Of a stretch of 64,000 nucleotides of DNA, positions 1 to 64,000 are shown in pieces. Position numbers and translations under genes: made by a program. Under the pieces are notes generated by a model. That model was given only the letters and a program-made list of their open reading frames with translations, ran no database searches and was not told the DNA's origin. Source of the DNA: Eubacteriaceae bacterium (GTDB lineage Bacteria > Bacillota > Clostridia > Eubacteriales > Anaerofustaceae); the NCBI GenBank assembly GCA_009782515.1, contig WRIY01000012.1:1-64000 (forward strand). Reading direction: 5' to 3'. The number at the start of each line of letters is the position of its first letter. Position 1 is the stretch's first letter.

Positions 1-38
1 TAATTCGCTTCCCTATTCCTTTTCATTCCAATCAGCTT

Positions 39-91
39 GCTGGCCCGAAAGCCAGCTTTTACATAATATCATCGAGCCCTTTGCCTGTCAA
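39..91 (-). promoter_or_regulatory. SigmaA-type promoter and +1 hairpin reading out of the left edge
   Basis: On the minus strand a TTGACA -35 box (86-91) is separated by exactly 17 bp from a TATTAT -10 box (63-68), close to the sigmaA consensus. Transcription would start near 56 and run leftwards to a gene outside the window. The first transcribed bases form a perfect 6-bp hairpin, GCTGGC/GCCAGC (39-44 with 51-56), which could protect the 5' end or be a short regulatory stem. Read on the plus strand, the same hairpin is followed by TTTT and could weakly terminate. Confidence 0.6.
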
Positions 92-162
92 CTTATTTTT
101 TGCTTTTTTTTGCCGATTGCATTCCTAACTGCTGCAAACACGCGAAGACAAGCTTTTAAAGC

Positions 163-183
163 AAAAAAACCGCATAAAGCGGT
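163..183 (-). terminator. Intrinsic terminator of the bactofilin gene
   Basis: On the minus strand ACCGC and GCGGT pair around a 5-base loop (169-183) and are followed by a run of seven T residues (163-169). It lies about 75 bases past the bactofilin stop codon. Confidence 0.75.
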
Positions 184-258
184 ATTTGCACTAGTTTATT
201 TATAGCATTGGGGCCATCTGTTGCTTGCGCAAATAAGGATGTTCGCCAAGCAAGAGGG

Positions 259-660
259 CTATTCTACAACATTAAGTATTTCGTCGATGCTCGGGTCTTT
301 GGATGATTCTGAAATGATTTTGCAGTTGCCTACGAATATAGCGCCTTCATCTATAATAATGCTCTCTATTTCGGCATCCCCGGACATCTTGCCGGTTGAG
401 AATATTTTAAGCTGTTCACACTGGACATCGCCTTCAATAGTGCCGATTATATGTATATTCGTAGCTTTGCACCGCCCGATGATCAGTGCATTTCTGCCAA
501 CAATTAAGTTGCCTGTAATCGAGATATTGCCGCGTATATTCCCTTCTATTCTTAGAGAGCCTCCAGAAGTTATATCTCCAACCAGCACAATATCACTTGA
601 AATAATGGAGTCTACTTGCTCATAGCTGACTCTGTTTACTGTTTGGACTTTGCTTTTCAT
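259..660 (-). CDS. Bactofilin (polymer-forming cytoskeletal protein)
   Basis: The 133-residue protein is one bactofilin domain. From about residue 25 to 115 it shows the short hydrophobic-glycine periodicity of a right-handed beta-helix (for example GGSLRIEGNIRGNISITGNL). Bactofilins self-assemble without nucleotide into filaments under the membrane and help place cell-wall enzymes; a cytoplasmic-face scaffold role is inferred. The start has an AAGGAG-type site just upstream. A good promoter lies about 80 bases upstream and a terminator follows, so it is probably monocistronic. No peptidase partner is adjacent. Confidence 0.88.
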   Translation of the reverse strand: MKSKVQTVNRVSYEQVDSIISSDIVLVGDITSGGSLRIEGNIRGNISITGNLIVGRNALIIGRCKATNIHIIGTIEGDVQCEQLKIFSTGKMSGDAEIESIIIDEGAIFVGNCKIISESSKDPSIDEILNVVE

Positions 661-1185
661 AAAAAATGCTCCTTAATATTAACGATTGCACCAAGTGCTG
701 GATATATGCGCTAAAGCGCATAAGCCTGATATTATTTTCTATAGCTTGGCAGCTACTGTATTGCAAGAATAGTCATCATTAATTGCCGTTGTTTCTATTA
801 ATTCTAAATTTTTAGCGCTCAGATGTCAATATAAACCATATTGCGACTTGCTTGCCGGATACTTTCCATAAATATTTCGTTTGCGCTGCCCAAGTTTATT
901 TAGAGCATTGCCATTGCGCAGGCATTCTGTAGCGCAACAATAGAATTATAGCATATTCTACATAAAGAAAATATTGCGGCCTGTTACAAAAAAGTGATAA
1001 AAAATTAATCTTGTTTGCAGCATAAGCCTGATGCGCGTGCAGCAATTAATCTTGTTTTATCTTTTATATGCACTCATAATGAATAGGCAATGCATAATGC
1101 ATTAATATGCATTTGCCCTTATCTTGGCATTAAGTTCATTAAGCACGGGGCAAAGCAATATATTTTATAATTGAGAGGTAGCGAG
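661..1185. other. AT-rich divergent intergenic region
   Basis: This 525-bp gap separates the divergent bactofilin and fbp genes. It holds the bactofilin promoter, a 14-bp direct repeat AATTAATCTTGTTT (1003-1016 and 1044-1057) and two copies of CATAAGCCTGAT (719-730 and 1021-1032). No reading frame with a ribosome site and no tRNA-like fold was seen. A convincing fbp promoter could not be picked. Confidence 0.5.
738..766 (-). promoter_or_regulatory. SigmaA-type promoter of the bactofilin gene
   Basis: TTGCAA (-35, 761-766), a 17-bp spacer and TATAGA (-10, 738-743) on the minus strand, giving a leader of about 70 bases. Confidence 0.5.
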
Positions 1186-3159
1186 ATGAGCAGTTTTTAT
1201 GAGGGGTTCGAAGACAGAAAGCTCGAATTCCTGGCTTTGCTTTCAGAGAATTATAAGAACTCGATAGAATGCTCCTCAGAACTGGTCAGATTGCGTGCGC
1301 TGCTTAAACTGCCTAAAGGCACAGAGCACTTTTTATCTGACTTGCATGGCGAATACGACGCTTTTGAGAAGGTTATCAGAACATGCTCTGGCAATATATT
1401 CCGCCGCACGGTTGAAGCCATAGGCCCTGATACGAGGGCAGAATTCCGCTTTGACACAATAGCGGAAGCTGAAGAGTTTTGCGAGATGGTGTACTACCCT
1501 GAAGAAACCCTGGCAAGCTATCACCGCAAGGGAATTGCGTGCCCGGCATTTTATCGCCTGGCAATATTTCGCTTGCTTAAAATATTTGAAGTTTTTGCAC
1601 GCAAATATGCCCAGTCAGCAATTATCGAAAAAATCACGCCACAATTTTCCTTTATCATACGCGAGCTAGTTTTTAAAAACCCAAACCAATCAGACAGAGA
1701 GACATTCTATGCTGAGATCCTGGATGGAATAATTGAGACCGGCTTTGCTGACAGCGTGATAGCCGAATTGTGCGCAGCAATCAAAAAGCTCTGCGTTGAA
1801 AGGCTGCACATCGTTGGAGATATCTTTGATCGAGGCAGGGAGCCTCACTACATCATTGATTCTTTGATAGCATACCATGCTGTGGACATTCAATGGGGAA
1901 ACCATGATATATTATGGCTTGGCGCAGCCGCCGGCAATTTGGCCTGTATAGCAAATGCTGTGCGCATTTGCCTAAGATATGCCAACACAAGCATCCTCGA
2001 AACAGGCTATGGAATTAATTTTTACCCACTGCTCCAATTTGCCGAGGAGCGCTACGAGCTTAGCGTAGAGGAGCTGCAAAGATTCATGCCTATAACAAGC
2101 GATGAAGTTTCCGACATTAAAAGCACAACGCTTGCCAAGATGCACAAAGCTATAAGCATAATCCAGTTTAAGCTGGAAAGCCAGCTAATTAAAAGAAACC
2201 CCGGCTACAATATGGAAAACAGGATGATTCTTGACACTATTGACACTAATAGCTGGACAGCACAGCTTGGCGGCAAGGAATACAAGCTTAACAGCAGGGA
2301 TTTCCCCACAGTGCTCGAGGCAGGCATGCAGCTAACCAGCGAAGAGGCAAGCGTTATTGAGTCGCTTCGCCTGTCATTCACGCTCAGCGAAAAGCTGCAG
2401 CGCCATGCCCAGTTTCTCTTAAGCCATGGCAGCATATACCTTGTTTACAACAAAAACCTTCTTATTCATGCCGGAGTCCCTGTCAACAGGGAAATGGGGC
2501 TGAGTGAAGTAGCTATCGAAGGCCAGATGCTAAAAGGCAAGGAGCTTCTTGACGCCGTGGACCAGCTGGTAAGAAAAGTTTACAGCGATGAGAGCGATGA
2601 GAACAAAGATTTTTATTGGTATTTATGGTGCTCTCCAGAATCCCCGCTTTTTGGCAAAGACAAAATGGCTACTTTCGAGCGCTATTTCTTTGACGACACA
2701 GCTACCCACGCAGAGTCTACCCAGCTGTTTTATGAATTCATCGACGAAGAAGAGCTTGCTGACAGGGTTTTGAGGGAGTTTGGCCTTGAGCCGGGCCGAT
2801 CGCATATAATATGCGGCCACGTGCCGGTAAAAGCTTTTGAGAGTGCAATTAAGGCAAACAGAAAAATCCTTTGCATAGACCTGGGCTATGCCAAAGCATA
2901 CCAGAAGGAAACTGGCGGAGCGGGGTGCTCGCTTATATACAATTCAATTGGCCTGACGCTTATGAAGCTTGAGCCAAAGTACACAAACGGTTTGCTCAGC
3001 TTGTCAAGCACATATGAAAACATTGAGGATCTAGGCATTGAAAACAGGCTGTACGTTGCTGATACAGAGCAGGGAAAGCAGATAAAAAGAGATATTGAAA
3101 ACCTTGAGCTGCTGCTGCAGGCTTACAGAACAGGCAGCTTGCCTGAAAGGGAGCATTAA
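1186..3159 (+). CDS. fbp: Fructose-1,6-bisphosphatase, class III
   Basis: This 657-residue protein matches the large Firmicutes-type class III FBPase, which hydrolyses fructose 1,6-bisphosphate to fructose 6-phosphate in gluconeogenesis. It carries metallophosphatase motifs: FLSDLHGEYDAF near residue 50, GDIFDRG at 211-217, WGNHD near 238, and a late GHVP near 545. The ATG at 1186 is chosen because GAGAGG lies seven bases upstream; an in-frame TTG at 1171 has no such site. It converges on the PKD-protein gene with only 15 bp between stop codons. Confidence 0.95.
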   Translation: MSSFYEGFEDRKLEFLALLSENYKNSIECSSELVRLRALLKLPKGTEHFLSDLHGEYDAFEKVIRTCSGNIFRRTVEAIGPDTRAEFRFDTIAEAEEFCEMVYYPEETLASYHRKGIACPAFYRLAIFRLLKIFEVFARKYAQSAIIEKITPQFSFIIRELVFKNPNQSDRETFYAEILDGIIETGFADSVIAELCAAIKKLCVERLHIVGDIFDRGREPHYIIDSLIAYHAVDIQWGNHDILWLGAAAGNLACIANAVRICLRYANTSILETGYGINFYPLLQFAEERYELSVEELQRFMPITSDEVSDIKSTTLAKMHKAISIIQFKLESQLIKRNPGYNMENRMILDTIDTNSWTAQLGGKEYKLNSRDFPTVLEAGMQLTSEEASVIESLRLSFTLSEKLQRHAQFLLSHGSIYLVYNKNLLIHAGVPVNREMGLSEVAIEGQMLKGKELLDAVDQLVRKVYSDESDENKDFYWYLWCSPESPLFGKDKMATFERYFFDDTATHAESTQLFYEFIDEEELADRVLREFGLEPGRSHIICGHVPVKAFESAIKANRKILCIDLGYAKAYQKETGGAGCSLIYNSIGLTLMKLEPKYTNGLLSLSSTYENIEDLGIENRLYVADTEQGKQIKRDIENLELLLQAYRTGSLPEREH

Positions 3160-3174
3160 AGCCAAGCAAGGCAG

Positions 3175-4770
3175 CTAGCTGGAAGCGCTGCTTTGCATGC
3201 TGCTAAAGCTGAACCAGCAGGCGGCTACCTGGACAATAAAGCCTAAGGCATATATAGCTGTATAGCTGTTGTATGCAACGAAGCTGCTTGTAAAGTCTGA
3301 AGTGGAAAGCGACATGCCTGCAAGCAGCACAAATATCAAAAACTCAACCAGAGACATTTCAAACGCCTTGGTCGGGTTATGCGACTTCATTCGCATAAGA
3401 ATAGTTACTGCCAGCAATAACAGGCTCGCAGCCAATATTGCAATGTTAATGACTGCTGCATGGCCTATGGCGCTTACAGGCCCTAAAATGCTTTCAGGCG
3501 GCTGTACAGGGAAGCCTGATGGCAGAGCCAATATATCTGCTGCCGGAGTTAGGATTGTAATCTCCGGCTCGTCCCCTTCATCCAGGGAGTCCAGGCTTAC
3601 AATCGCATGCAAGTAGACTTTGTCGTTTTGGCTTGATATAGTTGCTTTTATCTGATAAAGCCCTGTCTGGGCATATGAGTGGACAGCAGTGTTTTCAGTT
3701 CCCTCTTCTGTTGTGCCGTCACCGAAATCCCATATGTATTCAAATGCTCCATGGCAGGCTTTTCCATCAATAGCATGCTCGTCCATGTCCAGTGTAAATT
3801 TCGTGCCGTCTTCTGTGTTTACAGCAGCCAGTCCGGGGGATTGGCTATAAGCAGGCAGTATTGCCACAGAAAGCTCAGCTTCAAGCTGCCCGTCGCTTCC
3901 GTAAATGTATACTATATGATCCCCGGCTGATAAAGTCCCTATTGCCTCTTCAGAGGTTCTTTTCGTGCATTCTACGCTGTATTTCATTCCGGCGTCGATG
4001 CTGTACTCATACGACCATTTTTCGTTCGCGCCCTTCTGCATGTCAACGGCATTTATCTTTATGATCTCCATATTGCAGGCTTGCTTGGCGCTAAGCGTGA
4101 ACTCTTTTGCAACCATTGGCGGTATGCCAAATGCGCTTTCAGCAGTAAAAGTCTCTGACATCCCATTGTTTTGGGCTGTTAGCTTAAGGGTAGCGTCAAA
4201 GCTGCTTACGCCGAAGCTGTATGTATGCTCAGGGCTTGCAGATGAGGATGTTTCCCCATCGCTAAACTTCCAGCTGTACTCAAGCTCTGTTCTTGAGCAA
4301 TGCTTGGATACATTTATTGAGTACTTTACAGTATATGGATCATCTTCATTCTCTTCCATCTTGATATCGCCAATAGTGGCTGATTTTGACACTGTCAGTT
4401 TGGCTACGGGGGGCTCAAATATATCAAAGCCGTCTATTGTAATAAGCCTGAATGTAAATGTGCCTGTTTTAGTAGGCTTAATTGTAATGATAGACTGGTT
4501 TGAGTTTGCTGAAACGGGGACTACTACATTCCTTCCTTCAAAAGGGTTATAGTATTCAAAGTCCCAGGGCTTGTTGGCATATGACGGGTTTGCTATAACA
4601 AGGTCAACAGACTCCAGCATGCAAATGTTGGAATTGTTGAAATAGAATTGAGGCGTATTAATAGAGCCGCCCTGCACAGGGGAAGCCTGAAATATGCTGC
4701 ATAAGGCAACTATTACGGCAAAATACAAGGTATTAGTATATATCCAATCTTTACTAAACATTTTTTTCAT
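3175..4770 (-). CDS. PKD-domain membrane-anchored surface protein
   Basis: The 531-residue protein has an N-terminal signal or anchor (about 13-33), then a long exported region with at least two PKD-like modules: WKFSDGE...HTYSFG near 165-190 and WDFGDGTTEEG...HSYAQTG near 344-375. It ends with three hydrophobic segments (about 434-456, 467-485, 499-520), so the C terminus is embedded in the membrane. PKD domains usually mediate extracellular protein or polymer contacts. No catalytic domain is visible and the function is unknown. A TTGACA-17-TAGAGT promoter precedes it; it looks monocistronic. The combination of PKD repeats with a multi-pass C terminus is unusual. Confidence 0.75.
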   Translation of the reverse strand: MKKMFSKDWIYTNTLYFAVIVALCSIFQASPVQGGSINTPQFYFNNSNICMLESVDLVIANPSYANKPWDFEYYNPFEGRNVVVPVSANSNQSIITIKPTKTGTFTFRLITIDGFDIFEPPVAKLTVSKSATIGDIKMEENEDDPYTVKYSINVSKHCSRTELEYSWKFSDGETSSSASPEHTYSFGVSSFDATLKLTAQNNGMSETFTAESAFGIPPMVAKEFTLSAKQACNMEIIKINAVDMQKGANEKWSYEYSIDAGMKYSVECTKRTSEEAIGTLSAGDHIVYIYGSDGQLEAELSVAILPAYSQSPGLAAVNTEDGTKFTLDMDEHAIDGKACHGAFEYIWDFGDGTTEEGTENTAVHSYAQTGLYQIKATISSQNDKVYLHAIVSLDSLDEGDEPEITILTPAADILALPSGFPVQPPESILGPVSAIGHAAVINIAILAASLLLLAVTILMRMKSHNPTKAFEMSLVEFLIFVLLAGMSLSTSDFTSSFVAYNSYTAIYALGFIVQVAACWFSFSSMQSSASS

Positions 4771-4813
4771 GCTTTATGCCTAAATATTATATTAATTGTA
4801 AATAGCTATTTCA

Positions 4814-4842
4814 ACTCTAGCATAATTAGACAATAGTGTCAA
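4814..4842 (-). promoter_or_regulatory. SigmaA-type promoter of the PKD-protein gene
   Basis: Minus-strand TTGACA (4837-4842), 17-bp spacer, TAGAGT (4814-4819). The start codon is about 45 bases beyond the -10 box. Confidence 0.5.
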
Positions 4843-5023
4843 GATTCGCGCCCGGCATTGTCGGCACCCATGCCATCTTAAGGAAATATGCACAAATATA
4901 TTCGCCCCTGGCGCTGATCCTATGTGCTTAAGGCCGAAATGCAGATAAAATATATATAGAGCGCTTATTGCCGGGATTGCGCATAAAAAGCGCCAACCAA
5001 AACAGCACAAGGGGAGATTGCGG

Positions 5024-5872
5024 ATGGATTGTGAACGCGGGGAAAATGGCAGCACTGAATTCGGCACTCTTTATATAATAGCAACACCAATAGGAAACTT
5101 GGGCGATATTACATACCGCGCAATTGAGACACTGAAATTAGTGGATCTCGTTTACTGCGAAGACACTAGGGTCTCATCCAAGCTGCTAAACCACTATGGC
5201 ATTAAAAAAAAGCTTGTTTCAAACAACAAGGACAACGAATCAAGCCGTGCGAGCGCAGCGCTCAGCGAACTGAAAGCAGGCAGCAGCATTGCCCTGATTA
5301 GCGATGCAGGAACCCCTTTACTAAACGATCCTGGCGGCGTGCTGGCCAGGCTGGCATTAGAGAACGGGATTCAGGCAGTTTTCCTGCCCGGGCCAAGCGC
5401 AATCATTGCTGCTTATGTCTACTCTGCTTTTGCATCCAGCGATTTTTACTTTGGGGGATTTTTGCCCAAGAAGCCCAATGACATAAAAAAAGCTTTCGCT
5501 AAAGCAGACAGCCTTGAATGCCCCAGCATATGGTTTGCCACTGCAAGCACAATTCAAAGCGCCCTTGAAGCCGTTGACAGCTTGTATGCACATCGAATTG
5601 TATGCGTGTGCCGGGAAATGACAAAAATGTATGAGCAAAATCTTTGGGGGACTGCAAAAGAGGTTCTCGCCCAGTTAACGCTAAAAGGCGAATTTGTGCT
5701 CGTGCTGTCTGAAATGAAGCTTGAAAAAGAAGCATTGCCGGCTCCTGAGGAGCTGCAGGAAGAGATCAAAGAGCTTATGGCAACTACTGAAATGGATGCG
5801 ATAAAAAAACTCGCTAAAAAATATGGAGTTGGCAAATCGTCTGTGTACAGCTTGCTGAAGAAAAACGAGTGA
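5024..5872 (+). CDS. rsmI: 16S rRNA (cytidine-1402-2'-O)-methyltransferase RsmI
   Basis: A 282-residue SAM-dependent tetrapyrrole-methylase-fold enzyme. It shows the RsmI signatures YIIATPIGNLGDI, YCEDTR, ISDAGTPLLNDPG and FLPGPSA in order, with a short helical C terminus. RsmI methylates the ribose of C1402 in the decoding centre of 16S rRNA; the base-modifying partner RsmH lies elsewhere in this window (43467-44402). The ATG at 5024 is chosen because GGGGAG sits seven bases upstream; the in-frame TTG at 5018 overlaps that spacing. A strong terminator follows and no operon partner is seen. Confidence 0.95.
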   Translation: MDCERGENGSTEFGTLYIIATPIGNLGDITYRAIETLKLVDLVYCEDTRVSSKLLNHYGIKKKLVSNNKDNESSRASAALSELKAGSSIALISDAGTPLLNDPGGVLARLALENGIQAVFLPGPSAIIAAYVYSAFASSDFYFGGFLPKKPNDIKKAFAKADSLECPSIWFATASTIQSALEAVDSLYAHRIVCVCREMTKMYEQNLWGTAKEVLAQLTLKGEFVLVLSEMKLEKEALPAPEELQEEIKELMATTEMDAIKKLAKKYGVGKSSVYSLLKKNE

Positions 5873-5970
5873 AACCCAAGCGTAGGCATGCTCCTTAAGA
5901 ATTGCCGGCAAATGGAATGCGCCATACAGAGAATTTGGATAGCTGAGCCGAAATGCATTCTTTTTTGGCT

Positions 5971-5996
5971 GGCTTGATATAGGCAAGCCTTTTTTT
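5971..5996 (+). terminator. Intrinsic terminator of rsmI
   Basis: GGCTTG (5971-5976) and CAAGCC (5984-5989) form a perfect 6-bp stem with a 7-base loop, followed by seven T residues. Confidence 0.8.
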
Positions 5997-6011
5997 ATCG
6001 GCCAAAAGGAA

Positions 6012-6035
6012 CCAGGCCGGCAGCTGCCGGCCTGG
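6012..6035. terminator. 24-bp perfect palindrome, probable minus-strand terminator hairpin
   Basis: A perfect 24-bp palindrome centred on AGCT. It lies 27 bases past the stop codon of the minus-strand membrane-protein gene and is followed on that strand by TTCCTTTT. It probably ends that transcript; the T run is imperfect. Confidence 0.55.
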
Positions 6036-6061
6036 CAATATGAATGCGAATTTAATTTTAA

Positions 6062-6586
6062 CTATCTTGACTGCATTGAAAGCACGAACATTACTGCTCC
6101 TACTCCAAGGCAAGCTAGTAGAATGACGATGAAAGCAAATGTGAATAGCGACTGGATGAAACCGGCGATCCTTCGAATGGCTGATGAGCCGCTGCTATCT
6201 TCATATATTGATCCCAAGCGATGAATCCTCTGGCATGCAAGAGTTACTGATCCTGTTATAACAAAAGCGCATCCGAGCAGCGTGTATACTTCATCGACTG
6301 AAGCCATAACCATTGTTGCCGAGCGCTTCACCAGGAAAAAGGAAGCTAATGCAATTGCCACGACAGACAAGCCGATGATAGCTATATCGGCCTTTCCTGC
6401 ACGCAAAGCCATTGAGGCGAAGCTTTCGTGTGAACCCCTCTGATTAGAGCTTTCCTGGCTATGCTCATTAGAGCTGCCATTGTATTGCTGGCTTTGCCTG
6501 TTATTGCCGGGCCTATTTATTCTTTGGCGATCAGAGTATGAAAGCTTGCTTGAGCTGCTCTCTCGCCTGAAAGGGTTGGTTGACAT
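6062..6586 (-). CDS. Hypothetical membrane protein with disordered N terminus
   Basis: The protein has 174 residues. The first 60 or so are Ser/Asn/Gln/Arg-rich and probably disordered; they are followed by hydrophobic segments near 68-86, 97-118 and 143-168. No family was recognised. The start is supported by a strong GAGGGAGG site five bases upstream and an extended -10 promoter. With fewer than 30 bases between promoter and start codon it should be well expressed. A possible role at the membrane is inference only. Confidence 0.65.
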   Translation of the reverse strand: MSTNPFRRESSSSKLSYSDRQRINRPGNNRQSQQYNGSSNEHSQESSNQRGSHESFASMALRAGKADIAIIGLSVVAIALASFFLVKRSATMVMASVDEVYTLLGCAFVITGSVTLACQRIHRLGSIYEDSSGSSAIRRIAGFIQSLFTFAFIVILLACLGVGAVMFVLSMQSR

Positions 6587-6624
6587 AAATGCCTCCCTCT
6601 TTGCACTGTTTCATGCTTAGGGTG

Positions 6625-6633
6625 ATTATATCA
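6625..6633 (-). promoter_or_regulatory. Extended -10 promoter of the 174-residue membrane protein gene
   Basis: TATAAT (6625-6630) preceded by TG at the extended -10 position on the minus strand. No good -35 was found. Confidence 0.45.
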
Positions 6634-6925
6634 TATTTTCTGCAAAAATCGTTTTTTTATCAGGAATATATAGCGAAGATGCATATTAGGCAAATAACTG
6701 CATTTTGCGAAGCGTTTTTTGGCAAATAGCACACATATAGGTTTATTCCAATAATAAGCGGCCAACACGGCCTTTGCGCTTGCCTTCATTCGCTGTTTAT
6801 ACTATCGCTATAGAATGCTATTAAGAAATCGTAACTGCTATATAAGCCGCCTTAAGGCTGTGCTTAAATAAATTATGTCTAAACCCTAAAATCTAGTTAC
6901 TGTTTGTGTGTAATGATTTTTTGAT
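6634..6925. other. Divergent AT-rich spacer, no gene seen
   Basis: About 290 bases between two divergent membrane-protein genes. A TACAAT hexamer at 6930-6935 could be a -10 box for the rightward gene, in which case translation would start at the later ATG at 6971. No RNA structure stood out. Confidence 0.35.
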
Positions 6926-8473
6926 ATGTTACAATATAGAAACAACATCAAAAGTGGTTTTCGTGGTTTTATGAAGTATAGAGTTTTCAAACACAGCAAA
7001 TCAACTGCAGTTATGCTCATGACACTGGTTTCAGTAATGGACTGCGCTTTTTTTGTGGCAACAAGGATTGAATACAAGCTTCCTGGATTTTGTTACCTGT
7101 CTTTGATATTATTGGTATGGTGTGTTTTTTATGTTTCTGAGGCCCAAGCGACAGAAAGGCTTTCGTTTTATTGCGCAGCCAGCTTGTGCTCTCTGGCTAT
7201 AGGGATTAACTGCTATGTTTTGCTTTCCGGCACAATGAGCAGCAGGGATTTGCGCGTTGCGCTGTCTATTGCAGCGTTTATCGCAGCAGTTCTGTGTTCG
7301 GCAAGAGTGTATAAATACTACTTGGCAAGCGCATCAATTGCATCAGTAGGGTTTACATACCAAGATTATAAGAATGCTTGCAGAAACACATGGTTTCGAA
7401 CTCTTTCAGAAAACGTAAATAATCAGGGAATACTAACAAAAATACTAAGAATTTCGCTTTTGAGCCTTTGCACGTTTAGAGGCTCATATGTTTTTTTCAG
7501 GATTGTCTTTTACGGGAATTTTTACAGCGATTATCAAAGTGCAGCGATAAGCCTGTGCATGATCTTGTTTGGCGCATTGTTCTTTTATTGCGGACTGAAA
7601 TATTCATTGCTTATAACAGGCTTAGCCTTTACATGCAGCTACATCGCCCAAGTTGCAGCTTATGTTATACGGCAGCGCTTAGTGCTTAGCCCTACCAACC
7701 CTAATGCCATGCTTGCCTGCTGCTTTGTATTAGTGCTTGGCACTGTGGGCTGCGCAGCATGGAGGCTGATACGCTGGGAATTGTTTTACTCGAACGTGCA
7801 AGTGTTTGAGCGTGAAGGAAACAGCGTTGCCATCGATCTTTTTTTAAGCGAATTTTCGCCGATAAACGGCTTAAGCCAGCTGGCTATGTATTCTGTATCA
7901 TTCGACAGCTTGCATACAATGCTGCAGTTCCTAAAGCTAATGCTAAATGCATGCTACTCGTCAACAAGCATATTGGCAGGCTATTTCTCAGACTCGGCAT
8001 GCAGCTCAATTGATTTTTATGTTTACACTAACTGTACTGAGGAGCTTACGAAAAAGATTAGAAAAACAGCTATTGGCGATGGCATCGCAATTGAGTCTAT
8101 TTCAGTTAAAGAGGATCCTCTGTGGGAGAAGTATAAAGAGCTTTACCCAAATGAAAATGAGCTGGTTTCCCTAAAAAACAGAAACCAGATAGAAAAGCTC
8201 TACAAAAAGGGCATAAACCCGCACAGGCAATATGATGTTTACTTTCAAGTCAGCTTTGAGAGCAAAGAGTCCCCGCTTGTTTTCGAAAAGGAAGTAGAGC
8301 ATTTGGGCCTGTCGCTGTCTGTTGCATACTTTCTTGAGAGCAAAGGCTGCTATTGTGGCTATTATGGGATAAAAACATATATCACGCACCGCAGAATAGA
8401 GTATTTGTCAGGGTGCATTAAAGAATCCGCTGACAGTTTTGGCGCTTGCTTCAGCGGAGAATGGCAGCTCTGA
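6926..8473 (+). CDS. Multi-pass membrane protein with C-terminal DUF695/RraB-like domain
   Basis: The 515-residue product has roughly seven hydrophobic segments in its first 280 residues, then a soluble C-terminal half. Residues around 380-445 (WEKYKELYPNENE, then KNRNQIEKLYKKG) match my recollection of DUF695. The last 70 residues (VEHLGLSLSVAYFLESKG...SFGACFSGEW) resemble an RraB-type alpha/beta domain. RraB modulates RNase E in proteobacteria; which RNase or other partner this one has is unknown. Neither candidate start (6926, or ATG 6971) has a clear ribosome site. It ends at a convergent terminator. Domain assignment is from memory of the families. Confidence 0.6.
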   Translation: MLQYRNNIKSGFRGFMKYRVFKHSKSTAVMLMTLVSVMDCAFFVATRIEYKLPGFCYLSLILLVWCVFYVSEAQATERLSFYCAASLCSLAIGINCYVLLSGTMSSRDLRVALSIAAFIAAVLCSARVYKYYLASASIASVGFTYQDYKNACRNTWFRTLSENVNNQGILTKILRISLLSLCTFRGSYVFFRIVFYGNFYSDYQSAAISLCMILFGALFFYCGLKYSLLITGLAFTCSYIAQVAAYVIRQRLVLSPTNPNAMLACCFVLVLGTVGCAAWRLIRWELFYSNVQVFEREGNSVAIDLFLSEFSPINGLSQLAMYSVSFDSLHTMLQFLKLMLNACYSSTSILAGYFSDSACSSIDFYVYTNCTEELTKKIRKTAIGDGIAIESISVKEDPLWEKYKELYPNENELVSLKNRNQIEKLYKKGINPHRQYDVYFQVSFESKESPLVFEKEVEHLGLSLSVAYFLESKGCYCGYYGIKTYITHRRIEYLSGCIKESADSFGACFSGEWQL

Positions 8474-8488
8474 GCGGCAAAAAGCCTC

Positions 8489-8514
8489 GGGCAGCCTGCA
8501 CTGCGCCTTTTTTT
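8489..8514. terminator. Convergent terminator
   Basis: An imperfect stem around GCAG/CTGC (8489-8507) is followed by seven T residues on the plus strand. It lies between converging genes; minus-strand use is possible but has a shorter T run. Confidence 0.5.
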
Positions 8515-8529
8515 ATTGCAGCCGCTTAT

Positions 8530-9177
8530 TTATTGGTAATGCTGCACAGAATTTATTGTATAGCCTTTCTCTTCAAGCTCTTTTATTATAGCGGCACAGT
8601 CATTATGGCTTGTCCTGATAATCAGCTCAGCATTGCCGCTTGCCCTGTCAGTAAAGTTGGCAAAGTGGGTAATATTTGCGCCATGTTTGCGAAACACCCC
8701 GCCTATCTCAGCGAGCACTCCGGGAATGTCTGCAGCTTGCACTGAAAAGCGCGTGCCAGCGTCTGTGAAGCCCAAAAGCTCAATAAAAGCGTCAAAAATA
8801 TCGCTTTCTGTGATGATGCCAACTGCTTTTCCTTCCTCCTCGACTACCAAAGCCCCAACTCTATGCTTTCTCATCAGGACAGCAGCCTCTTCAAGCAGCC
8901 CTTCAGGCTTGATTGTTATTACATTCCTGGTCATTGCATCCTTGGCTGTAAGCCGATCAAGAAGGTAGGTTATCTCATACACGCTTAGCGATGTAGCTTC
9001 TGAGGGGGACACAGATCGGATGTTTTCAGTTGTAATTATGCCCTTTAAAAACCCTTCGCTGTCCAGCACCGGCATTCTTTTAAGGCGCTTTTCGTCCATT
9101 ATTCTTGCAGCTTCCGAGATAGGAGTGCCCTCATGCACAACTATCAAATCTTTCGTCATCTTTTCTTTTACGTACAA
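8530..9177 (-). CDS. CBS-pair plus ACT domain sensor protein (AcuB-like)
   Basis: The 215-residue protein has two CBS motifs (about 5-60 and 75-135: MTKDLIVV..., AMTRNVITI...) followed by an ACT domain (about 142-212, IPGVLAEIGGVFRKHGANI). CBS pairs bind adenosine nucleotides and ACT domains commonly bind amino acids. It is the last gene of the liv operon, 57 bases after livF, so a role in sensing branched-chain amino acids or energy state is inferred. The TTG start at 9177 is kept because family members begin M-x-V-K-x-x-M-T; a weaker ATG alternative is at 9159. Confidence 0.82.
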   Translation of the reverse strand: MYVKEKMTKDLIVVHEGTPISEAARIMDEKRLKRMPVLDSEGFLKGIITTENIRSVSPSEATSLSVYEITYLLDRLTAKDAMTRNVITIKPEGLLEEAAVLMRKHRVGALVVEEEGKAVGIITESDIFDAFIELLGFTDAGTRFSVQAADIPGVLAEIGGVFRKHGANITHFANFTDRASGNAELIIRTSHNDCAAIIKELEEKGYTINSVQHYQ

Positions 9178-9234
9178 AACAATTGTCGCTGCGCTAATCG
9201 CATGCAGCTTCCCCTTCCGGTAAAAATCGCAGTT

Positions 9235-9939
9235 TTAGCCGCCCAAGTAGGCCTTTTTGACATCGTCGCTTGCAGCCAATTCAGCGCCTGTTCCTGATAG
9301 CACTATCGTGCCGGTTTCTAAAACATAGCCTATGTCTGCAATGGCAAGGGCTTTGCTGGCATTCTGCTCAACAAGCAGCACTGTTGTGCCCTGCTCGTTT
9401 ATGTTTTTAATTATATCGAATATTTCATTGACCAGAATAGGCGCCAGCCCCATAGAAGGCTCGTCCAAAAGCAAAATTTTTGGCTTAAGCATTAGAGCCC
9501 TTCCAATAGCAAGCATTTGCTGCTCGCCGCCTGAGAGCGTGCCGGCTGGCTGCTTTTGCCTTTTGCCTAATATCGGAAACCGCGCAAATACATCCTGAAT
9601 GTCAGATTTAACTGCTTTTGTGTCTTTTCTAAGATATGCTCCAAGCTCTAAATTTTCGTATACGCTCATAGACGCGAAAATTCTGCGCCCTTCCGGCACT
9701 TGGCTTAAGCCCAGGACAACCCTTTTGGGAGCCGGTATTTTAGTTATGTCCTGCCCGTCAAGAATTATCGATCCGCTGCTTGGCGCCTTAATGCCTGAGA
9801 TTGTTCTGAGAGCAGTAGTTTTGCCTGCTCCATTTGCGCCAATCAGGGTAACAATCTGGCCTCGCCCCACAGTCAGGGAGACATCTTTCAGAACGTGGAT
9901 AACTCCGTAGTGTACATTTAAGCTTTTTAGCTCTAGCAT
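9235..9939 (-). CDS. livF: Branched-chain amino acid ABC transporter ATP-binding protein LivF
   Basis: A 234-residue ABC ATPase with Walker A GANGAGKTT near residue 34, signature LSGGEQQMLAIGRAL near 135 and Walker B ILLLDEPSMGLAP near 157. The short length and the MGLAP form after Walker B fit LivF. It pairs with LivG to energise uptake of Leu, Ile and Val through the LivHM channel on the cytoplasmic side. It begins 12 bases after livG. Confidence 0.95.
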   Translation of the reverse strand: MLELKSLNVHYGVIHVLKDVSLTVGRGQIVTLIGANGAGKTTALRTISGIKAPSSGSIILDGQDITKIPAPKRVVLGLSQVPEGRRIFASMSVYENLELGAYLRKDTKAVKSDIQDVFARFPILGKRQKQPAGTLSGGEQQMLAIGRALMLKPKILLLDEPSMGLAPILVNEIFDIIKNINEQGTTVLLVEQNASKALAIADIGYVLETGTIVLSGTGAELAASDDVKKAYLGG

Positions 9940-9951
9940 ATAGGGCCCTCA

Positions 9952-10737
9952 TCACAGTTTTTCTTCGCCTAAGTAGGCAGCGATAACTTTCTTATTTGAT
10001 CTGATCTCCTCCGGCGTGCCGTCAGCAATTAAAACGCCATAGTCAAGCACATATATTCGCTCGCAAATGCTCATGACAACAGACATGTCATGCTCAATTA
10101 AAAACACAGACAGCCCGTATGAGCTCTTTATTGCCGATATTGTTTCGGCAAGCTCGAGTGTTTCGCTTTGGTTCATGCCGGCAGCCGGCTCATCAAGCAG
10201 CAGTATCTCCGGCTTTGTTGCCAGCGCCCTGACAATCTCCAGATGGCGCTGCTCTCCATACGGGAGGCTTCTGGCAAGCTCATCTGTCTTTTTGTCCAAG
10301 CCAAAGATGCCCAAAAGCTCAATCGCTTGCTCTTTTATCTGAGCCTCTTTTTCAAAGTAGCGCTTTGTGTGAAAGAAACTGGCTGCAAAACCGTACTCTA
10401 TCGAGTTGTGCATTGCTATGCGCACATTGTCAAGCACGCTTAAGTCGCTAAACAGCCTGATGTTCTGAAAAGTCCTGGCTATGCCAACCCTGGATATTTT
10501 ATGGGGCGGCATGCCTCGCATAGATTTCGGCTGCTCGCCAAGATAAGCGGTTATATCGCCTGAAGTGGGGGCGTACACGCCTGTAAGAAGGTTAAAAAGA
10601 GTAGTTTTGCCAGCGCCGTTTGGCCCTATCAGGCCGACAAGCTCACCTTTGCCTATATGCAAAGTTACATTTGAAACTGCAGTTATGCCACCGAATGATT
10701 TTGTCAGCTTCTCTACTGTAAGGGCATTTCCGCTCAT
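9952..10737 (-). CDS. livG: Branched-chain amino acid ABC transporter ATP-binding protein LivG
   Basis: A 261-residue ABC ATPase with Walker A GPNGAGKTT near 37, signature LPYGEQRHLEIVRAL near 155 and Walker B LLLDEPAAGMN near 177. The YGEQR signature and AAGMN after Walker B are typical of LivG rather than LivF. Its start overlaps the end of livM by four bases, which suggests translational coupling. Confidence 0.95.
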   Translation of the reverse strand: MSGNALTVEKLTKSFGGITAVSNVTLHIGKGELVGLIGPNGAGKTTLFNLLTGVYAPTSGDITAYLGEQPKSMRGMPPHKISRVGIARTFQNIRLFSDLSVLDNVRIAMHNSIEYGFAASFFHTKRYFEKEAQIKEQAIELLGIFGLDKKTDELARSLPYGEQRHLEIVRALATKPEILLLDEPAAGMNQSETLELAETISAIKSSYGLSVFLIEHDMSVVMSICERIYVLDYGVLIADGTPEEIRSNKKVIAAYLGEEKL

Positions 10738-11681
10738 TTGGCGCTCTCTCTTTTTAATGCCCTTGTAAATAGGGCAAATGAGATCTCGTTTGTGCCAAGC
10801 AGCCCCTGCGGCCTGAACATCATTATGGCAATGAGCATTAAAGCGTAGATTATCATTCTCAGCGATGCAAAGTCCTGCAAAAGCGCGGAGATAAGCGTGA
10901 GAAGGGCAGCTCCAATAATAGAGCCGCTAATGCTGCCAAGCCCTCCAAGCACAACAATAACCAAAATGTCGATTGACTTAAGCAAGCCAAAAATGCCTGG
11001 TTTTAAAACGTAAAAATACGCCGCGTACATTCCTCCTGATATGCCGGCAAAGAATGCGCCTATAGCGAATGCGGCAATCTTGTAGAGGGCTATATCAATG
11101 CCTACTGACTGGGATGCAATTTCATCTTCGCGAATTGACATGCAAGCCCGCCCATGGCGGCTGTTAATAAAGTTATTTATTAATGCGACAGATCCCGCTG
11201 TAAGGCAGAACATCCACTCCCAGTTCATTAGCCTTGGTATATTCATCAGCCCTGCTGCACCGTTTGTTATCTTTAAATTAAAGAAAACAACTTTGATTAT
11301 TTCAGCCATGCCTAGAGTGGCTATTGCCAAATAGTCGCCGCTTAGGCGCAGCGTAGGGATGCCTATTGCAAGCCCGACAACAGCAGATGCCAGCGATCCG
11401 GCAATAAGGCCAAGCATAAATCCGTATACCGAAGGGAACCTGATAATAATCAATGCGCATGCATACGCGCCTATTGACATAAAGCCTGCATGCCCTAAAG
11501 AAAACTGCCCAGCAAAGCCGGTTATTAAATTCAGGCTGCATGCCAAAAGCATGTTAATGCATATTTGGGCGATAGTTATTTCATGGTAGCTTCCAAAAAT
11601 GCCTGTAAGCCGAAGGATTTTAATTGCTGTATAAACTGCTGCAAGCAAAGCGACAGCTGCAATGTTTTTTGCTTTAAACAT
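10734..11681 (-). CDS. livM: Branched-chain amino acid ABC transporter permease LivM
   Basis: The 315-residue integral membrane protein has about eight to nine hydrophobic segments and LivM signatures such as AGQFSLGHAGFMSIGAY (about 60-76) and the ABC-contact region with VVLGGLGSISGSIIGA near 240. With LivH it forms the channel of the Leu/Ile/Val importer. It starts two bases after the livH stop and overlaps livG. Confidence 0.95.
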   Translation of the reverse strand: MFKAKNIAAVALLAAVYTAIKILRLTGIFGSYHEITIAQICINMLLACSLNLITGFAGQFSLGHAGFMSIGAYACALIIIRFPSVYGFMLGLIAGSLASAVVGLAIGIPTLRLSGDYLAIATLGMAEIIKVVFFNLKITNGAAGLMNIPRLMNWEWMFCLTAGSVALINNFINSRHGRACMSIREDEIASQSVGIDIALYKIAAFAIGAFFAGISGGMYAAYFYVLKPGIFGLLKSIDILVIVVLGGLGSISGSIIGAALLTLISALLQDFASLRMIIYALMLIAIMMFRPQGLLGTNEISFALFTRALKRESAK

Positions 11682-11683
11682 TT

Positions 11684-12562
11684 TTATACCTTCTCGGTTC
11701 TTTTCATGCCCATCAAGCCTCCGGGCATTGCGAGGAGTATGACTATTAGGAAAAAGAAAACAGCTGCGTCACGGTACATAGATGATCCGTAGCCTGCTAC
11801 AAAGGTTTCTAAAATGCCAATAGCCAGGCCTCCAACCATCGCGCCCGGGATGCTTCCTATACCGCCAAATACAGCCGCTATGAAAGCTTTTAAGCCCGGC
11901 ATTGTGCCCATAAGAGGATTTATTGAGCTGTAGTATATCCCTACGAGAACGCCGGCAGCGCCAGCAAGAGCGCTGCCAAGCATAAAAGCAAACGAAATAG
12001 TCCGATCAACGCTGATGCCCATAAGCTGTGCTGCATCAGCATCAATTGATACCGCTCTCATGGCTTTGCCCATTTTAGTTTTTAAGACGATGAATTGCAA
12101 AACTGCCATTAAGGCAATTGCTGTAATAATGATTGCTATCTGCTGAAATCCAAAGATTACGCCGCCTACATTGTAAGTATCTGTAGGAAGCAGGGCTTTG
12201 TAGGAGCGAACTCCTGCCCCGACAAAGTACATCATTGTATACTCAAGCAAAAGGGAAACCCCGATTGCTGTAATCAAAACAGCAATTTTAGGAGACTGCC
12301 TTAAAGGCCTGTAAGCCACTCTTTCTATTATTGCTCCCAGGAGAGCGCATGAAACCATCGAAAGGAGCAGCGCCGGAAAAAAACTCAGCGGCAAATATAC
12401 AGTTGCAAAGTACCCAATATAGGCTCCGAGCATGTATACATCGCCATGGGCAAAATTGATCAGCTTGATTATTCCGTATACCATGGTGTAGCCAAGGGCT
12501 ATCAGCGCATATATGCTTCCTACTGAAAGCCCATTGACCACTTGCTGCAAAAACATTCTCAC
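11684..12562 (-). CDS. livH: Branched-chain amino acid ABC transporter permease LivH
   Basis: The 292-residue permease shows the LivH hallmarks GLSVGSIYALIALGYTMVYG at the N terminus, INFAHGDVYMLGAY near 36-49 and FGGIGSIPGAMVGGL near 235. A GTG start at 12562 is preferred because AGAGGA lies about seven bases upstream; the ATG two codons later is the alternative. It is the second gene of the liv operon, 57 bases after livJ. Confidence 0.94.
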   Translation of the reverse strand: MRMFLQQVVNGLSVGSIYALIALGYTMVYGIIKLINFAHGDVYMLGAYIGYFATVYLPLSFFPALLLSMVSCALLGAIIERVAYRPLRQSPKIAVLITAIGVSLLLEYTMMYFVGAGVRSYKALLPTDTYNVGGVIFGFQQIAIIITAIALMAVLQFIVLKTKMGKAMRAVSIDADAAQLMGISVDRTISFAFMLGSALAGAAGVLVGIYYSSINPLMGTMPGLKAFIAAVFGGIGSIPGAMVGGLAIGILETFVAGYGSSMYRDAAVFFFLIVILLAMPGGLMGMKRTEKV

Positions 12563-12619
12563 GGCAGCTTCCTCTTTTATTGTTGCTATAAATTGCTTTG
12601 GCGTTAAGAGTAAGGCAGT

Positions 12620-13801
12620 TTATTCAGCAGCGACCCTCGTAGCTGACACTTGCTGCCCGTTTTGCATTTCTATAACTACAACCGCCTTAACCGGGTTGTG
12701 GTCTGCGCCCATGCTAAATGATCCGGTAACTCCGACAAAGCTCTGAGTTGCAGCAATAGCATCTTTCACAGCTTCGCCGGTGAGCTCTGAGGCGCGGCTG
12801 ATGCAGTCAACGATAAAGTTTGCAAGGTCATAGCCTAAGGCATTAAATGCATTTGGCTTGCTTCCTTTAGCTGCTTCATAATCGCTGATAAAGCTTGCTA
12901 CTGTCGGGTCATTGTCAAGAGCAGAATAATGGTTGGAGAAATAGACATCTGAAACCGCCTCTTCTCCGGCAAGCTCAACTAAAGTTGGTGAATCAAACCC
13001 GTCAGCGCCAAGAATTGCTGCATTTATGCCAAGCTCCCTTGCCTGGCCTATTATTAAGCCGGCTTCCTGATAATATCCGGGAACAAACAGAACATCAAAA
13101 GCGCTGTCTTGAATTTTTGTCAGCACTGCCCTGAAATCTGTTTCGCCTGACACATAAGCTTCTTCAGCTGAAATGCTGCCGCCTTTGGCTTCGAATGTAG
13201 ACCTGAAGCTTTGGGCCAATCCCATAGCATAATCGTTTGAGCTGTCTTTAAAAATAGCAGCTGTTGATGCCTCAAGGTTATTTAGTGCAAAGTTTGCCAT
13301 TGTAACGCCTTGGAAAGAATCTGTAAAGCATATCCTAAAGGCATATTCTGTTACATTGCCGCTAGAGTCAACAGTTACAGCGTCATTTGTTGCTGAAGCT
13401 GAGACAACCGGCACCTTGTACTTATCAGCTTCAGGTATTGTAGCCTTAAACGCGCCTGATGTCGCCGGGCCAAGAGCAGCAATTACCTTGTCCTGCTCCA
13501 TCATTCGCGTTGCCAGAATGGTTGCTTCGGATGGCTCTGACTTGTTGTCATAGCGAACAATCTCTATCTGTTTGCCGTTAACGCCTCCGGCAGCGTTTAC
13601 TTTGTCGATAGCCATCATAAGCCCTGTTTCAGTGTCGCTTCCGTATGTTGCAACTTCGCCTGAGAGCTCAAAGTTTATACCAACTTTGATTTTGTCTTCG
13701 CCGCCGCCACTGTTGCCGCCACCGCCGCCGCCACTGTTGTTGCCTGTACAGCCGGCTACCAGAAGAAGCGCGATCAGAAATGCTAATAAATTTTTCTTCA
13801 T
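12620..13801 (-). CDS. livJ: Branched-chain amino acid-binding lipoprotein (LivJ/LivK)
   Basis: The 393-residue periplasmic-binding-protein type I receptor carries a lipoprotein signal (LLLVAGC, Cys at about 18). A Gly/Ser-rich tether follows, then the Leu/Ile/Val-binding fold (KVGINFELSGEVATYG, AIDKVNAAGGVNG, GPATSGA, PVVSASATND). It is anchored outside the membrane and delivers substrate to LivHM. GAGGGG precedes the ATG, and a plausible promoter and an inverted repeat lie upstream. The exact ligand (Leu only, all three, or another amino acid) cannot be read from sequence. Confidence 0.92.
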   Translation of the reverse strand: MKKNLLAFLIALLLVAGCTGNNSGGGGGGNSGGGEDKIKVGINFELSGEVATYGSDTETGLMMAIDKVNAAGGVNGKQIEIVRYDNKSEPSEATILATRMMEQDKVIAALGPATSGAFKATIPEADKYKVPVVSASATNDAVTVDSSGNVTEYAFRICFTDSFQGVTMANFALNNLEASTAAIFKDSSNDYAMGLAQSFRSTFEAKGGSISAEEAYVSGETDFRAVLTKIQDSAFDVLFVPGYYQEAGLIIGQARELGINAAILGADGFDSPTLVELAGEEAVSDVYFSNHYSALDNDPTVASFISDYEAAKGSKPNAFNALGYDLANFIVDCISRASELTGEAVKDAIAATQSFVGVTGSFSMGADHNPVKAVVVIEMQNGQQVSATRVAAE

Positions 13802-13864
13802 TTATATCCCCTCTTTTTTTGCTAAACTTTTTTGCCAATGCACATAAGTTTAGCGGATTGGCTT

Positions 13865-13894
13865 ATTTTATCATGCCTGGCACTAAAAGTTCAA
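13865..13894 (-). promoter_or_regulatory. Candidate sigmaA promoter of the liv operon
   Basis: Minus-strand TTGAAC (13889-13894), 18-bp spacer, TAAAAT (13865-13870). The leader to livJ would be about 55 bases. Confidence 0.45.
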
Positions 13895-13954
13895 TCCTTT
13901 GCAAGATCATAGAGTTCGATGTTTGGCGAAATGTGCTCTGCGTAGATGTATTTT

Positions 13955-13992
13955 GCAATTGCCTACAATATCTGCTGCAATAAGGCAATTGC
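13955..13992. repeat. 9-bp inverted repeat upstream of the liv promoter
   Basis: GCAATTGCC (13955-13963) and GGCAATTGC (13984-13992) are perfect inverse copies 20 bases apart, and each contains the palindrome GCAATTGC. They lie 60-100 bases upstream of the proposed -35, where an activator or repressor pair could bind. The rest of the gap 13802-14111 shows no gene. Confidence 0.5.
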
Positions 13993-14111
13993 TATATGCA
14001 CTATGAATAAGTTGCTCTTTTCAGAAGCATTTATGCTAAAATTTTATACTTGGCTTATATGAGATCAGAGTTCTCCCGGATGGCGGCCAAAGGCCCGGCA
14101 TTAGCGCAAAT

Positions 14112-14139
14112 AAAAAAAAAGGCTCCAAAACTGAAGCCT
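14112..14139 (-). terminator. Intrinsic terminator of the licD/tarIJ operon
   Basis: AGGCTTC and GGAGCCT (14120-14139, minus strand) form a 7-bp stem with one G-U pair, followed by nine T residues. Confidence 0.8.
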
Positions 14140-14184
14140 GCGATACTGCCGCTTTTTTGCCAGTCTCAGCGCTTAGGCCGCCTG

Positions 14185-14922
14185 TTATTGGCCCAGCAGT
14201 TTAAGCCATTTATAGTTTTCGTTATCAGGCACAAGCCCATTGTTTTCAGCATAGCATTTTGCGAGCTCTCTATAATAATTATTCTCAACCACGATAGTAT
14301 GCACACAGCCGTCTTCTATTTCTGCTGCGAAGATATACATGAGCTTTTGGTATGCCTGAAGGCCGTCTTTGCCATTAAGGTGCGAGCGGGTTACAAGCCG
14401 GCCGTTCTGCTTGTATACAAGCACTCTAAGCTTGGCAGCGTAGCCTTTTTCGCTGAAATCGTCCAGGTAAGACGCAAAGTCATTAGCATTGCTTATTTTG
14501 GCATTATACTCTTTTGTCAAGTCATAGTTGCCGTACTCTTCGCCGTTGCCAAAGACGACAAACTCCCAGTCCTTCCAGTCGTAAGCGCTTAAAAGATCCC
14601 TGGCTTCATCGCCGATGCCTATTCCCCGATATGTCTTTGCTTCTTCAGTCGGATCTTGAAGAATGCACACGGGCATTGAAAGGGATGGCTGCTTGTGTAT
14701 TTGCTTATCAAACGAATAAATGATGAAGTCCTCTTCAAACCATGACTGCTTTGGAGGCTGCCTGGTTAGAAACAGGGCAGCAGCAAGCAGCAAGGCTATT
14801 GCTGCATATACTATTATTTTTGCAATAGAGTAATTCCAGTGAATTCCAGACAGCTTTGGCAGCTTAATCTCCTTTGCTTTATTGCGCAAGTAAGCCGCAA
14901 TTTTCGTTAATCGCTCTTTCAT
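14185..14922 (-). CDS. Hypothetical membrane-anchored extracytoplasmic protein of the licD operon
   Basis: Not recognised. From the ATG at 14922 the protein has 245 residues: a basic N terminus, one transmembrane helix (about 35-52, IIVYAAIALLLAAALFL), then a soluble domain presumably outside. The start is supported by GGAG eight bases upstream. An alternative ATG at 15045 directly abuts the licD stop codon and would add a second hydrophobic helix, but has no ribosome site. It is the last gene of the operon, so a role in modifying or assembling the surface polymer is inferred from position only. Confidence 0.6.
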   Translation of the reverse strand: MKERLTKIAAYLRNKAKEIKLPKLSGIHWNYSIAKIIVYAAIALLLAAALFLTRQPPKQSWFEEDFIIYSFDKQIHKQPSLSMPVCILQDPTEEAKTYRGIGIGDEARDLLSAYDWKDWEFVVFGNGEEYGNYDLTKEYNAKISNANDFASYLDDFSEKGYAAKLRVLVYKQNGRLVTRSHLNGKDGLQAYQKLMYIFAAEIEDGCVHTIVVENNYYRELAKCYAENNGLVPDNENYKWLKLLGQ

Positions 14923-15045
14923 AAAATTATCTCCATAAATCCGCAGTATAAGGGCTGGTTTATGATTACGCTTGAATTTACAGATATATGAAAAAAACAG
15001 CAGTACAAATGCGGACAAATTTATTGCGCTAAGCAAGTGCAGCAT

Positions 15046-15945
15046 TTACTCAGGCACGCAGTATTTAATGCCTTTATAGCACAGATACGAATTCTCCAAG
15101 TCGACAAAAGCAACAGGGTGCTTTGGCAAGCGCTCAGCTTCGTCCGGCAGCTGCATGTAGTCTCCAAAAGCTATCGTAAGATACTCATGGTAGCCTGCAG
15201 GCGCGCATATTGGCAGGGATTCGAATTTAAGGGTTGCCTGGCTTGAGAATATTTCGATTGGGTACAGATTCTTCATGTATTTATAAGTCACACAAAGCTC
15301 TGTTACATTTTTTGTTGAATCGGAAATAGGGTATTTAGACATTTGCTTTTCAGCAAATCTCCATGCACGGTATCGCTTTTCAGGGCTTCTAAGCAGCTTT
15401 AGGGCTGCAAGGCCTGCCATATGCGCAAGCGCGCCTTTGTTTTCGGGAGCAAAGCCCCTGTTGTACAGGCAAAATACTATAGCCCAAAACATCTGGGCTT
15501 TTCTTTGCAGCCATGAGTTTGGAGCTGCGTCAAGAGGGATAATCTCTATCTTAAGGCCATGGTTAATGTCTGAACCCGCAAGGTTGCTCTTAATAAAAGT
15601 AGTGTTGTTGTCGGAGAATTGCGTGAGCATGGTGTCACAAAAAATGCTGTGCGTTGTGCGCAGCATAGAGTAATCGCCGTTATTGTTGTACAGCTCCCAC
15701 TCGGAAGCCAGCTTCTCGTAGTCTGATCTGAACATAAAAAGGTCGATGTCATCATCCCACGGAACAAAGCCTTTGTGGCGCACAGCGCCAATGAGAGAGC
15801 CTCCGCACAAAAAGTAGCGCAAACCGCGCTCATTGCAGAATTCGCTGAATACCTTAAATATCTCAAGTGACTTAAGCTGCACGCCCCTTAAATAGTCCAC
15901 ACTATTGTTCAAACTTGCCCCTTTATTGCTCCCTACATTCTCCAT
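15046..15945 (-). CDS. LicD-family phosphotransferase (second copy)
   Basis: The 299-residue LicD protein has the family core GGSLIGAVRHKGFVPWDDDIDLFM (about 47-72), including the metal-binding DDDID. LicD enzymes move phosphocholine or a related phospho-alcohol from a CDP donor to a surface glycan. Its start overlaps the end of tarJ by 13 bases. No choline kinase or cytidylyltransferase (licA, licC) is present, while the CDP-ribitol genes are, so ribitol phosphate is a plausible donor moiety. It is a diverged paralogue of 17715-18593. Confidence 0.85.
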   Translation of the reverse strand: MENVGSNKGASLNNSVDYLRGVQLKSLEIFKVFSEFCNERGLRYFLCGGSLIGAVRHKGFVPWDDDIDLFMFRSDYEKLASEWELYNNNGDYSMLRTTHSIFCDTMLTQFSDNNTTFIKSNLAGSDINHGLKIEIIPLDAAPNSWLQRKAQMFWAIVFCLYNRGFAPENKGALAHMAGLAALKLLRSPEKRYRAWRFAEKQMSKYPISDSTKNVTELCVTYKYMKNLYPIEIFSSQATLKFESLPICAPAGYHEYLTIAFGDYMQLPDEAERLPKHPVAFVDLENSYLCYKGIKYCVPE

Positions 15946-16952
15946 CGAAATACTGTCTTAAACGGATTTGCTGAGTCAGCTTGAAAGATCGTGTGAATGT
16001 CTGATATTTTTTCCGCATCGCCTGCATACTCCAGTATTCTTGAGAGCATAGCCTGTGTTTTGGGATTTTTCATTGCTTCAAGCGCCTGCTCAAAATCTGC
16101 TCTGCCGGATCGCGAGCAGCCGACAAGCGATATGCCTTTCTCCAGCACATCCCGTGTCATAATCGGGACTTTGTTTTCCGAAACGCCGAGCAGCATTATT
16201 GTGCCTTGCGGCCTAATGGCGCTTATCATCTCATCAATGGCGTAAACGCTTCCCTCTCCCCCGGCGCATTCAAAGGCATGATCAAATGAAAAGCCCTTAG
16301 GCAGGGAGCCTGATATGTAAACCTCGTCAACGAACGAGAACAAGCTGAGCTTGTGCTCATGAAGGCCGATGACGCAAATGCGCGCTTGCGGGGCCAGCAG
16401 CCTGAGCAATATGCACAGAACATACGATAGGCTTCCATCCCCCCACACAGCAATTTCGTCCCTATATATGTGCGAAGCTCTTTTAAAGCGCTCAATAGCA
16501 TGCGCTGCAACTGAAACAAACTCCGCTATGCAGGCAGTCTTCAGATCGATGTCGCCAACAGGAAGTATGCGCTCTGCCGGCATCGGGACGATTTCTTGCA
16601 TGAAGCCGTCATAGCCGCTTGACATGAAAAACGATCCCGGCCTGTAGTTCTCGTAAATATCATTGCCGGGCTCTTCGACTGCAGGCTGGTTTGGCACCAA
16701 AACAACAGGCGCCCCTTTGCCATAAGTTCCTGACGGGTCAGACACGACAATGCCGCAGCACTCATGAATAAGCGCCATGGGAAGCTTTTTGCTCAAAATA
16801 TGAGGCGGCCTTAAGCCTTGAAAATAGCGTTGGTCTGCATGGCATATCGACATATATTCGGGCTGCACAATTGCCCTGCCCTCTGCATGCATATCTTCAA
16901 ATTTTATTGAAATGGCTTTTGGGGCCGTTAGCTGGTACACTCTATTAATCAA
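15933..16952 (-). CDS. tarJ: Ribulose-5-phosphate reductase, TarJ-like zinc alcohol dehydrogenase
   Basis: The 339-residue medium-chain dehydrogenase has a catalytic zinc region SICHADQRYFQG near 36-47 with HE near 64, then a nucleotide-binding half. TarJ reduces ribulose 5-phosphate to ribitol 5-phosphate using NADPH, which TarI then activates with CTP. It overlaps tarI by eight bases. The assignment rests on fold, length and the tarI partner; other polyol-phosphate dehydrogenases cannot be fully excluded. Confidence 0.85.
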   Translation of the reverse strand: MINRVYQLTAPKAISIKFEDMHAEGRAIVQPEYMSICHADQRYFQGLRPPHILSKKLPMALIHECCGIVVSDPSGTYGKGAPVVLVPNQPAVEEPGNDIYENYRPGSFFMSSGYDGFMQEIVPMPAERILPVGDIDLKTACIAEFVSVAAHAIERFKRASHIYRDEIAVWGDGSLSYVLCILLRLLAPQARICVIGLHEHKLSLFSFVDEVYISGSLPKGFSFDHAFECAGGEGSVYAIDEMISAIRPQGTIMLLGVSENKVPIMTRDVLEKGISLVGCSRSGRADFEQALEAMKNPKTQAMLSRILEYAGDAEKISDIHTIFQADSANPFKTVFRWRM

Positions 16953-17664
16953 GCTGCATGCCAGAGAGCAATGACTTGGCTATGTTATAGTCACTTAAAG
17001 TTGTTATTTTGAAGTTAAGCGCATCGCCAGCAACCAGCAAGACCTGCTCGCCAAAAAGGGTAAAAATCTTGCATGCATCAGTCAGCTGCTCTTTCTGCTC
17101 CTTTGTAGTTTTGCTGTAAAGCCCCTTAAGCTTTTGAATGTTAAAGCTCTGGGGCGTTTGTGCCTGGTACATATATGATCGAAGAGGTATATCTGAGATG
17201 CTGATGCCGTCACGGGATTCAATGATCGTGTCCGTTGCTGCAACGACCGTGTCGCAGGCCCCTGTTAGCAGAGCTGCTTTTATATTTTCTTCGATTATTC
17301 TCAGGCTAACGAACGGCCGCACAGCGTCATGCGTTACTATTATGCTCTCAGCGTCAGATCCGTATTTGCTTTCTATAGCATCAATTGCATTGAAGAGGGT
17401 GTCATTTCTTGAAGGGCCGCCAGGCGCCAAAAAGACCTTTTGGCTGGCTTGCTTGCCGATATGCGTTTCAAGCATGCCATCCATATAGCTAAGCCAATCT
17501 GGATGCACCCCTATGTATATCGCATCAAATTGCGGGCATAAAAGGAATTTCTCAAGGGTATGCATTATGATAGGCTTAGTCCCCAGTTTCATAAACTGCT
17601 TGGGGAGGTTCTCGTTTTGCATCCTTGAGCCAACCCCGCCTGCCAGTATTGCTCCGTATATCAT
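16945..17664 (-). CDS. tarI: Ribitol-5-phosphate cytidylyltransferase TarI (IspD family)
   Basis: The 239-residue nucleotidyltransferase starts IYGAILAGGVGSRM and has LPKQFMKLG, the CTP-binding pattern of the IspD/TarI family; THDAVRPF is at about 120. TarI makes CDP-ribitol from CTP and ribitol 5-phosphate. The tarJ partner and the two licD genes favour TarI over IspD (isoprenoid synthesis). The ATG at 17664 (GGGAG about 11 bases upstream) is preferred; an upstream in-frame ATG at 17697 lacks a ribosome site. Confidence 0.86.
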   Translation of the reverse strand: MIYGAILAGGVGSRMQNENLPKQFMKLGTKPIIMHTLEKFLLCPQFDAIYIGVHPDWLSYMDGMLETHIGKQASQKVFLAPGGPSRNDTLFNAIDAIESKYGSDAESIIVTHDAVRPFVSLRIIEENIKAALLTGACDTVVAATDTIIESRDGISISDIPLRSYMYQAQTPQSFNIQKLKGLYSKTTKEQKEQLTDACKIFTLFGEQVLLVAGDALNFKITTLSDYNIAKSLLSGMQLD

Positions 17665-17714
17665 AAAATGCGCTTCTCCCTTTCGGTGGATTGCCATCTG
17701 ATTTTTAAGGTAAG

Positions 17715-18593
17715 CTACTTTGCCAGCGCATAGAAAATTCCCTTAAATTCAGCATATGGCTGTGTTGCACTATAGTATTCAGTATGGTGTTTTGGCTTTC
17801 TTTCACTCTCAGGCGGAGGGCTCATGTAATCGCCAAAAGCCATGCTGAGGTATTGTCTGTATCCCACAGGCGCAGAAATCTGTGTTCCTTCAAAGCCCAG
17901 CTGCACGCTGCTGGCAAATATCTCTTTCGGATAGCGCAGCTTTAGGTATTTCATGCCGGTAACCAATTCCGCAACATAAGCTGACTCGCTTATAGGGTAC
18001 TGTGACATGCGCTTTTCCGCCATTGACCAAATCTTATAGCGCGTTTTAGGCTTTTGCACTATGGCATAAGCAGCCTTGGCAAGAACCTTTGCCAGCCTGC
18101 CTTGGTTATCCGGAAGCCTCTGGGCATTGAATAAGCAAAAAGCCATGGCCCAAAAAATCTGCATAGCGCGCTTTATGCCGCCAGGCGCGCAACCGTCCAA
18201 AGGGATTATGTCAATGCATATGCCATGGGCTATGTTGAGATCCTTTGAATGGGTGTTGATAAAGGTAGTTGCCGTGTCAACAATAGACGTGTCTGTGTGA
18301 CGGTAGTTAATTTCTTCATTGCTTCTGCAAAGCATATACTGCCCAAGGCCATCGCGAGGCCATAACTCTAAAAGCTTCTCGTAATCTCCCCTGGGCATAA
18401 AAACATCAATGTCGTCATCCCAGGCAATAAAGCCGCCTTCCCTGGCAGCGCCGATCAGCGCGCCGCCAATGACAAAGCATGACAGTGCATGCTTATTGCA
18501 AAAATCCATAAAATGCTCCAAAATGTCAAGAGCCTTTAGCTGAACTGAGCGTATTTCGTGCTCATTGGCAAAATGTATATCTAGTTTATCCAT
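17715..18593 (-). CDS. LicD-family phosphotransferase (first copy)
   Basis: The 292-residue LicD protein carries FVIGGALIGAAREGGFIAWDDDIDVFM (about 38-64) with the DDDID metal site, and is colinear with the other LicD copy throughout (GICIDIIPLDG against GLKIEIIPLDA). It opens the operon, 50 bases before tarI. Two LicD paralogues in one operon may act on different positions of the same glycan, or one may prime and the other extend. A TATAAT box lies 28 bases upstream of the start, with no clear ribosome site. Confidence 0.86.
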   Translation of the reverse strand: MDKLDIHFANEHEIRSVQLKALDILEHFMDFCNKHALSCFVIGGALIGAAREGGFIAWDDDIDVFMPRGDYEKLLELWPRDGLGQYMLCRSNEEINYRHTDTSIVDTATTFINTHSKDLNIAHGICIDIIPLDGCAPGGIKRAMQIFWAMAFCLFNAQRLPDNQGRLAKVLAKAAYAIVQKPKTRYKIWSMAEKRMSQYPISESAYVAELVTGMKYLKLRYPKEIFASSVQLGFEGTQISAPVGYRQYLSMAFGDYMSPPPESERKPKHHTEYYSATQPYAEFKGIFYALAK

Positions 18594-18620
18594 TGTGTAG
18601 CAAAGCTGCCTATAATATTT

Positions 18621-18626
18621 ATTATA
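18621..18626 (-). promoter_or_regulatory. Candidate -10 box of the licD-tarIJ operon
   Basis: A perfect minus-strand TATAAT 28 bases before the licD start. No good -35 at normal spacing was found. Confidence 0.3.
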
Positions 18627-18749
18627 TCACCAGCGTTTTTATAAAGCATAACGTTTACCTTATGCCAGTTTTTGCGATATGTGATCATAACCAGGCTTAT
18701 TAACAGCAACTTTTATATAGGCTGAAAATGTGGTAGAATTAAGCAGCAT

Positions 18750-18777
18750 AAGCCAAGCTGTGCTTAACGCTTGGCTT
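18750..18777 (+). promoter_or_regulatory. 5'-UTR hairpin before the nitroreductase gene
   Basis: AAGCCAAGC and GCTTGGCTT form a perfect 9-bp stem with a 10-base loop. The stem ends 12 bases before the GGAGG ribosome site and just after a possible TAGAAT -10 box (18734-18739). It could be a 5' stabiliser or a translational or transcriptional control stem; the following TCATTTTAA is a poor T run. Confidence 0.45.
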
Positions 18778-18799
18778 TCATTTTAACGGAGGTATAACT

Positions 18800-19327
18800 A
18801 TGGATTTATTTGATGCTATCGCATTGCGCCAGTCAGTGCGCAAGTACACCGAACAGCAAGTTGCACAAGATGATATTGACAAAATAGTTGCAGCCGGATG
18901 CGCTGCGCCAGTTGGCATGGGCGCTTTTAAGAGCATGAGAATAGCTGTTATACAGGATCCCGATTTTCTGGAAAGGCTTAATAAGGCTGGAGCCCAGGCA
19001 ATGGGCCGCCCTGATTCAGAGATGAGCGTTTTTCATAAGGCGCCGACATTAATTGCTATCTTTCATGAAGAGCCACGCATGCCAGGCATAGACTTTGCGA
19101 ATGCAGCATGCGTTGTAGAGAATATGGCGCTGGCCGCAGCTGCGCTGGGCCTGGGAAGCGTCTATTTATTCATGCCGAATGGCGCATTCGCCTCTGATCC
19201 TTCACTGGCGGCAGATCTCGGCATCCCCGAGGGGTTCAAGGCAGTTTCGCATTTGGCAGTCGGGCACCCTGCTGATCAGTTGGAGCAAAGGGATGTCGGC
19301 CTTAGAATCGAAGTAGTGCAAAAATAG
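18800..19327 (+). CDS. Nitroreductase-family FMN oxidoreductase
   Basis: The 175-residue protein begins LFDAIALRQSVRKYTEQQV, the typical FMN-contact N terminus of nitroreductases (RxSxRxY). It has AACVVENMALAAAALGLGS near 100-118 and a C-terminal LAVGHPAD. These dimeric flavoproteins reduce nitro, quinone or related substrates with NAD(P)H; the true substrate cannot be told. A good GGAGG precedes the ATG, a 5'-UTR hairpin lies upstream, and an 11-bp-stem terminator follows, so it is monocistronic. Confidence 0.9.
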   Translation: MDLFDAIALRQSVRKYTEQQVAQDDIDKIVAAGCAAPVGMGAFKSMRIAVIQDPDFLERLNKAGAQAMGRPDSEMSVFHKAPTLIAIFHEEPRMPGIDFANAACVVENMALAAAALGLGSVYLFMPNGAFASDPSLAADLGIPEGFKAVSHLAVGHPADQLEQRDVGLRIEVVQK

Positions 19328-19341
19328 TTTTTTAGCTTAAC

Positions 19342-19370
19342 AAAGCCAGCAAATGGGTTGCTGGCTTTTT
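19342..19370. terminator. Bidirectional intrinsic terminator
   Basis: AAAGCCAGCAA and TTGCTGGCTTT form a perfect 11-bp stem with a 5-base loop and flanking T/A runs, between the convergent nitroreductase and tepA genes. Confidence 0.85.
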
Positions 19371-19392
19371 ACTTTATTTATATAAAAAAGCA

Positions 19393-20160
19393 TTACGCTT
19401 CAATGCTTCCGCCTGAATTTTGGTAAGACTTGTCGATAAGAAACTTCAGCTTTTCCAAAGCGCTGCTAATTGAGCCAATGCTGTCAATTAAGCCGACTTC
19501 AACTGCCTTTTTGCCAATTAAAATTGATCCTACGTCATTCACGAGCTCCTCTGCATTAAGCATATAGTGCATAAAGTATGATTCGCTTATTGAAGAGTGG
19601 CTGACAACAAAGTCAACAATTCTATCCTGCATTCTCTTAAAGTACTCAAAGCTCTGTGCAACGCCAATCACTAGCCCATTCATTCTAATGGGATGTATAG
19701 TCATAGTGGCAGTAGGCGCAATGAATGAATAGTCAGTCGAAACTGCAAGCGGCACCCCGATAGAATGCCCTCCTCCGAGCACGAGGGAAACAGTAGGCTT
19801 TCTCATTCCTGCTACAAGCTCGCTTATGGCCAGGCCTGCTTCAACATCGCCTCCCATTGTATTAAGAATAAGCAGCACGCCCTTGACTTCGGGGTTCTGC
19901 TCTGCTTCAAGTATAAGCGGTATTATATGCTCATACTTAGTAGCTTTTCTGCCGGCCCCCAGCTCAATATGGCCTTCTATCTCTCCAATTATCGTAATTG
20001 GCAAAATACCGCTTTCATATAGCTTGTTTGGAGTGCCAAACTGTTTGTTGGCTTCAGCATCGCTTTCAGATAGAAACTGCTCCTCATTTTGCTCCAGGCC
20101 TTCGTCAGGATTGATTTCAGAATTTTTAGTTTTCTTGCCAGCTTGGCTGTCATTTGGCAT
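19393..20160 (-). CDS. tepA: ClpP-like serine protease, TepA type
   Basis: The 255-residue protein has an acidic, probably disordered N-terminal 45 residues, then a ClpP/crotonase fold. LNTMGGDVEAGLAISE, the nucleophile region GGGHSIGVPLAV (Ser in GHSIG) and IHPIRMNG for the catalytic His resemble Bacillus TepA (YmfB). TepA-type proteins are cytosolic proteases thought to assist protein export or degrade signal peptides. A GGAGG site precedes the ATG. It is flanked by the shared terminator and by divergent pgsA; in B. subtilis tepA lies near other housekeeping genes, so the location here is not informative. Confidence 0.85.
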   Translation of the reverse strand: MPNDSQAGKKTKNSEINPDEGLEQNEEQFLSESDAEANKQFGTPNKLYESGILPITIIGEIEGHIELGAGRKATKYEHIIPLILEAEQNPEVKGVLLILNTMGGDVEAGLAISELVAGMRKPTVSLVLGGGHSIGVPLAVSTDYSFIAPTATMTIHPIRMNGLVIGVAQSFEYFKRMQDRIVDFVVSHSSISESYFMHYMLNAEELVNDVGSILIGKKAVEVGLIDSIGSISSALEKLKFLIDKSYQNSGGSIEA

Positions 20161-20443
20161 AACATGCCTCCAATACTATAATGGGCCATAAAAGCAGCGC
20201 TTTGCGCTAAATAGGCAAGCACAAAGATTCTGCTTTGCTTATAATTGTATTATTTCCTCAATGGCTTTCTTTATTCGAGGCCGTTTGCATGGAGATGCCA
20301 TATAGGCATTATCTGATGGCTGGTGTATTTTGGGTTTATATGCATTTGTGTGCCTGCGAATGCATAGGTTAGGCAGCAATTTGTGATAAAATCATTATTA
20401 TTAGGCGAGTAACGCACATATGCGTGGTATAGGGGTTTGAATT

Positions 20444-21013
20444 TTGATAAAGGATCTCTTGAAACTGCCGAATTTATTGTCAATCAGCCGCCTCATCATG
20501 ATTCCTGTGTTTGTAGGCTTTTTTTTGGGCAATGAAAGTGGCCTGCCACTCGAAGCGCTGCTCGTATTGGCAGCTTCTTTTATAACAGATGTAGCAGATG
20601 GAATGATAGCCAGAAAGTTTGGCCTTGAAACTGAGATTGGAAAAATTCTTGATCCTCTTGCTGACAAGGCGATGCAGACAGCAGTAATGCTGGCAATTTG
20701 CATTCGCTACCCGGTATCGATATACATTTTTATATTAGTGCTTGCAAAAGAGCTTGCCATGGGCGCCGGTACTTTATATCTGAAGAGATACATAAAAACC
20801 CCAATGATTTCGGCAAATAAGTGGGGGAAAATTGCCACAGGAAGCTTTTATCTGTCAGTTGCAGCAATCATCGCCGAAGCGCCAAACCGATTGGGGATAT
20901 ACTGCCTTTACATTACTTTAGCGCTAATGGCAATTGCTTTTGCGTCTTACCTGAAAATTTTCATAAAGCTGAGAAACGAAGCCCTTGCCAAGAGCAAGGC
21001 TAATGAGCAGTAA
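20444..21013 (+). CDS. pgsA: CDP-diacylglycerol-glycerol-3-phosphate 3-phosphatidyltransferase
   Basis: The 189-residue membrane enzyme contains the complete CDP-alcohol phosphotransferase motif DG-x2-AR-x8-G-x3-D-x3-D (DGMIARKFGLETEIGKILDP, with LAD next; about 64-87) and four to five hydrophobic helices. It makes phosphatidylglycerol phosphate, the precursor of phosphatidylglycerol and cardiolipin. The start is a TTG with AGGGG about eight bases upstream. It converges with dus, and the two coding ends overlap by 14 bp. Confidence 0.93.
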   Translation: MIKDLLKLPNLLSISRLIMIPVFVGFFLGNESGLPLEALLVLAASFITDVADGMIARKFGLETEIGKILDPLADKAMQTAVMLAICIRYPVSIYIFILVLAKELAMGAGTLYLKRYIKTPMISANKWGKIATGSFYLSVAAIIAEAPNRLGIYCLYITLALMAIAFASYLKIFIKLRNEALAKSKANEQ

Positions 21014-21968
21014 TGCCATCAATAACCTGAACTGTTTCTTTGGCTGTAGCTGCGCTTTGAATAAGCCTCCTTGCTGATGCGGAAAAAGGAACGTTTTTTG
21101 TGTAGTAGGCAAGGTGCTTGCGGAATGCTTTGCAGGCTTCTGCTTCTCCAAGGCTGTCACACATATAGAAAAAATGGCGCTTTGCAGTCTGCATTTTTTC
21201 TTCGAAAGAAACCTCCCACACTCTGCCGCTAATTGACTCCCTTATTGACTTAAACAGGAAAGGGTTGCCCAGCGCGCCCCTTGCAATCATTACCCCGCTG
21301 CAGCCGGAATGCCTTTTTGCTTTCCAATAGGACTCAACGCTGTTTATATCGCCATTGCCAATAACCGGGATGCTCACACAGCTGGCGACTTCGGCAATTT
21401 TGTCCCAGTCAGCCTCTCCTGAATACAGCTGCTCTTTTGTCCTGGCATGCACAGCTATAGCGCTAACCCCACAGCTTTCGAGCAGCAGCGCATTTTCCTT
21501 GTAATTGAGCACGCCTCCTGCCCCGAGCCGGATTTTTGCTGTTACAGGGATAGCCGACGCTTTGACAACAGCCCTGACGACTTTTTCAAGCTTCGCTGCG
21601 TCCATGGCCAAAGCGCACCCATCGCCATTTTTCGTTATCTTCGGCGTAGGGCAGCCAAGGTTTATGTCAATAAAAGCATATCCTTTGCCGCTGATGCGCT
21701 CAGCAGCCAATGCCATGATTTCAGCATCAGAGCCGAATAGCTGCGCGCCGGTTGAAAACTCAAGCTCGTTTAGCTCAAGCAGCCTTTCTGTATTGGCGTT
21801 ATTGTAGTACAGCCCTTTTGCAGACACCATCTCTGTATACATCATCTCAGCGCCATACTCGCTGCATATGCGGCGAAAAGCCATATCGCTCACGCCTGCC
21901 ATAGGCCCGAGAGCAGCGTCAAAAGACTGCAGGATGCTGGTGATGCTATTGTTTTCTGTTTCTCTCAT
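21000..21968 (-). CDS. dusB: tRNA-dihydrouridine synthase
   Basis: The 322-residue FMN-dependent TIM-barrel enzyme has the Dus patterns APLAGVSDMAFR-like start (LGPMAGVSDMAFRRI), INLGCPTPKITKNGDGCAL with the catalytic Cys in GCP, AIAVHARTKEQLYSGEADW and IPVIGNGDI. It reduces specific uridines in tRNA. Its start lies inside the end of coaX (23-bp overlap), so it is the third gene of the ECF-coaX-dus operon. The family fits; assigning DusB rather than another bacterial Dus is less certain. Confidence 0.92.
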   Translation of the reverse strand: MRETENNSITSILQSFDAALGPMAGVSDMAFRRICSEYGAEMMYTEMVSAKGLYYNNANTERLLELNELEFSTGAQLFGSDAEIMALAAERISGKGYAFIDINLGCPTPKITKNGDGCALAMDAAKLEKVVRAVVKASAIPVTAKIRLGAGGVLNYKENALLLESCGVSAIAVHARTKEQLYSGEADWDKIAEVASCVSIPVIGNGDINSVESYWKAKRHSGCSGVMIARGALGNPFLFKSIRESISGRVWEVSFEEKMQTAKRHFFYMCDSLGEAEACKAFRKHLAYYTKNVPFSASARRLIQSAATAKETVQVIDGITAH

Positions 21969-22719
21969 ATAGAATGTTTAAACCTTTAAGGGTCAAATGC
22001 GGATCATACACATCAATGCAGCTTGTATATTCATATATGGCATTTGCATAGCCTCCGCATGCAATAGCTTTTGCATTGGTGCCGGTAGCCTCCCTAATTG
22101 CGGCAATGATATATTCGCTGGCGCCAATCTGGCTGTAGACCAAGCCTGCTTGCATGCTGGTTACCGTGTTTTTTGCAAGAATTGATTCAGGCTTGGCTAT
22201 TTCGATCTGCGGAAGCTTGGCAGCATTCTCTTGCAGCGCATCAGCTGATATTTGGATGCCGGGAGCAGTTATAGCTGCACAGAACTCGCCCTTTTCGTTT
22301 ACATAGTCAAATCTGTTTGCAGTGCCGTAGCTGGCAATGATGACGGGGCCGCCATAAATGCAGTAGGCGGCTACAGCGTCAACTATGCGATCAGCTCCCA
22401 CTTCACGGGGATCATCGCATACAATAGAGATTATTGTCTTTATGCCCGGCCCGACAACCAATGGGGCAAAGCCAAAATATTTGACAATTGCATTTATAAG
22501 AGACTGGTTGACATCAGGCACTACGCTCGAAATTATTCCGTCTGATATTTCGGCCCTGTCAATGCCATTAAGGCTGAGCATTTGAATAACAAAGGAAGCG
22601 CTCTCATCGGAAGTTCGCTTCTCTTTGGTTATGTAGCTAAAGCTGCATTCTATTTCGCCGCCGGAAATAACTCCAAACTCTGTTGAAGTGTTGCCAACAT
22701 CGATCGCTAGAATCTTCAT
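21946..22719 (-). CDS. coaX: Type III pantothenate kinase
   Basis: The 257-residue ASKHA-fold kinase starts KILAIDVGNTSTEFGV (phosphate 1 motif) and has GPGIKT and GADRIVDAVAAY; it phosphorylates pantothenate, the first step to coenzyme A. In the phosphate 2 region the usual D-x-GTATTFD reads ASYGTANRFD, so the acidic residue before GT is absent. That substitution could weaken activity or reflect another substrate. It follows the gene for an ECF substrate-binding protein, consistent with pantothenate uptake followed by phosphorylation. Confidence 0.9.
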   Translation of the reverse strand: MKILAIDVGNTSTEFGVISGGEIECSFSYITKEKRTSDESASFVIQMLSLNGIDRAEISDGIISSVVPDVNQSLINAIVKYFGFAPLVVGPGIKTIISIVCDDPREVGADRIVDAVAAYCIYGGPVIIASYGTANRFDYVNEKGEFCAAITAPGIQISADALQENAAKLPQIEIAKPESILAKNTVTSMQAGLVYSQIGASEYIIAAIREATGTNAKAIACGGYANAIYEYTSCIDVYDPHLTLKGLNILYERNRKQ

Positions 22720-22762
22720 ATAATGCGCATAGCTGCTATGCGCGCCTCCTTTAGGGCTTTCT

Positions 22763-23377
22763 CTATTGCTTACTGGCTATTTTTTTAAGGGGCCTTCCTA
22801 TATAGCGGCAGCAAATGCCTCCCAAAGCAGCTTCCATTATTCCATTCGTCGCAATTACGGTGCCGATAGCGCCAAGCAGCATTGAATACTCAAGGCCTAC
22901 TGCTGCAGCATACGGCCTTCCGTAAAAAACATAAATGCCGCCCAGCACAAGGAATGTATTAATGCATGAGCCAATAATCCCGCTTGCTACGTAGCCGAGT
23001 GTTTTATCCGATTTGAAGGCGCTTAAAGATACGCCTGTAGCGAAGCCGATAAGCGTTCTCGGCACTACGCTGATAAGCAGGCTTGGCAAGCCGCCCCGAA
23101 TCTCGCCTAAGGAATAAAAGGGCGTAAAAACAAATGCCAGAAAAGGCTGTGGGGGCATAAAAGTCCATATTGCCAGTGAAAAAATGCCTGTAATAAAGCC
23201 CATTAAGGTTCCGGCGCCTGTTCCCAGCGCAGCTGCAGTTATAATAACCGGAATATGTGCAAGGGTTGCCACGATTGGCCCGATAGGCAGAGAGCCCAGG
23301 GGAGTAAAGCATGTGATGGCTTCGAGCGCTAAAAGCGCAGCGAACTGAACTAAAAAAACAGTTTTCCTGCTTCGCAT
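22763..23377 (-). CDS. ECF transporter S component, probably pantothenate-specific
   Basis: The 204-residue integral membrane protein has about six hydrophobic segments and the S-component features of an N-terminal basic stretch followed by a Gly/Ala-rich helix and GTLMGFITG and PRTLIGFATG loops. It binds a vitamin and uses the shared ECF ATPase module encoded elsewhere. Position directly before coaX suggests pantothenate (PanT-like). The ATG at 23377 is chosen for its perfect GGAGG at seven-base spacing. Confidence 0.82.
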   Translation of the reverse strand: MRSRKTVFLVQFAALLALEAITCFTPLGSLPIGPIVATLAHIPVIITAAALGTGAGTLMGFITGIFSLAIWTFMPPQPFLAFVFTPFYSLGEIRGGLPSLLISVVPRTLIGFATGVSLSAFKSDKTLGYVASGIIGSCINTFLVLGGIYVFYGRPYAAAVGLEYSMLLGAIGTVIATNGIMEAALGGICCRYIGRPLKKIASKQ

Positions 23378-23424
23378 TATTAACCTCCGTTCTCGTTCAT
23401 AAAAATGATACAAGACGTAGCCTA

Positions 23425-23453
23425 ATTATAGTAAAGGCACATGAAAAGTGCAA
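23425..23453 (-). promoter_or_regulatory. SigmaA promoter of the ECF-coaX-dus operon
   Basis: Minus-strand TTGCAC (23448-23453), 17-bp spacer, TATAAT (23425-23430); transcription should start near 23418, about 40 bases before the start codon. Confidence 0.7.
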
Positions 23454-23677
23454 TATTTATTTCTGCATAAGCCTGTATGGGCGCATGGCTTCAAAGATCA
23501 TCCCTAAATAGCAATATGCCTGCTGTCGCCAAGCATATTGGCAGGCGAAAAAGAAACGCCCAATTGAGAATATTGGCGGTGCGATCCCGCCAAACGCAGC
23601 AATTCCTTTTATATGCTGCCAAGACATGCCTGGCACTTTCGCAAGCGCTGTTTTGTCCGGCAGGCGCTGCAGCCTTG

Positions 23678-24331
23678 CTATGCTTGGCTGCCTCGATCGT
23701 TTACCGCATGCCGCTCTTTCAGGCAGGCCAAAATGGCCTCAAGAGGCACTTGGCGATCATTTAGCAAAACAAGCAGATGGTATAGCAAATCTGAAGCTTC
23801 AAGCGTTATTTCCTCGACAGAGTTATTCTTGGCAGCTATTATCGTTTCTGCCGACTCCTCTCCAACTTTTTTTAGGATCTTGTCAATGCCGCTGTCAAAG
23901 AGGTAGTTTGTGTATGAGCCCTGCGCCGGGTTGCGCTTCCTGTCGGCGATTATTTCATAAAGCTTTTGAAGCATTGCAGGATCGCTTGCCATGGCAGCTT
24001 CATCACCAAACAGTTTATTGTGAAAGCAGCTGATCTCGCCGGTGTGGCAAGTAGGCCCGTCCGGGCTGCAAATATAGAGCAGGCTGTCACCATCGCAGTC
24101 ATAATATGCAAACATGCAATGCAGAAAGTTGCCCGAACTCTCCCCTTTCATCCACATGCTGTTTCGGGAGCGCGAAAAGAAATGGGCAAGGCCCGTTGAC
24201 TCTGTAAGCTCGATTGACTGGACGTTTGAATATGCCAGCATTAAGGTTTCATTTGTTGTGTAGTGCTGCACTACAGTAGGGATCAAGCCATCAGGCCCAA
24301 ATTTCAGCTTTTGTAATATTTCCTGCTCCAT
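23678..24331 (-). CDS. hisIE: Phosphoribosyl-AMP cyclohydrolase / phosphoribosyl-ATP pyrophosphatase
   Basis: The 217-residue bifunctional protein has an N-terminal HisI domain (to about 112) with the metal-binding cysteines in DCDGDSLLYIC and GPTCHTG, and a C-terminal HisE domain (about 120-210) with KVGEESAETIIAA. It carries out steps 2 and 3 of histidine synthesis. It is the last gene of the his operon and shares one base with hisF. No good T-rich terminator was found in the following 260 bases. Confidence 0.96.
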   Translation of the reverse strand: MEQEILQKLKFGPDGLIPTVVQHYTTNETLMLAYSNVQSIELTESTGLAHFFSRSRNSMWMKGESSGNFLHCMFAYYDCDGDSLLYICSPDGPTCHTGEISCFHNKLFGDEAAMASDPAMLQKLYEIIADRKRNPAQGSYTNYLFDSGIDKILKKVGEESAETIIAAKNNSVEEITLEASDLLYHLLVLLNDRQVPLEAILACLKERHAVNDRGSQA

Positions 24332-25080
24332 TATCGTATTTCAAAGCCTTGATCTTTAAGATAAGCTTTCAGCTCCTGTATTTTTATTTCATCGTAATGA
24401 AACACGCTTGCTGCAAGGGCAGCATCGGCCCCAACACGAAATGCCTGGGCAAAGTGCTCCATTTTGCCTGCTCCGCCGCTTGCTATTACCGGAATGCTCA
24501 GCCGCTCGCACAGCGTTGCGATAAGCTCAAGATCATAGCCTTCCTTAACGCCATCCATGTCAATGGAATTGATGCACAGCTCTCCTGCGCCTAGATCTGC
24601 CCCTCTCATCGCCCATTCTATTGCATCAAGGCCTGTGTTCTCCTGGCCTGCTTTTATATATACATCCCATGACTTGCCGTTTCGCTTTGCATCAATTGAA
24701 AGCACGATGCATTGGCTTCCGAAGCGCGTTTTGGCTTCGCTTATAACTTGGGGGTTTTGCACAGCGCCAGAGTTTATTGAAACCTTGTCTGCGCCGGAAA
24801 GCAGGGCAATCCTGAAGTCTTCAACTGTCTTTATGCCCCCTCCAATCATGAAGGGTATGTCAATTGCATCAGCAACCGATCGAAGAGTGCCATAAAAGAT
24901 GCTTCTGTTCTGCACAGATGCGGTAATGTCATAGAAAACAAGCTCATCTGCCCCCTGTTCGCTATAGCGCTTAGCCAGCTCTACTGGATCTGCAACATCT
25001 TTTACGTCCATAAACTTGCGCCCCTTAACCACTCGAGTCTGGTCTACATCAAGGCATGGTATGATTCTCTTTGCTAGCAT
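24331..25080 (-). CDS. hisF: Imidazole glycerol phosphate synthase, cyclase subunit
   Basis: The 249-residue (beta-alpha)8 barrel has RIIPCLDVDQTRVVKG at the N terminus (catalytic Asp in CLDVD), SINSGAVQNP, and the C-terminal phosphate site PVIASGGAGKMEHF. With HisH it converts PRFAR to imidazole glycerol phosphate and AICAR. It lies 54 bases downstream of hisA, the largest internal gap of the operon. Confidence 0.97.
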   Translation of the reverse strand: MLAKRIIPCLDVDQTRVVKGRKFMDVKDVADPVELAKRYSEQGADELVFYDITASVQNRSIFYGTLRSVADAIDIPFMIGGGIKTVEDFRIALLSGADKVSINSGAVQNPQVISEAKTRFGSQCIVLSIDAKRNGKSWDVYIKAGQENTGLDAIEWAMRGADLGAGELCINSIDMDGVKEGYDLELIATLCERLSIPVIASGGAGKMEHFAQAFRVGADAALAASVFHYDEIKIQELKAYLKDQGFEIR

Positions 25081-25133
25081 TGCTTGTTAAAATGCGCTGA
25101 GTGCGCGCTTCCTTTGTTTATTTGTAGTTTTGC

Positions 25134-25853
25134 TTAATCGGCTTCGATTTCGCCGATTGCGCTGCTTAGGCTTATTCTTCCTTCGTACAGCGCTTTGCCT
25201 ATTATTGCGCCTGATATCCCTGCCTGAGCGAGCTCAAATAGATCGCTTATGCTCGAAATGCCGCCTGAAGCGATTATCTGGTGGCGGGTAAGCGTGTTGA
25301 GGCGTTTATAAAAGCTGGCTGATGTGCCATTAAGCATTCCGTCTTTTGATATGTCTGTTGCGATTATTGCGCTAATGCCTATTTCTTCGAACAGGCATGC
25401 AGCTTCATCGAGGCTTACGCCGGAATCATCAAGCCACCCTGAGGCCATTACCCTGCCGCCTTTTGAATCAAGGCTTACAGCAGCTTTGCCGGGGAACTCT
25501 GAGGCTAGATCCGCAATAAAACCAAGATCAGCTACAGCTTTTGTGCCAACTACAAACCTTGATGCCCCTGCTGCGATAAGCGACTCGGCAGCTTTCAGGC
25601 TGCGCACCCCACCCCCTGCCTGTACAAACAGGCCGGTTGTTTCGCATATATCTTTTATTATTGAAAGGTTGGAGGCGACGCCTGTCCTGGCAGCATCAAG
25701 ATCCACTATATGAAGGCGCTTTGCGCCCTGGGCTTTAAACAGCTCAGCCATTTGTATAGGATCGCTATTGTACACTGTAGCTTTGCTGTAGTCGCCTTGC
25801 GAAAGCCTGACTGCATTGCCGCCAAGAATGTCGATTGCCGGAAATAGTATCAT
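25134..25853 (-). CDS. hisA: Phosphoribosylformimino-AICAR isomerase
   Basis: The 239-residue (beta-alpha)8 barrel begins ILFPAIDILGGNAVRLSQGDY with the catalytic Asp in PAIDI and has the second catalytic region ATDISKDGMLNG near 165. It performs the Amadori rearrangement before HisF/HisH. It overlaps hisH by four bases. The homology to HisF (half-barrel repeats) is normal for the family. Confidence 0.97.
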   Translation of the reverse strand: MILFPAIDILGGNAVRLSQGDYSKATVYNSDPIQMAELFKAQGAKRLHIVDLDAARTGVASNLSIIKDICETTGLFVQAGGGVRSLKAAESLIAAGASRFVVGTKAVADLGFIADLASEFPGKAAVSLDSKGGRVMASGWLDDSGVSLDEAACLFEEIGISAIIATDISKDGMLNGTSASFYKRLNTLTRHQIIASGGISSISDLFELAQAGISGAIIGKALYEGRISLSSAIGEIEAD

Positions 25854-26455
25854 AATGAAAGCTCCAAAAAATTGCTTAATATTTTCGCTCCGGTTTTCGA
25901 GCTTTTTTCGGGATGAAATTGGACGCCGTACAGTGAGCCTTTATTCACGCAAGCTGCGGCCTTTACGCCATATTCGGTATATGCCGCAACATCAGGCGAG
26001 TCCGCTTTGGCATAAAAGCTATGCACAAAATACGCGTAGCTTTTGTCTTCCACGCCCTTTAAAATAGGGCAGTCGCCTATAACAACAAGCTGGTTCCAGC
26101 CTATATGCGGCACTTTCAGGCTTCCTTGCCCAAAAGGCGTTATTGAGCCCTTAAGATAGCCCAAGCCCTCATGCTCCCCGAACTCATAGCTTTTTTCATA
26201 CAGCATCTGCATGCCAACGCATATCCCAAGCACAGGCTTTCCTGATGCTGCCCATTTGTCGAGCAGAGGCCTTGCTCCGGACCCGTTAAGTTTGGCAACA
26301 GCATCGCCAAATGCGCCCACCCCGGGCAGAATGAGAGCTCCGGCTTTGGCCAGGGCGCTAATATCGCTTGATATAAAAGCCTGGTAGCCTGCTCGCGCAA
26401 TTGCCTGCTCTACATTTCTAAGGTTGCCAACCCCATAGTCGATTATGCCAATCAT
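25850..26455 (-). CDS. hisH: Imidazole glycerol phosphate synthase, glutaminase subunit
   Basis: The 201-residue class I glutamine amidotransferase has PGVGAFGDA, the nucleophile elbow GICVGMQMLYE (Cys near 79) and the C-terminal His-Glu pair in VQFHPEKS. It supplies ammonia to HisF. It overlaps hisB and hisA by four bases each, consistent with coupled translation. Confidence 0.97.
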   Translation of the reverse strand: MIGIIDYGVGNLRNVEQAIARAGYQAFISSDISALAKAGALILPGVGAFGDAVAKLNGSGARPLLDKWAASGKPVLGICVGMQMLYEKSYEFGEHEGLGYLKGSITPFGQGSLKVPHIGWNQLVVIGDCPILKGVEDKSYAYFVHSFYAKADSPDVAAYTEYGVKAAACVNKGSLYGVQFHPEKSSKTGAKILSNFLELSL

Positions 26456-27030
26456 AAAGTTCCTTTTGATGAAGGCAGCTTTGTCCCATCTATCTTAACT
26501 GCCTGCTTCATGGCCCTTGCAAATGACTTAAAGGCGGCTTCAGCTATATGGTGGCTGTTAAGGCCGTACTCGCACGAGAGGTGGATGTTCATTTTTGCAT
26601 TGTTCGCAACTGCAACAAAAAACTCCCTAATTGCTTCAGTTTCCATAGTGCCCAAAACGCTGCAGCCAAATGTTATGTTAAAAACAGTGTAAGGCCTGCC
26701 AGACAGATCCAGCGAGCAGTTTACCAAAGCTTCGTCCATAGGCACGCTGCTAAATCCGTAGCGCTCTATGCCGCGCTTGTCGCCAACTGCATTTAGTATG
26801 GCTTCGCCAAGAACAATGCCTACATCCTCAACGGTATGGTGGCTGTCAACATTTATATCGCCTATGCATGTGAGGGTAATCCCAAAGCCGGAATGCACAG
26901 CAAAAAGCTCAAGCATATGATCAAAAAAACCTATGCCTGTAGATATTTTTGCCTCTGCCCACTCATCAAGGCTGAGGCTTAGATTTATATTTGTCTCTTT
27001 AGTCTGCCTGGCAGCGGTTGCTTCGCGCAT
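26452..27030 (-). CDS. hisB: Imidazoleglycerol-phosphate dehydratase
   Basis: The 192-residue manganese enzyme has the signature histidine clusters GFFDHMLELFAVHSG, DSHHTVEDVGI and SHHIAEAAFKSFARA. It is the stand-alone dehydratase without a fused histidinol-phosphatase domain, so step 8 must be supplied from outside this cluster (for instance a PHP-type phosphatase). Confidence 0.97.
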   Translation of the reverse strand: MREATAARQTKETNINLSLSLDEWAEAKISTGIGFFDHMLELFAVHSGFGITLTCIGDINVDSHHTVEDVGIVLGEAILNAVGDKRGIERYGFSSVPMDEALVNCSLDLSGRPYTVFNITFGCSVLGTMETEAIREFFVAVANNAKMNIHLSCEYGLNSHHIAEAAFKSFARAMKQAVKIDGTKLPSSKGTL

Positions 27031-27032
27031 TT

Positions 27033-28091
27033 TTATATCTCCAAAATAATTGATAAAAGCTTGTCGTTTTCTATAGCCGTGCCAACACTTGCCCTTATGT
27101 GGATTGGGTCTTGGTATGTTCTTATCAGTATTCCTGCCTCTAGCGCAGCCTGTGCAATCTGTGCAGCCTTTTCTGATTTAATATACAGGAAGTTGCCCTC
27201 TGAAGGGTATACAGTAATTCCCTTTATTTCTGAGAGAATGCCAAACATTCTGTTGCGCTCGCTTTTTATCTGCTCAACCGCTTTGTCTATCTGGCTTTTG
27301 TATGAAAGGCTTAGCGCTTCGATTCCTATTGCCTGTGAGAAGGAATTGATATTGTATAAATCCAGCGCGCAGTTTATCGCATCGATGTTTTCCGGAGTAG
27401 AGACAGCAAAGCCTATTCTCATTGAGGCAAGCGAAAACGCTTTGCTCAGAGTGCGCAGCACGATTAGCCTGCTGTCGTTTACGGCGAGCGGCCAGATGCT
27501 CTCTTTTTCGGAAAACTCTATATAGGCTTCATCTACAACAATCAGGCAATTTGTATTTTCTTTTAAATATATAATGTCTTGTGCCGCCCAAGCGTACCCG
27601 AGCGGGTTATGCGGGCTGCAAACGAATATCGCTTTAGCGTTCATGCTGTTTGCCATGCTTATTGCCTGCCCGACTTCAGGTTTATTGTATGGAAGGCTCG
27701 AGTTTATGCCAGTGTAGCTGGCTTTGGCAAGGCTGGCTGATCTTTTGTATACAGAAAATGCCGGCTCAAAGCTCAGCACAGCCTCTGAATAATCAAAAAA
27801 TACCTCTCCAATAGAGCGTATCAGCTCGTCCGAGCCGTTGCCTGCTGCGATATTGCTATAGCTAAGGCCATTGCCCAGATACGCTGCATATGCTTTTCGC
27901 AGATCAAGCGCTTCGCAATCAGGGTATCTGTTAAAGCTAAGGCATGCTATTTCCGCAATGCGCTCAGGGCCAATTATTGAAATTGGCAGGTTATTGGGGT
28001 TTTCGTTTGCATACAAAAGCGTTTCGCATCCAGCTGCCTCGTTTGCCGGCGGGATTTGCCCAATGTAGGGTTTTCTTATTAAGCTAGCCAT
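27033..28091 (-). CDS. hisC: Histidinol-phosphate aminotransferase
   Basis: The 352-residue fold-type I PLP enzyme has GNGSDELI near 83, SPHNPLGY near 164, VVDEAYIEF near 190 and the PLP lysine in RTLSKAFSLASMRIGF near 218. It transaminates imidazole acetol phosphate with glutamate. It overlaps hisD by eight bases and ends two bases before hisB. Confidence 0.96.
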   Translation of the reverse strand: MASLIRKPYIGQIPPANEAAGCETLLYANENPNNLPISIIGPERIAEIACLSFNRYPDCEALDLRKAYAAYLGNGLSYSNIAAGNGSDELIRSIGEVFFDYSEAVLSFEPAFSVYKRSASLAKASYTGINSSLPYNKPEVGQAISMANSMNAKAIFVCSPHNPLGYAWAAQDIIYLKENTNCLIVVDEAYIEFSEKESIWPLAVNDSRLIVLRTLSKAFSLASMRIGFAVSTPENIDAINCALDLYNINSFSQAIGIEALSLSYKSQIDKAVEQIKSERNRMFGILSEIKGITVYPSEGNFLYIKSEKAAQIAQAALEAGILIRTYQDPIHIRASVGTAIENDKLLSIILEI

Positions 28092-29370
28092 TAAATCTCC
28101 TTAATACTGAGCGCGCATGCGCTTCCAGGCCCTCAGCCCGCGCTAAAACCGCAATCATGTCTTTTGCCTCATTAAGCTGCTCTTTGCTGTAATGCAGCAC
28201 GCTCGACCTCTTTAAAAAGTCATATGTTGAAAGCGGCGAGAAAAAGCGCGCTGTTCCTGATGTAGGCAGCGTATGGTTGGTGCCTGCAAAGTAGTCGCCG
28301 ACAGGCTCAGGGGTATACTCCCCAACAAAAATCGATCCGGCGTTTTCCACCATCGCTAACAGGCTGTTGCAGTCAGCCACGGCCAGCTCCAAATGCTCTG
28401 GAGCCAGCGCATTTGATATTTCCATTGCATCGCTCAGGCTCTGCACAAGCAGCACGCAGCCATTTTTCTCAATTGAAGCGTGTGCCAGGCTATCAGCTGG
28501 CAGCTCAGAAAGCTGTTTTTGCAGTTGCGCTATTGCCTGCTGCGCCAGAGGGCGCGAGTTTGTGATAAGCACAGCCTGCGCGTTTTCGTCATGCTCAGCC
28601 TGCGCGAGCATGTCTGAGGCAACATAAGCGGCATTGGAGCTTTCGTCAGCTATTATCAGCACCTCGCTTGGGCCTGCAAGCATGTCGATGCCAACATCGC
28701 CAAACACCAGGCGTTTGGCGCTGGTCACATATGCATTCCCCGGGCCGCATATTTTGTCGACGCGCTTGATGCTTTCGGTGCCATATGCGAGAGCAGCAAT
28801 AGCCTGGGCTCCCCCCGCCTTATATATTTCAGTTATTCCGCATATTTTGGCAGCTGCAAGAATGTTGGCGTTTATTGAGCCGTTTTCGCCTGGAGGCGTT
28901 GCAACAGCAATTTCCTTGACGCCGGCGCAGATTGCAGGGATAGCAGCCATTAAAAGAGTTGACGGGTACGGGTAGCTTCCGCCAGGGATATAGATTCCTA
29001 CCCTGTTTATCGGCCTTGCAACCTGATAGATTGTTATGCCGGGCTTATTTATTTCAACAGGAGAATATTTTTGCAGTGAATGGTATAGTTCTATGTTTTC
29101 CTTTGCCTGCCTAATCGCCTCCAGCAGGCTTGGGCTTACTTCATCGCAAGCATCCTGGATTTCTTTTTCTGTGACCGCGAATTGCTCCAGCTTGCAGTGA
29201 TCAAATCGCTGTGTGTATTCGGCGAGCGCTGCGTCTCCAAACTCCCTGATATTGCCTATTATGCCTTTTACTGTTTCCTCTACTTCATTAAGCTTGCCAA
29301 GAGAGCTCTCCTGCAGCAGCTTTACCGTTTGCTTTATATCGCTTGGGGAGGTTAATTCAATGTATCTCAT
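28084..29370 (-). CDS. hisD: Histidinol dehydrogenase
   Basis: The 428-residue zinc enzyme oxidises histidinol to histidine with two NAD. It has GGSYPYPSTLLMAAIPA near 130, GPGNAYVTSAKRLVFG near 215, AEHDENA near 265 and the late NHTLPTSGTARFFSPLS near 375. The acidic/His metal ligands sit in these blocks. It overlaps hisG by four bases. Confidence 0.97.
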   Translation of the reverse strand: MRYIELTSPSDIKQTVKLLQESSLGKLNEVEETVKGIIGNIREFGDAALAEYTQRFDHCKLEQFAVTEKEIQDACDEVSPSLLEAIRQAKENIELYHSLQKYSPVEINKPGITIYQVARPINRVGIYIPGGSYPYPSTLLMAAIPAICAGVKEIAVATPPGENGSINANILAAAKICGITEIYKAGGAQAIAALAYGTESIKRVDKICGPGNAYVTSAKRLVFGDVGIDMLAGPSEVLIIADESSNAAYVASDMLAQAEHDENAQAVLITNSRPLAQQAIAQLQKQLSELPADSLAHASIEKNGCVLLVQSLSDAMEISNALAPEHLELAVADCNSLLAMVENAGSIFVGEYTPEPVGDYFAGTNHTLPTSGTARFFSPLSTYDFLKRSSVLHYSKEQLNEAKDMIAVLARAEGLEAHARSVLRRFNG

Positions 29371-29984
29371 ACTTTACCTTCATATAGGCAGCTGATTAGT
29401 TCGCTAAGCTCCTTGTGCCTTGTCTTTAGCGCTGCTTTGTTTGCAATAAACACGCATTGTATTTCGCATATGTCTTCCCAAATTTCAAGGCCATTGGCCC
29501 TTAGGGTGTTTCCTGTCTCCACAATGTCAATGATTGCATCGCTCATTCCCAATATTGGAGCAAGCTCAACAGATCCGTTTAATTTTATCAGTTCAAAGCC
29601 AACGCCTTTTTGCTCCAAAAACGCCTCGGCGCTGCTGGTGTATTTTGTCGCGATTTTTATATTGCTGTAACGCTCCAGCCTTCCGCCCGGCTTGCCGGCA
29701 AGGCAAAGCTTGCATTTGGCTGCCTCAAGCGAAAACAGCTGATAGACATCGGAGTCTTGCTCCATTACTATGTCCCTGCCGACTATGCCGCATTCTGCAA
29801 CGCCTTGCTCAACATAAGTCGGCGTGTCTTGCGGCTTAACCAGTATTAGCTCATACTTGCCTTCAGGCTCATGCAGTATCAGCTTTCGATCGTCTTTCTC
29901 ATCACCGAATTCGATGCCTTTGCCTTTTAGGATCTCAAGCACAGAATCGGATACCCTTCCTTTTGCCAATGCTATTCGAATCAT
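29367..29984 (-). CDS. hisG: ATP phosphoribosyltransferase, short (HisZ-dependent) form
   Basis: The 205-residue short HisG lacks the C-terminal regulatory domain of the long form and needs HisZ. It starts IRIALAKGRVSDSVLEIL and has the PRPP-binding stretch LSDAIIDIVETGNTLRANGL-like (MSDAIIDIVETGNTL) near 150. The ATG at 29984 is chosen because GGAG lies six bases upstream, the family begins here, and it sits one base after the hisZ stop. It commits ATP and PRPP to histidine and is the feedback-inhibited step. Confidence 0.96.
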   Translation of the reverse strand: MIRIALAKGRVSDSVLEILKGKGIEFGDEKDDRKLILHEPEGKYELILVKPQDTPTYVEQGVAECGIVGRDIVMEQDSDVYQLFSLEAAKCKLCLAGKPGGRLERYSNIKIATKYTSSAEAFLEQKGVGFELIKLNGSVELAPILGMSDAIIDIVETGNTLRANGLEIWEDICEIQCVFIANKAALKTRHKELSELISCLYEGKV

Positions 29985-29985
29985 G

Positions 29986-31095
29986 TCAGCTCCAGTCAGC
30001 CAGAAATTCTTTCGTGCTTTGGTAGTATTTTTCTTTGTAGCGCAGGTGGGCGGCGGATTCGGACTCAAGCGCTTCAGCCGGCCATCCAGCCTTTCTCAGC
30101 TCGTCAGCCCATAATGCAGCTTGCTCAAAATTGCCTTTTGGGGCGCAGCACTTTACTGCAGCCTCCTGGCGGATTGTATGCTCAGCTATCGGCAGCGTTA
30201 TATCCAGATCATGGCCAAAACCGCTCGCATGCTGTATGTTTCCAAGCTTTTGGGCAAGGCTGTCATATCTGCCTCCGCTGATAACTTCCCTTGAAGCATT
30301 ATGGGCATATGCTTTAAAGATCATGCCTGAATAGTAGTCCATCCAATTTGAGAACCCCAAATCCAAAAAGACTCCATCCCCATGCCCCCTTTTGCTGAGC
30401 AGGGAGGCGATTTCGTTAAGGTTGTCAAGAGATGCAGCCATCCCCTCATTAAGGCAAAGCTGCTTTGCCCTGCTAAGCACTTCGCTGTAGCCTCCGAAAA
30501 GCATGCAGATCTCAATAGCTGCTGATGCCACTTCGGCTTTAACTGAAGTTTGGCTGAAGAAATCGGCAAGCCCTATGGAGTTTTTCTTGGCAATATGCCT
30601 GTTGATCACATCGTGCGCTCTTGGATCAAGCGATTCGTCTTCGCTCAGCAGGCTGTTTATATATCCGCTATGCCCAATGTCAACGCGTATTTCGGTCAGC
30701 CCCATTTCAAGCAGGCTTTCTATAGCCAGCGAGACGACTTCGCAGTCGCAAAGCGCAGAAGGATCGCCAAAGAACTCGGCGCCTGTTTGGGTTACTTCCT
30801 GCATAACCGAGCCATTGTAGCGAATAAGCTCTGTTGTGTAAAAAATCCGGCTTGGCTCTGTGAGCCCGGCAGTTTTGCTTAGGACATGAAAAGTTGCATC
30901 CGGCCTAACAACGAGCACATTCCCAGACCGATCAACAGCCTTAAGGTAGCGCTCGCCTGAGAGTGCATTATAGCGCTCATACAAGGCTGCGTCAACAAAT
31001 ATCGGCACTTGCGCCTCTTCGCAAGAGTATTTGTAGTACAGCCTTCTAAGGGCAGCTACAGACGCGCTGTAAACTGAGGAGCTGAAGTTTGCCAT
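29986..31095 (-). CDS. hisZ: ATP phosphoribosyltransferase regulatory subunit
   Basis: The 369-residue HisRS-like paralogue has class II synthetase core elements (ERYLKAVDRSGNVLVVRPDATFHVLSK, SGGRYDSL) but the charging function is not expected. It forms an octamer with short HisG and confers histidine feedback. The first gene of the operon, it has a weak ribosome site, and its C-terminal region is shorter than an anticodon-binding domain. A TTGCTG-17-TAGAAT promoter lies about 90 bases upstream. Confidence 0.93.
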   Translation of the reverse strand: MANFSSSVYSASVAALRRLYYKYSCEEAQVPIFVDAALYERYNALSGERYLKAVDRSGNVLVVRPDATFHVLSKTAGLTEPSRIFYTTELIRYNGSVMQEVTQTGAEFFGDPSALCDCEVVSLAIESLLEMGLTEIRVDIGHSGYINSLLSEDESLDPRAHDVINRHIAKKNSIGLADFFSQTSVKAEVASAAIEICMLFGGYSEVLSRAKQLCLNEGMAASLDNLNEIASLLSKRGHGDGVFLDLGFSNWMDYYSGMIFKAYAHNASREVISGGRYDSLAQKLGNIQHASGFGHDLDITLPIAEHTIRQEAAVKCCAPKGNFEQAALWADELRKAGWPAEALESESAAHLRYKEKYYQSTKEFLADWS

Positions 31096-31117
31096 CTAAT
31101 ATACCATTTTCATTTTT

Positions 31118-31155
31118 TTGCATACCACAAAAAGCGGCAATAGCCAAAACTGGCT
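31118..31155 (-). promoter_or_regulatory. Attenuator-like hairpin in the his leader
   Basis: In the leader between the his promoter and hisZ, GCAAT-AA-AGCCA pairs with TGGCT-ATTGC around a short loop and is followed by CGCTTTTTG. It looks like a weak intrinsic terminator inside the leader. No run of His codons and no T-box motif was found, so any attenuation signal is unknown. Confidence 0.4.
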
Positions 31156-31184
31156 TTATTGCTGTTTTCATTTATGATATTGCT

Positions 31185-31213
31185 ATTCTACTAAACTTTG
31201 CTACATACAGCAA
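31185..31213 (-). promoter_or_regulatory. SigmaA promoter of the his operon
   Basis: Minus-strand TTGCTG (31208-31213), 17-bp spacer, TAGAAT (31185-31190). Confidence 0.55.
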
Positions 31214-31327
31214 ACGAGATAGGCTCCAAGTCCGATAATTTTCATTCGGCTTGATGAAATATTAGCTATAAATGGAATAATGTTGCGCAAAAAGAGCCGC
31301 TTTGGGAACAAATGCAGCTGATTGCAG

Positions 31328-31368
31328 AAAAAACTATAGCGGGAGCCGACAAGATTTGCGCCCCCGCT
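31328..31368 (-). terminator. Intrinsic terminator after ftsZ
   Basis: AGCGGGGGC pairs with GCTCCCGCT (9 bp with one G-U), and a T6 run follows; it lies just past the ftsZ stop and ends the dcw transcript before the his promoter. Confidence 0.8.
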
Positions 31369-31375
31369 GTATGGC

Positions 31376-32476
31376 TTAAGAAAAGTCGTCTAGAAATGAA
31401 GGCCATGGATTCGGGTTCTGCCTTTTAGTTGGCTGGTCAACTCTATGGTTAGGCTGCCTTCTGTCAGTTGCTCTGTCAAACTCCTCAAGGCTAGCGCCTT
31501 TTGCCTGCTTTGTCCCGGCCGGGCTAAAGCCTGTAGCAAGCACTGTTACCTTTATCTCATTTTCAAGCGTAGGGTCTATGCAAGCGCCAAAGATGATATT
31601 AGCTTCAAGGTGGGCTTCCTGGCGCACAATTTCCGCGATTTTTTCGATTTCAAACAATGTGAGCTGCTCCCCGCCTGTAATATTAATCAGAAGGTTGGTT
31701 GCGCCGTCTATGTTTGTTTCGAGAAGCGGGCTTTGAATGGCTATCGTAGCGGCTGAAACAGCTTTCTCATCGCCTGATCCGATGCCCATGCCCATATGCG
31801 CAAGGCCTGCGTTGCTTATGATAGTCTTTACATCAGCAAAATCCAGGTTTATAAGCGCCGGGGTTGCAATAAGGTCTGTTATGCCCTTTACCCCCATTAG
31901 CAGAACCTCATCTGCCATTTTTAGTGCTTCATTGAATGTGGTAGTCTGGTTAGCCATTTGAAGAAGCCTGTCGTTGGGTATTACAACAAGGGCGTCAACA
32001 TACTCGCGAATTAGCTGGATGCCAAGATCAGCATTTATTTTTCTAACTTTGCCTTCAAAGTTAAAGGGCCTTGTCACTACGCCAACCACAAGCAGGCCAA
32101 GATCGCGTGCCACCCTTGCTATAACATGCGAAGCGCCAGTGCCTGTCCCGCCTCCCATGCCGGCTGTAATGAACACCAAATCAGCGCCTTCCAGCATCTG
32201 CTGTATGTCTTCAATGTTTTCTTCGGCAGATTTTCCTCCTATTTCCGGATTCGCGCCTGCCCCCAATCCCCCCGTTGTTTGGACGCCAATCTGCAGTTTG
32301 TTTTCTGCCTGAGAGAGGTTCAGGGCCTGGCTGTCAGTATTTACGACAAAAAAACTGACGCCTTGAAGCCCGCTTTCTATCATGCGGTTGACTGCATTGT
32401 TGCCAGCGCCTCCAACTCCAACTACTTTAATGTTTGCAGTACCAACCGGCTTGTTCGATACTAACTCATAAGTCAT
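31376..32476 (-). CDS. ftsZ: Cell division protein FtsZ
   Basis: The 366-residue tubulin-like GTPase has VVGVGGAGNNAVNRM, the tubulin signature GGGTGTGASHVIA and the T7 loop NLDFADVKTI. After a short charged linker it ends in WPSFLDDF, which fits the C-terminal peptide that binds FtsA, SepF or ZapA-type partners. It polymerises into the division ring. The ATG at 32476 has AGGAGG six bases upstream; an upstream in-frame start is not supported. It is the last gene of the dcw cluster and is not followed by spoIIGA-sigE. Confidence 0.97.
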   Translation of the reverse strand: MTYELVSNKPVGTANIKVVGVGGAGNNAVNRMIESGLQGVSFFVVNTDSQALNLSQAENKLQIGVQTTGGLGAGANPEIGGKSAEENIEDIQQMLEGADLVFITAGMGGGTGTGASHVIARVARDLGLLVVGVVTRPFNFEGKVRKINADLGIQLIREYVDALVVIPNDRLLQMANQTTTFNEALKMADEVLLMGVKGITDLIATPALINLDFADVKTIISNAGLAHMGMGIGSGDEKAVSAATIAIQSPLLETNIDGATNLLINITGGEQLTLFEIEKIAEIVRQEAHLEANIIFGACIDPTLENEIKVTVLATGFSPAGTKQAKGASLEEFDRATDRRQPNHRVDQPTKRQNPNPWPSFLDDFS

Positions 32477-32585
32477 ATTTTTCCTCCTGAAACTTGCAGT
32501 CCTTAGATACATTGTATATTCCTAGCAATCTTATGTCTACAATTACCATCTAGATTTGAACAATTGCCGGTTCATTAAGCCAGCC

Positions 32586-33338
32586 CTATATGCCAACCAT
32601 TTTGTATATCGGATCTGCTCCGTCAAATAGCTCTACCATAATATTAGCTCTTAGTTCACTGGTCAAAAATTGTATAACAAACGCTTCATTCTCGCTAAAG
32701 TCAGAAAGCGCGAAGAACCTTATGTAGTTATTGTTGTTGGTGTAGATATAGTACTCATTGCGCTCAAGCGTTATCTCTGAGATCTTTGAAGCCAGCGAGT
32801 TGCTGGCTATAAAATCAAGCACTGCCTTTACAGTAAGCGTTTGGGCATTTTGGCTGAAGCGGAAGCTTGTCCCTTTATAAATTGCTATATCACTAAGCCC
32901 GCTTATTGAAATGCAGCCGGGAGGGCCTATTACGCCGGAAGCAGACATGACAAACCCGTCTTCATCACAAAGGTAATACACGCCCTCATAGTAAATGCAG
33001 CTAAAAGGCTCGCGCTCTACAATCCTAATAGAGACTGCGCCGGGCAGCCGCCTTGAAACCTTGGCTGATTTTACTTGAGGAATCTGCGACATAATGCCCT
33101 TTTCAGCTTTACGGGCACTGAATGAAAAAATATTCATCCCAAGCGCCAGATCAGCGGCAGCAAATGCGTCCTGCCTTGTTATCTCAGTATAGCTGGTGAG
33201 CCCCTCAAGCTGAAGCCGCGTGACAGCAAAGTGGCTGCTTCGGGCAAAAGCAGCCAGGCTGATAGCAGCCACAGCCGTAATCAGCATTGCTGATATACTG
33301 TTTTTATGCCTTTTTCTAACTATTTTTGCTCGTTCCAT
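32586..33338 (-). CDS. divIB: Cell division protein DivIB/FtsQ
   Basis: The 250-residue bitopic protein has a short basic cytoplasmic tail, one transmembrane helix (about 17-33), a POTRA domain (about 38-105: FAVTRLQLEGLTSYTEI...QIPQVKSAKVSRRLPGAVSIRIVEREPF) and a beta domain. It recruits FtsL and FtsB-like DivIC to the septum. Its ATG overlaps the murA stop by one base (TGATG). 109 bases of spacer follow before ftsZ. Confidence 0.9.
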   Translation of the reverse strand: MERAKIVRKRHKNSISAMLITAVAAISLAAFARSSHFAVTRLQLEGLTSYTEITRQDAFAAADLALGMNIFSFSARKAEKGIMSQIPQVKSAKVSRRLPGAVSIRIVEREPFSCIYYEGVYYLCDEDGFVMSASGVIGPPGCISISGLSDIAIYKGTSFRFSQNAQTLTVKAVLDFIASNSLASKISEITLERNEYYIYTNNNNYIRFFALSDFSENEAFVIQFLTSELRANIMVELFDGADPIYKMVGI

Positions 33339-34594
33339 CAGTTCTCTTCGTATGTAATGTTTGCGCCAAGCGATTTAAGCTGGCCTTCAAAATCGTCATA
33401 CCCTCTGTTTATGTGCTCAGCATTTTCTATAATTGTTGCCCCTTCAGCTGCCAGCGCTGCAATGGCAAGCGCAGCCCCGCCTCTGAGGTCTTCAGCATAT
33501 ACCTGGGCGCTGTGGAGCTTTTTTACGCCTGTGGCAACTGCGATTCTGCCGTCGGCTTTTATGTTAGCCCCCATTCTGGCAAGCTGAAGCGTATATCTAA
33601 ACCGGTTTTCAAAAACCGTCTCTTTTATAATTGACGTGCCGTCTGCAATTGACAGCATTGCCCCGAACTGGCTCTGCAAGTCAGTAGGAAAGCCAGGAAA
33701 AGGCTGGGTTATCAGGGAGTCAAGCGCTTTTATATAGCCGTCTGACTCTGCTATTATGCCGCCTAATGCCGGCTCGATTTTCATGCCCGAGTCCATCAGG
33801 TGAAAATATGGCGCCTTTATGATGTCAAGCGGAAGATCCCTTAAAAACACTTTTCCGCCGGCCATATGGGCTGCGCACAGCAGGGTGCCTGCTGCAATCC
33901 TGTCGGGCATAATTTCGTACTCGCAGCTTTTCAGGCTCTCAACGCCTTCTATGTAGATAGTGTTTGTTCCTGCGCCATACACCCTTGCCCCCATTGCGTT
34001 TAAAAAGCTCTGCAAATCCAGTATTTCAGGCTCTTTTGCTGCGTTTGATATTGAGCTCACGCCTTTGGAAAACATTGCAGCGAGCATAAGGTTTTCTGTT
34101 GCGCCAACGCTTGGGTAGCTCAGGTTGATATTGTTGGCTTTCAGGTTAGCAGCATCTACGTAAATATCGCCATAATCTTCGTAAACATCAGCCCCCAGGT
34201 CTCTAAAGCCTTTTATGTGCATGTCTATTGGCCTAAGGCCGATATCGCACCCGCCCGGGAACGAAAATTGTACAGATCTGAATTTTGCTATCAAAGCTCC
34301 GAGCAGCATTATTGATGAGCGCATCTGGCTTACAAGGTTTTCTGGTACATTGTTTGGCGAAATATTGCTTGAATCAATAATTAGGCTAGACTTTTCCCAT
34401 TTGATAATACAACCGATAGATGTCAGAATTTTTACCATTGTGCGCACATCAGCAATATCAGGAACATTGTGAAGCACGCTCTCACCTTCGTTCAGAATGC
34501 ATGCCGCCATTATTGGCAGTGCCGCATTCTTAGCGCCTTGGACAGTAATGTCGCCATCCAAGCGAGAACACCCATGAACTATATATTTGCTCAT
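33338..34594 (-). CDS. murA: UDP-N-acetylglucosamine 1-carboxyvinyltransferase
   Basis: The 418-residue inside-out alpha/beta barrel enzyme transfers enolpyruvate from PEP to UDP-GlcNAc, the first committed step of peptidoglycan. It has QGAKNAALPIMAAC at the start, and the active-site loop PGGCDIGLRPIDMH keeps the cysteine that fosfomycin alkylates. The ATG at 34594 has GGAGG five bases upstream. It lies between murG and divIB. Confidence 0.96.
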   Translation of the reverse strand: MSKYIVHGCSRLDGDITVQGAKNAALPIMAACILNEGESVLHNVPDIADVRTMVKILTSIGCIIKWEKSSLIIDSSNISPNNVPENLVSQMRSSIMLLGALIAKFRSVQFSFPGGCDIGLRPIDMHIKGFRDLGADVYEDYGDIYVDAANLKANNINLSYPSVGATENLMLAAMFSKGVSSISNAAKEPEILDLQSFLNAMGARVYGAGTNTIYIEGVESLKSCEYEIMPDRIAAGTLLCAAHMAGGKVFLRDLPLDIIKAPYFHLMDSGMKIEPALGGIIAESDGYIKALDSLITQPFPGFPTDLQSQFGAMLSIADGTSIIKETVFENRFRYTLQLARMGANIKADGRIAVATGVKKLHSAQVYAEDLRGGAALAIAALAAEGATIIENAEHINRGYDDFEGQLKSLGANITYEEN

Positions 34595-34643
34595 CAACGC
34601 CTCCAAAGCAGAAATCTATACCATAATATTCTGCTTTGGCATT

Positions 34644-35762
34644 TTAGTTAACGGGCTTTGCCCATTTAGAATCTATTAGCTTCTCAGCTTCGATTGATAT
34701 GCGCTCAGCTGAGTCTGTTATGCCTATTCTTCGTGAGTTTTGCGCCATAGCCATGAGGGCGCCGGGGCTTTGGATAAATCCGCCAATTGCATCCTGCAGG
34801 CTTTCAGGGGTCAGTTCGCTGTCCTTTATAATAAGCGCGGCATTGCTGGCTTCGCAATACTGCGCGTTCTTTGTTTGGTGGTCATTCACTGCGATAGGGT
34901 ATGGTATATATATAGCAGCAACTCCTACATAATTAATCTCTGAGACGCTCATAGCCCCTGCACGGCTTATTACAAGATCTGCAGCATTCAAAAGCATTGG
35001 CATCTCATCCGAATATGCAGTGATTTGCACATTGCCGGGCAACTCGGCCGGCAGGCTGGCAATTGCCTCTTCGTATGAGCTGTTGCCTGTTATATGTATA
35101 AGCTTAACAGGCTTGTCTGCAAAGTAGTCCAGCGAGCCTATAACAGCGCCGTTTATTGAAGCTGCGCCCAGGCTTCCCCCAAAGCTCACAATGAGCTTTT
35201 CATTGTCTTCAACCTTAAGGCTTTTGCGGGCTATGCTTCTGTCAAACAATCCAAATTCGCGCCTTACAGGGTTTCCTGTAAGCACGCAGCGCTCCGGCTT
35301 TGCCATATAGGCTTTGGCATCCGCAAACGGCAGGCACACAGTGTCCGCATAGCGCGAAAGCGTCTTTATAGTAAAGCCCGGAATGACATTCTGCTCGCAT
35401 ATTAGCGTTGGCAGCCTTCTAAGATGGGCTGCAAGCACCATAGGCCCTGATATATAGCCTCCCGTGCCGATTACGATGTTTGGCTTCAGCCTTGAGATAA
35501 TTCTGTTGGCGTCAAACATTGACTTGACAGCCCTCAATGCGACTTTTGCTTTTTTCAAAGCGCTGTAGTAGCGCTCAAAGCCGCTGACATAAAGCTCATT
35601 AAGCGTGTAGCCCTCTTTCGGCACAGCTTTTCCTTCTATTGAGTCATGGCGCCCTGCAAATTGAATGTCCCAGTCCGGGTGCCGATGCCTCAGCTCATTC
35701 GCTATTGCAAGCGCCGGGTAAACATGTCCGCCTGTGCCGCCTCCGGCAAGCAAAACCATCAT
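34644..35762 (-). CDS. murG: Lipid II synthase MurG
   Basis: The 372-residue GT-B glycosyltransferase has the N-terminal lipid-phosphate loop LLAGGGTGGHVYPALAIA and GTGGYISGP near 99, and the donor-site region SRAGAMSVSEI near 264. It adds GlcNAc from UDP-GlcNAc to lipid I at the inner membrane face. It starts nine bases after the ftsW stop. Confidence 0.96.
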   Translation of the reverse strand: MMVLLAGGGTGGHVYPALAIANELRHRHPDWDIQFAGRHDSIEGKAVPKEGYTLNELYVSGFERYYSALKKAKVALRAVKSMFDANRIISRLKPNIVIGTGGYISGPMVLAAHLRRLPTLICEQNVIPGFTIKTLSRYADTVCLPFADAKAYMAKPERCVLTGNPVRREFGLFDRSIARKSLKVEDNEKLIVSFGGSLGAASINGAVIGSLDYFADKPVKLIHITGNSSYEEAIASLPAELPGNVQITAYSDEMPMLLNAADLVISRAGAMSVSEINYVGVAAIYIPYPIAVNDHQTKNAQYCEASNAALIIKDSELTPESLQDAIGGFIQSPGALMAMAQNSRRIGITDSAERISIEAEKLIDSKWAKPVN

Positions 35763-35771
35763 TTATACAGC

Positions 35772-36965
35772 TTATCCTTTGCTTCTTGTATTTCTTGATA
35801 CATTCAGCGCCACGCCAAGGCTTAAAAGCATTGTCAGCAGCGAAGATCCTCCGGCACTGATTAGCGGGAGCATAACGCCTGTTGGTGGCACGATGTTGGT
35901 TACTACTGCGATGTTTAAAAATACCTGTATGGCTATCAGAAGGCCCAGGGCTGAAGTGATTAGCCTTCCAAAAATGTCGTCTGTTGCCAGCGATATCTTA
36001 ATAAGCTTGAATATAAGCACGAAATAAATTGCTATCACGGCCATACAGCCAATCAGGCCAAGCTCCTCGCCGATGACTGAGAAAATATAGTCGTTTTGCG
36101 GCTCCGGCAAAAACATAAGCTTTGCCCTGCCATTGCCTATTCCCAAGCCGAAAATCCCCCCTGAGCCGAGTGCCATCAGGGACTGTGCAGGCTGCCAGCC
36201 CTTTTCGGTCAAGTCGCTCCACGGGTCCTGAAAAGCGAAGATGCGCTGCATCCTCCAGGGGCTTGACATTATAAACGAGGCTACTGCCCCTATGGCAATG
36301 CCTGCAAGCGCTACAATATAAAACAGGTTCCCGCCTGCTATAAAATACATGCCTATTATAAGGCCTGCAACGATAACCGCTGTTGACAGCGCCGGCTGCA
36401 GGTATATAAGCACAGCGATAAACCCGGTAAAAGCTAGCACATACATAAACCCTGAAAACTTGCTCAGCTGGTCCATGTGCCTTTCAATCATTGAGGAGAC
36501 AAACAGGATCACTGCAAGCTTGGCCGGCTCGGCTGGCTGCAGCGCCACCCCGAATATGGTAAGCCACCTTACAGCCCCGTTTCTGTCAGTGCCTATCATC
36601 AATACCAAGACCAAAAGGCCAATGCACACATACAGAAGCGGCGCAGCAAACCTCCTCAGCCTCGTATAGTTGGCAAGCGACATAAAGTACATGCCGGCAA
36701 AGCCGATAATTGCAACCTGAAGCTGCTTTTTGACATAGTAAAATTCATTGCCTGAGAGCTTTGCATTATACATGCTTGCAGACCAAATCATCAGTATGCC
36801 AAAGCTCGTGAGAACAAATAGGAGAAACACTATTGTTTTGTCCATAGGCTTCTTCGCCTGCTGCGGCATTTCCCTGACAATCTGCATTGCTTCGCTCAGC
36901 AGGCTGGGCTCTGCGGCAATTGGCTGCCTTCTTCTTAGCTCGATCTTTGCCGTTTTGGGCCTCAT
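35772..36965 (-). CDS. ftsW: SEDS-family glycosyltransferase FtsW (possibly SpoVE-like)
   Basis: The 397-residue integral membrane protein has about ten hydrophobic segments after a basic N-terminal tail of about 40 residues. It shows the SEDS patterns LQPAEPAKLAVILFVS, GLGIGNGRAKLMFLPEPQNDYIFSVIGEELGLIG and GVMLPLISAGGSSLL. It polymerises septal peptidoglycan with the adjacent penicillin-binding protein. It is the only SEDS gene in the cluster. Confidence 0.95.
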   Translation of the reverse strand: MRPKTAKIELRRRQPIAAEPSLLSEAMQIVREMPQQAKKPMDKTIVFLLFVLTSFGILMIWSASMYNAKLSGNEFYYVKKQLQVAIIGFAGMYFMSLANYTRLRRFAAPLLYVCIGLLVLVLMIGTDRNGAVRWLTIFGVALQPAEPAKLAVILFVSSMIERHMDQLSKFSGFMYVLAFTGFIAVLIYLQPALSTAVIVAGLIIGMYFIAGGNLFYIVALAGIAIGAVASFIMSSPWRMQRIFAFQDPWSDLTEKGWQPAQSLMALGSGGIFGLGIGNGRAKLMFLPEPQNDYIFSVIGEELGLIGCMAVIAIYFVLIFKLIKISLATDDIFGRLITSALGLLIAIQVFLNIAVVTNIVPPTGVMLPLISAGGSSLLTMLLSLGVALNVSRNTRSKG

Positions 36966-37009
36966 AGCATCGTTCCCCCCTTTGCTAAAATTCGCTCGCG
37001 CAAACTCTT

Positions 37010-38368
37010 TTATAGATTATGCACTATTTGCTTAAATAATCTGCCTCTCGTCTCATAATTGTCGAACATATCCCAGCTTGCGCACGCCGGCGAGAGCAGC
37101 ACAGTGTCTCCCGGCTGGGCTAACTGGCTTGAGAGCAGCACTGCATCTTCAAAAGTTTCTGCAATTGTAAATGGTATGCCCTCTGATGAGAGCAATGCGG
37201 CAAACTTTTCTTTTGTCTCTCCAAGAACAACAGCATGGCGCGTTTTTTCTTTAAGCAGCGGTGCAAGCTCATCAAACTCGCTGTGCTTGTCGTAGCCGCC
37301 CAAAATAGGTATGAGCGGGGCATTGACTGAGGCAAGCGCGATAATGGTTGCATCTGTATTCGTGCCTTTTGAATCGTTTATGTATTTGACCCCTGCAGCC
37401 TCGAGCACAAACTCCAGCCTGTGCTCGACTGGCTCAAATGCCAGCAGGCCCTGCCTTACAGATTCCAGGCTTGCGCCCATATGCAGCGCTGCCAGAGCCG
37501 CGCACATAGCGTTGGCGCAGTTGTGCCGGCCAATGATCTTCAGCTCGCCCTCGTGCGCGAGAAAGGCTTTCTGCCCTTTGTGCATCAGCCATATTTCGCC
37601 GCCCTGCATCCAGGCGCTTGCGCCTTGCTGCTGTTTGGTTGAAAAATAGGCAATTTCGCACTCTGCGCCTTGCAGGGCAAGGGCAACATTGCCATCATCC
37701 ATGTTTGCAATCAGCAAGCCGCCCGGCTTCATGTTTCTGTAAGACTTTGCTTTTGCGTTTATGTAGTTTTCCATAGTGATGTGGCGATCAAGGTGGTCAG
37801 GCGTAATGTTTGTGATTATTGCTGCGTCAGGCTCAAAGTTGCTCGTTTCATCAAGCTGAAAGCTGCTTATTTCAAGCGAGAGAATGCAGCTGTCAGGATA
37901 ATCGGCATAATTGATAAACGCATCGCCGATATTGCCGGCGGCATAGGATTCAAACCCGGCGCTTACAAGCAGCAGAGCCAGCAGCGAGGTTGTTGTTGTC
38001 TTGCCGTTTGTGCCCGTTACTGCTATGTATTTGCCTTTAAAGATGCTGCATGCAAGCTCTATTTCCGATACAACGCCCTTTCCGATAGACCGGGCGTATA
38101 CGAACGGCGGAATGCTTGGCGGTATTCCGGGGCTTGCTATGATAAGATCAGCAGCCCTAATATCGGCTTCTTCGGGGTTTTGCCCAAAGCAGCACTCAAC
38201 GCCCGGCATGCTCTCAAGCGTTTCAACGCCAAAGCCGTCCTTTTGCAGCTCGCTTAGCGGTTTGAGGTCGAATACCCTCACGGACTTATTGCGCTCCGAG
38301 AGCAGCTTTGCTACAGCGATTCCGCTGCGCGCCGCCCCCAGCACAAGGTAGTTGGAATAATTAAGCAT
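37010..38368 (-). CDS. murD: UDP-N-acetylmuramoylalanine-D-glutamate ligase
   Basis: The 452-residue Mur ligase has a Rossmann-like N-terminal domain (YLVLGAARSGIAVAKLL), the ATP P-loop GTNGKTTTTSLLALL near 118, EISSFQLDETSNFEPDAAIITNITPDHLDRH near 165-195 and NDSKGTNTDATIIAL near 310. It adds D-glutamate to UDP-MurNAc-L-Ala. MurC and MurE are not in this cluster. Confidence 0.96.
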   Translation of the reverse strand: MLNYSNYLVLGAARSGIAVAKLLSERNKSVRVFDLKPLSELQKDGFGVETLESMPGVECCFGQNPEEADIRAADLIIASPGIPPSIPPFVYARSIGKGVVSEIELACSIFKGKYIAVTGTNGKTTTTSLLALLLVSAGFESYAAGNIGDAFINYADYPDSCILSLEISSFQLDETSNFEPDAAIITNITPDHLDRHITMENYINAKAKSYRNMKPGGLLIANMDDGNVALALQGAECEIAYFSTKQQQGASAWMQGGEIWLMHKGQKAFLAHEGELKIIGRHNCANAMCAALAALHMGASLESVRQGLLAFEPVEHRLEFVLEAAGVKYINDSKGTNTDATIIALASVNAPLIPILGGYDKHSEFDELAPLLKEKTRHAVVLGETKEKFAALLSSEGIPFTIAETFEDAVLLSSQLAQPGDTVLLSPACASWDMFDNYETRGRLFKQIVHNL

Positions 38369-38378
38369 AGATCTTCAC

Positions 38379-39380
38379 CTAAAAATTAATATTTATTGAC
38401 AGCATAGATATAAGTACGCATACAGCTGTAAAAATCCAAAAGACGATGACTATTCTCGTTTCCTTCCATCCCAGTATCTCGAAATGGTGGTGAATAGGCG
38501 CCATCTTAAAAACTCTTTTTCCACCGCTTATTTTAAAATAGCTAACCTGTATAGCGACGCTTAGCAGCTCTATTGCATATAGCATGCCAGCGATTAGGAT
38601 AAAAAGCTCTGTTCTTGTCAAGATAGATATTGCCGAAACTGCGCCCCCAAGAGCCATTGATCCGGTATCGCCCATAATTATCTTTGCCGGGTTAAAGTTG
38701 TAGACTAAAAACCCCATGCATGCGCCGATAACTGACGCCCCAAAAGTTCCCATTGAAGGCTTGCCGTCTGAGAGGGCGTACAGCAGGAAGAACATAAACA
38801 CTATAAGCGTCACCCCGCTTGCGAGCCCGTCAAGGCCGTCAGTGAAGTTAACTGCATTTACAACAGCAACAACAACGATGATCGTAAACGGTATGAATAG
38901 CGGCCCAAGGTCAAAGTGAATGTTTAGAAAGGGAATTGCGATTGCCTTGCCGATATCCGGGTGGTATGCTGCAAAAACAGCAAGCGCCAGGGCTACTGCA
39001 ACTTGCAGCACAAGCTTGTGCGGCGCTGTCATGCCAAGCGATGAGGCTGTAACGCCCCTTGAGTTTGGTATGGCGGATTTTTGGACAATTTTCACATAAT
39101 CATCTAAAAACCCTATAAGGCCAAACACAGCGGTTACCAGCACTGCGAACAAAAGGCTTGAGTCAGCGCCTTTTGAGGAGATAAGGCAGGAAATGCTGAT
39201 TGCCAGAATTAGCACTATGCCCCCCATTGTAGGCGTTCCCGCTTTGTCCAGGTGCGTTGACGGGCCCAGCAGCCTGATTGGCTGGCCAACCTTGAGCTTG
39301 CTCAATACCTCAATTGCAGGCGGTATGCCTGCAACTACGAAAGTAAAGGAAAAAAGCGTAGTTAAAATTGCTTTATTCAT
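38379..39380 (-). CDS. mraY: Phospho-N-acetylmuramoyl-pentapeptide transferase
   Basis: The 333-residue integral membrane enzyme has about ten helices and the MraY signatures KAGTPTMGGIVLI, LDDYVKIVQK, NFTDGLDGLASGVT and the late APIHHHFE. It makes lipid I from UDP-MurNAc-pentapeptide and undecaprenyl phosphate. It overlaps the end of murF by eight bases. Confidence 0.97.
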   Translation of the reverse strand: MNKAILTTLFSFTFVVAGIPPAIEVLSKLKVGQPIRLLGPSTHLDKAGTPTMGGIVLILAISISCLISSKGADSSLLFAVLVTAVFGLIGFLDDYVKIVQKSAIPNSRGVTASSLGMTAPHKLVLQVAVALALAVFAAYHPDIGKAIAIPFLNIHFDLGPLFIPFTIIVVVAVVNAVNFTDGLDGLASGVTLIVFMFFLLYALSDGKPSMGTFGASVIGACMGFLVYNFNPAKIIMGDTGSMALGGAVSAISILTRTELFILIAGMLYAIELLSVAIQVSYFKISGGKRVFKMAPIHHHFEILGWKETRIVIVFWIFTAVCVLISMLSININF

Positions 39381-40746
39381 TGTGCAGCCTTTCTGAAGCT
39401 ATATTATAGATCTCTTCAAACCCCATTCCCCTCGAAGCCTTAAACAGGATTGCTCCACCGCCGCTTGCCGCGCCTACAGCCTTCTCGGCAATTTCAGCAT
39501 AGCTGTCTAAAGAATACGCTGCGCCTTTGCCTCCCGCATTCCGGTAGCCTTCGATAAAGGCGCCTGCGCTCTCGCCTGCGGCTATTAAAACGGCAAGGCC
39601 TGCATTTGCGCAATAGGCTCCCACTTCCTTTGTCATTTCATATTGATCTTTGCCCAGCTCATACATATCCCCCAGCACTGCAACCGATATGCTCCCGCCT
39701 GCCGTAAGCATCAGGGAGTCTATCGAAGCTTTCATAGATGCAGGGTTCGCATTGTAAGTATCGTTTATCAGGCAAATGCCTGCGATCTGCTCTGACTGCA
39801 TTCGCTTGTCTGACGGCTCAAAGCTGTCAAGGCCGGCCCTTATCTGATCAGCGCTCAGGCCGTAATGAAGCGCTGCCCTTATTGCCAGCAGGCAGTCGAT
39901 TATGAAATGCCTGCCTGCAAGGCCGAAGCAAAACCGCTCTTCTTTTCCGCCTATATTTATGCTGAATTCTGATCCTTGCGGCCCCATTCGTATTTCATAA
40001 GCTGTAAAATCGCCGCTGTCTATGCCGACTTTGCACAGTTTTCCGGCCTCAAGCGACATATTTCCCAGGAAATCATCCTCGCCGTTGACTATAGCCAGGC
40101 CTTCAGGCTCCAGGTACGCAAGAGATTCCTTCTTTGCCTTAAATATATTCTCCCTTGTTCCAAGGAATTCTATGTGCGCTACGCCAATATTAGTTATTAT
40201 CACTGTATCAGGTCGCAGTATTTCAACGTTAGGCAGTATTTCCCCTGTATTGGACATGCTGACTTCGAATACTGCTATTTCGTCGCTGCTTTCCATCTGA
40301 AATATTGACAGCGGCACTCCCGTTTGGGAATTGAGGTTGCCAGGCGTTTTCATCGTTATATACTTTTGGCTAAGCAGCGATGCCAGCAGATCCTTGGTTG
40401 TTGTTTTGCCGCTTGAGCCTGTAACAGCGATTGCCGGTATGCTAAATTGCCTGTAATGCGCTCTTGCCAGATCCTGAAGCGCTTTGTATGTGTCCGGCAC
40501 CTGTATTTGGCATATTTCAGAGCTCTCATCAGGCCTTTGCACTATTGCGATCGCTGAACCTGCTTCATATGCATTGCTGATATACAGATGCCCGTCGGTA
40601 AATTCGCCTTTCAGGGCGAAAAAAATGCTGCCGGCTTCAGCGCTCCTTGAGTCAACGCAAACACTGTGCGCTGCCGTTTCCGGGCTTCCCTTAACTATTG
40701 TGCCGCCTATGGCATCGGCAATTTCTTGTGCGTGCTTTGCTTTCAT
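39373..40746 (-). CDS. murF: UDP-N-acetylmuramoyl-tripeptide-D-alanyl-D-alanine ligase
   Basis: The 457-residue Mur ligase has VCVDSRSAEAGSIFFALKGEFTDGH, the ATP loop TGSSGKTTTKDLLASLL near 108, TNIGVAHIEFLGTRENI and NDTYNANPASMKASID. It joins D-Ala-D-Ala to the tripeptide precursor. It is 70 bases downstream of the penicillin-binding protein gene and is translationally linked to mraY. Confidence 0.96.
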   Translation of the reverse strand: MKAKHAQEIADAIGGTIVKGSPETAAHSVCVDSRSAEAGSIFFALKGEFTDGHLYISNAYEAGSAIAIVQRPDESSEICQIQVPDTYKALQDLARAHYRQFSIPAIAVTGSSGKTTTKDLLASLLSQKYITMKTPGNLNSQTGVPLSIFQMESSDEIAVFEVSMSNTGEILPNVEILRPDTVIITNIGVAHIEFLGTRENIFKAKKESLAYLEPEGLAIVNGEDDFLGNMSLEAGKLCKVGIDSGDFTAYEIRMGPQGSEFSINIGGKEERFCFGLAGRHFIIDCLLAIRAALHYGLSADQIRAGLDSFEPSDKRMQSEQIAGICLINDTYNANPASMKASIDSLMLTAGGSISVAVLGDMYELGKDQYEMTKEVGAYCANAGLAVLIAAGESAGAFIEGYRNAGGKGAAYSLDSYAEIAEKAVGAASGGGAILFKASRGMGFEEIYNIASERLHNE

Positions 40747-40816
40747 AAACCCTGCCTTATTTTTTGTAGCCTATACTTTACTGGGCTTATTATATCACAC
40801 AAGGCGCTTTCGCCTG

Positions 40817-42985
40817 CTACTCGACATAATTGAATACGACCGTAACTACCGAGCCTTTTTCAAGGACCGTGCCGGCCGGATCCGACTGCGAAACCGCTAT
40901 TCCGCCGCCTTCTGCCTTTAGCTGAAGGCCAATTGACGTTAAAACAGCATTTGCCTGTGATACTGTCATGCCTCTAAGGCTTGGCAATCCGACTGAATTT
41001 CCAACCGAATCTGAAACACTCATATAAATAACCATTCCCTCAGAATATGGCTCATTTATATTAGTCTGGCTCATCACAATGCTATAGGCATCTGCTGCGC
41101 CGCCGCTGAATTCGTATGGAATATCCATAGCATCAAGTATTGCTACAGCCTGCTCTGTCGGCTTTCCCCTAAGATCAGGCACCAATGCAGACACAGCTGC
41201 GGCTGGCTTTGTTTCGCCATTGCCGCCCTGTGCGGCCAAAATGCTCTCCAGTATCTGGCCCGCAATAGGCGCTGCGGCTGTGGAGCCCATTGTATATGAG
41301 CCGGTTGGCTCGTCTACGAGGACCAGGACAGAATACTTTGGATCATCATACGGCGCAAATCCGTAAAAGTTGGCTACAACAGCGCTATGCGAGTATGCTC
41401 CGTTTATGACCTTTTGGGCCGTGCCTGTTTTCCCGCCTATTTTCAGGCCCTTCTCCTTGTTGTACGGAGCCATGCCGCTTGAATTGCTTGCTGCCTGATA
41501 GAGGATCTCGCGCATTTGCTCTGAGGTTGAAGCGCTTATTACCTGCTTGGCAACAGTGGGCTTGTTCTTTTCGACAGCCTGCTTTGTGCCGGAGTTTACT
41601 ATTGTATCAACGAGTATCGGCTCGTAAAGCTTGCCGCCGTTTATTACTGCATTGGCGGCCATTATCATCTGGATTGGGGTAACGGCTATGCCCTGCCCGA
41701 ACCCCAGAGTCACAAAATCTACCGGCTTGGTGCGCTCATAGAGTATGCCAACTTCCTCCCCGTCCAGCGAAACGCCAGTCTTTGAGCCAAAGCCATAATC
41801 CTTTATGTACTTATAAAAAGTCTCCGGCCCCATCCTCGTCGCTATCTGGATCATTGCCGGGTTGCATGAGTTTACAACCGTGTCAGTAAGCCTCTCTGAG
41901 CCATGCCCTCTGGGGAATATATGGCATTTATATGTAATTGAGTCCACTCTATATGAGCCGGGGCAGTAAAACGAAGAGTTCATGTTAACTGAGCCGGCTT
42001 CAAGCGCTGAAGACACTGTGAACATTTTAAATGTAGAGCCCGGCTCATATAAAAGCGACGTGAACGGGTTTTTCCACATTTGAAGCTGCTGTTCTGACAG
42101 GCTCATTCCGTCAAGCTCGCTGCTGAAAGACTTTTGAAAGTCGCTGTCCAGATCCCATGCGCTCTCGAGATCAAAAGCCGGGTATGCCGCCATAGCAAGC
42201 AGCTCGCCTGTATTGGGATCGCTCACTATAGCGATCACCCGCTTGGGCCCGTTTCTCAGCCAGGCTTCGTAAACTGCTTTCTCAGTGAAGTACTGTATGT
42301 TGCGGTCTATGCTTAAAATCAGCGAATCGCCCGGTATGCTCTCAACTCTTTTGGGCTGGCTGGACTGGCCGGACTCGATCTTGCGGCCGGTAGAGTCAGT
42401 CAAAAATGTTTGGGAGCCGTCTGTTCCCCTTAGCGCGCTTTCGTATATTGCCTCAATGCCGTACCTTCCCGTATGCTCGACTCCGACAAAGCCAAGGATA
42501 AACTGGGCTGAAGAAGAGTCGGTGTAGTAGCGCTTTTTGTCTTCTGTTATTACAACTCCGGGGATGTGGGCTTGGCGGATTCTCAGCGCCGTTGCGTTGT
42601 CTACCCCTCTTTTTATAACAAGGTTATTCATTTTTTTGTTAGAGACTTTATTGTATACAGAATCGTAAGATATCCCAAGCTCGCTGGCAAGGTATGTAGA
42701 AACGTTTGCATCATTTCCCGAAACAATGTCGTTAGGGTACACGCTTATCATAGAGCAGGAAGCATCACTGGCTAAAATGTTCTTATTGCGATCCAGTATG
42801 TCGCCTCTTGTTGCCGTGAGGCTGATCTTCTTTGTCATCAGCTCTTCCTGCTTTACTGACAGGTCTGAAGCTGAGAACACCTGAACGTACACAAGCCTCA
42901 CTGCCAGTATTGAAAAGAAGAACATTATTAGGACAAAGGCTGCAACAATTCGCTTTACTGACATTTGGCGAAACTTTGTTAACAT
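40817..42985 (-). CDS. Class B penicillin-binding protein with two PASTA domains (FtsI/SpoVD type)
   Basis: The 722-residue bitopic protein has one N-terminal transmembrane helix (about 12-34), a PBP dimerisation domain, a transpeptidase domain with STFK at 317-320, SCN at 373-375 and KTG at 519-521, and two C-terminal PASTA repeats (about 602-660 and 664-721). It crosslinks septal peptidoglycan with FtsW. In sporulators such a protein is SpoVD; here it sits where the division PBP is expected and is the only transpeptidase of the cluster. Confidence 0.94.
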   Translation of the reverse strand: MLTKFRQMSVKRIVAAFVLIMFFFSILAVRLVYVQVFSASDLSVKQEELMTKKISLTATRGDILDRNKNILASDASCSMISVYPNDIVSGNDANVSTYLASELGISYDSVYNKVSNKKMNNLVIKRGVDNATALRIRQAHIPGVVITEDKKRYYTDSSSAQFILGFVGVEHTGRYGIEAIYESALRGTDGSQTFLTDSTGRKIESGQSSQPKRVESIPGDSLILSIDRNIQYFTEKAVYEAWLRNGPKRVIAIVSDPNTGELLAMAAYPAFDLESAWDLDSDFQKSFSSELDGMSLSEQQLQMWKNPFTSLLYEPGSTFKMFTVSSALEAGSVNMNSSFYCPGSYRVDSITYKCHIFPRGHGSERLTDTVVNSCNPAMIQIATRMGPETFYKYIKDYGFGSKTGVSLDGEEVGILYERTKPVDFVTLGFGQGIAVTPIQMIMAANAVINGGKLYEPILVDTIVNSGTKQAVEKNKPTVAKQVISASTSEQMREILYQAASNSSGMAPYNKEKGLKIGGKTGTAQKVINGAYSHSAVVANFYGFAPYDDPKYSVLVLVDEPTGSYTMGSTAAAPIAGQILESILAAQGGNGETKPAAAVSALVPDLRGKPTEQAVAILDAMDIPYEFSGGAADAYSIVMSQTNINEPYSEGMVIYMSVSDSVGNSVGLPSLRGMTVSQANAVLTSIGLQLKAEGGGIAVSQSDPAGTVLEKGSVVTVVFNYVE

Positions 42986-43012
42986 TGCGCTCCTATCCGG
43001 ATCGATTCCGGT

Positions 43013-43423
43013 TTAAAACCGCCTCAGAAAGCTGCGCAGGCTCTCAAGAAAGCTGCCATGGCCTGATGGCTCATCAGTTTCTGCTTCAACAAACGGCAGC
43101 TCAAACGGCACTGCAACCCTATCAGACGCTGTCGCTTTCGACATGCCCTGGGAGAGGGCATAAATTTCTGCCGCTTCGAGATCCCCTGCCTTCATTAAGG
43201 CGCCTTTTAAATCGTCGTTTTTCCTTCTTATATCGCCAATTTGGCCCTCAAGGCCGAGTATTCTTGAATCAAGGTTGTTAATGGCGTTTCTCTGTACTAC
43301 CAAGCCAGCAGACAGCGCCAAAAACAGGCATGCAATTATTGCAATGCCAGTGCTTGATATCAATGGGGGCAATTTGGCCTTAGTTTGAAATTTGGTGCCG
43401 ACTGCTTGGTTAATGGCTCGCAT
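43013..43423 (-). CDS. ftsL: FtsL-like septum protein
   Basis: The 136-residue bitopic protein has a basic cytoplasmic start, one transmembrane helix (about 26-45) and an extracytoplasmic coiled-coil (about 47-75), then a low-complexity tail. FtsL is poorly conserved in sequence; the call rests on topology and on the position between rsmH and the PBP gene, where ftsL is expected. It should pair with DivIB and a DivIC partner. Confidence 0.8.
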   Translation of the reverse strand: MRAINQAVGTKFQTKAKLPPLISSTGIAIIACLFLALSAGLVVQRNAINNLDSRILGLEGQIGDIRRKNDDLKGALMKAGDLEAAEIYALSQGMSKATASDRVAVPFELPFVEAETDEPSGHGSFLESLRSFLRRF

Positions 43424-43466
43424 GCCTTACCTCCTAAATTTATGAAAAGCACAAATGCTATATGCT

Positions 43467-44402
43467 TCATAGTTTCTCGCACACCCGCAGCTTGGCGCTT
43501 CGGGAGCGCGGATTTCTGTTCGTCTCTTCCTCTGAAGGCACGATGGGCTTTTTCGTCAGTGTCTTTGCTTGTGGCTTTTGGTTGCATGTGCATATGGGAA
43601 ACTCTTTCGGGCATATGCAGCCTTTGGCTTTCTCAGCTATGGCTGCCTTGACCTGCCTGTCCTCCAGTGAATGAAAGGATATCGCCGCAAGCCTTCCTTG
43701 CGGGGCCAGCCAGTCAATAGCCTCAAGGACAGTGGAGTTTATTGGCCTGAGCTCATCATTCACTTCTATTCTTATGGCCATAAATGTTTTTGTAGCCGGG
43801 TGGCGGCCTTTTACATGGAATTTTTTCGGTATTGCCTTTTGGATTATCTCGGCAAGCTCAGTGGTTGTCTGTATTGGCGCAACTGCCCTGCTTTTTGCTA
43901 TCGCTCCCGCGACACGGCCTGCAAAGCGCTCCTCGCCATATTCAGAAATAATGCTTGCCAGCTTCTCTTGTGTATAGCTGTTTACCACATCGCTTGCGCA
44001 TAAGGGCGATGATTGGTCCATGCGCATGTCAAGTGGCGACTGCCTTAAAAAGGAAAAGCCTCGCCTGCTGTCATCAAGCTGAAAGGAAGACACCCCTAGA
44101 TCCATCGTCGCGCCATCTAGTTTATTGATGCCGTTCCAGGCGAGGATTTCCGCAAAGCGCTTGTAATGGGACTGCTCTATAACATAGCGGCACTCAAAGC
44201 CCTCCAGCTCTTCTCTTGCGCGCTGTATTGCTTCGGAGTCAAGATCAAGGCCTATATACACTCCGTCTTTTGACAGCCTTGAGCAGATCTCTCTGCCGTG
44301 GCCAAAGCCGCCAACGGTCATGTCGAGGTAGGCGCCGCTTTCCTTAATTGCGAGCATTTCTATTGTTTCGCTTAGCAGCACGCTCTCATGGCTAAGAATC
44401 AT
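43467..44402 (-). CDS. rsmH: 16S rRNA (cytosine-1402-N4)-methyltransferase RsmH
   Basis: The 311-residue SAM methyltransferase has HESVLLSETIEML, the SAM loop MTVGGFGHGREI, GATMDLGVSSFQLDD, RRGFSFLRQSPLDMRMD and the late ISFHSLEDRQVK. It methylates N4 of C1402 in 16S rRNA, the same nucleotide as RsmI. It overlaps mraZ by four bases. Confidence 0.96.
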   Translation of the reverse strand: MILSHESVLLSETIEMLAIKESGAYLDMTVGGFGHGREICSRLSKDGVYIGLDLDSEAIQRAREELEGFECRYVIEQSHYKRFAEILAWNGINKLDGATMDLGVSSFQLDDSRRGFSFLRQSPLDMRMDQSSPLCASDVVNSYTQEKLASIISEYGEERFAGRVAGAIAKSRAVAPIQTTTELAEIIQKAIPKKFHVKGRHPATKTFMAIRIEVNDELRPINSTVLEAIDWLAPQGRLAAISFHSLEDRQVKAAIAEKAKGCICPKEFPICTCNQKPQAKTLTKKPIVPSEEETNRNPRSRSAKLRVCEKL

Positions 44403-44818
44403 ATGTCAATCGTCACGCCTGCATCAGGATCAAAGAAGCTCATTTCTTCATCCCAGCTGGCTGAATCCCAGATTTCTATTCTTGATGTCAATGCTGTTAT
44501 CACTACATCCTTAGTTATATTCGCATACTCGCGAAGCTCGTTTGGCAGCACTATCCTTCCCTGCTTGTCCAGGGTTCCTTCAAAAGAGCTGCCTACAAGA
44601 TGCCGCTCGAAGCGCCTGGCATTGGGGTCTGTTAGCTTCGCTGATGACTTTATAGACTCTTTTATCTTCTCCCATTCAGATATTGAGAACAAAAAGAGGC
44701 ATTTTTCCCTGATGCCTTTGGTGAGAGCAATTGAGTCTCCAACCATTGATCGAAATGATATTGGCACCATAAGCCGTGCTTTATCGTCTAAAGTGTGTCT
44801 ATATAAATTGGAACCCAT
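44399..44818 (-). CDS. mraZ: MraZ transcriptional regulator / nucleoid-associated protein
   Basis: The 139-residue protein has two SpoVT/AbrB-like halves (YRHTLDDKARLMVPISFR at the start and FEGTLDKQGRIVLPNELREYA in the second half). MraZ binds direct repeats upstream of its own gene and controls the dcw operon. The ATG at 44818 is chosen because the family motif starts three residues later and AGGTGG lies upstream. Earlier in-frame starts would push coding into the candidate boxes. Confidence 0.9.
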   Translation of the reverse strand: MGSNLYRHTLDDKARLMVPISFRSMVGDSIALTKGIREKCLFLFSISEWEKIKESIKSSAKLTDPNARRFERHLVGSSFEGTLDKQGRIVLPNELREYANITKDVVITALTSRIEIWDSASWDEEMSFFDPDAGVTIDI

Positions 44819-44828
44819 GGATCTATTT

Positions 44829-44863
44829 CCACCTGCTCCCATTTGGTAATCACATGATACCAC
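44829..44863 (-). promoter_or_regulatory. Candidate MraZ boxes
   Basis: On the minus strand TGG-type motifs occur at about 0, 21 and 31 bases (AGTGGT, AATGGGA, GGTGGA), with a degenerate TGA at 10. MraZ binds TGGG/GTGG-like direct repeats spaced by one helical turn. They lie between the proposed promoter and the mraZ start. One repeat may also serve as the ribosome site. Confidence 0.4.
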
Positions 44864-45585
44864 TTGCCGCCATCATAGATCAAGTAAATCCTTTCTATTA
44901 TTCCAAAATTATTCGAATAATATGCTGATGCCGCAATATCCTGATTGTTTTTAAAAGAATGCCCAATTTGAACAAATATTGATATACAGTAAGGAATAAT
45001 TTGCGCAATCAGTTATGGTGAGGGCGTATTAATTATGCTGATTGCCGCTTACTTATTCCATTTACTGTAATTTTGGGCTATTGATTAGTACAAATGCACG
45101 AAATGAAAGCGTTTTTGGCTTTTTTTTGGATTCTTAAGCTGCAATTTTGCTCAGAGCGAGCCAAATCTTATGAATCATGCTTAGCTTTAAAACAAGCGGC
45201 TTGCATACACTTCGCTTTGTTTTATTAAAGTTTCGTAAAAATATCAGTTGGCTATCATTATAAGCAGTTTTATGTAGATACATGCAGAATTTAGAGCTAC
45301 CGAGGAATGAAGGGCTTAAATTGTCAAGTTAAGGCGCGTTTAATTGCAGATTGCTGGAAAAATGCAGTGTAAATTGCGCAAAAAGCGATAACGTGGAGCA
45401 ACTGGGCGAATTTTCGTAGTTATTGCGTCAACACATAGTTGGGCAATCGACATATTTCCAATTGGGCGACGATATTGAATTCATATTTATGACACGATTT
45501 TACAATATTAGAGCCAATATTGATAGCAAATATTGTATTAATCTTGGTTAATTTGTCGCACGCTATCGAGCTGGCAGCTTCATAT
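44864..45585. other. AT-rich gap upstream of the dcw cluster
   Basis: About 720 bases with no credible gene. The right end of the dcw leader and promoter lies at 44908-44936. Three short TGGGC(G/A)A repeats occur at 45401-45410, 45437-45450 and 45460-45470. No tRNA, known riboswitch or reading frame with a ribosome site was found. It may be a degraded gene or a long regulatory spacer. Confidence 0.4.
44908..44936 (-). promoter_or_regulatory. Candidate dcw promoter
   Basis: Minus-strand TTGCGG (44931-44936), 17-bp spacer, AATAAT (44908-44913), about 90 bases upstream of mraZ. Confidence 0.4.
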
Positions 45586-46050
45586 CTAGAGATTAAGCAA
45601 TGCAGCATACTTAGCCAAATATTCATTTATTTCCTCTTCTTCACAGCCGATGCTGATAAGAAGCTTAAGCGAGATAAGCATTCCCAGCTCATTTTGGGTT
45701 GAATCCGAGTAATAGCTCACAAGCCTGAAGGCATCCTGCCTCAGCTCTGCTTTCTGCCCTTCCGGAAGGGCTGAAAGCACTTCCACAATCCATGAGGCTA
45801 TAGAGGGATCGGTTTCAAATACCAGGGCTATCAGGCGGTACCATACGCTTGGCTGCTCGTCTATTGAAATATAGCCGTCCTTGATAAGGCGGATAGTTGA
45901 CATTGCCCCGAGGCTGTCGTCCAGAGATATCATAATGTCCCTTTTTTGGTCGCGCAATGTAGAGCTTTCGCGATAGTCTTTGGCTGCTATCATAAACTCC
46001 TTTTGCTTTTTCATCAGGCGTTCCCAGGCTTCAGAGAAATCTTCTTGCAT
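45586..46050 (-). CDS. Hypothetical alpha-helical protein
   Basis: A 154-residue soluble, mostly helical protein rich in Glu, Ser and Leu. No family was recognised. The ATG at 46050 is set by a strong GGGAGG eight bases upstream and a TGGTATAAT extended -10 box just beyond; a longer frame upstream would run through that promoter. It is divergent from the lipoprotein at 46205. Confidence 0.6.
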   Translation of the reverse strand: MQEDFSEAWERLMKKQKEFMIAAKDYRESSTLRDQKRDIMISLDDSLGAMSTIRLIKDGYISIDEQPSVWYRLIALVFETDPSIASWIVEVLSALPEGQKAELRQDAFRLVSYYSDSTQNELGMLISLKLLISIGCEEEEINEYLAKYAALLNL

Positions 46051-46069
46051 ATGCTTGCCCTCCCAAATG

Positions 46070-46078
46070 ATTATACCA
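46070..46078 (-). promoter_or_regulatory. Extended -10 promoter of the 154-residue protein gene
   Basis: TATAAT (46070-46075) with TG at the extended position, minus strand; the leader is very short (about 15 bases). Confidence 0.4.
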
Positions 46079-46204
46079 TAGGGCTTATAAATCGCTATTG
46101 CGCCTAAATGGCATTGCCGGCTGCAGCCTATAGCAAGCCTGCCTGCCAATGTTATATAATGGTGAATATGGCAGCTCTGAAAACAGAGCAAGAGGGAGAA
46201 TATA

Positions 46205-46900
46205 ATGAAAAAGGCAAAATTGGCAATAATGCTGCTGATGGCTGCATTGCTGGCTGCGTCTTGCACAGGCAATGCGGGTAACACCGGCAATACAGAAACC
46301 GGGGGCAGCAAAGGCAGCGAGAGCGAGAACGCTGCGGAAAAAACTCAGAGCGATAAGACGGCCGAGCCTTTGGTTACAGGCATTGATGGCACCGAGCTCA
46401 CTGTTTCGGAAGAATATTTGCTTGAGCTGGCTTCTGAAACGCTGGAAATTCTGGCAACCGGAGATTGGGGCGCACTCGGAGGATCCGTTCACCCCACTCA
46501 GGGACTGGCATTTGTGCCGTATGGCTATGTGCAGGAGGATGCTGTGCGCCTTGGCATTGGCGATGTCAAAGCAATAGGCTATGATGAGAGCGTGCGGGTT
46601 TGGGGCCAATTTGACGGATCAGGCTTGCCCATAGAATATACATTTGAAGAATATTTCGATCGCTTTATAATGAGCCATGATTTCAGGCATGCGCCACAGA
46701 TTTCTATAGGCAGGATAATTCGAAGCACAGTGCAGGATAACCTTTTCGTGTTTGGCAATGGAGCTGAGTTTGTTGAGTTTCATTTCCCCGAAGGCGAGCA
46801 GTACGGCGAATTCGAATGGGCATCGCTTCGCATTGTTTTCAGCCCGTATGAGGGAGATCTGTACCTTGTGGCTATAGTGCATGAAGAATGGACAATTTAA
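46205..46900 (+). CDS. Hypothetical lipoprotein
   Basis: A 231-residue protein with a lipoprotein signal (LLAASC, Cys at 20) and a Gly/Ser/Glu/Lys linker to about residue 55. The following domain is not recognised (GDWGALGGSVHPTQGLAFVPYGYV and FGNGAEFVEFHFP are notable). It should be anchored outside the membrane. AGAGGGAG precedes the start and a terminator overlaps the stop, so it is a single transcription unit between divergent genes. Confidence 0.7.
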   Translation: MKKAKLAIMLLMAALLAASCTGNAGNTGNTETGGSKGSESENAAEKTQSDKTAEPLVTGIDGTELTVSEEYLLELASETLEILATGDWGALGGSVHPTQGLAFVPYGYVQEDAVRLGIGDVKAIGYDESVRVWGQFDGSGLPIEYTFEEYFDRFIMSHDFRHAPQISIGRIIRSTVQDNLFVFGNGAEFVEFHFPEGEQYGEFEWASLRIVFSPYEGDLYLVAIVHEEWTI

Positions 46901-46937
46901 AGCCCAAAAAAAATTGCATGAACAAATGGGCTTTTTC
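46899..46937 (+). terminator. Intrinsic terminator of the lipoprotein gene
   Basis: AAAGCCCA (46899-46906) pairs with TGGGCTTT (46927-46934), followed by a short T run. The stem begins in the stop codon. Confidence 0.6.
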
Positions 46938-46950
46938 CTGCAAAAAGGTA

Positions 46951-46980
46951 TTGACAGCACAGGGGCTATAGGGTTATACT
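46951..46980 (+). promoter_or_regulatory. SigmaA promoter of the Ile T-box operon
   Basis: TTGACA (46951-46956), 18-bp spacer, TATACT (46975-46980). Transcription should begin near 46987. Confidence 0.65.
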
Positions 46981-46986
46981 CGCTTA

Positions 46987-47232
46987 AATGCGTCGATGAA
47001 GACAAAAAACAGCTATAGCACATTTTAGAGAGCTGCCGGCTGGTGCAAAGGCAGCAATGAAGCTTGGCTATAAATATCCCTTCTGAGCACTGTGCTGAAA
47101 ATTAAGTAAGCGGCAGCGGAACCCCACCGTTATATGGGCGCGTATTGATAGATACGGCTGAGTGGCTGGTGCAAAGCCGGCAAGATGAGTGGTACCGCGG
47201 TAAATATGCCGCCTCATTATGAGGCGGTTTTT
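46987..47232 (+). promoter_or_regulatory. T-box leader, probable isoleucine (AUC) specifier
   Basis: The leader has the T-box parts in order: stem I with AGAGAG and GGCTGGTGCAAAGG, a specifier region, a stem III-like CGGAACCCCACCGTTA, the T-box GAGTGGTACCGCGG (47187-47200), and a terminator hairpin CCGCCTC/GAGGCGG followed by T5 (47209-47232). Uncharged tRNA binding should favour the antiterminator and turn on the operon. The best specifier is AUC at 47076-47078, 10 bases before GAGC, the same spacing as in the proS T-box of this window; UAU one base earlier is the alternative. TGGU in the T-box fits a tRNA with discriminator A, as in tRNA-Ile. Confidence 0.9.
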
Positions 47233-47273
47233 GTGTTTTATATGCTCTTCGCGGCGTATTGAAAGGAGTTTTT

Positions 47274-47864
47274 ATGGATTATAGCGTTGAGAAGGTCGCT
47301 GAGCGGCTTAGAGGCTTAAGGGAGCTTTATGAACTGAGCATTGGCCAAATGGCAGAGGCGACAGGAACCAGCGAGGAGTTCTACAGCCTGGCGGAAACAG
47401 GGCAAACAGACTTTTCGTTTACTTTCCTGTATTTATGCGCTGAGCGCTTTGGAATCGACTTGATGGAGCTCGTAACCGGAGAGAGCCCAAAGCTTTCGTT
47501 CTATTCAATAGTGAGGGCTGGAATGGGCCTTGACGTCAAAAGGAGAAGCGGGCTTGTGTATAAGCACATAGCCTATACATTCCGCAACAAAATCGCTGAG
47601 CCTTTTATCGTTACCGCGCCATACAGCGAAGAGGAGCAGCAAGCCAGCATTGCCCTCTCATACCATGAAGGGCAGGAAATGGACTACATTCTGTCCGGAT
47701 CGCTCAAAGTCAGCCTTGAAGGCAAGATTGAAACGCTTTACGCCGGCGACTGCATTTACTATGACTCTGCGCGCGGCCATGGCATGGTTGCCACTGGCGG
47801 CGCTGACTGCACATTTCTGGCAATAGTGATGAAGCGCGATCAAAGCGAAAGCCAAGAGAGGTAA
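47274..47864 (+). CDS. XRE-family HTH and cupin domain regulator
   Basis: The 196-residue protein has an N-terminal helix-turn-helix (about 5-62: VAERLRGLRELYELSIGQMAEATG) and a C-terminal cupin (about 118-188, HEGQEMDYILSGSLKV...AGDCIYYDS). Such proteins sense a small ligand and often regulate an adjacent acyl-CoA ligase. ATG 47274 has AAAGGAG at six bases. It is the first gene behind the Ile T-box, six bases before the ligase. Confidence 0.87.
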   Translation: MDYSVEKVAERLRGLRELYELSIGQMAEATGTSEEFYSLAETGQTDFSFTFLYLCAERFGIDLMELVTGESPKLSFYSIVRAGMGLDVKRRSGLVYKHIAYTFRNKIAEPFIVTAPYSEEEQQASIALSYHEGQEMDYILSGSLKVSLEGKIETLYAGDCIYYDSARGHGMVATGGADCTFLAIVMKRDQSESQER

Positions 47865-47870
47865 CAAAGA

Positions 47871-49535
47871 ATGGATTTGCTTTATAAAAAATTCGCAATA
47901 GAAGAATACGATGAAACAGGCAAGCTCAGCTATTTGGGCTTCAATGCCGAAGATGGCTACAATTTCGCATATGACTGCGTTGATCAAATTGCAGCAAAAG
48001 ATCCCGGCAAGCTTGCCATGGCTTGGGTTAGCGGCGACTTGTCTGAGGAAAAGATGCTCAGCTTTGCTGACATTCGGGATGAGTCTATGCGCACTGCAAA
48101 TTATTTTTGCTCGCTTGGGATAAAAAAAGGCGATACAGTCATGCTGATACTAAAGAGGCACTATACATTCTGGCACTGCATTGTAGCGCTGCACAGAATA
48201 GGCGCTGTTGCTGTCCCTGCAACAAACCAGCTGCTTGAGCATGATATAGCATACCGCTTCGGCAAAGCCAATATTAAAGCAGTAGTGTGCACCTCTGATG
48301 GCATCGTAAGCAGCGAATGCGAAAAGGCCTTTAAAGATTCGCCGAGTGTGGCCATAAAGGTGCTCGTCGGAGCCAAAAAAGAAGGCTGGCATGACTATTT
48401 TGGGGAAGTGCAGCAATTCAGCGCAAGCTTTCCAAGGCCAACAGGCCAGGCTGCAACCCATAAAGACGAGCCAATGCTAATGTACTTTACTTCAGGGACA
48501 ACAGGCTACCCCCGCCTCGCCAGCCATGCCCATACCTATTCGCTTGGCCATATTTTTACCGGAAGGCATTGGCACAACACTAACCCGAATGGCCTTCACT
48601 TTACGATATCAGACACAGGGTGGGGCAAGTCAGTATGGGGCAAGCTGTACGGCCAATGGCTGAGCGAATCCGCCGTTTTCACATATGACTTTGATCGCTT
48701 TGACGCGCCGACAATACTCAGCCTTATTGCGAAATACAAGATAACAACCTTCTGCGCCCCGCCAACAATGTACAGGTTTTTTATCAAAGAAGATCTGGCG
48801 GCATACGATCTTAGCAGCCTTGAGTACGCATGCACTGCCGGAGAGGCGCTAAACCCTGAAGTGTTCAATAAATTCAAAGAATACACAGGGCTGTCGATAA
48901 TGGAAGGCTTCGGGCAAACAGAGACAACACTAAGCCTTGCCAACATGGTTGGCGATGTGCCAAAACCCGGTTTTATGGGCAGGCCTAACCCTCAGTACCG
49001 CCTAAGGCTTGTTGACAGCGAAGGCAAAGACGTCGCCCCCGGCGAAACAGGCGAAATTGTTATTGATATATCGCTAGGCAAGCCATATGGCCTGTTTTTG
49101 GGATATGTCGGCGATGAGGCGGCTACAAAGGCATGCATGCATGATGGCTTGTACCATACCGGCGACACTGCATGGAAAGATGAGGACGGATACTACTGCT
49201 TTGTAGGGCGCACTGACGATCTCATTAAGTCTTCAGGCTACAGAATCAGCCCATTCGAGGTGGAAAGCGTGATCATGGAAATGCCATTTGTGCTGGAGTG
49301 CGCGGTTATCGGGCTTCCTGACGAGCTTCGCGGCCACTTGGTCACTGCTGTTATCGTCCTTGCCAAAGGAAACGAAGCCAGCGAAAACCTCAAGGCTGAA
49401 ATTCAAAACTATGTAAAAACGCATACCGCGCCTTATAAGTACCCCAGGCGGGTCGAATTCCTTGAGGAGCTTCCGAAGACGATCAGCGGCAAGATAAAAA
49501 AAGCCGAACTGCGAAGCATGATGTCAAATAATTAG
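47871..49535 (+). CDS. AMP-forming acyl-CoA ligase (ACSM type)
   Basis: The 554-residue ANL-family enzyme has LMYFTSGTTGYPRLASH near 202-218 (P-loop; the usual K after P is R), EGFGQTETT near 345, YHTGDTAWKDEDGYYCFVGRTDDLIKSSGYRISPFEVE near 425-462 and the C-terminal catalytic lysine in PKTISGKIKKAELR. It makes an acyl-CoA via an acyl-AMP. Length and motif form fit medium-chain or branched-chain acid ligases (ACSM/Macs) more than acetyl-CoA synthetase. Under the Ile T-box, 2-methylbutyrate or another short branched acid is a reasonable but untested substrate. Confidence 0.82.
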   Translation: MDLLYKKFAIEEYDETGKLSYLGFNAEDGYNFAYDCVDQIAAKDPGKLAMAWVSGDLSEEKMLSFADIRDESMRTANYFCSLGIKKGDTVMLILKRHYTFWHCIVALHRIGAVAVPATNQLLEHDIAYRFGKANIKAVVCTSDGIVSSECEKAFKDSPSVAIKVLVGAKKEGWHDYFGEVQQFSASFPRPTGQAATHKDEPMLMYFTSGTTGYPRLASHAHTYSLGHIFTGRHWHNTNPNGLHFTISDTGWGKSVWGKLYGQWLSESAVFTYDFDRFDAPTILSLIAKYKITTFCAPPTMYRFFIKEDLAAYDLSSLEYACTAGEALNPEVFNKFKEYTGLSIMEGFGQTETTLSLANMVGDVPKPGFMGRPNPQYRLRLVDSEGKDVAPGETGEIVIDISLGKPYGLFLGYVGDEAATKACMHDGLYHTGDTAWKDEDGYYCFVGRTDDLIKSSGYRISPFEVESVIMEMPFVLECAVIGLPDELRGHLVTAVIVLAKGNEASENLKAEIQNYVKTHTAPYKYPRRVEFLEELPKTISGKIKKAELRSMMSNN

Positions 49536-49549
49536 GATATGGAGGCAAA

Positions 49550-51133
49550 ATGCCTGTAGAAACATTAGATACCACACTTAGGGATGGAGCGCAGTCATTT
49601 AGCATATCATTCAGCACAGCTGACAAGCTGGAAATTATATCATTGCTCGACAGTTTTGGCATAGACATTATTGAGTGCGGCAATCCATATTCCAACCCCA
49701 GAGACAAAGAGCTCTTCAGGCTCCTAAGCGAAACCCGCCTTAAGCATGCGAGGGTTGCCGCTTTTGGGCAGACAGCCAAAAAGGGGATAAAACCGTCAGA
49801 GGATGAGAACATTCAAGCTTTGCTGGGCTCACATGCCCAAGTGGCTGTAATTGTTGGCAAGTCATCTCAGGTGCAGGCTGAGGCGATCTTGAAGGCAAGC
49901 GGCCAGGAAAACCTTGATATGGTGTACTCGACTGTCGAATTCCTTAAATCAAAAGGCATGGCTGTTTATTATGATGCAGAGCACTTTTTCGATGCATACA
50001 AGGAAGACAGGCTTTATGCAATGCACACTCTCAGCGCTGCTCTCAGCGCAGGCTGCGATATGGCGGTTTTGTGCGATACAAATGGGGCTTCGCTGCCAAG
50101 CTTTGTTTATGAAGCGTCCAAGGATGCATGCAATGCGCATCCGGGGAAGATTGGCATACACTGCCATGATGACAGGGGCATGGCTGTAGCCAATAGCATA
50201 GCAGCGGTGCAAGCCGGGTGCACTCATGTGCAGGGGACATTTAACGGCTACGGGGAAAGGTGCGGAAACGCAAGCCTTGCTGTCGTGCTGCCAGTCCTGG
50301 CTGACGAATTCGGGCTGCTGGGGGATCATATTGATCTGCAAAAGCTTACGATCACTGCGCATGCAATAGCCACAGCATCAGAATTGCCTTTGCCGGAAAG
50401 CATGCCTTTTGTTGGAGTGAACGCTTTTGCCCATAAGGGAGGCATGCACATTGATGGCATGCAAAAGCTTGAGCATGCATATGAGCACATAGATCCCCTG
50501 GCGGTTGGCAATAAAACCAAGGTGCTCTTAAGCGAAGTATCAGGCAGGGGCGCAGTCCTGGAGGTTCTTTCAAGGCATCTTGGGCATGTCGAAAAGGATG
50601 ATGAGAGGGTGGCCTTATTTTTAGAAACTTTAAAGAAAAAGGAATATGGCGGCTACCAGTATGAAGGGGCACAAGCCTCACTTGAGCTGCTTGTGCTCCA
50701 AACATTCGGCCTTTTCAGCTTGCCGTATGAAGTTGAGCTGTATAGAGTCATGGGGGAGAAGAGCATCGGATCAAAAAGCAATATAGCAAGCGCTATTGTT
50801 AAAGTCCGGGTTGGCAATAGCGCTGAAATTGCAGCTGCTGAAGGAAACGGGCCTGTTAATGCCCTTGACATGGCACTGCGCCGGGCGCTTGAATCTTTTT
50901 ACCCGGCCTTAAACAGCCTGTCGCTAACAGACTACAGGGTTCGGGTTATTGACCCCAAAGCAGCCACAGGGGCAAAGGTCAGGGTTGCTATGCAAAGCTC
51001 AGACAATATAACCAAGAAGGCATATTCAACTGTTGGCGTTTCAACAGACATTATCGACGCATCGTTCAAAGCGCTGCTCGATGCTTTTGCCTACCATTTA
51101 TTCTATAGCGATGCCGCAATGCAGGGCAGCTAG
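49550..51133 (+). CDS. cimA: Citramalate synthase (CimA type)
   Basis: The 527-residue protein has a DRE-TIM metallolyase N terminus (VETLDTTLRDGAQS, HCHDDRGMAVANS, GTFNGYGERCGNASL) and a LeuA-type regulatory dimer domain from about 395. Length and the opening VETLDTTLRDG, with the NPRDKELF loop, fit the TIGR00977-type citramalate synthases. It condenses pyruvate with acetyl-CoA to (R)-citramalate, bypassing threonine in isoleucine synthesis. It is last behind the Ile T-box, 14 bases after the ligase. Confidence 0.9.
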   Translation: MPVETLDTTLRDGAQSFSISFSTADKLEIISLLDSFGIDIIECGNPYSNPRDKELFRLLSETRLKHARVAAFGQTAKKGIKPSEDENIQALLGSHAQVAVIVGKSSQVQAEAILKASGQENLDMVYSTVEFLKSKGMAVYYDAEHFFDAYKEDRLYAMHTLSAALSAGCDMAVLCDTNGASLPSFVYEASKDACNAHPGKIGIHCHDDRGMAVANSIAAVQAGCTHVQGTFNGYGERCGNASLAVVLPVLADEFGLLGDHIDLQKLTITAHAIATASELPLPESMPFVGVNAFAHKGGMHIDGMQKLEHAYEHIDPLAVGNKTKVLLSEVSGRGAVLEVLSRHLGHVEKDDERVALFLETLKKKEYGGYQYEGAQASLELLVLQTFGLFSLPYEVELYRVMGEKSIGSKSNIASAIVKVRVGNSAEIAAAEGNGPVNALDMALRRALESFYPALNSLSLTDYRVRVIDPKAATGAKVRVAMQSSDNITKKAYSTVGVSTDIIDASFKALLDAFAYHLFYSDAAMQGS

Positions 51134-51203
51134 CCAATATGCAGCCTGGCTATGCCAAGCCGGGCTGATAAGCGCAAAGCGGCACGCATGATCGCCCTTT
51201 TGC

Positions 51204-51260
51204 GCAGCAAGCAGCCGCCTGGCCCCGACAAGCTTAGGCCAGGCGGACTGCGCTTTGCTC
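51204..51260. repeat. Long GC-rich inverted repeat after cimA
   Basis: CCGCCTGGCC (51215-51224) pairs perfectly with GGCCAGGCGG (51237-51246), and the stem extends outward imperfectly through GCAG/CTGC and AGCAA/TTTGCT. It lies between converging genes. A Rho-independent terminator without a good T run, or an mRNA-stabilising hairpin, is likely. Confidence 0.55.
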
Positions 51261-52308
51261 ATGTGCTGTTTTTGCGCAGCATATGCAGTATTTCTGTAGC
51301 CAGGTGCAGCACTTTCGGATCGATGCCTTTTTCAGCGCTGTATAAAGGCAGCATGTTAAATGGCCACCCGCCAGCAAAATCTGCAGCTGTATGCACTGAA
51401 GCTTTTTCAAGCAGCCCAAACAGGGTCCCCACCATTTGCTGGCGCTGTTGGTAGCCCATTTCAGAAATCCAGCGCTTAAGCGCCATATTCAAAAAGGCGC
51501 TGCTTTCGTTCACTTGCGACAGCCTCGATATTTGGGAGCCTGTTATCTGCCATGTAAAGACATCATGGGCAAACAATGCCCCGGAATCGCTTTTCACAAT
51601 AATAAAATACTCTTTATGCCCAAGCAGCAGCCCTATTACTGATGACTGGGGTATATATGTGAGTATTTTTTTTGATATGGCTATGTAATTCGGATCATTA
51701 ATTGTCTCATCAAGAAAGCCAGGGCCATCAAAGCTGTAAATAGCGCTGAGCCTGCCCTTTGCTTCGCTGCTGCAAAAGCTTGCAGCATATACTGCCAAGT
51801 TCCCGCCCTTGGAGTGCCCAAGGGGGATAATGCTGCCGGGCGCAATTTCTGCAAGGCTGCCAAGATACTTTACTGCCTGGGCCTGGGAGGGTATCTCATG
51901 CATGAAGCCCATATTGAAATCTTCCTGCCAGCCTCTGAGCGTTGGCTCAGTTCCGCGAAATGCTGCAATAACCCTGCCATCAGGCAAAAGGGCTGAAACA
52001 GCGGCAAATTGCTCAATAGCTTCATCTGAAACCCTTTCAAGGTACGCTCCAAGCAGGCAACCGCTATATCGGCTTGACTCTGAGAGGGCAATGCATAGCG
52101 ATCTTGCATTCCTGCTGATGCTGGCAATCCTGGACGCTTTTTCAAACGCTTCGCCAAGTGGGGCATTAAACGAGAAGCTTTCGCCAACAATGCCGCCAAA
52201 CGGGATATATGCCGCTGCAGCAAAGACCAGCGCATCAGCCTCTCCAAAAGGGTATTCTGCAAGAGGAGCGTTTTTGTATACACTAAGGTAAGATAGCAAG
52301 TTTGGCAT
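51259..52308 (-). CDS. DUF2974 (Mbeg1-like) alpha/beta-hydrolase
   Basis: The 349-residue protein has the lipase-like core VIAAFRGTEPTLRGWQEDF near 110-128 and the nucleophile elbow PLGHSKGGNLAVYAA near 160-174 (Ser in GHSKG), then FDGPGF. The family is common in Clostridia and lactobacilli and predicted to be a lipase or esterase; the substrate is unknown. No signal peptide is visible, so it is probably cytoplasmic. It ends at the long inverted repeat. Confidence 0.85.
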   Translation of the reverse strand: MPNLLSYLSVYKNAPLAEYPFGEADALVFAAAAYIPFGGIVGESFSFNAPLGEAFEKASRIASISRNARSLCIALSESSRYSGCLLGAYLERVSDEAIEQFAAVSALLPDGRVIAAFRGTEPTLRGWQEDFNMGFMHEIPSQAQAVKYLGSLAEIAPGSIIPLGHSKGGNLAVYAASFCSSEAKGRLSAIYSFDGPGFLDETINDPNYIAISKKILTYIPQSSVIGLLLGHKEYFIIVKSDSGALFAHDVFTWQITGSQISRLSQVNESSAFLNMALKRWISEMGYQQRQQMVGTLFGLLEKASVHTAADFAGGWPFNMLPLYSAEKGIDPKVLHLATEILHMLRKNST

Positions 52309-52386
52309 TTTTTTTCGGCCTTTCTACTTTTTTGTATATAGTATTTGGCCGATGTGCATATTGCCACCCGCAGATAGCCAATATTT

Positions 52387-53616
52387 TTACCTGGTTCTTT
52401 CGTGTTCGCCTTTGTTCAGGCTGCGCTGGCGATCTTCACGCCTTTGTTCGGCTTGCTCAAGAATTTTGTCTATTGCCCTGCCTATTTCCTGGCTGTCATG
52501 TGAGGCGGCCTGGCGGTAGCCTAGTGTTTCCTCGCGAAGCTTTTCATGCTCTTTGCTGAGCAAGCCGATCTCATGGCTCAGCTCATCCCTTTGCCGGGTG
52601 GTCTCTGCAAGCTTCTCGGCAAGAGAATCGGCAGCAAGCTCAAGAGCGCTTGAGCTCATGAGGATTTCTTGCGCCTTGTTCCAGTCTTCGGGCGATATGA
52701 CAATGTTTCCGAAAATATTCTGCTTGCCAAAGCTTTTAAGCTCTGACAGCGACGCCTCAGCATGCTCTACGCTCTCCAGAATGCTTTGTGCATGGTATAA
52801 ATCCTTTTCAATTTTCGCGACACTCCTGGTTAGCTCTTCTCTTTTCAATTCAAGGCTGTTTAGCAGCTCCCTCTCTTTCATCGTTTTAAATTCAAGCGTT
52901 GACAAATGCTTTTGGCTTGATCCCCTCTCCCCCCTTTCAAAGCCTTCAAAACCAGCCCCGCTCATGTGCTCAAAGTAGCGATCCTGCAGCCTTGCGTATT
53001 CTGAGATCTTTTCCCTGGCGCCATTTTCAAGCGTCTCATATCTGCTGGGCCATTTTTGGGAATGGCTTATTCTATAAGCGCTCTCTTTAACCTGGCCGGC
53101 AAGCGATTGATCCTTATAGTTAATCGGGTATTTTATTTCAGAATAAACAGCTGGTATGTATGCAACATGCATGTGGTAGTGAAATACCGACTTGCCAAGC
53201 TCAATGCTAAGGTTTTTATGGATTTCATCCGCGTGCATAACGGCTGATATAATCCATTTCTCATCGCCTGCCTCTTTAATGGCGTATTTATACCCTTCCT
53301 CATAAAAGCGCTTGGCATAGCCATACCCGCCTCTTTCTTCAAAGTAAAGGCTGTTAACGTCCATCACGAACTCATCCATAATGTATGATGTTCTTTTCAG
53401 GCCGTATTTTGAGAGCTCGCCCTTATCGAGCAATTGGCTAATGTATTCACTGTAGCTTGACTCAGGCGCTTTGAAGTGGACGTTCATTTCGCTGCGCGAA
53501 GGCATTATCCCTGAATTTGTGTAAGCTTGGCTGTTTCGCTCGATATGGCTCTGGATATTTTTAATGCCGGCTTGCAGGTATGCTTTGTTGAGTATTACTG
53601 TTTTATGCTCTGCCAT
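52387..53616 (-). CDS. MobV/Pre-family relaxase (plasmid recombination protein), orphan
   Basis: The 409-residue protein has an N-terminal relaxase domain (to about 210) with the MobV motifs RSEMNVHF near 42 and HADE...HYHMHVAYIPA near 127-155, the metal-binding histidines, and a C-terminal coiled coil (about 240-400). The DE-to-HYHxH spacing is the longer form seen in clostridial plasmid recombination proteins. It nicks DNA at oriT of small mobilisable elements. No replication, integrase or transfer gene is adjacent, so it may be a remnant of an integrated mobilisable element or a domesticated copy. Confidence 0.85.
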   Translation of the reverse strand: MAEHKTVILNKAYLQAGIKNIQSHIERNSQAYTNSGIMPSRSEMNVHFKAPESSYSEYISQLLDKGELSKYGLKRTSYIMDEFVMDVNSLYFEERGGYGYAKRFYEEGYKYAIKEAGDEKWIISAVMHADEIHKNLSIELGKSVFHYHMHVAYIPAVYSEIKYPINYKDQSLAGQVKESAYRISHSQKWPSRYETLENGAREKISEYARLQDRYFEHMSGAGFEGFERGERGSSQKHLSTLEFKTMKERELLNSLELKREELTRSVAKIEKDLYHAQSILESVEHAEASLSELKSFGKQNIFGNIVISPEDWNKAQEILMSSSALELAADSLAEKLAETTRQRDELSHEIGLLSKEHEKLREETLGYRQAASHDSQEIGRAIDKILEQAEQRREDRQRSLNKGEHERTR

Positions 53617-53823
53617 CTCTTTTCTCCTATGAAGTGCCTTATATAAGTATTAATTCGAGACAGCGCTGCTGTTATCCCCTATCAAATAGCACTTTGCAGA
53701 TATTGCCAAACCACAGCCATTAAGGTTTTATATTCTTTCCATTGTAAGCGGCCAAAATGGGAAACCATTAGAGCTGCATTGCTTCGTTCATAATAAAAAA
53801 GCGCTTGCAGAGCCTATGGCATG

Positions 53824-53924
53824 ATTCAACGCTCATGCCCTCCAGCTCAAAGAGCCTGTCGCACTGCGCCAGCCCAAGCGCGGGCGGGCTGTCTGCATGA
53901 GGGCCTTTGCCCAGAGCGTTGAAT
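53824..53924. other. Candidate structured RNA or recombination site
   Basis: Outer stem ATTCAACGCTC (53824-53834) with GAGCGTTGAAT (53914-53924) is a perfect 11 bp. A second stem GCCCTC (53837-53842) with GAGGGC (53899-53904) is a perfect 6 bp. Inside are two hairpins, GCTC-AAA-GAGC and CAGCCC...GGGCTG. On the minus strand the right-hand part of the outer stem can alternatively pair with AAGCGCT followed by T6 (about 53796-53806), which would be an attenuator-like switch upstream of the relaxase. No known family fits by eye. Confidence 0.5.
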
Positions 53925-54107
53925 GCGCCACAAAACGCCAGCAACGCCCATTTTCGAACTCCGGGTTCGTGCAGTTGCTTTTGAAGGCCTACACATGAAG
54001 GTTTGTTTGCCTGTTGTGGATGGGGTGTCCTGAAGCGCCCGATCGTGCGTCGAGTGCAGCTGCCTGCAGATGGAATTGCGCTCTAAGCGCTATTTTTGCT
54101 TTAAATG

Positions 54108-54142
54108 AAAAAAGAACAGGCAAATGGCATTTTGCCTGTTCT
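54108..54142 (-). terminator. Intrinsic terminator of tuf
   Basis: A perfect 12-bp stem, AGAACAGGCAAA with TTTGCCTGTTCT (54113-54142), 6-base loop, followed by T6 on the minus strand. Confidence 0.85.
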
Positions 54143-54262
54143 AATCGGCGGTTTGCACTATTTAGCGCAAGAGCCATCAATGCTCTGCTTCTTTTTGTTT
54201 GGCTTAACAGAATAGCATTGGATTGCTCTGAGCCTTTTGTATCTATTGGCTAAGCTGGGCTT

Positions 54263-55456
54263 CTACTCAACAACCTCAGTGACAACGCCGGCGCCAACCG
54301 TCCTTCCGCCTTCCCTGATGGCAAAGCGAAGCTCTTTTTCGATGGCTATCGGCGTGATTAGCTCAACTGACAGCGACACATTGTCGCCCGGCATCACCAT
54401 CTCAACACCCTCGTCCAGGTCCACTACCCCTGTAACGTCTGTTGTCCTGAAGTAAAACTGCGGCCTGTAGCCGTTGAAGAATGGCGTGTGGCGCCCGCCT
54501 TCCTCTTTTGTCAGCACGTACACTTCCGCTTTGTACTTCGTGTGCGGCTTTATTGAGCCCGGCTTTGCCAGCACCTGGCCCCTCTCGATCTCGTCCCTGT
54601 CTATTCCCCTGAGCAGCGCGCCTATATTGTCCCCTGCCTCGCCGTAGTCCAGGATCTTGCGGAACATCTCAACTCCGGTTACCACGCTCTTTCTTGTCTG
54701 GGCGCGTATGCCGACTATCTCCACTTCCTCGCCTGTCTTGATTGTTCCCCTCTCAACCTTGCCTGTGGCCACTGTGCCTCGGCCTGTGATTGAGAACACA
54801 TCCTCTACCGGCATAAGAAACGGCTTGTCCGTCTCCCTCTTCGGCTCCGGAATGTACTCGTCCGCTGCCTGCATCAGCTCCATTATCTTGTCGCCCCACT
54901 CGCCATGCGGGTCTTCAAGCGCTTTGAGCGCCGAGCCCTTGATTATCGGGGTGTCATCGCCCGGGAACTCGTATATGTCAAGCAGCTCCCTTACTTCCAT
55001 CTCAACAAGATCTATGAGCTCGTCATCGTCCACTGCATCAACCTTGTTGATGAATACGATGATGTATGGCACGTTAACCTGCCTTGCCAGCAGGATGTGC
55101 TCCCTTGTCTGCGGCATCGGGCCGTCGTCTGCCGACACAACAAGTATGGCTCCGTCCATTTGGGCTGCGCCTGTGATCATGTTCTTGATGTAGTCAGCGT
55201 GGCCCGGGCAGTCTACGTGCGCGTAGTGGCGGTTTTCTGTCTCATACTCAACATGCGCTGTTGATATGGTTATTCCGCGCTCCCTCTCTTCCGGGGCTTT
55301 GTCGATGTTTTCAAATGCCACATACTCGCCGGTGCCCAGCCTTTCGTGAAGCACCTTTGTTATTGCAGCTGTCAGTGTTGTCTTGCCGTGGTCTATATGG
55401 CCTATTGTGCCAATGTTGACATGAGGCTTTGTTCTTTCAAATTTTTGCTTTGCCAT
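54263..55456 (-). CDS. tuf: Elongation factor Tu
   Basis: The 397-residue GTPase delivers aminoacyl-tRNA to the ribosome. It has [14 protein letters not shown] near 18-31, the switch region RGITI with [16 protein letters not shown] near 135, and domains 2 and 3 ending in [11 protein letters not shown]. An AAGGAG site precedes the ATG. It is separate from the str operon genes (rpsL, fusA), which are not in this window; codon choice is more biased to C and G ends than its neighbours, as usual for tuf. Confidence 0.98.
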
Positions 55457-55526
55457 TCCATCTCCTTAGTATTATTTATAGGGCATATTCTCTGCTGCCA
55501 GCAGCAAAGCGCCCCGTTTGTATAGG

Positions 55527-56747
55527 CTAAGCCTTAAGCAATGCGCGAATAAAAACGCGCTTGCCCTTTTGCAGTATTGCATATCCCTGCTCGAAATCTT
55601 TTGGCTGTACTATTTGTGCCGGATCAGCAGCTTTTTCAGAGTTTATCCTTATGCCGCCCTGCTCTATTAAGCGCCTTGCCTCAGACTTGCTTGACGCAAG
55701 CCCACAGGCAACAAGCAGGCTGGCCACATCAGAGCCGATAATGCCGGCATCGAGTGTTGCTGAAGGCATATCGGAGGATTCGCCTGTAAGGCCAAAGATG
55801 TCTTTGGCTGTTTTTTGCGCGGCTTCAGCGCTCTCCTGCCCATGCACCAGCTTTGTAACTTCAAATGCCAGCCTTTCTTTTGCAGCGTTTATCATCTCGC
55901 CTTCAAGGCTGCCAAGCTCGCGCACTTCCTCCATTGGAATGAAGGTTAAAAGCGCCAGGCAGTTTTCCACTTCACTGTCGCCAACGTTTCTCCAATATTG
56001 GTACAGCTCATACGGGGATGTCTTTTCAGGATCAAGCCAGACAGCGCCTGAGGCTGTTTTGCCCATCTTGTTTCCCTCAGAGTTTACAAGCAGTGTAAAT
56101 GTCATGCCGTAAGCATCCTGGGATTTCTTTCTGCGAATGAGCTCTACGCCTGCAATAATGTTGGACCACTGGTCACTGCCTCCGAGCTGGATCTTGCAGT
56201 TGTGCTTTTCATGAAGCACATAGAAATCATACGCCTGCATGATCATGTAATTAAACTCAAGGAATGTAAGCCCTTCTGCCATGCGGCTTTTATATGCGTC
56301 CGCTGCAAGCATGCGGTTTACAGAGAAGTAAGGCCCGATATCCCTTAAAAAATCTATATAGTTCAGATCAAGCAGCCAATCGGCATTGTTAGCCATAATA
56401 GCATTTCCATTGCTGAAATCAATGTACTTTGCAAACATTGCTTCAAATTTTTTTGTATTGTGGGCAATATCTTCAGGCGTAAGCATTTTTCTCATGTCTG
56501 TGCGCCCTGATGGATCGCCGACCATAGTTGTGCCCCCACCGAGCAGGGCAATAGGAATATGGCCTGCGTTTTGCATGTGCTTCATTACCATAATCTGAAT
56601 AAAGTGCCCGACATGCAGGCTGTCTGCCGTTGCATCAAAGCCAATATAAAACGCAGCCTGCTCGTTTTCAAGAATGGCGCGAATTTCATCTTCGTGGGTG
56701 CACTGCTCAATGAACCCGCGCTCTTTTAGCGTGTCATATACGCTCAT
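55527..56747 (-). CDS. tyrS: Tyrosyl-tRNA synthetase
   Basis: The 406-residue class I synthetase has [17 protein letters not shown] (HIGH-type motif, HVGH), GSDQWSNI for tyrosine binding, [12 protein letters not shown] (KMSKS-type, KMGKT) and a C-terminal S4-like domain (about 345-405, [17 protein letters not shown]). It is downstream of proS by 23 bases and probably cotranscribed. The ATG at 56747 has GGGGAG nine bases upstream; the ATG three codons earlier directly follows that site. Confidence 0.95.
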
Positions 56748-56770
56748 TTTCGTCATCTCCCCTCTTGTGG

Positions 56771-58210
56771 CTAGTAAGCTCTTGCAAAGTATGCAGTGCG
56801 CTTTGCTTCGCGCCCGCAGCATACACAGGTTTCTGATCCTATGTCTTCATTTTCAAAAGGCATATTGCGAAGCGTTGCTCCTGTCATTTCTTTTATATTG
56901 TCTTCGCATTCTCTGCTTTCGCACCACTTTGCCTTTATAAAGCCAGGATTGGCAGCCAGAGCCTCTTTGAAAGCATCCATGCTGTAAGCGGCGCTCGTTT
57001 TCTTTGCCATGTCTTCCCTTGCGCTCTCCAGCATCCTGTTTTGCATGTCATCAAGGGTGCTGGCAATGATCTCTTTTATTGCGCTTATTGGCGCTAATGC
57101 CTTTTCTCCAGTGTCTCGGCGCACATATGCAAATTGGCCGTTCTCAATTTCCCTGGGGCCAATCTCAATGCGAATAGGCACGCCTTTCATTTCGTATTCA
57201 TTAAACTTCCAGCCTGTTGTGTTTTGCTCGCTGTCATCAACCTTAACCCGAAAATCGTCCTTAAGCATGTCATAAAGGCCAAATGCGGCTTGCCTCACAC
57301 CCTCCCTATGAAGGGATATAGGCAATATAACTGCCTGGATAGGGGCGATCTTTGGTGGCGCCTTAAGGCCGGAGTTGTCGCCATGCACCATTATTATGCC
57401 GCCCATAAGCCTTGTTGAAACTCCCCAGGATGTCGAAAATGCATATTGCTCCTGGTTTTCGCGGTTGAGAAACTTCATGCCAAAAGCTTTTGCAAAGTGA
57501 TCCGATAGGTTGTGGCTGGTGCCGCTCTGAAGAGCCTGCCCGTCATGCATGAGGGCCTCTATCGAATAAGTCGCATGCGCTCCGGCGAATTTTTCTTTTT
57601 CGCTCTTTTGGCCAACTATAACAGGAATAGCAAGCACCTCTTCACAAACCCTGCGGTAAATCTCCAGTATTTTAAGGGTTTCTTCCTGCGCTTCATCAAA
57701 TGTTTCGTGCAGAGTGTGCCCCTCCTGCCACAGAAACTCTGTAGTCCTGAGGAACGGGCGCGTAGTTTTTTCCCACCTGACAACGTTTGCCCATTGGTTA
57801 TAAAGGAAAGGCAGATCGCGGTAGGAGTTGAGCCATTTGGCGTACATGCTGCATATAATCGTTTCGGAAGTAGGCCTTATTGCCAGGCGCTCTGAGAGCT
57901 CCTCGCCGCCGCCGATCGTTACCCAGGCAACTTCGGGAGAGAAGCCTTCAACATGCTCTTTCTCCTTAGCCAGGTAGCTTTCAGGAATAAGCAGCGGGAA
58001 ATACATGTTCTGGTGGCCTGTCGCTTTAAACTCTTTGTCGAAAGCCGCTTGTATCAGCTCCCACATTGCATAAGCATATGGCCTGATAACCATGAAGCCT
58101 TTTACTGGAGCATAATCGACCATTTCTGTTTTTAAAATAACGTCTGTGTACCATTTGGAGAAATCATCTTCCATGCGGGTTATCTGGGAAACCCTTTTGC
58201 TGTCTGCCAT
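56771..58210 (-). CDS. proS: Prolyl-tRNA synthetase, archaeal/eukaryotic type
   Basis: The 479-residue class II synthetase lacks the large editing insertion of bacterial-type ProRS and has the archaeal/eukaryotic-type core [37 protein letters not shown] and [12 protein letters not shown]. The C-terminal zinc-like region has CESRECEDN and [10 protein letters not shown]. This form is known in some Firmicutes. AAAGGG precedes the ATG. It is controlled by a T-box whose specifier reads CCG, a proline codon. Confidence 0.95.
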
Positions 58211-58238
58211 ACATTCTTGCCCTTTCTAAATATCTTAT

Positions 58239-58490
58239 AAAAAAAATGCGCCGCTATAAGAGCGACACGCCGCAACCACCTTACTTCCCTGCCTTCAGCA
58301 GGGCTTAATGGGCATAACGGAGCCTATCCGTGCAGCTTTTTTTGCTGCATGCTCACAAGGCGGGATAAGCGGCTTTTTAAGCAGGGCTTTTCAGCATTTT
58401 GCCCTTCTCTGTCGGCTTTCAAATTAGCGCTATTGTCCTTGGTCACTGCATTTCTTATATGAAAAATAATATTGCTTATATAAGCAACTG
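58239..58490 (-). promoter_or_regulatory. T-box leader of proS, proline (CCG) specifier
   Basis: On the minus strand the leader has AGAGAAGGG with GCTGAAAAGCCC (stem I distal part), specifier CCG (58361-58363) exactly 10 bases before GAGC, a stem III-like CGGATAGGCTCCGTTA, and GGTGGTTGCGGCG (58268-58280) where GGTGGTACCGCG is expected. It ends in a stem with T8 (58239-58268). TGGU still fits tRNA-Pro discriminator A, but the ACC of the usual seven-base bulge reads TGC. Uncharged tRNA-Pro should allow readthrough into proS-tyrS. Confidence 0.8.
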
Positions 58491-58496
58491 CGAACA

Positions 58497-58524
58497 ATTA
58501 TAGCACACAATTCTGAATTTTCAA
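58497..58524 (-). promoter_or_regulatory. SigmaA promoter of proS-tyrS
   Basis: Minus-strand TTGAAA (58519-58524), 16-bp spacer, TATAAT (58497-58502). Confidence 0.65.
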
Positions 58525-58715
58525 TGCAAAGTTTGCCTGAAATAGGCTAATGTTCGCATAAACATTGCACAAAAGCATATTAAAGCAATTTGGAGAGAAA
58601 CCTGGCGATTTACATTTTCTAATAAAAGTTAGCTTTTGCAATCACGCAAATTAGGGCAGGGGAATATGATATAGCGCATATGGCATATGAGAAGCCCAAG
58701 AGGGAGGCATGAGAT

Positions 58716-58877
58716 ATGAATGAAAATGCGATAGGCTCCAAACAGTTTATGTGGCTTGTTCTTCTTCTTCTAATCCAGATAAGGGATCAAGGTTTAGTTA
58801 CATGCCCGCCAAGCGAGGCTCTCTACAGCTTTATGCCGTTTATAAAGGCGCTCATGCCAATGATGGGCGCAGTATAG
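58716..58877 (+). CDS. Small membrane protein (53 residues)
   Basis: The frame starts MNENAIGSKQFMWLVLLLL and ends LMPMMGAV. Residues about 11-22 form one short hydrophobic segment, followed by CPPSEAL and a second hydrophobic end. A GGAGG site lies eight bases before the ATG, which supports translation. It is 15 bases upstream of the next small gene and clearly part of one operon. No family recognised. Confidence 0.6.
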   Translation: MNENAIGSKQFMWLVLLLLIQIRDQGLVTCPPSEALYSFMPFIKALMPMMGAV

Positions 58878-58892
58878 AGAGGCATTAATAAT

Positions 58893-59387
58893 ATGGGTAG
58901 CAGCAACTCTGTAATGATGGCAGTATTTGCATTTCTAGCCAGAGCAGTCGGGCAAAGCAGCGAATACGAGCATGCCGCAGTTTCCTTTAGCCCGTTCGAA
59001 TATGATGAAGACGCCCAAAGGTATGAAAGCTATAGCCAAGCCAGCGCCCCAGCCAGCCATGTTGCCACAGCCAGCGCCAGCCAGCTTGAGCTGGTGCATA
59101 AAAAGATTGCTGATTTGCTTGTTGATATATCGCTGATTGAATATGACCGCAGTGACACAGGCAGCATCAATGCGCTATGCAAGTCATTTTCTGAATTGCT
59201 TGGCATTGATATCGGGGATGCATTCGGCAATCCGGCCCCTGATCAAAGGCAAGCCTCTCACCAGGCATCTGGCAACCCCGGCTATAAGCTTAGAATAGTA
59301 TCTGATTCAGTTTCGCCTACATATAAATCCTGCACCGATGACGAAGAGTACCTTGAAATTATGAGGCTCTTTGATCTGTTTGATTAG
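58893..59387 (+). CDS. Hypothetical small-operon protein
   Basis: The 164-residue protein has a hydrophobic start (MGSSNSVMMAVFAFLARAVG), then an acidic and Ser/Ala-rich stretch and a helical segment around 68-105. No known family was recognised; no signal cleavage site is clear. An AGAGG site precedes the ATG. With the 53-residue protein it forms a two-gene unit that ends in an intrinsic terminator. Confidence 0.6.
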   Translation: MGSSNSVMMAVFAFLARAVGQSSEYEHAAVSFSPFEYDEDAQRYESYSQASAPASHVATASASQLELVHKKIADLLVDISLIEYDRSDTGSINALCKSFSELLGIDIGDAFGNPAPDQRQASHQASGNPGYKLRIVSDSVSPTYKSCTDDEEYLEIMRLFDLFD

Positions 59388-59452
59388 GCCGCGAGCGCGC
59401 TTTGCTTTGCCTGGTTGTTGTTTTGCGGCTTTATCAGCAGTCTTTTAGCTGC

Positions 59453-59484
59453 AAGGCTGGCTTGAATGCAAGCGAGCCTTTTTT
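59453..59484 (+). terminator. Intrinsic terminator of the small-protein operon
   Basis: AAGGCT (59453-59458) with AGCCTT (59475-59480), one mismatch and a CTTG/CAAG upper stem, followed by T6. Confidence 0.75.
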
Positions 59485-59596
59485 AGCGCGCCAATAAAGC
59501 CTGCCTATAGAAATGCTGCATATCGCAACAAGATCTGAGATAGGCGCTTAAGCTTTATGAACATTATTTCTGAAGGATTCCCTAATTGTTTTCAAA

Positions 59597-59624
59597 TTGA
59601 CATTTTCGCTTATGCATATATAAT
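59597..59624 (+). promoter_or_regulatory. Consensus sigmaA promoter upstream of the pseudo-ATPase gene
   Basis: TTGACA (59597-59602), 16-bp spacer, TATAAT (59619-59624); both hexamers are perfect consensus. A second TTGACA occurs at 59703-59708 without a good -10. Confidence 0.65.
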
Positions 59625-59625
59625 G

Positions 59626-59681
59626 ATATCGTGCAGCCTTATTATCGAAACGTATGATAATACCGAAGGAAAGCACGATAT
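59626..59681 (+). promoter_or_regulatory. Inverted repeat and hairpin at the start of the long leader
   Basis: ATATCGTGC (59626-59634) pairs with GCACGATAT (59673-59681), and TATTATC (59640-59646) with GATAATA (59656-59662) inside. The outer pair straddles the expected transcription start, so it may be an operator palindrome or a 5' RNA structure. The leader to the start codon is about 270 bases. The region to 59903 contains no other gene; a small hairpin GCCCG/CGGGC lies at 59872-59887. Confidence 0.45.
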
Positions 59682-59903
59682 TTATCAGTTGCAAATTTCT
59701 ATTTGACAAAATATGTCGGTAGCAAAGCATAAATTATTGTTTGAAATCATTCTCTATTAATTGATATCGAAGCTATATTTTCAAGATGAGAGCATGTGTT
59801 TTGCAGCGCTCGCGCGCATTGGAATGCCAACTTAGCTTTGCCAAAAACTAAGAGAGGGGCGCGCACGCCTCGCCCGACAAAACGGGCCTCTTGCGCAAAA
59901 GTT

Positions 59904-62333
59904 ATGAAAACAACGATAGCGATAAGCATGTATAGCACATCACAAGCGCTAGCCATTGAAAAAAGCCTGAACAGCATGAAGGGGATAAAAAGCGCTTCCG
60001 TCAGCTTTATTGCAGGAAAAGCCAGCATTGAATACGATCAAGAGCGCCTAAGCCCTGACGAAATTGCCGGCTGCATTGAGACGCTTGGCTTTGACGCGTG
60101 CGAAGAGTTTGATATAAATGCAGTCAGCCTGGAGCTGGACAGCAAGGTTGGCATCTCTAAAGCAGAAAGCCTCAAGAAAGCGCTGCTGTCAACAAACGGG
60201 ATTCTGTCAGCGAGCATTAAGGATGGCAGCAGCTCGCTTAGCGTAGAATACACCCCTAAATCGATAACCCTGAGCGATATACGCCTTATAGCTTCTGCAA
60301 GCCAATGCTATGTGCTCAATGCAAACAGCGCCAGCAGCGAGAGCTTTTCTGACAGGCTATACAAGAACTCAGCCAAGTCGCTAAAGCTTCGCATGGCTTT
60401 GGCGCTTGCTGCCTCATTGCCGGTTATTTACCTGGCTTCCTGGCTGCAGTATGACGTTGCCTTTATTATTATTCCAAATGCATTAAACCCGCTCATCAAC
60501 CCTCTGAATTATGCGCTTGCCCAGATGGTTTTTTCTATGCTTGCAGCTGCTGTAAGCTGGCCGTTTTTCAAGAGGGCATTCAAATGCGCAAACGCGCGCC
60601 TGGTTTCATCAGACACTGTGTCATTGGCCCCATTGGCAGCGCTGTTTTCCCTAAGCATTTATGAAACTGCAATTATTATTATGGGCGGCGCAGGCGCCTA
60701 TTCGAGCCTTGCGTTTGAAGCCTTTTGCGCCTTTCTGATTCTAAGCCATGCAATCCAGCTGGCAAACTTCACGCTTGCGCTTGCGCTTAGAAACAGGCTA
60801 AGCATTAAGGCGCCAAGCCATGCTGTTGTTGAAAATGGCGATTATACAGACATTCTGCCTATAAATGAGCTAAAAGAGGGTGTAATCGCAAGCATTGCCG
60901 AGGGCGCGCTGGCCCCTTGCGACGGCATACTCATAGACTGTGAAGGGCTGTTTGCTGAAAATGAATTTTTCACGCCAAATAAGCAAAGAAGCTTGGCGCA
61001 GGGGGATATTGTCTACATGGGCAGCGTCAACAAAGGATCCAAGGCAAAGATTGCCTGTATAGGGCCGGCAAGCAGCAGCTTTCTTGCCAAAGCGTACAGC
61101 ATGCTCAGCGGGTCTTCATATCAGCGCAGCAGCGCTTTTTCCGGCCTGCAGATTGCCAATATAGCGCTGATCGTTTTAGCTTTTGCTGCTGCAGGCGCTC
61201 TCGCAGCAATGCAAGGCATTGAGAGCGCCTGCAAAGCCTTTAGCGCCATAGCAGGCATTTTAATGAGCTTTCCTGTGCTACTCGCCAGCAGCCTGCAGAC
61301 GCTTGCTGTCCTAATCGGGAATGCCAAAAACATGGTGTTTATGCAATCCGCTGCCCAGGCAGAGGCGCTGGCAAAAACAAAAGCCTTCATATTCGACCCA
61401 AGCGCTATTTTTAGCGCCAGGCCCCAGCTCACGGAATTTAAGACTGTAAAAGGGGCCGACAGCAGGGAAGTGCTTCAGCTTGCTGCAAGCGCTGAAGCGC
61501 TCTCAAACCACAGGCATGCAAAGGCTATAGTTAGGCTTGCACAAAAAAAAGGAATAAGCCTGCTGCCTCCAAGCAAGTTTAGCGAACATGAAGAGGGCGG
61601 AGTCAGCGCTGTCATTGGCAGCACTGAAGTTGCCGTAGGGACAAGCCGGCTGATGGACTCGCTTGGCCTAAGCCCAAGCGGCATAATCCTGCCTTCTGAT
61701 CGGGATACGGCTGAAAAAAGCTGCATACTGATATCTAACGGCCCGAAGATTGTCGGAAAAATGGTGTTTGTTGATCGCATTAAAAAGAATGCGCCTGAGA
61801 GCATTAAGAGGCTTGGCAGCCAAGGCGCAAAGAGCATCTTATACTCTTCGTATGAAAACAGCAGAGCCTCCGAGCTGGCGCAAAAGGCTGGAATTGGCGA
61901 GTGTTTTGAAAAAGAGGAAAGCGAAAGCAAAGCCGGCGCCCTTAGCGCATTGGCAGAAGGCAGAAAGCCGGCAGCCATAGTAAGCGGGGCTTATATTGAC
62001 GGCTCTGCTGCTGAAAATGCAAGCGCGAGCGTAGCGTTTTGCAGCGCAGAATCGCTGGGAGAGCTTAATGCAGGCATATACATAGCAAACGGCGGCTTCG
62101 CCGGATTGTCAGCAGCTCACCGTGCCGGCAGGCAGATAGCCTCCCGGCTTGGCATCGGCATTTTGCTAAGCTACTCTGCTTTTGCGGGCTATGCATGGCT
62201 TGCGCTTGCCAAAGACGCAAGCCCGACAGCGATAGCATGCTTGGCAGCAGCAACAGGCCTGGTTATAAGCTGGGGTTGGTTCCAGCTAAGCGCAAGGCTT
62301 AAAAAGCCGCATTCTGCAAAGCAAGCGCTGTAA
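59904..62333 (+). CDS. Copper-type P-type ATPase paralogue lacking all catalytic motifs (pseudo-ATPase)
   Basis: An intact 809-residue frame with the architecture of a P1B copper ATPase: two HMA-like domains (about 5-70 and 74-130), six then two transmembrane helices, actuator, P and N domains. CxxC in the first HMA reads STSQ, TGE reads TPN (about 356), CPC reads SFP (455-457), DKTGT reads DPSAI (498-502, Asp kept), SEHP reads SNHR (534-537), TGDN reads SSYEN, and GDGxND reads SGAYID. Fold-level similarity remains throughout (for example KMVFVDRIKKNAPESIKRLGSQGAK). ATP hydrolysis and metal transport are not expected. The ATG at 59904 starts at the HMA domain, but its ribosome site is weak. 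Confidence 0.85.
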   Translation: MKTTIAISMYSTSQALAIEKSLNSMKGIKSASVSFIAGKASIEYDQERLSPDEIAGCIETLGFDACEEFDINAVSLELDSKVGISKAESLKKALLSTNGILSASIKDGSSSLSVEYTPKSITLSDIRLIASASQCYVLNANSASSESFSDRLYKNSAKSLKLRMALALAASLPVIYLASWLQYDVAFIIIPNALNPLINPLNYALAQMVFSMLAAAVSWPFFKRAFKCANARLVSSDTVSLAPLAALFSLSIYETAIIIMGGAGAYSSLAFEAFCAFLILSHAIQLANFTLALALRNRLSIKAPSHAVVENGDYTDILPINELKEGVIASIAEGALAPCDGILIDCEGLFAENEFFTPNKQRSLAQGDIVYMGSVNKGSKAKIACIGPASSSFLAKAYSMLSGSSYQRSSAFSGLQIANIALIVLAFAAAGALAAMQGIESACKAFSAIAGILMSFPVLLASSLQTLAVLIGNAKNMVFMQSAAQAEALAKTKAFIFDPSAIFSARPQLTEFKTVKGADSREVLQLAASAEALSNHRHAKAIVRLAQKKGISLLPPSKFSEHEEGGVSAVIGSTEVAVGTSRLMDSLGLSPSGIILPSDRDTAEKSCILISNGPKIVGKMVFVDRIKKNAPESIKRLGSQGAKSILYSSYENSRASELAQKAGIGECFEKEESESKAGALSALAEGRKPAAIVSGAYIDGSAAENASASVAFCSAESLGELNAGIYIANGGFAGLSAAHRAGRQIASRLGIGILLSYSAFAGYAWLALAKDASPTAIACLAAATGLVISWGWFQLSARLKKPHSAKQAL

Positions 62334-62361
62334 AACAATCTTTTGCCGGCAGGGCTGCCTG

Positions 62362-63144
62362 CTAGTTATACAGCGGCTTAAACCCATATGAATAAAAAAG
62401 GCCAAGGCTTGCCTCTGAGCCAATAAAAAGCGCAAATGCTTCTGCCGCGCTTTGGTTTTCGCTTGCGGAGACTACGCTTGCTGTGTAGATAGCCTCTTCC
62501 GGCGAAATGGCTATGGCTTCAAGCGACTTGGCTGCATGAATGTCGCTGTAGAAAGAAATGCCAGCATCAGCCTCCCCTAATTCCACTGCAAGCACTGCTT
62601 CGTTTGCACTATCTTTATAGACTATCTTGCCGGCCAATGAATCTTCGCTGTCAATAAATGCAATTGCCCTGTTGGCAAAGTAGCCGCTAGCTTGCTTTTC
62701 TTTGTCTGCGACAGCGATTTTTCCTACCCTGTCTGAGAGCAGTGTGTCGAATGATGCTATGCCAAGATCGTTTCCCTTGGGTACAAATAGAACTGTGTGG
62801 TTTTTAAAAAGCGCAACTTGAGAGCTTTCAACAGTTAAGCCGTCAAGATGCAGGCTATCAACCATGCTTTGTATTTCACAAACAAACAAGTCAATTTTTG
62901 CCCCAATGCGAATCTGGCTTTCAAGGGTCTGGGGCGATGCATAGTTTAGCTTGATTAATGTCTGGGGGTTGCTTTCGTTATACTGCGCTGTGAGCTGCTC
63001 GAGAGGCTCCCTCATGCTGACAGGCGCGCTGACGTAAACGCTTGCCTGGCCGCTGCTTGCTTGCGGGCCTGAAGCTTTGCTGCATGAGGCGCTTAGTGCC
63101 AATATCACAGCACATATAAGCGCAATTGTCGTTTTATTGCTCAT
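62362..63144 (-). CDS. ModA-like extracytoplasmic solute-binding lipoprotein
   Basis: The 260-residue protein has a lipoprotein signal (LALSASC, Cys near 21) and a type II periplasmic-binding fold. VYVSAPVSMREPLEQLTAQYNE and ASPQTLESQIRIGAKIDLFVCE match the molybdate-binding ModA pattern (oxyanion-contact Ser, DVF). No modB or modC is adjacent. The Ala-Ala-Ser of ModA reads SAPVS here. Molybdate, tungstate or a related oxyanion is likely; another solute is possible. No ribosome site is clear. Confidence 0.78.
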   Translation of the reverse strand: MSNKTTIALICAVILALSASCSKASGPQASSGQASVYVSAPVSMREPLEQLTAQYNESNPQTLIKLNYASPQTLESQIRIGAKIDLFVCEIQSMVDSLHLDGLTVESSQVALFKNHTVLFVPKGNDLGIASFDTLLSDRVGKIAVADKEKQASGYFANRAIAFIDSEDSLAGKIVYKDSANEAVLAVELGEADAGISFYSDIHAAKSLEAIAISPEEAIYTASVVSASENQSAAEAFALFIGSEASLGLFYSYGFKPLYN

Positions 63145-63507
63145 CTTAGCTATATTATAAACGATTTTAGTGCAAGTAGATTGGCCCTAATTATATTGCA
63201 TATGCTATATGCTTTTCTGTTTTTGCACAAAGCATTAATGCTTGCAGCCGGTGAGCGCTCTTTGTGCGCGAATTCATAGCCTATTTAATAGCCGGCTGTT
63301 ATGGCAATGCCTTTTTTGCCGGACGCCATGCAATGCAGAGTGCACTGCAGCATGCATCGATGTTCGTATAAAAGAGGTTTTTTTGCTATTCATTAATAAA
63401 ATATTAATGCCGAAAGGGGCGCTATTGAAATTGCAGTGAATATTTTCGTTGGCATTATGCAAAATAACACAAACAAACACCATAAAAGTTAGGGGTATCA
63501 ATAAAAT
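63145..63507. other. Gap between divergent lipoprotein genes
   Basis: About 360 bases, AT-rich on the right. Short inverted elements such as GCATGCATCGATG and AGCCGGCT are visible but no known RNA, no frame with a ribosome site, and no convincing promoter pair. Confidence 0.35.
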
Positions 63508-63957
63508 ATGAATAAGAAAAAAATGGCTCTGCTGGCTATTATATTGATAGCAGTTGCTCTCTGTTCATGCTCAACAACAAACAGAAGCCAAAACAATGCT
63601 GGAAATGCTGGAGTAAAATCGGCCAATGACAGCATTGGCAATAATGCCAATAATAATCGAAGCAACTACCAGCCTGCTGCAGGAGCAAACAACAATAGCG
63701 TAGCAAACAACAATGGCGTATATGCACAAGACCACAACTGGTTTACTGATATAAACACATGGGCGCTTGGGCCTATACAGCCATATGGATATACAACAGA
63801 AACACTAAGCGAAGCTCTAGCCAGAATTTACAATTCAGTTGATGACACAGAAAAAAGCAACACCAGCAATTACTATGAGAAAAACCCGATAGAAGAGCTT
63901 AATCCGTACTTCAGGCCGGTTGAAAGCACAAACCGCAGCACAAAGCTCACTTACTAG
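63508..63957 (+). CDS. Asn-rich lipoprotein
   Basis: The 149-residue protein has a lipoprotein signal (IAVALCSC, Cys near 21), a long Asn/Ser/Ala-rich disordered stretch (about 24-70), and a short C-terminal domain (DHNWFTDINTWALGPIQPYGY). Unrecognised. It is anchored outside the membrane and could be a small surface factor. An AGGGGT lies about 14 bases before the ATG, further than usual. It ends 40 bases from the window edge. Confidence 0.65.
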   Translation: MNKKKMALLAIILIAVALCSCSTTNRSQNNAGNAGVKSANDSIGNNANNNRSNYQPAAGANNNSVANNNGVYAQDHNWFTDINTWALGPIQPYGYTTETLSEALARIYNSVDDTEKSNTSNYYEKNPIEELNPYFRPVESTNRSTKLTY

Positions 63958-64000
63958 CAAAAGTCGCCGCATTCAAGTATTGGCAGAATATTTTCGTTTG

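Follow-up and report, generated by a model that had tools for sequence, protein, structure and literature searches.

Among soluble enzymes, kinases included, pseudoenzymes are common. For P-type ATPases, our literature search found only the disputed eukaryotic TMEM94/ERMA and no bacterial case. The ERMA motifs read DKQGIL and GSSANL, TGES is absent (PMC13322241), and the pump activity of TMEM94/ERMA is disputed (PMC12134183, PMC13322241). P4A and P4B ATPases, for their part, have scaffold roles that are independent of flipping (PMC10654040). Here we describe a gene that, as read from its sequence, encodes a homologue of CopA-type (P1B-1) copper ATPases from which the residues required by the known P-type cycle are absent. 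It lies in a 64-kb stretch of DNA (the window; WRIY01000012.1, positions 1–64,000) from a Eubacteriaceae bacterium (GCA_009782515.1).

Results

The reading frame of the pseudo-P1B-ATPase (P0001) occupies 59904–62333 on the forward strand and runs through 809 codons and a stop without interruption. Profile searches place the protein with TIGR01525 (E = 3e-34, residues 265–785), with the CopA models ranking next, and Pfam recognizes both HMA (3e-10, 40.7 bits) and E1-E2_ATPase (5e-8). However, the protein scores 118.8 bits against a family cut-off of 346, about one third, while the genome's own CopA reaches 638. The closest solved proteins found by phmmer against the PDB are ATP7B, plant HMA4 and Archaeoglobus CopA. 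Homology extends over the full length, and the layout is that of a complete CopA-type P1B-ATPase: two HMA-like domains, eight membrane helices and A, P and N domains in the expected order. Translation, profile matches and a structure model thus bear out the uninterrupted 809-residue frame and complete P1B scaffold of the original prediction. The composition is unusually rich in alanine and serine (133 and 107 of the 809 residues, respectively).

We compared motifs by aligning the protein with 34 intact CopAs. The first HMA-like domain (59904–60101, +; Pfam, alignment and model) keeps its fold and reads MYSTSQ in place of MSCAAC. In the second (60120–60317, +; alignment and a model of low confidence), MTCAAC is replaced by KVGISK. 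Copper-binding HMA domains carry CxxC within the HMA fold; here the fold is supported by Pfam and the model but the cysteines are missing, and CxxC is absent from the whole protein. Helices MA, MB, M1 and M2 (60390–60794, +; alignment and model) lead into the actuator domain (60795–61139, +; Pfam and alignment), where TGES has become FTPN. Within M3–M4 (61140–61328, +), CPC reads FPV at 61269–61277, with only the proline kept. The first part of the P domain (61329–61433, +) has DPSA for the phosphorylation motif DKTGT (FDPSA-I, one residue deleted), leaving Asp498 (61395–61397) as its sole survivor. TGDN and GDGIND have changed to SSYE and SGAYID in the second part (61785–62138, +), which keeps S648 (for T), K676 and D699. 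Metal-site residues are likewise lost from M5–M6 (62139–62303, +), with YN of M5 deleted and MxxSS of M6 replaced (GLVIS). None of the motifs of a functional pump (DKTGT, TGE, GDGxND/TGDN, CPC, M5 YN and M6 MxxSS) is therefore intact. The nucleophilic Asp does survive, as does a Ser/Lys/Asp set of HAD type, leaving some chemistry possible.

The N domain (61434–61784, +) retains E531, H536, G566 and G579, which we take to belong to the nucleotide pocket from what is generally known of CopA and ATP7B N domains; the first G of GxG and the N of GN are lost. H536 is the histidine of the HP motif (SNHRH). Because this histidine is kept and the genome's own CopA, reading SEHS, also does without the proline, HP is not lost in a meaningful sense. 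The claim that all catalytic and metal-binding motifs had been replaced accordingly stands for CxxC, TGE, CPC, TGDN, GDGxND and, apart from its Asp, DKTGT, but not for HP. Only 40 of the 173 residues invariant among the 34 intact CopAs are retained (23%, with 77% lost). Retention is no higher at these sites than at columns with only 60–80% conservation (27%); the former catalytic constraint therefore no longer operates.

Loss of this extent could reflect decay or continued selection on a different function. We gauged the time since pumping was lost from formerly invariant CopA sites only, which can serve as a clock because a working pump would have tolerated almost no change at them. When a CopA gene was evolved neutrally to 77% invariant-site loss, it gained a mean of 24–29 stops and a minimum of 16, whereas none is observed. 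To separate a kept frame from a kept protein, we took five CopA genes and, in 50 simulations, evolved them neutrally but without stops to equal loss. The real protein exceeded these simulations in CopA profile score (213 bits, against a mean of 60 and a maximum of 148), hydropathy correlation (0.72, against 0.35 and at most 0.58) and fraction of conservative changes (0.24, against 0.15 and at most 0.22). Being model-based, these neutral simulations stand in for dN/dS. Codon usage of the gene (0.213) falls among that of 23 window genes (0.12–0.25). Frame, hydropathy, conservative changes and profile score beyond stop-free neutral expectation indicate that selection on the protein outlasted the loss of pumping. 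The earlier argument against random decay holds up in this comparison, given no stops where simulation yields at least 16 and a profile score and hydropathy above every stop-free run. We consider it likely that the gene encodes a non-pumping protein under selection.

Remaining constraint is unevenly distributed. Identity to the CopA consensus is 35% in HMA1 and 33% in the N domain, compared with about 21% in the remainder (p = 0.018 and 0.008, respectively), and is lowest, at 18%, in the C-terminal part of the P domain. Active pumps display the opposite order: conservation peaks in the P domain and helices M3–M6 and is weakest in the N domain and HMA1. The best solved relatives of the N domain are isolated ATP-binding domains of CopA. 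This reversed conservation is our main clue to mechanism, though as a pattern it is only suggestive. An AlphaFold2 model, built from a 13-sequence alignment whose members were obtained via a DNA pattern for ACPCALGLA, has moderate confidence (mean pLDDT 65.5) and reproduces the P1B domain order. HMA1 and the N and P domains are modelled at fair confidence and the second HMA domain poorly. Foldseek matches the model best to ATP7B and Legionella CopA (E 6e-29 to 6e-25; TM 0.60 by target for CopA).

Upstream of the gene is a sigma-70 promoter, TTGACA-16-TATAAT (59597–59624, +), that agrees with the consensus at 12 of 12 positions and is the sole such match in 64 kb, where 0.03 would be expected. 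It is followed by a leader of about 280 nt ahead of the ATG (59625–59903, +), in which Rfam searches revealed no match and hence no riboswitch, and folding was not significant (z −1.5 and −0.8). Nor did we find repeats of the leader elsewhere in the genome. The ATG at 59904 lacks a Shine–Dalgarno site, a feature that most window genes and the intact copA possess. A purine-rich, Shine–Dalgarno-like run (59850–59859) ends 5 nt short of an in-frame ACG (59865), not of the ATG. Translation is uncertain for want of this site at the ATG; it could be weak or regulated, or begin at another position. The perfect promoter noted in the original prediction is real. As support for function it carries less weight, however, because it stands 280 nt upstream of an ATG without a ribosome-binding site.

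The genome is represented by one metagenome-assembled genome only (2.67 Mb, 74 contigs, 94% complete, 1.9% contamination). It encodes seven P-type ATPases, and the other six all keep DKTGT and TGE. One of the six is a typical CopA, and behind its intact gene on contig C44 come those of two small HMA proteins. The contig of the pseudo-ATPase gene also carries tuf, tyrS and proS, and the nearest ProS sequences (72–66% identity) come from Eubacteriaceae and Anaerofustis-like bacteria, several of them from guts. We saw no operon partner for the pseudo-ATPase gene at the locus. Directly upstream of proS is a T-box leader (58255–58455, −; E 9e-13, with 65 bits against an Rfam gathering score of 93), presumably a proline T-box. 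Beside the pseudo-ATPase gene, 58893–59387 (+) encodes a Ser/Ala-rich orphan of 164 aa that Pfam does not recognize and that lacks relatives in the 67 order genomes. On its other side, 28 nt away and convergent, is an orphan gene for a ModA-like solute-binding protein (62362–63144, −) with one weak relative (31%) within the family. Finally, a gene for a relaxase of the Mob/Pre plasmid recombination type (52387–53616, −) sits amid housekeeping genes; a 38% relative occurs near proS in another Eubacteriaceae metagenome-assembled genome (L046).

We looked for relatives of the protein in 61 related genomes and in genomes of its family (13), order (67), class (391) and phylum (398), plus plasmids and phages. 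The original prediction named homologues with the same lost motifs as support for a pseudoenzyme family, but none turned up in the order, class or phylum genomes, plasmids or phages. Best matches were always CopAs, at 22–26% identity and no more than about 205 bits, and those inspected were motif-complete. Close relatives with intact motifs, which would have pointed to a recent pseudogene, were equally absent from these searches. Among P1B matches across the family, the protein is the sole full-length P1B-like protein below the cut-off. One low-scoring full-length candidate from the same family (G003:C61) proved to be an ordinary motif-complete non-P1B ATPase and not a second pseudo-ATPase. 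The gene was not found beside proS in relatives. Peptide-pattern scans of genome and viral contigs, which are probably blind below about 70% identity, recovered no relative, and neither did a CopA alignment scan of the viral contigs; the DNA pattern for ACPCALGLA did yield relatives. Phylogenetic placement was uninformative, with the branch at the optimiser's limit and duplication of the genome's own copA not separated from transfer. With the gene an orphan in every collection searched, the hoped-for pseudoenzyme family was not found, and a conserved family is not supported by the sequences searched.

Discussion

Having lost every pumping part while the gene stayed unbroken and fold-like, the protein probably does a different job. 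We put at about an even chance that it is a CopA-type homologue without a pump cycle, kept as a structural, non-transporting membrane regulator or scaffold; the regulator or scaffold role, taken by itself, is just as evenly balanced. The non-transporting role of the original prediction fits the lost pumping residues and the continuing selection, whereas a regulator, scaffold or chaperone is what we infer beyond them. Mechanistically, the pump cycle would be lost: no dephosphorylation could proceed without TGE, and the first Asp of GDGxND (Mg) would no longer be available. A copper site could not form without CPC, YN and MxxSS, nor would copper be delivered without CxxC. The membrane part would then act as an anchor, the N domain, with several kept nucleotide-pocket residues, might sense or bind nucleotide, and the cysteine-less HMA fold would offer a protein–protein contact surface instead of a copper shuttle. 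The genome's intact CopA/CopZ system is a candidate natural partner. Nucleotide binding as part of the role is possible but somewhat doubtful. Equally tentative is the fuller picture of a bacterial pseudo-P-type ATPase whose entire metal-pump fold now regulates or scaffolds at the membrane in response to nucleotide, the cysteine-less HMA serving as an interaction module.

Several other explanations need to be weighed. It is unlikely that the gene is a pseudogene or nearly neutral relic that lost pumping and drifted under weak or no constraint, its stops missing by luck. The ATG without a Shine–Dalgarno site is the best argument for such a relic, and its orphan status, extreme divergence and Ala/Ser richness also fit; yet neutral drift to equal loss gives at least 16 stops, stop-free drift forfeits the profile score and hydropathy that the real protein keeps, and codon usage is fully native. 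It is possible that decay has recently set in on an already repurposed gene. An artefact of assembly, contamination or a wrong frame is highly improbable. Despite the single metagenome-type assembly of 74 contigs with 1.9% contamination, full-length homology lies in one frame and tuf, tyrS and proS share the contig; contamination was rejected on codon usage equal to that of the neighbours.

Two further readings would leave the protein some of its chemistry or its transport. As a repurposed HAD-type enzyme, it would be a membrane-bound phosphatase or autophosphorylating switch that transports nothing. The minimal set of Asp498 (DxS), Ser648, Lys676 and Asp699 is chemically acceptable at all four positions, where general invariant retention is 23%. 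We nevertheless hold this improbable, since the pattern was spotted post hoc, the C-terminal part of the P domain is the least conserved (18%), Gly replaces the first Asp of GDGxND, and the Pfam Hydrolase match is below cut-off (19.5 versus 26.4 bits). Continued transport, with a changed substrate or through a mechanism that is non-canonical or passive, of the kind argued for human TMEM94/ERMA, strikes us as decidedly unlikely. The eight membrane helices and the M4 proline are kept, and ERMA reportedly moves Mg2+ in a manner that depends on its Asp (PMC13322241). TMEM94, however, was found to have neither ATPase activity nor a conformational cycle (PMC12134183), and more motifs are gone here than in TMEM94, including all membrane copper ligands.

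If the preferred reading of a selected but non-transporting protein is true, this motif-less P1B pump would demonstrate that so large a membrane fold, with its several domains, can be put to new use without transporting anything. With an intact paralogue in the same genome to compare it with, the locus would also make a clean test case. With CopA (TIGR01511/TIGR01525; PDB 3rfu/4bbj, 3j09; ATP7B 7si3) the protein shares length, predicted fold and the order of two HMA domains, eight membrane helices and A, P and N domains. Unlike CopA, it lacks the catalytic and copper motifs, with 22–26% identity and a profile score near one third of the cut-off. Like TMEM94/ERMA, it combines P-type architecture and a kept Asp with the loss of TGES and GDGxND. 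The likeness drawn here is one of architecture and motifs; TMEM94/ERMA is a eukaryotic, conserved family with ten helices whose nearest relative is SPCA, not P1B. P4A and P4B ATPases keep their catalytic motifs, unlike the 809-aa protein, and nonetheless set a precedent for transport-independent use of the P-type fold.
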